Virus record (IMG/VR): IMGVR_UViG_3300036861_000142
Span: 1 to 21,723 of that record
DNA from: a virus
Reading direction: 5' to 3' (one strand)
Length of the DNA stretch: 21,723 bases
Numbering within the stretch: position 1 is the first letter of the stretch; the number at the start of each line of letters is the position of its first letter. Below, piece by piece: positions 1 to 21,723 of the stretch. Both the position numbers and the translations under genes were made by a program. The notes beneath the pieces are model-generated. The model made no database searches and was not told the DNA's origin. It worked only from the letters and a program-made list of their open reading frames with translations.

Positions 1-28
1 GTCGCGCGTGCGCAGAAAGGCGGCCTGA
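1..28 (+). CDS. C-terminal fragment of an upstream gene
   Basis: Reading frame 2 is open from the window edge and ends in TGA at 26-28, giving a tail of eight residues ending RKAA. The stop lies one base before the next ATG, the same tight spacing seen throughout the window. No function can be inferred from so few residues. Confidence 0.4.
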
Positions 29-29
29 C

Positions 30-191
30 ATGCCAGTCACAGCGACGAAGACGGATCTCTTGATCATCCTCGAGGCCTTGCGCGCGGAGGTTGGTCTGCT
101 CGTCAAGCTCAAGATGCCCGCATCGGTGCCCGTGCTGGAGATGCTGCTCAGCGACATTGAGCACGCGATCGAGGCCGCGAAAGGGGCCTGA
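30..191 (+). CDS. small hypothetical protein, 53 aa
   Basis: ATG at 30 opens a 53-residue frame ending TGA at 189-191. The product is almost wholly helical in composition, with regularly spaced Leu/Ile (LLIILEAL, VLEMLLSDIEHAIEAA), so a short helical or coiled-coil protein is likely. It follows the upstream stop by one base and precedes the next ATG by three, which supports it as a real member of the gene chain. I do not recognise a family. Confidence 0.55.
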   Translation: MPVTATKTDLLIILEALRAEVGLLVKLKMPASVPVLEMLLSDIEHAIEAAKGA

Positions 192-194
192 GCC

Positions 195-302
195 ATGGAT
201 CTGCACTGCGTGATCCTGCTCGCTGCCGCACTTATCGACGTCGTACCGGTGATCGCCGTGTTCGGGATCGGCTGGGTGCTCGGTATCCCGTTTCGGAGGT
301 AG
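195..302 (+). CDS. small predicted membrane peptide, 35 aa
   Basis: ATG at 195 follows AAGGGG at 182-186. The product starts MDLHCVILLAAALIDVV and continues as one hydrophobic stretch to about residue 31, then ends in basic FRR, as expected of a single membrane-spanning peptide with a positive cytoplasmic tail. Its 3' end supplies the GGAGGT Shine-Dalgarno of the next frame. Function unknown; a holin-like or superinfection role cannot be judged from sequence. Confidence 0.5.
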   Translation: MDLHCVILLAAALIDVVPVIAVFGIGWVLGIPFRR

Positions 303-306
303 TCCT

Positions 307-372
307 ATGGCCAAGAAGAAGAAGCCGAAGGGCGTCACGTTCGTGCTGAGACCGACATGCGGGAGGCTGTGA
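307..372 (+). CDS. very small basic peptide, 21 aa
   Basis: ATG at 307 sits 6 nt after a full GGAGGT at 296-301. The 21-codon frame starts MAKKKKPKG and ends TGA at 370-372, overlapping the next ATG by one base. The ribosome site and overlap are the only support; the peptide may be a real small protein or a leader coupling translation of the following gene. Confidence 0.4.
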   Translation: MAKKKKPKGVTFVLRPTCGRL

Positions 373-611
373 TGACTGAGACAAAGAAGCCCCAAGGATT
401 CGCCGCGCTGACCCCGGAGCGCCGCGCAGAGATTGCAAGCCTGGGCGGGAAGGCAGCCCACGCGCAGGGCGTGGGCCATCAGTGGACAAAAGAGACGGCG
501 GCTGTGGCAGGGCGGAAGGGCGGGACGATTGCGGCATTAGGTCGCACGCGCCTGAAGAATCGGCCGAATCCTCGCGATGTCGCCATTCTTGGTGGCGATC
601 CGGGCCTGTGA
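372..611 (+). CDS. KGG-motif small phage protein, 79 aa
   Basis: The protein begins MTETKKPQGFAALTPERR and contains LGGKAAHAQG followed by WTKETAAVAGRKGG. This GGKAAH...AGRKGG pattern is the small-protein layout related to the KGG (stress-induced bacterial acidophilic) repeat, frequent in phage early regions. Its function is not established. The start at 372 is preferred over 357 because GGGAGG at 361-366 is correctly spaced and the ATG overlaps the previous stop as TGATG. Confidence 0.75.
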   Translation: MTETKKPQGFAALTPERRAEIASLGGKAAHAQGVGHQWTKETAAVAGRKGGTIAALGRTRLKNRPNPRDVAILGGDPGL

Positions 612-619
612 GATGAGAC

Positions 620-907
620 ATGGCCATACCTGTCACATTCACGCCTATGCATACACCGGGACCGTGGGAAATGGTCGATGTAACCCTCCGAGCGATACCG
701 CATGCGCAAATACAGGCTGCGGAGAAAAAGGCGAACGGGGGGTTCTATGTGGCTGATATTCACGGTCCTGACAGCATCGCGAATGCGCAGTTGATTGCGG
801 CTGCGCCAGCGCTCCTAGATCTGCTGAAACACATCCGGCGAGATGCGAGCGCGTATCAGTGGCATGCCGTCGTAGATGCTGCCATCGCGCGTGCGGAGGG
901 GCGTTAA
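620..907 (+). CDS. HTPGPW-type small phage protein, 95 aa
   Basis: The sequence carries HTPGPWEM near the N-terminus and ANAQLIAAAPALLDLLK at about residues 55-71. These two motifs with a variable middle are the signature of a very common phage early protein family of unknown function. The start could be 620 or the in-frame ATG at 650, which would place MHTPGPW at the N-terminus as in many relatives; neither has a strong Shine-Dalgarno. It ends 2 nt before the next ATG. Confidence 0.75.
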   Translation: MAIPVTFTPMHTPGPWEMVDVTLRAIPHAQIQAAEKKANGGFYVADIHGPDSIANAQLIAAAPALLDLLKHIRRDASAYQWHAVVDAAIARAEGR

Positions 908-909
908 AC

Positions 910-1101
910 ATGACCAGCGATCTTGACGAGCCGTTCCCGCTCGACTCTGAGCCGAACGAGTGCGAACTGGACACGCAGCGATTGCATCTCGAGCCTCCAG
1001 GCCCGTCGTTGATCGACACTGACCCGTTCTTGCTGGGTATGCGGATGGGCAACATTCTGTACGCGGCGGCCTTCGGGCTGCTGAAGCGTATCGAACCATA
1101 G
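910..1101 (+). CDS. hypothetical acidic protein, 63 aa
   Basis: ATG at 910 follows GGAGGGG at 896-902. The N-terminal 45 residues are acidic (DLDEPFPLDSEPNECELD), and the C-terminus is a short hydrophobic stretch (MGNILYAAAFGLLKR). No family recognised. Confidence 0.55.
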   Translation: MTSDLDEPFPLDSEPNECELDTQRLHLEPPGPSLIDTDPFLLGMRMGNILYAAAFGLLKRIEP

Positions 1102-1111
1102 CGAGTGCGTC

Positions 1112-1462
1112 ATGTCTCGAATGATGCTGCCAACGTTAGGCCCGATGGAACTACAGGATCTGAAGCGTGACGTTCGTCGTCCAGGCGAAACACTTCAGAA
1201 AGTGAAGTCCGACGCAGGGCAGATTGTGGATCAGGCGATTACGGCCTCGGGTATGTCGCGCGATACAGCGGCGCGAGAAATGGGGATCAGCCCATCGTTG
1301 CTGACGAGGCAGATTCAGAACACGGACAACCAGCATATCTCGTTTCAACGGCTCTGGCTGATGCCGGATCGATTCAAGCGCGAGCTGATTGAGACGATGG
1401 CGGCGGATATCGAGGGCGTGTCTGTCAGAACGCTCGTTGTCGTGGAGAGGAGGACAGCTTGA
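1112..1462 (+). CDS. HTH DNA-binding protein, 116 aa
   Basis: Residues about 46-75 (ASGMSRDTAAREMGISPSLL and following) read as a Cro/C1-like helix-turn-helix: one helix, a turn at the conserved Gly, and a recognition helix, followed by a polar loop and FQRLWLMPDRFKRELIE. Small phage proteins with this HTH-then-'WQRL...LPD.F' layout are common and are presumed regulators, but targets are unknown. It overlaps the next frame by 4 nt (TTGA). Confidence 0.65.
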   Translation: MSRMMLPTLGPMELQDLKRDVRRPGETLQKVKSDAGQIVDQAITASGMSRDTAAREMGISPSLLTRQIQNTDNQHISFQRLWLMPDRFKRELIETMAADIEGVSVRTLVVVERRTA

Positions 1463-1767
1463 CTGATGTATCTGGTATCTATATCCCGCCAGACCAGGAA
1501 GACGGGAACAGGCATTCAGCAGCGAATATCATGCGATTCGCGCCAGAGGAAGAATGCGCGGCGATGGTCAGGCCACCGGATGAGACAACCGTGAGACTCG
1601 CGACGAATCAACTGATTGCGGCGCTCTGGAATTACCGCCAGATCACGACTGGCGAATCAGACGACTTGGTGAGTTACGGCGAGGTGCCGGAAGTCTGGCG
1701 CGAACTGTTCTGCCGCAACTATGCCGTGCCGGCAGCCGTGCAAGCCACCTGGCACGACGAGGAATAA
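1459..1767 (+). CDS. hypothetical protein, 102 aa, TTG start
   Basis: The start is inferred as TTG at 1459 because GAGAGGAGGAC lies just upstream at 1445-1455 and the codon overlaps the preceding TGA as TTGA. The next in-frame ATG (1531) has no comparable site. The product is acidic with a central helical segment (VRLATNQLIAALWNYRQI) and ends TWHDEE. No family recognised. Confidence 0.55.
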   Translation: MTDVSGIYIPPDQEDGNRHSAANIMRFAPEEECAAMVRPPDETTVRLATNQLIAALWNYRQITTGESDDLVSYGEVPEVWRELFCRNYAVPAAVQATWHDEE

Positions 1768-1770
1768 GCC

Positions 1771-2337
1771 ATGGCCATCATCGCCAAAAAACCGCAATCG
1801 TCGTTTGATCCGTGCCCGGAAGGGCTGCACCAGGCGGTCTGCGTGGACGTGGTGGACCTTGGACTGCAAAACACCCCATGGGGCGACAAGCCAAAGGTGG
1901 AGATTCTCTGGCAAGTGGACGAGGCGAATCCGCGTAACGGCCGGCGATTTGAGCTCCGTAAGCGGTACGGCCTGAGCCTGCATGAGAAGGCGACGCTTCG
2001 AAAGGATCTGGAGTGCTGGCGTGGCCGGAAGTTCACAGAAGCAGAACTGGAAGGTTTCGATCTTGAGAAGCTGATCGGCGTGAACTGTCAGTTGCAGGTG
2101 ATCCACAGCTTGAGTGATGAGGGCAAGACCTACGATAACGTGCAGGCGATTGTCCCGCATAACTCGAAGGTGCCGAAGATTGCCGCGCTGGAGTATGTGC
2201 GGCTCAAGGATCGGGCAAAAACGCAGGGCAACGGCAACGGTCACGACGCACCGCCGTTCACCGACGAGGACATTCCTTTCGCCTGGCTGATGCCGCTGAT
2301 TCTGCCGGCGCTCGCATCGTTGACGTTGCTGTCATGA
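1771..2337 (+). CDS. NGO0469-like phage replication / ssDNA-binding protein
   Basis: The 188-aa product contains the run LSLHEKATLRKDLECWRGRK, then FTEAELEGFDLEKLIG and a beta strand-like CQLQVIH..DEGKTYDNVQAI. I recognise this as the pattern of the NGO0469-type phage replication initiation proteins, which appear to act as single-strand-binding proteins. An acidic DEDIPF near the C-terminus resembles the protein-interaction tip of SSB proteins. Oddly, DEDIPF is not terminal: about 18 hydrophobic residues (AWLMPLILPALASLTLLS) follow. It lies directly upstream of an HNH-like protein and an exonuclease, which fits a recombination/replication role. Confidence 0.7.
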   Translation: MAIIAKKPQSSFDPCPEGLHQAVCVDVVDLGLQNTPWGDKPKVEILWQVDEANPRNGRRFELRKRYGLSLHEKATLRKDLECWRGRKFTEAELEGFDLEKLIGVNCQLQVIHSLSDEGKTYDNVQAIVPHNSKVPKIAALEYVRLKDRAKTQGNGNGHDAPPFTDEDIPFAWLMPLILPALASLTLLS

Positions 2338-2786
2338 AGACTTGTTCTAAGTGCGGAACCGAGAAACCGCTAGGCGAGTTTTCGCCGCGCCATGACGGGA
2401 AATGGGGCGGCTATTACCCGGCCTGCAAGCAGTGCCGGCGGGACGCCACGCGATCCTACCGCGAGGCCGACAAGCCTGGCACGCACGCGAAGGCGCGGGC
2501 GTATGCGCGCACGCTGTACCGCAGGAGCGCCAGTGCTTTTAAGGAAAGGGTCGCGCGGTGGAAACAAGAGAATCCCGCCCGCCGCGCCGCCCAATTGCGG
2601 CTGAAAAAGGCGGTCAGCCTGGGACGCATCCTCAAGCCCGTCGCGTGTAGTAGATGCGGAGACGCCAACCGAAGGATTGAGGCGCATCACGAAGACTATC
2701 GTCGCCCGCTGGACGTGGCTTGGCTCTGTAAGCCGTGTCACGTCAAGGCCGATCGCGAGCGCAGGAAGCGGGAGGTGGCGGCGTGA
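2334..2786 (+). CDS. HNH-like / double zinc-finger protein, 150 aa
   Basis: The N-terminus has CSKCGTEKPLGEF...CKQCRR, a Zn-binding module common at the start of phage HNH proteins. The C-terminus has ACSRCGD...IEAHHEDY...LDVAWLCKPCHVKADR, which has the CxxC, paired His and CxxCH layout of the HNH/treble-clef nuclease fold; the HH of EAHHEDY would supply the catalytic His. The middle is a basic helical linker. It starts in a 4-nt ATGA overlap with the SSB-like gene. A free-standing HNH nuclease or a zinc-finger DNA-binding protein are both possible. Confidence 0.7.
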   Translation: MKTCSKCGTEKPLGEFSPRHDGKWGGYYPACKQCRRDATRSYREADKPGTHAKARAYARTLYRRSASAFKERVARWKQENPARRAAQLRLKKAVSLGRILKPVACSRCGDANRRIEAHHEDYRRPLDVAWLCKPCHVKADRERRKREVAA

Positions 2787-3589
2787 CTTCAATGTCGATT
2801 CCGAAGGCCGTGCGCAAGGATGGGCCGTCAGGGCGTTTCTACTCCATCGAAGGCCGGTCATATCCGAGCGTGACGCACATTCTCGGATGCATCGGGAAGC
2901 CAGCGCTGATCAACTGGGCCGCGAATCAAGAGCGAGCGGCCTGCGTCGATGCGGCAGCAGATCTCTATCTCGACCTATCGAAAACGCCGCCGATGTCGCG
3001 TGCCTCGTTCCTGGCTACGCTCAGCAGGCGGATCGGCAAACAGAAGGCGCACCGGAAAGAGTTGGAGAAGGCTGGCGAGATCGGCTCACAGGTCCACGGG
3101 CTCATTGAGTGGAACCTGAGACAAACGCTCGGCCAGAAGGTCGGCCCTGAACCCAAGGTGGTCGATGACGCGCAATGGGCCTTCATGGCGTTTCAGGATT
3201 GGGCAAACTCGGTCAACCTGAAGCCGATCTTTATCGAACAGACCGTCTTCAGTAAGACGCACGGTTATGCGGGCACGATGGACCTTTTAGCCGAAGTCAA
3301 CGGCGTCGTGACGCTGGTTGATTTCAAGAGCGGGAAGGCAATCTATGCCGAGGCCTACTTACAAAATGTCGCGTATCAGGTGGCGTTGGGAGAGATGGGT
3401 CATACGGTGGCAGTGGACGGGCTGATTGTCCGCTTGCCAAAGGTCCAAACCGATCCAGCGTTTGAAGTCGGCAAGGTTCCGCCGGTCAGTGAACTGTTCC
3501 CGACGTTCCTGGCTGTGAAGCAGGTCTGGGCTTGGTGGTTCGCGCAAGAAGAGGCGTACCGGCAAAAGCGCAAGACGGAGGTCGCGTGA
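2783..3589 (+). CDS. PD-(D/E)XK nuclease (Cas4/RecB-like phage exonuclease)
   Basis: The start is placed at GTG 2783, which overlaps the preceding stop as GTGA and has GGAGG at 2771-2775; ATG 2792 is an alternative. Counting from GTG, the 268-aa product shows RSYPSVTHIL (25-34), GSQVHGLIEW (101-110, His105), E152, GTMDLL (D167), VDFKSGK (D180, K182) and LQNVAYQ (193-199). This order of His, E, D, D-x-K and Q-xxx-Y is that of the RecB-like PD-(D/E)XK family. Such phage exonucleases usually process DNA ends for recombination together with an SSB or annealing protein, and the SSB-like gene is two genes upstream. Confidence 0.85.
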   Translation: MTSMSIPKAVRKDGPSGRFYSIEGRSYPSVTHILGCIGKPALINWAANQERAACVDAAADLYLDLSKTPPMSRASFLATLSRRIGKQKAHRKELEKAGEIGSQVHGLIEWNLRQTLGQKVGPEPKVVDDAQWAFMAFQDWANSVNLKPIFIEQTVFSKTHGYAGTMDLLAEVNGVVTLVDFKSGKAIYAEAYLQNVAYQVALGEMGHTVAVDGLIVRLPKVQTDPAFEVGKVPPVSELFPTFLAVKQVWAWWFAQEEAYRQKRKTEVA

Positions 3590-3690
3590 TGGCTGATTAT
3601 CTCGATTGGCTCTGGGGCTGGCTCTTTGATACTGACTCCTATGCGGGCTGGATGGCTCATGAGTGGTTCGTGAATCGAGGTTGCCGATGA
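3589..3690 (+). CDS. small Trp-rich peptide, 33 aa
   Basis: ATG 3589 overlaps the exonuclease stop by one base, and the frame ends in an ATGA overlap with the next gene. The peptide contains five Trp in 33 residues (LDWLWGWLF...GWMAHEWF). It could be membrane-associated. No family recognised; coupling at both ends is the main support. Confidence 0.5.
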   Translation: MADYLDWLWGWLFDTDSYAGWMAHEWFVNRGCR

Positions 3691-3881
3691 ACGCCTATTA
3701 CGTAGATGACCGTAATGAGCGGTCATGGGGCTGGGGGATCTGCCATCTCTGCGGCCACGACTGCGAGAGCGAATCGGATTACGACGAGATCGAGCAGCGC
3801 AGTGCGTGTGAAGCCTGTCGAGAGCGGCAAGTCGAAAGCGACGAAGAGCGGCTGAGACTGGAAGTATTTGCGAGGAGGTAA
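3687..3881 (+). CDS. small zinc-ribbon protein, 64 aa
   Basis: The product has WGICHLCGHDC near residue 17 and SACEACRERQ near residue 44, giving two CxxC pairs typical of a small zinc ribbon. The C-terminus is charged. It starts by ATGA overlap and ends in GAGGAGG, which serves as Shine-Dalgarno for the next short frame. Role unknown; DNA, RNA or protein binding are all possible. Confidence 0.6.
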   Translation: MNAYYVDDRNERSWGWGICHLCGHDCESESDYDEIEQRSACEACRERQVESDEERLRLEVFARR

Positions 3882-3886
3882 CAGAC

Positions 3887-3973
3887 ATGACATGGTTCCT
3901 TTGGTTCTTCGAAACTGTAGTCTGGGCGACAGGTCTCGAGTCCGATAACGCCACTGTGGGCGTGCTCGACTAA
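3887..3973 (+). CDS. very small peptide, 28 aa
   Basis: ATG 3887 is preceded by GAGGAGG (3872-3878) at good spacing. The peptide begins MTWFLWFFETVVWATGL, a hydrophobic aromatic segment, and ends in an acidic tail. It closes this coupled run; 172 nt of non-coding DNA follow. Function unknown. Confidence 0.4.
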   Translation: MTWFLWFFETVVWATGLESDNATVGVLD

Positions 3974-4145
3974 CACGTCATTTGGTAACTGCAGGCATCG
4001 GGTCCCATTCTTGGGCGTGTTGGCCTCTGCGCAAGAGGCGCATCGTGATCTTTCCGGGCTGGGCAGATTACGGTGGTGGGATACAGCATGAGGACCGGTG
4101 CGTGACCGGTCCTGCCCGATTCGCAGAAAAGGAAGGATATATCTG
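3974..4145 (+). other. non-coding interval with three hairpins upstream of the repeat-gene pair
   Basis: This is the longest gene-free stretch in the window. It contains three perfect inverted repeats in a row: CCCA/TGGG (4004-4007, 4012-4015), GCCTCT/AGAGGC (4023-4028, 4034-4039, 5-nt loop) and AGGACCGGT/ACCGGTCCT (4091-4099, 4105-4113, loop GCGTG). GGGCAG at 4061-4066 could also pair with CTGCCC at 4112-4117, competing with the last hairpin's base. No T-tract follows, so these are not standard terminators. I see no tRNA pattern. It may be a leader or processing region for the pair at 4146-5913. Confidence 0.5.
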
Positions 4146-4478
4146 ATGAAACAAGATCTTCGCGATAAAGGACGCATCGTCTTGGCATACGGCGAAGCCA
4201 CGGGTCATTGTCACGAGGTGGTCATCGCCGAGACCGGTGCGCCGCCTGATCTGGCGCAGGCGCAATTCTTCGAGATGAATGGACAGCGCGAACTGATTGT
4301 GCTCGCGCCGTGCATCCTGCGGCATCATGAGCATGCGCCTATCGCGCTCGATCCATCACGGCAGGAGCAGGTCCGGCAAGGCGATATCTTGCTCATGCCA
4401 CTTGGACCCGGAGCGTGGCGTGTCGTCCAGCAGCAAGAATGGGCCGGGCCGGAGCGGTGGCATGTCGTCAAAGACTGA
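4146..4478 (+). CDS. GHxH/HHEH small protein, conserved partner of the repeat protein
   Basis: ATG 4146 follows AAAAGGAAGG; the longer frame from 4098 lies in the hairpin region and lacks a site. The 110-aa protein has GEATGHCHEV (16-25), RHHEHAPI (59-66) and QGDILLMP...WRVVQQQEW near the C-terminus. I recognise this combination (GEATGHxH...HEEH...Q.E(Y/W)) from small uncharacterised proteins that sit next to DUF6745/repeat proteins in phages and bacteria. The His/Glu-rich motifs could bind metal, but no activity is known. It overlaps the next gene by 17 nt, which indicates co-expression. Confidence 0.7.
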   Translation: MKQDLRDKGRIVLAYGEATGHCHEVVIAETGAPPDLAQAQFFEMNGQRELIVLAPCILRHHEHAPIALDPSRQEQVRQGDILLMPLGPGAWRVVQQQEWAGPERWHVVKD

Positions 4479-5913
4479 GAAGACATACCGGCTCACGCCA
4501 GAGCAGGAAACAGCCCTTGCTGTCTATCGCGCAGCATGGCTGGCACATGGCCTGTCGTGCGCGCCAGCCGATAGGCCGGCCACAGAAGCTGTATTGCACG
4601 CGATGTATGCAGCACTGAATAAGCCGCAGCCGTATGTGTGGTGGTGTGACGGTCCTGCGACTGGCTCACTGGTACGAAATATCCTCTGGACCAGCCTCAG
4701 GGCCAACCTCAGGACCAACCTCAGGGCCAACCTCAGGGCCAACCTCAGGGACAACCTCTGGGCCAACCTTGGGGCCAACCTCAGGGGCAACCTTGGGGCC
4801 AGCCTCAGGGCCAGCCTCAGGGCCAGCCTTGGGGGCAACCTTGGGGCCAACCTCAGGGACAACCTTGGGGCCAACCTCAGGGACAACCTTGGGGCCAACC
4901 CCAGGGACAACCTCTGGGACAGCCTTGGGGCCAGCCTCGGGGACAACCTCTGGGCCAACCTTGGGGCCAACCTCAGGGCCAACCTCAGGGCCAACCTTGG
5001 GGACAACCTTGGGGACAACCTCAGGGCCAGCCTCAGGGACAACCTCAGGGCCAACCTTGGGGGCAACCTTGGGGCCAACCTCAGGGACAACCTTGGGGCC
5101 AACCTCAGGGACAACCTTGGGGCCAACCTCAGGGCCAACCTCAGGGCCAACCTCAGGGACAACCTTGGGGCCAACCTCTGGGACAGCCTTGGGGCCAGCC
5201 TCGGGGACAACCTCGGGGACAACCTGGGGGCCAGCCTTGAGGCGGCCAACCTCAGGGCCAACCTCGGGGATAGCTTGGCATGGTGGTTCTGGGGTCAGCA
5301 TGAGGCCGCTTGGCCAGCGTATTATGCTTGGCCGGATATAGCGCTACGGTCGATCCACACGCCGGAAGAACGAGTCCGATTATCATGGTGGCTCACACTT
5401 GCGCGGTCGTGTGGGTGGTGGCAGCCATATCATGGTGTCGTGTTCGTCTGCGAGCGGCCAGCGCGCCAGGCTGTGGACGCCCAGGGCCGATTACATCACG
5501 AATCATTGCCGGCCTTGGAATGTCGCGACGGCTGGCCTATCTATGCCTGGCATGGGGTGCGCGTGCCGGCTGCAGTGATCGAAGCGCCGCACTTGCTGAC
5601 GCCTGAACAGATCCAGGGCGAAACGAACGCCGAGGTCCGACGCGTCATGATCGAGCGGTTTGGGTGGGAGCGATGGCTGGCCGCAACCGGTGCGCGTCCG
5701 GTACACACCGATCGGTACGGCGACCTCTATCGCACTGATCTCGATGGCGCTCGTGTTGGTATCGTCGTGGTGAACAACAGCACACCAGAAGCAGACGGGA
5801 CGCGGAAGCGGTATGCCCTCATGGTGCCGCCGGAGCATGAGACGGCGCAGGGCGCGATTGCCAGCACGTTTGGTTTGACGGCGAAGCAGTATGCGCCAGC
5901 AATGGAGACATAG
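4462..5913 (+). CDS. tetrapeptide-repeat protein with DUF6745-like C-terminal domain, 483 aa
   Basis: The start is taken as ATG 4462, with GGAGCGG upstream and inside the end of the HHEH gene; the longer frame from 4297 reads through that gene. Residues about 1-76 form a helical N-terminal region (LTPEQETALAVYRAAWLAHG). Residues about 77-273 are 49 four-residue repeats of the form [A/D/G][N/S]-L-[R/G/W]. The C-terminal ~210 residues contain WPAYYAWPDIAL, GVVFVCERP, HHESLPALECRDGWPIYAWHG, ITPEQ-like LTPEQIQGETNAEVRRVMIE and ERFGWERWL. This tail matches what I know as the DUF6745-type domain of unknown function. The repeats are four residues, not five, so the protein is not a standard pentapeptide-repeat protein. 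Confidence 0.75.
   Translation: MSSKTEKTYRLTPEQETALAVYRAAWLAHGLSCAPADRPATEAVLHAMYAALNKPQPYVWWCDGPATGSLVRNILWTSLRANLRTNLRANLRANLRDNLWANLGANLRGNLGASLRASLRASLGGNLGANLRDNLGANLRDNLGANPRDNLWDSLGASLGDNLWANLGANLRANLRANLGDNLGDNLRASLRDNLRANLGGNLGANLRDNLGANLRDNLGANLRANLRANLRDNLGANLWDSLGASLGDNLGDNLGASLEAANLRANLGDSLAWWFWGQHEAAWPAYYAWPDIALRSIHTPEERVRLSWWLTLARSCGWWQPYHGVVFVCERPARQAVDAQGRLHHESLPALECRDGWPIYAWHGVRVPAAVIEAPHLLTPEQIQGETNAEVRRVMIERFGWERWLAATGARPVHTDRYGDLYRTDLDGARVGIVVVNNSTPEADGTRKRYALMVPPEHETAQGAIASTFGLTAKQYAPAMET
4690..5280 (+). repeat. 12-bp coding tandem repeat, 49 units
   Basis: The in-frame unit is approximately G(C/A)C A(A/G)C CT(C/T) (A/G/T)GG. From 4690 to 5280 there are 46 uninterrupted units, then one extra codon (GCG within Glu-Ala-Ala), then three more: 49 x 12 + 3 = 591 nt exactly. 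Higher-order duplication is visible: the block beginning GGGGGCAACC at 4831 recurs at 5059, an offset of 228 nt or 19 units. Because the unit is a multiple of 3, five other reading frames over this stretch are also largely open; they are by-products. Confidence 0.95.
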
Positions 5914-5914
5914 C

Positions 5915-6088
5915 ATGAGACTGCTCTGGCGCAATCTGTTACAGCGGCTGTATGAGTGGCGTACGCAAGAACTCTCGACGTGGGAGGCTACGCGGCGCGT
6001 AGTGGAGTTTGAGACATATCGCGCCAAGCGGTTACGGCGACGGTTTGCGAGACGGCTGGCTGAGCAAGAGCCTCCGGAAGCGGCATGA
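5915..6088 (+). CDS. small basic helical protein, 57 aa
   Basis: ATG 5915 follows the previous stop by one base. The product MRLLWRNLLQRLYEWRTQ... is rich in Arg and predicted helical throughout (YRAKRLRRRFARRL), then ends in an acidic EQEPPEAA tail. A nucleic-acid or membrane-surface binding peptide is possible; no family recognised. It overlaps the next gene as ATGA. Confidence 0.5.
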   Translation: MRLLWRNLLQRLYEWRTQELSTWEATRRVVEFETYRAKRLRRRFARRLAEQEPPEAA

Positions 6089-6282
6089 AGAAGAACACGG
6101 AGACCATCCTGCGGGAGACCTGCCACGCTCTCGTGAGGCAATCAGAGCGATACAAGCAAGATGCGGTCGCGTATCGCTTCTATGTCGGCGAGTCGATTGA
6201 GGCTATTGCCAAGAGGTACGAGCTAAGCTATCGTGATATCGAGCAGGCATTGCGCGATTACATGAACCGGAAGAGGTCGTGA
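6085..6282 (+). CDS. HTH small protein, 65 aa
   Basis: After an N-terminal helix (ETILRETCHALVRQSERY), the segment VGESIEAIAKRYELSYRDIEQALRDYM reads as a helix-turn-helix of the sigma-70 region 4 / DUF433 type, in which 'G.si..IA.rY.ls..di..al' is characteristic. DUF433 proteins often act as antitoxins, but here the neighbour is a resolvase, not an obvious toxin. It is coupled at both ends by 4-nt overlaps. Confidence 0.55.
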   Translation: MKKNTETILRETCHALVRQSERYKQDAVAYRFYVGESIEAIAKRYELSYRDIEQALRDYMNRKRS

Positions 6283-6566
6283 GTAATTACGCTAAGGGTC
6301 GACGCCGGGAATATCGTGTCCAGCAGATTCTGGAGCGGACCGGGTATCAGACGATTCGGGCGGCCTCGAGTAAGGGTTGTGTGGACGTCGTAGCGTTTAG
6401 GCGGGGCGAAGTGCGGTTGATCTCAGTGAAGTCTGGCTCTGCTTACGCTAGCGCGGTCGAACGCGAGGCGCTGCGCGCCATCGTCTCTGATCTGTTGGGC
6501 GGCATGTCGGTAGAAATCTGGCGGTTTCCGTATCGATGCCGTGAGCCGCTCATAGAAGTATTGTGA
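6279..6566 (+). CDS. Hjc-like Holliday junction resolvase / VRR-type nuclease
   Basis: GTG 6279 overlaps the previous stop as GTGA. The 95-aa protein has YAKGRRREYRVQQIL (4-18, Glu11), RAASSKGCVDVVAF (27-40, Asp36) and EVRLISVKSG (44-53, Lys51). The order KGrr.E, S-K-G-x-x-D-VV and (S/E)-V-K is that of archaeal-type Hjc resolvases and related small phage endonucleases, and the length fits. It would resolve branched replication or recombination intermediates before packaging. A cognate role with the exonuclease at 2783-3589 is inferred. Confidence 0.75.
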   Translation: MSNYAKGRRREYRVQQILERTGYQTIRAASSKGCVDVVAFRRGEVRLISVKSGSAYASAVEREALRAIVSDLLGGMSVEIWRFPYRCREPLIEVL

Positions 6567-6748
6567 CTGGTTGCGCCTTCACTCGCTGCTCCTCGCCGGC
6601 TTGTTTAGTCTGTCGCTTTGCCGGCCGCGATCTGGTCACGATTCAACGCGATCTCTGGTATGCCTGGCGCGTGAAACATTTAGGGATACGCGATGAGTTG
6701 CCGCCGGTGAAATATCCGGAGCCGAAAAAGCAGAAGGGCAAGGTATGA
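6563..6748 (+). CDS. small Cys-rich protein, 61 aa
   Basis: GTG 6563 starts in a GTGA overlap. The N-terminus has four Cys in MTGCAFTRCSSPACLVCRF, consistent with one zinc site, followed by a helical middle and a Lys/Pro-rich tail (KYPEPKKQKGKV). It lies between the resolvase and the methyltransferase and is coupled to both. No family recognised. Confidence 0.5.
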   Translation: MTGCAFTRCSSPACLVCRFAGRDLVTIQRDLWYAWRVKHLGIRDELPPVKYPEPKKQKGKV

Positions 6749-7236
6749 ATACGGCAGTGATGTTCTCCAAGGCGTCGGATGAATGGGCTACACCGCTCTC
6801 GTTTTTGTTCCCACTGTACTGCGAATTCGGGTTTACCGTTGATGCTGCTGCCACGGCGCATAATACCGTGTGCGCAGTATGGTTCGGGCCTGATAAGGTT
6901 CCGGGAGGGTATACATACGACGCGCTCGCAATTGACTGGCTGAAGGATTACGGCCCAGGGCCGTATTGGCTCAACCCGCCTTATTCAAAGTGTCGCGAGT
7001 TCATTGCCAAGGCCGCCAGCGAGGCCAAGAAAGGCTGCACGGTGGTGTGTCTCGTGCCTAGTCGCACTGACACGCGCTGGTGGCATGCACATGTGTGGGA
7101 CGATCAGAAACATGCACCTCGGCCTGGTGTCGAGATTCGTTTCGTAAAAGGCCGTCTGAAATTCGGCAACACCGGCAAGCCAGAGAACGGTGCACCGTTT
7201 CCGAGCGTGGTTATTATTTTCAGGAAACCAATATGA
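6745..7236 (+). CDS. phage Dam-type DNA N6-adenine methyltransferase
   Basis: The 163-aa protein begins with the family hallmark DEWATP (12-17), then FTVDAAAT (30-37), YWLNPPYS (74-81, catalytic NPPY at 77-80) and the later strands GCTVVCLVPSRTDTRWWH, EIRFVKGRLKFG and PFPSVVIIF. This is the compact phage Dam family, which methylates adenine N6 using S-adenosylmethionine. The usual target is GATC, though specificity cannot be read from sequence. The likely role is protection from host restriction or marking of replicated DNA. Its length is normal for the family. Confidence 0.9.
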   Translation: MNTAVMFSKASDEWATPLSFLFPLYCEFGFTVDAAATAHNTVCAVWFGPDKVPGGYTYDALAIDWLKDYGPGPYWLNPPYSKCREFIAKAASEAKKGCTVVCLVPSRTDTRWWHAHVWDDQKHAPRPGVEIRFVKGRLKFGNTGKPENGAPFPSVVIIFRKPI

Positions 7237-7514
7237 CGACTAATGCTGTCCATCCCTATCGTCGGACCTATCCGCAAGGCATCTCAATTGAGCCGAAGCC
7301 GACACCACAAGCTGGCTCATGGTGGGCAAGTTCCTACCCAGATCGGGCATGCTGGTATGCCGCTGCCCATGCGGCTGAGGCACGACTGAAAGGCGCGAAG
7401 AAGACATATGCCAGCGATTGCGATACTGGACGATTTGGCGACTACTGGCGGAAAGCGAAGCCAGACGAGCGGCGTTATGTCGAAGAAGATGTTGAGCAGG
7501 AACAGGTTGCGTGA
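7233..7514 (+). CDS. hypothetical protein, 93 aa
   Basis: ATG 7233 overlaps the methyltransferase stop as ATGA. The product is rich in aromatic residues and has SYPDRACWYAAAHAAEARLKGAKK, a probable helix, then an acidic C-terminus (RRYVEEDVEQEQVA). No family recognised. It is the last coupled gene before the 95-nt gap. Confidence 0.55.
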   Translation: MTTNAVHPYRRTYPQGISIEPKPTPQAGSWWASSYPDRACWYAAAHAAEARLKGAKKTYASDCDTGRFGDYWRKAKPDERRYVEEDVEQEQVA

Positions 7515-7523
7515 TAATGAAGT

Positions 7524-7577
7524 TCGGCGGCCTAGGGTAGCTCCCGAATGGTGCGTTCCTGGCGCACAGGCCGCCGA
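7524..7577 (+). ncRNA. candidate three-way-junction RNA
   Basis: The gap 7515-7609 holds a 10-bp perfect closing stem (TCGGCGGCCT 7524-7533 with AGGCCGCCGA 7568-7577). Inside are two further perfect hairpins: GGG/CCC (7535-7537, 7543-7545) and GTGCG/CGCAC (7551-7555, 7563-7567, loop TTCCTGG). Nested pairing with little unpaired sequence suggests selection for structure. It matches no riboswitch, ribozyme or tRNA I can name. The read-direction strand is assumed from the genes. Confidence 0.45.
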
Positions 7578-7609
7578 TAAATTAGACCAGGGCTGCCGCA
7601 GGAGCAGGC

Positions 7610-8170
7610 ATGGGTACAAACTGGACGGCGGTAGAGTTCGTGGCGAATCATATCGAGGCCGCGGCGGCATACCTTGCGGATGCGCACAGGGACCACGTGT
7701 CGCGCTGGTTATCGAATTCAACACTAGAAAGCCCGCTTGAGGCGGCATGGTACGTGTGGTGGTCGGCAATGTCTAGGGCTGGTGACATTGACGACTCTAC
7801 GGTGACGTGGCGGGCCCAGCAGGACGTAATCGCCTGCGGACGAAAGTATCGGCTTGATGTGGTATTGATGCCGCAGTTGCCATTGAAAGCGCGGGCTGAG
7901 GCGGTCAATATTCCGGTCGCCAAGATCGCCGTAGAGCTCGATGGTCATGATTTTCACGAGCGCACCAGAGAGCAGGTCGCATACCGCAATCAGCGGGATA
8001 GAGACCTCCAATCTGATGGCTGGCAAGTGCTCCACTTCTCAGGGTCTGAGATGCACCGCGATCCGGCCAAATGCGTGGCTGAAGCCTTCGATGCGGCATA
8101 TCGGGCCTTTGGAATGCGATTTGAGCAGGACGTGATTGATGCAGAGGCGGCCAGGGGGGCCGGGGACTAG
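7610..8170 (+). CDS. DUF559/Vsr-like nuclease-fold protein, 186 aa
   Basis: ATG 7610 follows GCAGGAGCAGG. Landmarks are ESPLE (40-44), QQDVIACGRKYRLDVVL (D83), AVELDGHDFH (E109, D111, H113, H116), then YRNQRDRDLQSDGWQVLHFSGSEM (125-148). The pattern E...D...E-x-D-G...H...R-D-x-x-L-x-x-x-G-W is that of the DUF559 branch of restriction-endonuclease-like proteins, related to Vsr mismatch nicking enzymes. Catalytic residues look intact. It could act in host DNA degradation, recombination or repair; no target can be assigned. Confidence 0.75.
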   Translation: MGTNWTAVEFVANHIEAAAAYLADAHRDHVSRWLSNSTLESPLEAAWYVWWSAMSRAGDIDDSTVTWRAQQDVIACGRKYRLDVVLMPQLPLKARAEAVNIPVAKIAVELDGHDFHERTREQVAYRNQRDRDLQSDGWQVLHFSGSEMHRDPAKCVAEAFDAAYRAFGMRFEQDVIDAEAARGAGD

Positions 8171-9013
8171 ATGCGGAGCTTCGGCACCGTCAAGCCGGCA
8201 TTTTGGAACGGCCCGACCGGGAGGCAACTACGGGCGGCCGGCGCTGACGTTCAATTGCTGGCGCTGTATTTCCTGACAAATCCGCACGCGAACATGATCG
8301 GCCTGTACTATTTGCCGCTTGTGCTGATTCGCAAGGAGTTGTCGTTGTCGATGCCGCAGATCGTCAAGGGGCTGGCAACGCTCGGCGAACTGCGATTTGC
8401 GGTCTATGACGCTGATGCGGAGATGGTATGGGTGCTCGATATGGCTCGCTACCAGCTCGGCGAGTCGCTTGAGCAGCGCGACCACAAGACGAAGGCGATC
8501 CAGCGGCTCTATGCCGAATTGAGCGACAACTGTTTTTTGGGCGCATTTCATGATCGCTACGGAACGGCGTATCACCTTGGCGAGAGACGGACGTATTCTG
8601 AAGCCCCTTGCGAGGGGCATGCAAGCCCCTTCGAAGGGGCTGTATTAAGCCCCGTACTTACTGTTCCTGTTCCTGATCCTTCTCCTGTTCCTGTACTCAA
8701 AAAAGAGGAAGAACTGCGAGACAGTTTTGAATCCTTTTGGCGGGCGTATCCGAAGCGCAAGGGCAAGGATGCGGCGTGGAAGGCTTGGCAGAAGCGGGCG
8801 CCCAGCGAGGCGCTGGCGAGCCTGATGGTCGAGGCGGTGCATCGGCAGTGTCGAGACCCGGACTGGATCAAGGACGGCGGGAAATACATCCCCCATCCAG
8901 CCACTTGGCTGAATCAGGGGCGGTGGGATGACGAGCCGGTGAACGTGCCGCGTGTGACGGAGCGGACGGTCGGGAACGTGACTTCGCTGATGGAATTCGT
9001 CAAGGACGGCTAG
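8171..9013 (+). CDS. replication initiator / replisome organiser-like protein, 280 aa
   Basis: Residues 1-120 look like a winged-helix N-domain (LLALYFLTNPHANMIGLYYL, ELSLSMPQIVKGLATLGELRF), common in phage replication proteins. Residues about 140-180 are a low-complexity Pro/Val/Ser linker. Residues 185-256 hold SFWRAYPKRKGKDAAWKAW and KYIPHPATWLNQGRWDDE, a conserved C-terminal module of phage DnaD/O-like replication proteins. It is followed 4 nt later by a helicase-loader-like gene, the usual O-P order. The linker DNA carries inverted repeats that could be an origin. Confidence 0.75.
   Translation: MRSFGTVKPAFWNGPTGRQLRAAGADVQLLALYFLTNPHANMIGLYYLPLVLIRKELSLSMPQIVKGLATLGELRFAVYDADAEMVWVLDMARYQLGESLEQRDHKTKAIQRLYAELSDNCFLGAFHDRYGTAYHLGERRTYSEAPCEGHASPFEGAVLSPVLTVPVPDPSPVPVLKKEEELRDSFESFWRAYPKRKGKDAAWKAWQKRAPSEALASLMVEAVHRQCRDPDWIKDGGKYIPHPATWLNQGRWDDEPVNVPRVTERTVGNVTSLMEFVKDG
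8601..8694 (+). repeat. inverted and direct repeats inside the initiator gene; possible origin
   Basis: GCCCCT/AGGGGC (8603-8608, 8613-8618) is followed by an 18-nt perfect palindrome AGCCCCTTCGAAGGGGCT (8624-8641), and a third AAGCCCC begins at 8647. Immediately after, TGTTCCTG-type direct repeats run through about 8660-8694. They encode the variable linker of the initiator. Phage lambda places its replication origin within gene O in the same relative position, so an origin is plausible but inferred. Confidence 0.5.
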
Positions 9014-9017
9014 CGGC

Positions 9018-9443
9018 ATGGATAAGGCAGAATTCGCGCGACTGATGGCTCCGTTGACGGCCGTCTATCCGCAGGACGTCGACAAAACCACATGGGCGGC
9101 CTACTACCCAGTCTTGAAAGATATCCCGACCGCCATGCTTGCCCTCGCCGTGGAGCGGGCTATCGCGATGCGGAACTGGTTCCCAAGACCTGCGGAGCTC
9201 AGGCAGGACGCCGAAGCCTGCAGGCGCGAGATCGTCGCTGCGAACCCATATACCGGCTGTGTCGAGTGCGAACATCACAAAGGCTGGCGCGAACTGATCG
9301 CTGACGGCGTGGTGCGATATGAGCGATGCGGGTGTCACCGGCGGTATCGCCAGCGAATGGAGCAGCTAGGGCTATCAGCCCGCCAACCGGCCTCGCCGCC
9401 GGCAGAGTCGCACGAGTTGACGCGTATCGGAGAGATCGGGTAG
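9018..9443 (+). CDS. helicase-loader-like protein with zinc motif, 141 aa
   Basis: The N-terminal half has TAVYPQDVDKTTWAAYYPVLKD (15-36) and RNWFPRPAELRQ (52-63). 'FP.PAEL' is typical of small phage proteins placed downstream of initiators and thought to load replicative helicase. The C-terminal half adds CVEC (81-84) and CGC (104-106), probably one zinc site, then a Pro-rich tail. Gene order and motif together support a loader role; there is no ATPase motif, so it would not be a DnaC-type AAA+ loader. Confidence 0.6.
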   Translation: MDKAEFARLMAPLTAVYPQDVDKTTWAAYYPVLKDIPTAMLALAVERAIAMRNWFPRPAELRQDAEACRREIVAANPYTGCVECEHHKGWRELIADGVVRYERCGCHRRYRQRMEQLGLSARQPASPPAESHELTRIGEIG

Positions 9444-9546
9444 CGCAAACGTCAGCGCACCAGCCATGTTCTGAGGGGTTCCTGGCTGGACAGGCGTGAC
9501 TTACGCCGGGTGGAGAGCAATCCGGCAATCACGAACAGGGGAATAG
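9444..9546 (+). other. intergenic gap with inverted repeats
   Basis: No frame is supported here. CCAGCCA (9460-9466) pairs perfectly with TGGCTGG (9483-9489) over a 16-nt loop, and GGCGT (9493-9497) pairs with ACGCC (9503-9507). GCCGG/CCGGC pairing just downstream overlaps the second hairpin. The gap separates the replication genes from the Cys-rich gene run and may be a leader or RNA-processing site. No T-tract is present. Confidence 0.4.
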
Positions 9547-9933
9547 ATGCCGATGCCACGCAAGACTCGTCCGACGTGCGCGTGTCATGGTTGCGAGAAT
9601 CGCGTGAAGACGATGCGCAACCGTTATTGCAGTCATGCCTGTCATGCAGCGACGCGGACGGATCTGCATGACATCGGCGTGCGTTGCGCGGCGGAGCGGT
9701 GGGCACCAAGCGGCACCTTGCATCGGCTGTACGTGGCGCGCGTCAGGATGCGGATGGATGCAGTTGTGCCAAAGCAGGCGACATTTACCAGGGATGAAGT
9801 GTTGGCGCTCTATAACAGGGCTCGTCGAGAAGGGTATCAAGGCGGATGGGAAGCGCATCGCGAGCGCGTGAAGAACGAGCAGGTTCACGAACTCTACCTC
9901 AAGGAGAAACGTGCATGGAGGCTGCCGGCATGA
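9547..9933 (+). CDS. zinc-finger protein, first of three apparent paralogues
   Basis: The 128-aa product (or 126 from ATG 9553) has CACHGCENR...NRYCSHAC at residues 11-32, a compact Cys/His zinc-finger. The C-terminal half has VARVRMRMDAVV, then EVLALYNRARREGYQGGWEA. The last motif matches VLRIAARARKVGYHRGY in the gene at 10397. Zn-finger plus helical 'RAR..GY..G' architecture suggests DNA binding, but the family is unnamed to me. Confidence 0.6.
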   Translation: MPMPRKTRPTCACHGCENRVKTMRNRYCSHACHAATRTDLHDIGVRCAAERWAPSGTLHRLYVARVRMRMDAVVPKQATFTRDEVLALYNRARREGYQGGWEAHRERVKNEQVHELYLKEKRAWRLPA

Positions 9934-10400
9934 CCACATGCCTCTGTGGCTGCGGCCAGCCCGCCCGATCGCCCAAAGGGTATGCAAGCCGAGCTTGTGC
10001 CTTCCGGTTTTACAATGCCCAGAAGGCCAGAGAGGCTATCGCCAAGCGCGGGACTGCTCCGATGTGTGCCTATTGCCATGTGTGTCCCGTGAAGTGGTAT
10101 CGCTCGCGCGCGCGGTGGAATACGTACTGTGACCAGTTCTGCTCGGCGTCTGCGATCAGGGGAAACTTGACCGAGGCTCAGCGCGCAGCCAATGCGGCTC
10201 GGCTGAGAGGGTTTACCGCAGCGCGACGAGCTGAGAATCCGCTGGTCCACAGGCTGCTCGCAGAGGCGCTGCAAGGGCGAGAGGGGTTATCGGCGGCTGA
10301 GGCTTTAGAGTTCGGTTTGAAAGTCTATCGCCAAGCCTGGCAACAAGGCCATCACGCCCACGGTAACCAGAAGCGACGCGCAGCGCGGGAGGCGGCATGA
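9930..10400 (+). CDS. zinc-finger protein, second apparent paralogue, 156 aa
   Basis: ATG 9930 is chosen for its ATGA overlap; 9915 is possible. There are two Cys clusters: TCLCGCGQPA...SRACAFRFYN near the N-terminus and MCAYCHVCPVKWY...YCDQFCSASA near residues 45-73. The C-terminus (ALEFGLKVYRQAWQQGHHA) aligns loosely with the GY..G motif of its two neighbours. The second zinc cluster makes it the longest of the three. Confidence 0.55.
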   Translation: MTTCLCGCGQPARSPKGYASRACAFRFYNAQKAREAIAKRGTAPMCAYCHVCPVKWYRSRARWNTYCDQFCSASAIRGNLTEAQRAANAARLRGFTAARRAENPLVHRLLAEALQGREGLSAAEALEFGLKVYRQAWQQGHHAHGNQKRRAAREAA

Positions 10401-10753
10401 TCTGTCCCATCTGCGGCGAACCGTGCGCAGTGAAGCATTATATGAAAGACCGCAGGCGCCTGAAGACCTGTGGCGATCCGGACTGTGTGGCGCAGCTACG
10501 CGGGCGTATCGCCAGAGCCTGGTACGGGACTGAGGCCGGCAAGCAGTGGATGGTGAATCGGTTCACGCGTTATGCATCACGAGTCAACGCAGAAGTGCGG
10601 GCTGTTGTGCAGGAGATTGCCGGCGAGGCGGAGCACATTCCGCGCTGGCAAGTGTTACGGATAGCGGCGAGGGCGCGAAAGGTCGGTTATCATCGGGGCT
10701 ATATCGCGGCGGAGTGCAAGCATACCCGAAGTCGACGGAGGCTTGTCGCATGA
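10397..10753 (+). CDS. zinc-finger protein, third apparent paralogue, 118 aa
   Basis: MICPICGEPC...LKTCGDPDC (Cys 3, 6, 10, 25, 30) forms the N-terminal zinc module. The C-terminal ASRVNAEVRAVVQEI and WQVLRIAARARKVGYHRGYI closely parallel the gene at 9547 in order and spacing. It is linked by ATGA overlaps on both sides, so the three genes are probably translated together. Confidence 0.6.
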   Translation: MICPICGEPCAVKHYMKDRRRLKTCGDPDCVAQLRGRIARAWYGTEAGKQWMVNRFTRYASRVNAEVRAVVQEIAGEAEHIPRWQVLRIAARARKVGYHRGYIAAECKHTRSRRRLVA

Positions 10754-11094
10754 ATCAGGTACGCTATTGGGACCACGAAACCAATGCCTGGGCAGTCGGC
10801 GAGAGCGTATGGGACGGCAAAGCCTTGCCGCTGGACAATAGCGGCTGGCAACAGAAAGAAGTATTACTTGGTCACGGCGACCATGATCAAGGCAAGTACT
10901 TACGAGCCAGCGACCTTCGCGGGAAAGCGAATGCCGATGCGCCACACTGGCGGCGCGGCACACCACGACTGAACAAGCCCATCCCGCCCAGAAAGCGGTA
11001 TTGCGCATGCGGACGAGCGAAGAATCTCAGTCGCCCGAAATGCTGGCACTGTATCAAGCAGAGCCTGCGACAGAGGAGATCAGAGGTGGCCTGA
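10750..11094 (+). CDS. hypothetical protein with C-terminal zinc ribbon, 114 aa
   Basis: The N-terminal 90 residues are polar with several Trp (YWDHETNAWAVG, SGWQQKEVLLG). The C-terminus has RYCACGRAKNLSRPKCWHCIKQSLRQRRSEVA, a Cx1C...CxxC zinc site in a basic tail. It is coupled upstream by ATGA and downstream by TGATG. No family recognised. Confidence 0.5.
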   Translation: MNQVRYWDHETNAWAVGESVWDGKALPLDNSGWQQKEVLLGHGDHDQGKYLRASDLRGKANADAPHWRRGTPRLNKPIPPRKRYCACGRAKNLSRPKCWHCIKQSLRQRRSEVA

Positions 11095-11351
11095 TGCCGT
11101 GCCGCGAGATCGTCTCCGACGGTCGCGTGGTTGGCCATATCTGCCTACCACGCGGAACTCATGGGCCTGTTCCGCATCGCCGGAGGAAGCGCTTCTGGTG
11201 TTTTAAGTGCCGCGCGCGGCGATTGCATAGACGGATGATGTTTGATCCTGGTCCGATGTCGTATTACGAGCCGACGTTCTGGTGGGAATGCCCACGTTGC
11301 CGCGAGGAGCATGTGCTGTTCCCTGGTCGAGAATGGGTGTACGACGAATGA
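11094..11351 (+). CDS. small zinc-ribbon protein, 85 aa
   Basis: Two CxxC knuckles, FWCFKCRARR and WECPRCREEH, are separated by about 30 residues, as in a zinc ribbon. The N-terminus has SDGRVVGHICLPRGTHG. Such a layout is common in small phage proteins that may bind nucleic acid. The start follows the TGATG overlap rather than the longer frame from 11001, which would run inside the previous gene. Confidence 0.55.
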   Translation: MPCREIVSDGRVVGHICLPRGTHGPVPHRRRKRFWCFKCRARRLHRRMMFDPGPMSYYEPTFWWECPRCREEHVLFPGREWVYDE

Positions 11352-11761
11352 CGGATGTCTTCGATGACGTGATCGCCGAACGGGACAGGCTGAAGCAGCA
11401 GGTCGACACACTCACCGCCGAGGTGAAGGATTACGAAGCGAGCTTTGATCTGTACGACGAGGCGTCGATGGCGTTGATGCATGCCTACATGCGGGCGCAT
11501 CCAGAGGTGCCGGAGAACGTCTGGCCGGATGTGACACAGGTCAACGTGTGGGCGGCAGAGCAGATCGCCATGCTGGCCGAGGCGCTGGAGCGCGAACGCC
11601 TTGAGCATCAGGAGACGCGCGGGACCGTAGCCGCGTGGAAGCAAGAGCTGACATGGGAATGCGGGTGCGGGGCGCGAAATGGCGTCAACCTCGCCGAGTG
11701 TGGACTATGCCAGCGGGCACGTTCTGAGCCAGCCCTCGCCGCCACCCGTGGGGAGCGATAG
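11348..11761 (+). CDS. coiled-coil protein with RanBP2-like zinc finger, 137 aa
   Basis: The first ~28 residues (VIAERDRLKQQVDTLTAEVK) form a predicted coiled coil, a second helix lies at about 80-100, and the C-terminus carries WECGCGARN...CGLC. W-x-C-...-N-x6-C-x2-C is the RanBP2-type zinc-finger pattern, except that the first pair is CxC rather than Cx2-4C. It ends ATRGER followed by TAG; 13 nt of that junction recur in the next gene's end. Confidence 0.6.
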   Translation: MTDVFDDVIAERDRLKQQVDTLTAEVKDYEASFDLYDEASMALMHAYMRAHPEVPENVWPDVTQVNVWAAEQIAMLAEALERERLEHQETRGTVAAWKQELTWECGCGARNGVNLAECGLCQRARSEPALAATRGER

Positions 11762-11950
11762 ATGGCGAACAAACCGATCAATCGCTTTGAGGTGCAGATC
11801 GTCTTCGACCGTGGCGGTTACTGGCGCGAGACGAGCCGTCGGGACAAGCCGCTAACAAGGCTAGAAGTCGCGGAATACTTGGAAGAGATTGCCGCTCGGA
11901 TACGTCGCTTTGAAAAGGAATTAGAAGCCGTCCGTGGGGAGCGAACCTAG
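11762..11950 (+). CDS. small charged helical protein, 62 aa
   Basis: ATG 11762 follows the previous stop directly. The N-terminal half looks like beta strands (NRFEVQIVFDRGGYWRET), and the rest is a charged helix ending RRFEKELEAVRGERT. The last 15 residues are nearly repeated at the end of the following gene. No family recognised. Confidence 0.5.
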   Translation: MANKPINRFEVQIVFDRGGYWRETSRRDKPLTRLEVAEYLEEIAARIRRFEKELEAVRGERT

Positions 11951-11957
11951 ATGACGA
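11903..11957 (+). repeat. gene-junction direct repeat, copy A
   Basis: This 55-nt segment covers the end of one gene, its TAG, and the start ATGACGA of the next. It matches copy B at 12143-12197 at 49 of 55 positions, 240 nt downstream. Confidence 0.9.
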
Positions 11958-12190
11958 TAAGCAAATGGCGATGTGGGAAATGCGACGGTCTGCCGGTGCC
12001 TGAGCACCACAGAACATGCCCGTTGCGCGTGGCCCATGTGCCAGATGGCCCCGTGGTGCGCGTCAGGGCCGACACACCAGAGCTTCAGCGAAGGCTGGCG
12101 ACTCTCATCCGGCGCGATCTGGAGCCTCCGCAATGCCCCCCCCGTCGCTTTGAAAAGGAATTCGAGGCCATCCGCGATGAGCGAACCTAG
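11951..12190 (+). CDS. small Cys-containing protein with duplicated C-terminus, 79 aa
   Basis: The N-terminus has WRCGKCDGLPVPEHHRTC, a plausible CxxC...HH..C zinc site. The C-terminus, RRFEKEFEAIRDERT, matches the end of the upstream gene at 12 of 15 positions. The shared end is part of a DNA direct repeat, so this gene probably acquired its tail by duplication or recombination. Confidence 0.5.
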   Translation: MTISKWRCGKCDGLPVPEHHRTCPLRVAHVPDGPVVRVRADTPELQRRLATLIRRDLEPPQCPPRRFEKEFEAIRDERT

Positions 12191-12197
12191 ATGACGA
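12143..12197 (+). repeat. gene-junction direct repeat, copy B
   Basis: Second copy of the 55-nt junction. Similarity ends immediately after ATGACGA. Here the ATG opens a frame of only 11 codons, whereas in copy A it opens a 79-aa gene. Confidence 0.9.
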
Positions 12198-12226
12198 GAG
12201 ACCAGCAAGATGAGTGTGGCTCATGA
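12191..12226 (+). pseudogene. 11-codon ORF, possible gene remnant or leader
   Basis: ATG 12191 lies in repeat copy B and encodes MTRDQQDECGS before TGA at 12224-12226. That stop overlaps the next ATG as ATGA. It may be the stump of a gene lost by recombination, or a leader that couples translation of the gene at 12223. Confidence 0.35.
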
Positions 12227-12462
12227 ACGCTGACGCCCACACGGAGAGATGTGCGATCAGAACGTCCCGAGACGGATGGGACGCTGATTGTACGTGCGGG
12301 AGCTTGCCGGTTTGCGCCGGCCAGTCGCATCAGTGGCCTGCCGACTATTCGGACGGCGACACCTGCATGTGCGGGGTCTTCTATTTGGATACGCGGAAAG
12401 ACGGCGTTGTGGTTGTGACTGAAACCCCCCAGGAACAGCCAGACCAGGAGACGCGCGGGTGA
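12223..12462 (+). CDS. small Cys-rich protein, 79 aa
   Basis: The product contains CAIRTSRDGWDADCTCG...CAGQSHQW...DGDTCMCGVF, six Cys in pairs that suggest one or two zinc sites, then an acidic tail. 'RDGWDADCTCG' style motifs occur in several small phage proteins of unknown role. ATG 12223 is preferred over GTG 12214 because of the ATGA overlap with the 11-codon frame. Confidence 0.5.
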   Translation: MNADAHTERCAIRTSRDGWDADCTCGSLPVCAGQSHQWPADYSDGDTCMCGVFYLDTRKDGVVVVTETPQEQPDQETRG

Positions 12463-12872
12463 AGATGCGCACCGTTACCGAATATCGCGTGCTGTCGAAG
12501 CGGCAGGATACCGCCGTGAAGGATAAGCGATTCCGCTCGTTGAAGGCCGTGCGCGACCGCGTGGGCCTGTTGCTGTCCGATGAGCCGTGGCGGTTCTTCG
12601 GCAGCGCAGGGGAACGCACGCGTGACGGCGACGGGCTTTATTGCTGCCCTGGAACGCAGCATTACGAGTGCGGCTGTGGCGGTCTGACGGTGCGCGAGCA
12701 CGCGCTGGCGCCGCGCGAAAACCTCCCGCCTATCGAATGGGTGCGCGTGGAAAAGCGGCAGGTAACCACGACGGAGTGGGAGGCGCGTGAGACGCCGCCG
12801 TTGGAATCAGCACAGGCCGTGGATGCGGTAGGGCGACCTTCGAATCACGTCCGGACGCCCACGCGCGCATGA
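12459..12872 (+). CDS. hypothetical protein, 137 aa
   Basis: GTG 12459 overlaps the previous TGA as GTGA; ATG 12465 is close by and equally possible. The protein has a basic N-terminal half (RVLSKRQDTAVKDKRFRSL), a central Cys cluster (YCCPGTQHYECGCGG), and KRQVTTTEWE near the end. The cluster may bind zinc. No family recognised. Confidence 0.5.
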   Translation: MKMRTVTEYRVLSKRQDTAVKDKRFRSLKAVRDRVGLLLSDEPWRFFGSAGERTRDGDGLYCCPGTQHYECGCGGLTVREHALAPRENLPPIEWVRVEKRQVTTTEWEARETPPLESAQAVDAVGRPSNHVRTPTRA

Positions 12873-12899
12873 AGTGCTTTTTCTTCTTATACTTACCAG

Positions 12900-12922
12900 C
12901 TCCCCGCGGGGAGGAATAGCGC
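12900..12922 (+). promoter_or_regulatory. palindrome overlapping the Shine-Dalgarno, leader 1
   Basis: CTCCCCGCGGGGAG (12900-12913) is a perfect 14-nt palindrome whose right arm, with the following A, contains the Shine-Dalgarno GGGGAGGA. The sequence GGAGGAATAGCGCATGAGCGACC running into the start at 12923 is nearly repeated at leader 2 (one difference over 22 nt). Hairpin formation would hide the ribosome site, so translational control is likely. Confidence 0.6.
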
Positions 12923-13195
12923 ATGAGCGACCCGTTGACAGATATCGAGGTGGCCTTACGGCAATGCGTGGTGGAGTTTCAACGGCTGCGAGGTGGGGCG
13001 ATGACCCCTACTGACATGAAGGCGCTTGAAGCGTTGCGAGACGAGATGCGCGCGATTGGTATGCCGGCTGGTCAGTGCCCGACCCAAGGTCTGTCAGTTC
13101 TCGCATCGAGCATGGCCGCAGCTGAAGCCGAACGATGTTTCAGATGGGCGCAAGGCATCGACGCCATTCTCCAGACCACCAGCGATGCCGTGTAA
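12923..13195 (+). CDS. hypothetical helical protein, 90 aa
   Basis: ATG 12923 lies 10 nt after the palindrome-embedded Shine-Dalgarno. The product is helical (DIEVALRQCVVEFQRLRGG, DMKALEALRDEMRAIG, MAAAEAERCFRWAQGIDAIL) with no recognised domain. It overlaps the sigma-like gene by 11 nt, so both are probably controlled by the leader hairpin. Confidence 0.6.
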   Translation: MSDPLTDIEVALRQCVVEFQRLRGGAMTPTDMKALEALRDEMRAIGMPAGQCPTQGLSVLASSMAAAEAERCFRWAQGIDAILQTTSDAV

Positions 13196-13844
13196 AGCCA
13201 CCATTGGCGACCATCTGATTGAGAAGGGCCGCTCCAGCGCGCATAAGCGAGCGCATCGTTATCTTGCTGGGCTGTGTATTGATTGTCCTCGCCAGCGCCG
13301 TACAGACCCAGACTCGAAGATGTGCATAGAATGCTTGGCTAAACGGTCGGCCAGGCAAAAGGCACGGCACGATCAACGTCGTGACATAGGGCTATGCCGA
13401 CGATGCCAGCGCCCGCGCGAGGCGGAGTCAGTCTATTGTGGGATCTGTCGAGCTAAAGCTAGACAGAGTAACTGGCAAAGCGCGCACCGCCGAGGCGTGC
13501 GAGGCCGTGGGCGTGTTGTGCGTCATGTGGATACCATGGTGTGGAATTTTGCGACGGATGGGCTGATTACCGAACATTTTACGCTCGCGCGCCGTATGGC
13601 GTGGTGGGCGTACCGTCGCTTCCCGGTCCTCGATTCGGTGGACATCAATGATGTCGAGAGCGATGCGATGTTGGGCCTCGTGATGGCCGGGCGTCGATAC
13701 GATCCAGACCGTGGCGAGTTCAAGAAGTTCGCATTGACAGAAATACGCAGCGCGATTTACCTTGGCTATCGAAAGGCCATGCACCGAGACATGAAGGAGT
13801 CGCCCGTGTTTGTTCCGTTGACGGAGTGGGGTGAGGAGGCGTGA
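13185..13844 (+). CDS. zinc-finger / sigma-70 region-2-like fusion, 219 aa
   Basis: The N-terminal 90 residues hold two Cys4 modules: LCIDCPRQR...MCIECL (Cys 31, 34, 47, 50) and LCRRCQRPR...YCGICR (Cys 71, 74, 85, 88). A basic linker follows. Residues about 127-205 (LITEHFTLARRMAWW, DINDVESDAMLGLVMAG, RYDPDRGEFKKFALTEIRSAI) match sigma-70 region 2, where 'DLIQEG..GL..A...FDP.RG..F.TYA...IR.AI' is conserved. There is no region 4. It may recruit host RNA polymerase to phage promoters, with the zinc modules replacing -35 recognition, but this is inference. Confidence 0.65.
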   Translation: MPCKATIGDHLIEKGRSSAHKRAHRYLAGLCIDCPRQRRTDPDSKMCIECLAKRSARQKARHDQRRDIGLCRRCQRPREAESVYCGICRAKARQSNWQSAHRRGVRGRGRVVRHVDTMVWNFATDGLITEHFTLARRMAWWAYRRFPVLDSVDINDVESDAMLGLVMAGRRYDPDRGEFKKFALTEIRSAIYLGYRKAMHRDMKESPVFVPLTEWGEEA

Positions 13845-13863
13845 ATCTGCCATGTTGTCGAGT

Positions 13864-13890
13864 CCGACTCTCCGTCGGGAGGAGTAGCGC
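13864..13890 (+). promoter_or_regulatory. hairpin overlapping the Shine-Dalgarno, leader 2
   Basis: CCGAC (13864-13868) pairs with GTCGG (13874-13878) across TCTCC; CTCC (13870-13873) can alternatively pair with GGAG (13878-13881). Either fold involves the GGGAGGAG ribosome site. The following TAGCGCATGAGCGACC is identical to the sequence at leader 1. Confidence 0.55.
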
Positions 13891-14106
13891 ATGAGCGACC
13901 GGTGCCGGACATGCGGACATTGTTGGTCGCTGCACGATGGTTGTTGCCGGTGGCGCGATGGCGAGGACTTCTGCCTGTGCATCGCGGATGAGCCGTGGTG
14001 TGACGACTGCGATTTACCGCTGTCGGAATGTGCGTGTGACGTCGAGAATCCAGAGAACTGCGATAGCCCATACCATCCCGGTTGCCGTAAATGTGAGGTG
14101 CGATGA
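13891..14106 (+). CDS. very Cys-rich small protein, 71 aa
   Basis: Fourteen of 71 residues are Cys: CRTCGHCW, GCCRW, FCLCIAD, WCDDCD, ECACDV, NCDSPYHPGCRKC. The pairing suggests three or more zinc sites. The protein starts MSDRCRTC in the same leader context as the gene at 12923. Metal storage or a compact multi-zinc binding protein are possible; the high acidic content argues against simple DNA binding. Confidence 0.6.
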   Translation: MSDRCRTCGHCWSLHDGCCRWRDGEDFCLCIADEPWCDDCDLPLSECACDVENPENCDSPYHPGCRKCEVR

Positions 14107-14228
14107 CACCTGCTGACCCAGAAGCAAGAGGATACGCGCGCTACCGCAGTGTGCAACGAGGTGATTTGATGCACGACACGCAGCAATTGCGCGAATACGC
14201 CGACGCGCTGGACTGCGCTGATTTTTGA
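14103..14228 (+). CDS. small hypothetical protein, 41 aa
   Basis: ATG 14103 overlaps the previous stop as ATGA. The 41 residues are polar (MTPADPEARGYARYRSVQRG), ending LREYADALDCADF. No family recognised. Confidence 0.4.
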   Translation: MTPADPEARGYARYRSVQRGDLMHDTQQLREYADALDCADF

Positions 14229-14247
14229 AGAAAAGGCGAAAACACTA

Positions 14248-15228
14248 GTGCCTGATCGAATCTGGTGGCTGAGTAAATCGAAGCGCCCGATTATCCTCGG
14301 TCCATGGACGAGCGAGATGGGCTTCGAAGTCCTGTACTGGCTGCCGTTTATCCAGCAATTACGGCATAAGTACAACATCCCTCGAGAACGCCTGATTGCG
14401 GTCACGCGAGGCGGAGCCGGCGCCTGGTACGATGTCGCCCACGCTGTGGAGCTTTACGACTATGCCCCGCCCAGCGATCTCAGACTGTCTGCCTTAGCGG
14501 CTCAGCGAGACAAGGCCTCGATCAAGCAGCTTGGCTTGACAAGTTGGGAAAAGAAGATTCTGGCCTTGGTGGCTGAGCGTATTGGGCTCAGGCGCTATCA
14601 TGTGATCCATCCCTCGGCGATGTACCGAGCCCTTGATCCGTGGTGGGGTCCGCAAACCATGGGCATGGGTAAGGCAATGGAACATCTCCGCATTACCGCC
14701 ATGCCTACGCCGCTGGTTCCAGTCGGTCTCGCCTTACCTGAGCAGTTCGTGTGTGTTCGGTGGTATCAGCGCGCCACCTGGCCGCTCAGCGAAGGCTTGC
14801 TGGAATGGACGCAGGCCATGATGCGCTCCATCGCCCAGACCGTTCCTGTGGTTATCTTGCGGTCCAGCCAGTATGCAGATGACCACATTGACTTTCCGGC
14901 ACCCGCCGGCGAGAACATTACCGTAGTACAGGCTGAGCCATGGAGAGAGAACCTCGCGGTACAATCCGCGATTATCAAGAAAGCTGTCGCGTATGTCGGC
15001 ACATGGGGCGGCATGGCGCAGCTTGCGGTGAGGCTCGGCAAGCCGACAGCGGCATTCTTCGACCGGTGGCATAGCTGTTCCTATGCGCATCGAGTGTTAA
15101 CGGAATGGCTGGCTATGCAGCAAGGCGTCCCGTGTTTCGTGGGCCGGCCGCAAGATATTGAGTTCGCGCGGTTTGTGCTGCCTAAAGATATTGCGCTGCC
15201 GGAACCGCCAAGGGGGTCGAGCTCCTGA
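14248..15228 (+). CDS. glycosyltransferase-like (GT-B-type) protein, 326 aa
   Basis: GTG 14248 is the first usable start, with AAAAGGCG upstream. LGPWTSEMGFEVLYWLPF (17-34) resembles the N-terminal motif 'LGPW.gE.GFE.lyW.P' of uncharacterised glycosyltransferase-like proteins in polysaccharide clusters. AYVGTWGGMAQLAVRLGKP (248-266) resembles the C-terminal nucleotide-sugar site of GT-B enzymes such as heptosyltransferases. Phage glycosyltransferases can modify DNA, virion or host surface; nothing here shows the substrate. Confidence 0.55.
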   Translation: MPDRIWWLSKSKRPIILGPWTSEMGFEVLYWLPFIQQLRHKYNIPRERLIAVTRGGAGAWYDVAHAVELYDYAPPSDLRLSALAAQRDKASIKQLGLTSWEKKILALVAERIGLRRYHVIHPSAMYRALDPWWGPQTMGMGKAMEHLRITAMPTPLVPVGLALPEQFVCVRWYQRATWPLSEGLLEWTQAMMRSIAQTVPVVILRSSQYADDHIDFPAPAGENITVVQAEPWRENLAVQSAIIKKAVAYVGTWGGMAQLAVRLGKPTAAFFDRWHSCSYAHRVLTEWLAMQQGVPCFVGRPQDIEFARFVLPKDIALPEPPRGSSS

Positions 15229-15410
15229 TGGTTTGTCCGCGCTGCAAGGACACAGACACAGACGTCCTCGACAGTCGTCCTGTCCGCTGGTGGCGGAGAC
15301 GGAGGCATAGGTGCGCCGGATGCGGGTATAAGTTCTCAACTGCCGAATTAGTCATCACGAAACGGCTCCGTCTAGCCCTGTTCAAGTCGCAACCGCCCGC
15401 CTCGACATGA
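15228..15410 (+). CDS. NrdR-type zinc-ribbon protein, 60 aa
   Basis: MVCPRCKDTDTDVLDSRPV...RRRRHRCAGCGYKFSTAELV closely parallels the N-terminal zinc ribbon of NrdR (CP.C...dT.V.DSR...iRRRR.C..C..RFTT.E), but the ATP-cone domain is absent. It may bind DNA as a small regulator. It starts with a TGATG overlap and ends in an ATGA overlap. Confidence 0.65.
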   Translation: MVCPRCKDTDTDVLDSRPVRWWRRRRHRCAGCGYKFSTAELVITKRLRLALFKSQPPAST

Positions 15411-15718
15411 AAAAACCAACAACCGGCACGCAAGCGCTTATTGATCGTCTTGATACTTGGATGCAGCGCCTTATAGCAGCAGGCCCATCTGGGTTGGCTG
15501 TGCTGTTGTCTGAAGTGATTGTTCAGCTAAAGGGCAAGGATAATTGGTTTGTGACATGTCACGAATGCGGCCGGCTGTACAGTCCCCTCAGACGGCCCGC
15601 TAAGTCTCGTCGCAACTATTGTGAGTTGTGCCGAGCCGCTGGCATTCCATTGCGCGACGCGCTGCGCGATCATCGCCTCAAGCATCCTCGCCGCGATTAT
15701 CGCGTGAAGGGACGATGA
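15407..15718 (+). CDS. zinc-ribbon protein, 103 aa
   Basis: A helical N-terminal half (ALIDRLDTWMQRLIAAGPSG) is followed by FVTCHECGRLYSPLRRP...NYCELCRAAG, two CxxC knuckles of a zinc ribbon, and a basic tail. It is the last gene before the terminator. Confidence 0.55.
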   Translation: MKKPTTGTQALIDRLDTWMQRLIAAGPSGLAVLLSEVIVQLKGKDNWFVTCHECGRLYSPLRRPAKSRRNYCELCRAAGIPLRDALRDHRLKHPRRDYRVKGR

Positions 15719-15733
15719 GCGCCAAATCCACAT

Positions 15734-15770
15734 AAACACTACCATTAGTGGTAGTGTTTTCTGTTTTCAC
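15734..15770 (+). terminator. intrinsic terminator between early and late genes
   Basis: An 11-bp perfect stem AAACACTACCA (15734-15744) / TGGTAGTGTTT (15749-15759) has a TTAG tetraloop and is followed by TCTGTTTTC. It lies 15 nt after the stop of the last early/middle gene and is the only hairpin in the window with a U-rich tail. Confidence 0.85.
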
Positions 15771-15779
15771 TCACCAATC

Positions 15780-15788
15780 TGGTATGGT
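15780..15788 (+). promoter_or_regulatory. weak candidate late promoter (extended -10)
   Basis: TGGTATGGT at 15780-15788 fits an extended -10 (TGnTAnnnT) just downstream of the terminator and before the first late gene. No convincing -35 is present at 16-18 nt. A phage-specific sigma might not need one. Confidence 0.25.
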
Positions 15789-15803
15789 CAGGTATCTCTA
15801 CGC

Positions 15804-15995
15804 ATGCCTGACTCCAAAGTCATAGCTTTTCAAGCGGTGCTTGCCACTGGCCGGTGTTTCACGCTGGACCATGAAGGCGAGGCCAGAATTACGCTCCAAG
15901 TCCCTGCCGAGTTTGCGCAGGTACTCGCCGAGGCCATGCCTCAACTGCGCGACAAGACGTTTGCGGTGGGGATTAGTCTGCAGACGTTGGCCTGA
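15804..15995 (+). CDS. hypothetical protein, 63 aa
   Basis: ATG 15804 is the first start after the terminator. The product contains KVIAFQAVLATGRCFTLDHEGEARITLQVPAEF, predicted beta strands, then a helix. Only a weak AGGT precedes it. No family recognised, but its position suggests it is the first gene of the packaging operon. Confidence 0.5.
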   Translation: MPDSKVIAFQAVLATGRCFTLDHEGEARITLQVPAEFAQVLAEAMPQLRDKTFAVGISLQTLA

Positions 15996-16013
15996 TAACA
16001 ACAACAACGAACA

Positions 16014-16310
16014 GTGCCATTTCAGAAGGGGCGAAGCGGGAATCCGAGGGGTCGGCCGAAAGGGACGGTAAACAAGGCCACGGCCGAAATGAAGGAGTGG
16101 GCCAAGGAGTTCTTTGCGTCTGAGGCGTGGCGGACGAGTGCTATACGGCGCATGCTCGCCGGCAAAGCCCCGCACCTTGAGAGCCATATTGCGGCCTGCC
16201 TGATGCCGAAAACCGAGACGCTGGACGTGCCCGGACTGAGCGACATGGCAGCTGCGCTTGCCCGCAAGGTTGTGGACGAAATCCATCCAGGGCCAGGGAA
16301 AACAGCGTGA
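16014..16310 (+). CDS. DUF5681-like protein, candidate small terminase subunit
   Basis: GTG 16014 starts MPFQKGRSGNPRGRPKGTVN, the DUF5681 motif ('F..G.SGNP.GRPKG...') seen in phage proteins directly upstream of large terminases. The rest is helical (AEMKEWAKEFFASEAW). Its position, and the GTGA overlap with the large terminase, suggest a DNA-recognition role in packaging. No clear Shine-Dalgarno is seen; (AAC)4 lies at 15997-16008. No HTH is obvious, so small-subunit status is inferred. Confidence 0.65.
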   Translation: MPFQKGRSGNPRGRPKGTVNKATAEMKEWAKEFFASEAWRTSAIRRMLAGKAPHLESHIAACLMPKTETLDVPGLSDMAAALARKVVDEIHPGPGKTA

Positions 16311-17806
16311 TTGCGGCCGCCAGCGAAGACCGGATGGTTTGGAAAGGCCCAGTCGGCGAGTTCCTCGTTGACGACACTGAGCAAATCGACCTCGAGGGTG
16401 CGATCCGGTCCGGTAAGACGACGGCGGCGCTCCGGAAGGTGCTTCGGTCCTGCCTCACGCATCAAGGTATTCACTGGCTGATTTGCCGGTATTCGGATGG
16501 GGACACATCGTCCAAGCTCCGGCCGGTCTTCGAGCACATGTGCTATCAGGCCGGCGTGCCGGTGCAGTGGCGCCATGACCAGCGGCTCTACAAACTGCCG
16601 AACGAGTCATGGGTGTATGCCTTCGGGCTGAAGGCGCAGAGCTTGGCGGAGCGGTACGCGAAGTTCCGCGGTGTGACGCTGGCCTCGATTTACAACGATC
16701 AGACCGAAGAACTGCCGTACGACATCTACCAAGAGCTAATTGGTCGCCTCTCGCAAAAGGGCTATCCACAGCAAATTGTCCTGACCCCGAACCCGATGGA
16801 AGAGGATTCTTGGCTGGCGCGCGAATTCCCTGAGACGAACCATATTAAGCACCGGAAGTACTACCGCGTCAGTATTCACGATAACGCTCATAACCTGGAT
16901 CGCGCGACGGTCGAGCGGCTAGAGCGCGTCTACCCGCCAGGTCATGTAAAACATCGGCCGATGCTGCTCGGTATGCGCGGGATGAACGTGATTGGCCAGC
17001 CGGTTTATGGGGCCCTTGACCCGCACCAGCCCGAGACAGCGGCCTTTCAGCGCGCGCGGCATGAGCGGGCGATTGAACTGCACCCTGATTGGGATTTGAT
17101 CGAGTCGATTGACTTCGGAAAGCACCATCCCTGCGTCGTGTGGGCGCAATACACGCCGTGGGGTGACCTGTGCGTGCTCGGTGGGGTGATGGGGCATCAC
17201 TTGTATCTTGCGGACTTTGCGCCGATTATTCAGCAGTACCGGGCCAAGTGGTTTCCTAGCGCCTTGCGCGTTTTGACCTGTTGCGATCCGGCCGGCAGCC
17301 ACAACAACTCACAGGGCCTGCAGCAGAACGGCGTGTCCGTGCTCGAGGATCACGGCTTTCACCCGACCCATAAAGACGACAGCAACTCCCCGTCAATCCG
17401 GCTCGCCATGATTGAGCGTATTGCTGGCCACATGCGGCGGCGCTCACCGGCAGGCGAATCTTTCGGTGTTGATACCAGTCGATGGGTGCGAATCTCCGCA
17501 ACTGGAGCTGTGGGGCACAGGTTTGTCGCGGATGGGTGCGAGGCTGGCTACGTTTGGGACGAGCACTTAATCAGCGTGGGTAACAAGCCTATGCGCCGGC
17601 CGAAGAAAGACGGCTGGTATGAGCACGGCCAGAACTGCCTAGAATACATCGAGCACAATTTCGGCGGGCCACAGCCGACGATTGAGCAGGCGATCAAGCG
17701 GACCGCGAGCATTCGAGACCGCGAGTTGCGGCACAAGCAGCGGGATTACGACCCGTATGACAGGGCAATGCGCAGGCCGAGCCAGCGGCGCGGGGGTTAC
17801 CAATGA
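16307..17806 (+). CDS. terL: large terminase subunit, 499 aa
   Basis: GTG 16307 overlaps the upstream stop as GTGA. Walker A is GAIRSGKTT (31-39). The Walker B region is VTLASIYNDQTEELP (123-137), with E134/E135 as catalytic carboxylates; the usual D-E pair is replaced by ND-QTEE. LTPNPM (159-164) is the coupling motif. The nuclease domain has SIDFGKHHPCVVW (D269) and TCCDPAGSHNN (D327). The protein cuts concatemers and drives DNA into the prohead. Length and order fit the family. Confidence 0.93.
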   Translation: MIAAASEDRMVWKGPVGEFLVDDTEQIDLEGAIRSGKTTAALRKVLRSCLTHQGIHWLICRYSDGDTSSKLRPVFEHMCYQAGVPVQWRHDQRLYKLPNESWVYAFGLKAQSLAERYAKFRGVTLASIYNDQTEELPYDIYQELIGRLSQKGYPQQIVLTPNPMEEDSWLAREFPETNHIKHRKYYRVSIHDNAHNLDRATVERLERVYPPGHVKHRPMLLGMRGMNVIGQPVYGALDPHQPETAAFQRARHERAIELHPDWDLIESIDFGKHHPCVVWAQYTPWGDLCVLGGVMGHHLYLADFAPIIQQYRAKWFPSALRVLTCCDPAGSHNNSQGLQQNGVSVLEDHGFHPTHKDDSNSPSIRLAMIERIAGHMRRRSPAGESFGVDTSRWVRISATGAVGHRFVADGCEAGYVWDEHLISVGNKPMRRPKKDGWYEHGQNCLEYIEHNFGGPQPTIEQAIKRTASIRDRELRHKQRDYDPYDRAMRRPSQRRGGYQ

Positions 17807-17877
17807 CCTGCAAGCACGAAAAGCGCATTCTGACCAACCCGCCACAGTGTGCGCTATGCGGGAAGGTGCGTCGATGA
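17803..17877 (+). CDS. tiny zinc-ribbon peptide, 24 aa
   Basis: MTCKHEKRILTNPPQCALCGKVRR has a C-x-H...C-x-x-C-G arrangement that could bind one zinc. It is linked by ATGA to the terminase and overlaps the next ATG in the same way. Very similar short peptides are common near phage packaging genes. Confidence 0.5.
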   Translation: MTCKHEKRILTNPPQCALCGKVRR

Positions 17878-17990
17878 CAGCCATCCAGGAGATCGTCTTC
17901 GGCATCGTGATGCTGATTATCGGCCTAGTGCTCGAGTGCGCGATTGATGTCTGGCGAGAGCGGAAGCGGGATGGCCGTCGCTCCGATTAG
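17874..17990 (+). CDS. small single-pass membrane peptide, 38 aa
   Basis: MTAIQEIVFGIVMLIIGLVLECAIDVW provides one membrane segment (about residues 6-25), followed by a basic tail RERKRDGRRSD. The charge pattern predicts the C-terminus on the cytoplasmic side. It might be holin- or spanin-like, but nothing specific is seen. Confidence 0.5.
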   Translation: MTAIQEIVFGIVMLIIGLVLECAIDVWRERKRDGRRSD

Positions 17991-18162
17991 CCCCGCTGAT
18001 CGCCGTCCCGAGCCGCAGATCCATCCCTCAATTGAGGTGCGCAAGGTCAGCGTGCGCGAGTTCTGCGACCACCTGGGCATCGAGGACGAGAAGCGGTTTA
18101 TTGGCGTGCAGCACATGAAGCAGAGCAACATCATTTGGCTCCTGCTTGAGAAAGGCGACTGA
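17971..18162 (+). CDS. hypothetical protein, 63 aa
   Basis: ATG 17971 overlaps the previous gene by 20 nt; GAAGCGG upstream may be the ribosome site. Residues 20-63 (SIEVRKVSVREFCDHLGIEDEKRFIGVQHM) form an alpha/beta-like segment. No family recognised. Confidence 0.5.
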   Translation: MAVAPISPADRRPEPQIHPSIEVRKVSVREFCDHLGIEDEKRFIGVQHMKQSNIIWLLLEKGD

Positions 18163-18163
18163 G

Positions 18164-18280
18164 ATGCAGACCACCGGCACAGCACCACAGATTCACAGCA
18201 ACACGAACTACGGCAAGTCCGCCAAGGGCGGCAAGACCGGCACGAAGAAGCCTAGCGGGAAGAAAGGCGGCTGTTACTGA
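18164..18280 (+). CDS. small Lys/Gly-rich peptide, 38 aa
   Basis: MQTTGTAPQIHSN is followed by a Lys/Gly-rich tail (SAKGGKTGTKKPSGKKGGCY). Such peptides are common and uncharacterised between terminase and portal genes. It overlaps the next ATG by one base. Confidence 0.5.
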   Translation: MQTTGTAPQIHSNTNYGKSAKGGKTGTKKPSGKKGGCY

Positions 18281-18450
18281 TGGCGAAACAGAAACTCGGC
18301 AGCGGCGGGCGGTTCAAGGCGCTCGAGAGCAAATTGGTCAGCGAGCCTGGCATAAGAAACCCGGTGGCGGTCGCGGCGAGTATTGGCCGAAAGAAGTACG
18401 GCGAAGCGTCGATGGCGAAATGGTCAGCGCAAGGCCGGAAGGGCAAGTGA
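18280..18450 (+). CDS. small phage protein (IGRKKYG type), 56 aa
   Basis: The sequence GSGGRFKALESKL...NPVAVAASIGRKKYG...MAKWSAQGRKGK matches a widespread small phage protein pattern ('G.RF..L...L...NP.ALAA.IGRKKYG...f...a.kG'). Its role is unknown; it is regularly found between packaging and head genes. Confidence 0.7.
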   Translation: MAKQKLGSGGRFKALESKLVSEPGIRNPVAVAASIGRKKYGEASMAKWSAQGRKGK

Positions 18451-18590
18451 GCCAGCCAGACGATCCGTGTCCAGACATCACCTGCAAAACAGGCGTGTTT
18501 CTGGACAAGCGTCGATGGCAACGCGCCGGATTGATCGTTTTGAGCATCTGGTTCGGCGGATGGTTCTGCTTAGTGCTCAGTGGATTATGA
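18447..18590 (+). CDS. small membrane peptide, 47 aa
   Basis: GTG 18447 overlaps by GTGA. A polar N-terminus with two Cys (MSQPDDPCPDITCKTG) is followed by a membrane segment (LIVLSIWFGGWFCLVLSGL) reaching the C-terminus. Confidence 0.45.
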   Translation: MSQPDDPCPDITCKTGVFLDKRRWQRAGLIVLSIWFGGWFCLVLSGL

Positions 18591-18619
18591 AGCCGGCCAA
18601 AAGGTAAGAAAGGCAAGTA

Positions 18620-18781
18620 ATGCCGTTCAAGAGCAAGGCGCAAGTCAAGGCCTGTTTCGCCAAGAAGGACCCGAACTGGGACTGTCACAAGTGGGCCGCT
18701 GAGACGCCGTCGATGGCCAAGCTGCCGGCACAGAAGGCCACGCGCAAGGCACCCACCGTCAGCAGCCGAAAGAAGCATTGA
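18620..18781 (+). CDS. small phage protein (MPFKSKAQ type), 53 aa
   Basis: MPFKSKAQVKACFAKKDPNW...WAAETPSMAKLPAQK matches a common small phage protein that starts 'MPFKSKAQ' and contains 'W..eTP....LP'. Its function is not known; the basic composition suggests nucleic-acid or virion association. AAAGGCAAG precedes the start. Confidence 0.7.
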   Translation: MPFKSKAQVKACFAKKDPNWDCHKWAAETPSMAKLPAQKATRKAPTVSSRKKH

Positions 18782-18782
18782 C

Positions 18783-18863
18783 ATGCAGCCTGGCGCGATC
18801 TTCGCGGTGGCAGTGCTTGTGTTTGCCGCAGTGATTCACTGGAAGATGCGGGGGTGGATGTGA
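18783..18863 (+). CDS. tiny membrane peptide, 26 aa
   Basis: MQPGAIFAVAVLVFAAVIHWKMRGWM is essentially one membrane segment with a basic C-terminus. It starts one base after the previous stop and overlaps the next gene by 4 nt. Confidence 0.4.
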   Translation: MQPGAIFAVAVLVFAAVIHWKMRGWM

Positions 18864-19021
18864 GGTTACAGCCAGACGGCACGCCCGATCCGCGCTGCAC
18901 GTGCGAGAGCGATCAGCCTGACGAGCATATGTGCCCATATCAGTGCGAGACCAATGATGACTATGAGTTTGTGTGCACCTGCTGCGAGTTTTGTGAGCAG
19001 GAATGCGCAGACGGTGTCTGA
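18860..19021 (+). CDS. Cys-rich small phage protein, 53 aa
   Basis: CTCESDQPDEHMCPYQCETNDD and FVCTCCEFCEQEC give nine Cys. The layout 'C.C....H.CPY..e.ndd.e..C.CC..C...Ca' is one I recognise from small zinc-binding phage proteins near head genes. It starts at GTG 18860 in a 4-nt overlap and ends in a 1-nt overlap with the portal gene, so it is probably co-translated with it. Confidence 0.65.
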   Translation: MRLQPDGTPDPRCTCESDQPDEHMCPYQCETNDDYEFVCTCCEFCEQECADGV

Positions 19022-21057
19022 TGGCTCAGTCTAAACGCACGCCTTGGGACGTTAAGCTCGCCCCAGACGCCAAAGAGAAGCTTGCAAACTGGCTGGTTTA
19101 TGAGCTCGACAAGGCGGCGTCTTGTCGTACGGCCAGCGAGGCTGAAACGGCATACTGGCACACGCTGTACGAGCAGGGTCGCACGCGCGGCGCGCAGAAC
19201 TCCCCGTGGGCTGATGCGGCGGACCTGACATCAGCGATCGCCACCGAGAAGGTTGACGCGTTGCGCTCGCGTATCGTCAAGACGATCTTCGTCGATCCAA
19301 TCTGGACCGTCGAAGGCTGGGGTGACGCCGGCCCGAAAGCGCCGTTTGTCGAGTCGTTCCACCAGTGGCAGGCAGAGAGCGAAGGCTTTCAGGCGGCGTG
19401 CTCGAGGGCTGTGCACCTGTCCCTGATTGAGCCGCGTGGCGTGCTGGAGGTCTACGAGGATACGACGCGCAGGCCAGTCAGAAAGACTATCAAGGCGGCC
19501 ATTCAGCAGGCGCCAGACGGCACAGCGCTAATCGGTCCTGACATGCAGCCGGTCTTGCAGCAGAACCCGGACGGCTCGTATGTGGAAGTCACGGACGATC
19601 CGAATGTGCCGCCCGAGATGCAGCCGGCCTCGGCCGAGATGGTGATTGACGATTACGAGCCGGTCGCCAACGGGCCGAGGCACCGCACCATCCCCTATCG
19701 CGATTTCTATGTTCTGCCTGGTCATGCCCGCGAGAAAGACGAAATCTGGGGTTATGCCAAGCGGTTCTGGAAGCGCGTCGACCAACTCAAAGAGCGCGCA
19801 AAAGAGGGCGTCTACGACAAGGATGCTATTGAGAAGCTAGGCACGGCTGACGAGCGGCAAAGCGCTATCAACAATTCGGGCGGAACGACACTGGCTGGTG
19901 AGGCGCTGAGCATTCCCAGCCAGGAAGACGGCCTCGCGGAGAAGGAACTGCACGAGGTGCTCTTTCTGCACGAGCTCGACAAGACCGGGTACCGCTGGTA
20001 TATCGCGACGCTGCATCGCGAGACGTCCACGCTGCTTCGTTTGCAGCATGACGACATCGGGCGGCCTCGGTATTTCTCGTTTGTGCCGTTTCCTCGGCCG
20101 GATCTGACCGAGGGCTACTCGTTTATCGGCCACAAGCTGATTACGACGATCGAAGAGAACACGGCGTGGAGGAACATGCTCGCGGATCGGGCGGCCTTGC
20201 AGCTCCAAGCCCCGATCAAGCGCCGGCAAAACGCCCTCTGGGATCCGGATGACGAGCCCATCGGCCCGAAGCAGGTCATTACTGTCCGAGATATGCAGGA
20301 AGTCGAGGCGCTTCAGCTGCCGGACTACACGGCACCGGCTAGAGAGCGCATCATCGATACCGAGCGGCAGGCGGAAAAACTCGGTGGGATGACGGATATC
20401 GCCTCTGGCAATAGTCCGAATGAGGACCGCACGCTCGGCGAAACACGCATCGTCACGGCCTACGGCGAGGTTCGCATCGAGGAAGTGATTCGGAATATCC
20501 AAGAGACGATCGAGGACATTGCTCAGGTTAGGCACTTGATGTGGAAACGTGCGTTAGCGAGTATGCCGGACGGGGTCGAAGCGCCGACGCATGTGTTACA
20601 AGGATTAGAGACGCGCGGCATGGACTTGACATCGTTCCTGCCGAACAAACGCTTTGCGGCATCCGTGCTCGAAGGGGCCTATCGGTTCAAACCGCGTGGC
20701 AGCGTCGAAGCGACAGACAAGCATCAGCAGCGGTCAGACTTCGCCGAGTCCCTGAAAGCATTGGCGGGCATGGCAGCGGCATGTCCGATGATCGGGATGC
20801 TCTTACAGCAGCCCGCCACAGCGAAGGCGCTCCTTGAAACGTGGGTGAATTTGTATAACGTGGCCGATAAGCAGGCGTTTCTGGGCCCGGAGACGCTTGG
20901 CATGGTCATGCAGCAGGCGCAGATGCTTGGCGGGATGGGCGGGCCTATGGGGCCGACTGGGCTAGGCGGGCCGCAGATGTTGCCGCCTGGAAATACGCCG
21001 AGCGGGCCGGTGAATCCGAGTCGCCAGTTGCCGCAGGAAAGGATGGGCGTGCAGTGA
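19021..21057 (+). CDS. portal protein, 678 aa
   Basis: ATG 19021 overlaps the previous stop as TGATG. The N-terminal region (ADLTSAIATEKVDALRSRIVKTIF) and the sequence RTIPYRDFYVLPGHA...WGYAKRFWK resemble portal proteins of siphovirus/podovirus type. Residues about 360-440 (FSFVPFPRPDLTEGYSFIGHKL, ENTAWRNMLADRAAL) and a long helix near 480-520 (EVRIEEVIRNIQETIEDIAQVRHL) fit the wing and stem. The C-terminus is Met/Gly/Pro-rich and disordered. The portal is the dodecameric DNA entry ring; its place two kb after terL supports the call. Confidence 0.88.
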   Translation: MAQSKRTPWDVKLAPDAKEKLANWLVYELDKAASCRTASEAETAYWHTLYEQGRTRGAQNSPWADAADLTSAIATEKVDALRSRIVKTIFVDPIWTVEGWGDAGPKAPFVESFHQWQAESEGFQAACSRAVHLSLIEPRGVLEVYEDTTRRPVRKTIKAAIQQAPDGTALIGPDMQPVLQQNPDGSYVEVTDDPNVPPEMQPASAEMVIDDYEPVANGPRHRTIPYRDFYVLPGHAREKDEIWGYAKRFWKRVDQLKERAKEGVYDKDAIEKLGTADERQSAINNSGGTTLAGEALSIPSQEDGLAEKELHEVLFLHELDKTGYRWYIATLHRETSTLLRLQHDDIGRPRYFSFVPFPRPDLTEGYSFIGHKLITTIEENTAWRNMLADRAALQLQAPIKRRQNALWDPDDEPIGPKQVITVRDMQEVEALQLPDYTAPARERIIDTERQAEKLGGMTDIASGNSPNEDRTLGETRIVTAYGEVRIEEVIRNIQETIEDIAQVRHLMWKRALASMPDGVEAPTHVLQGLETRGMDLTSFLPNKRFAASVLEGAYRFKPRGSVEATDKHQQRSDFAESLKALAGMAAACPMIGMLLQQPATAKALLETWVNLYNVADKQAFLGPETLGMVMQQAQMLGGMGGPMGPTGLGGPQMLPPGNTPSGPVNPSRQLPQERMGVQ

Positions 21058-21329
21058 GATATGTCGCGATCGGCTTTGTTGTCGGACTCATGTTTGGAAC
21101 TGCGGCGTCCGCGGCTGGCCATGGCGCTATAGGGGCCGGCGCGGTTGCAATGAATGCTGCCAGGAATGTTCACTTTGCCAACGAATATCGATGCGTGAAT
21201 GGCCGTACGGTGAAAATTCCAGTGCTCGAGGCTTACGGGTGGGATGGACAGCGGCGCAACATGGGATATGAATGGGTATCCTTCTGCGAGAAATGGGAGC
21301 GGCCAGGCATGCAGTTGGGGGTTCAGTAA
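21054..21329 (+). CDS. exported/lipid-exposed small protein with signal peptide, 91 aa
   Basis: GTG 21054 overlaps as GTGA. MRYVAIGFVVGLMFGTAASAAGHG is a typical Sec signal peptide with a predicted cut after ASA. The mature part (CVNGRTVKIPVLEAYGWDG...SFCEKW) has two Cys that could form a disulfide in the periplasm. A secreted protein inside the head operon is unusual; superinfection or envelope roles are possible. Confidence 0.55.
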   Translation: MRYVAIGFVVGLMFGTAASAAGHGAIGAGAVAMNAARNVHFANEYRCVNGRTVKIPVLEAYGWDGQRRNMGYEWVSFCEKWERPGMQLGVQ

Positions 21330-21503
21330 ATGGGCAGAACATCGTTCGCACTTCACGCCGCTGAGAGCGTAGATGAGGCTATTCGGAGGCTTGGCGAGAT
21401 CAAGGCAACCGGGGCGCAACTGAAGGGCCTAGACTGCGTGTACGAGTTGCTACTCAAGGCCCAATCGCAACTCGAGGCCGGCGACATAGCCGCGAATGAG
21501 TGA
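21330..21503 (+). CDS. small helical protein, 57 aa
   Basis: ATG 21330 directly follows the upstream stop. The product is helical (AAESVDEAIRRLGEIKATG, VYELLLKAQSQLEAG). No family recognised. It overlaps the next gene by 8 nt. Confidence 0.5.
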   Translation: MGRTSFALHAAESVDEAIRRLGEIKATGAQLKGLDCVYELLLKAQSQLEAGDIAANE

Positions 21504-21723
21504 CACGATTGATGCCCTTGAATCGTTGGTGAGCTCCGAAGGCTGGCGCCTGTTAGCTGACACCGCGCGCAAGGAATGGACTGAACGCGAACGGGCCGGG
21601 CGTAAGAACGCCCTGAACGATACCGACGACAAGCGAGCTCTGGACAAACTACGACAGATTACGGCAGCGCAGGAGGCTGTTGAATGGGTGCTAGCGTTAC
21701 CGAGCGAGGAAATTGCCAGGCTG
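21496..21723 (+). CDS. hypothetical phage head-region protein, 5' part only
   Basis: ATG 21496 begins MSDTIDALESLVSSEGWRLL and continues RALDKLRQITAAQEAVEWVLALPSEE to the window edge, 76 codons without a stop. 'LDKLRQI.AAQ.AV...L..P.eE' is a pattern I associate with small proteins between portal and capsid genes in related phages. The protein is cut by the end of the window. Confidence 0.55.
   Translation, partial: MSDTIDALESLVSSEGWRLLADTARKEWTERERAGRKNALNDTDDKRALDKLRQITAAQEAVEWVLALPSEEIARL

Follow-up and report, generated by a model that had tools for sequence, protein, structure and literature searches.

How a phage protein that carries sigma-70 region 2 and ends shortly after it could act in transcription is the question raised by a gene in the window, the 21,723-nucleotide stretch of viral DNA analyzed here (IMG/VR record IMGVR_UViG_3300036861_000142). 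Read from its ATG, the gene encodes a protein in which two Cys4 modules precede a sigma-70 region 2, the arrangement described in the initial annotation and borne out by the Cys positions and the profile match given below (Table 1). Only one relative was found in IMG/VR (L002/L005, 92% identical), and its contig begins just before the sigma gene. The ATG is supported because the homology with L002 starts at the identical codon; in both phages it overlaps the stop of the preceding ORF (12923-13195 in the window), which suggests translational coupling of the two genes.

Table 1. Features of the sigma gene, of a weak partner candidate and of the putative target region, with positions in the window.
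Feature	Position	Strand	Evidence or remark
65-aa HTH-like ORF, only (weak) region-4-like partner candidate in the window	6085..6282	+	weak profile matches
Cys4-Cys4-sigma region 2 CDS, 219 aa	13185..13844	+	ORF translation, L002 comparison
Cys4 module 1, C31-x2-C34-x12-C47-x2-C50	13275..13334	+	Cys spacing; all Cys kept in L002
Cys4 module 2, C71-x2-C74-x10-C85-x2-C88	13395..13448	+	Cys spacing; all Cys kept in L002
Residues 124-201, sigma-70 region 2	13554..13787	+	Pfam, NCBIfam, PHROGs and PDB profile matches; model; selection
Short acidic C-terminal tail, without region 4	13788..13841	+	alignment; dN/dS about 0.5
11-bp hairpin and T-run, candidate terminator	15734..15759	+	two C-A mismatches weaken it in the relative
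Conserved noncoding stretch, 34 nt, directly 5' of ATG 15804	15770..15803	+	identical in the relative
Terminase large subunit, downstream packaging operon	16307..17806	+	profile matches

Pfam Sigma70_r2 matches residues 136-198 with E 8.4e-8 and 32.3 bits, about 8 bits above the cut-off of 24, and NCBIfam FliA_WhiG matches residues 127-197 with E 1.6e-7; the latter score lies below the model's own cut-off, as is expected since only one domain is present. In the PDB, FliA was the phmmer match (E 0.001-0.002). Structure models were built from two near-identical sequences and reached pLDDT 57-66, that of residues 105-219 having a pLDDT of 65.6 overall and about 70-81 across most of the region 2 domain. 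Foldseek with this model returned sigma domains with a probability of 1.0 and no E-value below 0.001, and among the VIA matches listed nearly all were sigma domain 2 chains, with rmsd 1.5-3.7 over 65-89 residues and Z about 9-10, a middling value that is frequent among helical domains. The region 2 fold is concluded because the structural matches fall consistently on sigma domain 2 and the sequence profiles are independent of them, in line with the region 2 match of the initial annotation. In the alignment, the Asp of region 2.2 and the region 2.3 motif Y-D-P-x-R-G-x-F-x-x-F are kept, the latter with Y172, D173, R176, F179 and F182, which in sigma-70 factors are melting-type residues and which are invariant between the window protein and its relative.

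The absence of region 4, also claimed initially, was confirmed, as neither PF04545 (Sigma70_r4) nor PF08281 (Sigma70_r4_2) matches the protein, the window at E<=10 or the relative's record at E<=1. The protein belongs to the sigma-70 family by its Sigma70_r2 match and not by region 4, and it falls short of a complete sigma factor, since both region 4 families are missing from protein and record. The frames downstream of the sigma gene, read by eye for a frameshifted region 4, held nothing region-4-like. Only about 18 residues follow the region 2 domain; the protein ends in KESPVFVPLTEWGEEA, at which point relatives run on in the alignment into a linker towards region 4, and its C-terminus, VFVPLTEWGEEA, is hydrophobic and acidic.

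Region-2-only phage sigma factors and a split between regions 2 and 4 are already known. T4 gp55 is a very small late-gene factor of the sigma-70 family in which domain 2 is the only recognisable sigma domain (PMC2988020). The window protein resembles it, at the level of domains, in having domain 2 only, whereas no zinc modules are described for gp55 (PMC2988020). In SigO-RsoA of Bacillus subtilis, region 2 likewise lies on a protein without region 4 (PMC8103513); there, unlike in the window, which has no clear partner, a known partner holds region 4, and no zinc modules are described. One alternative, which we regard as unlikely, is that the window protein is the region 2 subunit of a split sigma, with a separate HTH protein providing region 4 or a gp33-like coactivator binding the flap, as in the precedents of SigO-RsoA (PMC8103513) and of gp55 with gp33 in T4 (PMC2988020). 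The HTH-like ORF in Table 1 matches Sigma70_ECF (E 0.033, region 4 part), DUF433 (E 0.0056) and a PHROG annotated as late transcriptional activator (E 0.038), each of these matches being weak or below the cut-off; however, it sits 7 kb off, and PF04545 and PF08281 are unmatched at E<=10 in a window that may be incomplete. Its lack of matches in related records is only weakly informative.

Beyond the two modules, the window protein contains one further cysteine, C3, and Arg/Lys-rich segments flank module 2, with a net charge of +5 before and +8 after it. No curated family was matched above its cut-off by the Cys4 modules: the double zinc ribbon PF12773 scored 15.2 bits against a cut-off of 27.3 (E 0.025), reflecting Cys spacing only, and the Cys4 half searched alone gave no meaningful match. 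Matches to the ribosomal protein eL37 were set aside as probably due to a basic, Cys4-containing composition, and in the full-length structure model the Cys4 part is too uncertain for use. It is plausible that region 4 is replaced by the zinc modules; the more specific proposal, in which the upstream-promoter or flap-anchoring job of region 4 would have passed to a tandem Cys4 module that binds DNA, giving a one-piece region-2-only initiation factor, is offered tentatively, as rather less probable than the overall reading developed below.

What is new about the protein is that tandem Cys4 modules are joined to a region-2-only sigma: no second example was found in the collections searched with DNA patterns, which allowed for a single codon choice and a restricted range of linkers, or in a limited search of the open-access literature. 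A DNA pattern combining Cys4 and sigma region 2 gave ten matches in GTDB, of which one was a full-length ordinary sigma factor with its CxxC out of frame and nine had no sigma factor in frame; in IMG/VR it retrieved the relative already described plus a single chance match, and its strict form nothing beyond that relative. Likewise, tblastn against the annotated phage collection found no close relative, the GTDB genome contigs held none, and the plasmid matches were sigma factors aligning to the sigma part only.

The surroundings of this region 2 subtype were surveyed in IMG/VR with the pattern GL-x-x-A-x3-[YF]DP-x-x-G-x-F-x-x-[FY], applied to DNA, which 47 stretches fit. After the motif, 56 residues remain in the window protein and at least 93 in all other ORFs except L056, L061 and L069, which are stretches in one contig and look like chance frames. 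CxxC is found in none of the other census ORFs, the window protein being the only one with Cys4 modules and having the shortest C-terminal end. All 25 aligned members match Sigma70_r2, 15/25 match Sigma70_r4 and 10/25 Sigma70_r4_2, where one member may match both. Region 4 that cannot be detected is not unique to the window protein, because the phage sigma factors L051, L055, L075, P-SS2 and S-CRES1 show no Pfam region 4 either, their C-terminal parts being longer. The description of an unusual phage transcription factor can be kept as regards a probable phage transcription factor, whereas the protein is less unusual than was implied, given these factors and the T4 gp55 precedent (PMC2988020).

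In a tree of 82 columns, the window protein groups with L046, L054, L064 and L075 (PHROG 351/36098) at moderate support (80/69). These proteins share the region 2 subtype, with YDPxRG-x-F and a loop one residue shorter, and their genes lie beside packaging genes, adjoining TerL and, where the opposite flank was read, having a TerS-like gene there; they differ in extending well past region 2, in L046 and L064 as far as a weakly recognisable region-4-like HTH, and in having no Cys4 modules. Across the census, TerL was detectable nearby in 13/43 loci, a lower bound obtained with only seven query terminases, and adjacent in most. Viral sigma factors also adjoin TerL in L051, L055, L070, L073, L084 and similar loci, L051 and L055 having region 2 and no Pfam region 4. 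The group 3 sigma factor of cyanophage P-SS2, where the gene order is TerS-TerL-sigma (PMC2784084), is similar in adjoining the terminase and in showing region 2 with no Pfam region 4; it differs in its longer part after region 2, its lack of Cys4 modules and its separate branch in the tree.

This setting bears on a further alternative, to which we give the same low likelihood as to a split sigma: the protein might be a decoy in host takeover, occupying the beta' clamp and displacing the host sigma, or sequestering an anti-sigma in a PhyR-like manner, with no promoter recognition of its own. Core binding resides mainly in region 2 by itself, and PhyR provides a precedent for mimicry of sigma without transcription initiation (PMC8103513); against this, the melting-type residues of region 2.3 are retained without change in both phages, and the position of related genes in packaging modules suits a role in initiation.

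The protein is most likely a phage sigma factor acting on host core RNA polymerase, which would probably be redirected to viral genes. We propose that region 2 would dock on the beta' clamp helices of the host core enzyme and would recognise and melt the -10 element, while the basic N-terminal Cys4 modules, which are presumed to bind zinc, would give the contact with DNA or polymerase that otherwise comes from region 4. The likeliest target would be the late packaging operon from 15804, upstream of which lies an extended -10 with no -35. Taken as a whole, this reading of a region-2-only sigma, with Cys4 contacts substituting for region 4 and the packaging operon as likeliest target, is in our judgment evenly balanced between right and wrong. 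If the zinc modules do replace region 4, the protein would be an initiation factor that is small and complete in itself, with promoter recognition rebuilt around region 2 alone, and would offer a simple test of the purposes for which region 4 is required; otherwise it remains an additional, well-constrained region-2-only sigma-like phage protein outside the T4 group.

The packaging operon is probably the target of the sigma factor, judging from the DNA in front of it. The initial annotation placed a terminator between early and late genes about 2 kb after the sigma gene, and a hairpin with a T-run indeed lies 1.9 kb 3' of its stop. This supposed early/late terminator folds strongly in the window (-14.7 kcal/mol) but weakly in the relative (-4.8 kcal/mol), and the conserved part is the 34 nt after it. 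This stretch is identical in the relative although the adjacent upstream gene has been exchanged, an identity that is suggestive beside aligned genes that are about 89% nucleotide-identical. It contains TGGTATGGT at 15780-15788, which resembles an extended -10 and has no good -35. The form TGnTATnnT, a motif chosen after the site had been read, has only two occurrences in the window and none on the minus strand, and other copies of the promoter motif in the scan were little above chance. The TG of an extended -10 is usually read by region 3.0. Because this reader is absent from the window protein, a host sigma could equally use the putative promoter. In this part of the genome a module exchange is apparent, as the relative's terminase large subunit (L005 3414-4760) differs from that of the window, as does the gene directly 5' of the conserved 34 nt, although the proteins at the portal position are 96% identical.

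Profile matches, structure comparison and the selection seen against the relative together show a genuine sigma domain under constraint. The homology runs from the shared ATG to the shared stop, after which the DNA differs. Residues 124-201 are identical at 78/78 positions despite 23 synonymous differences, and the domain is therefore functional and not a remnant; its dN/dS is about 0.01, where the one non-synonymous change counted is an effect of path averaging between identical residues. In the first 100 residues, the Cys4 part, dN/dS is 0.20. Although close relatives whose C terminus is complete extend past the stop of the window protein, decay of a sigma gene after loss of region 4 is a highly improbable reading, as it is contradicted by this substitution pattern and by a stop shared by both phages despite differing downstream DNA.

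Sigma70_r2 was found in none of L006, L007, L013 and L014 (records of 35-49 kb), which have the same portal and, except for L007 (portal only), the same terminase type, and which carry other genes at the position of the sigma gene. Since a region 2 protein is missing from these portal and terminase relatives, the sigma gene is not generally required in the lineage; it is not a core regulator, and the best view of it is as an accessory regulator or one acquired recently.

Several other genes of the window were noted. The ORF directly 3' of the sigma gene (13891-14106) is absent in the relative; together with 9547-11094 it belongs to clustered, small Cys-rich proteins. A 326-aa protein (14248-15228) is 38-49% conserved in related phages, and in L006 and L007 its counterpart lies, by eye, beside sialic-acid synthase-like and CMP-sugar transferase-like genes. 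It is followed at 15228-15410 by an NrdR-like zinc ribbon that stands alone (PF22811, E 2.7e-11), the rest of NrdR being missing; a similar ORF is present in the relative. Finally, a long ORF at 4297-5913, with overlapping ORFs, contains many degenerate 'NLRANLGDNL' repeats of pentapeptide-like character.
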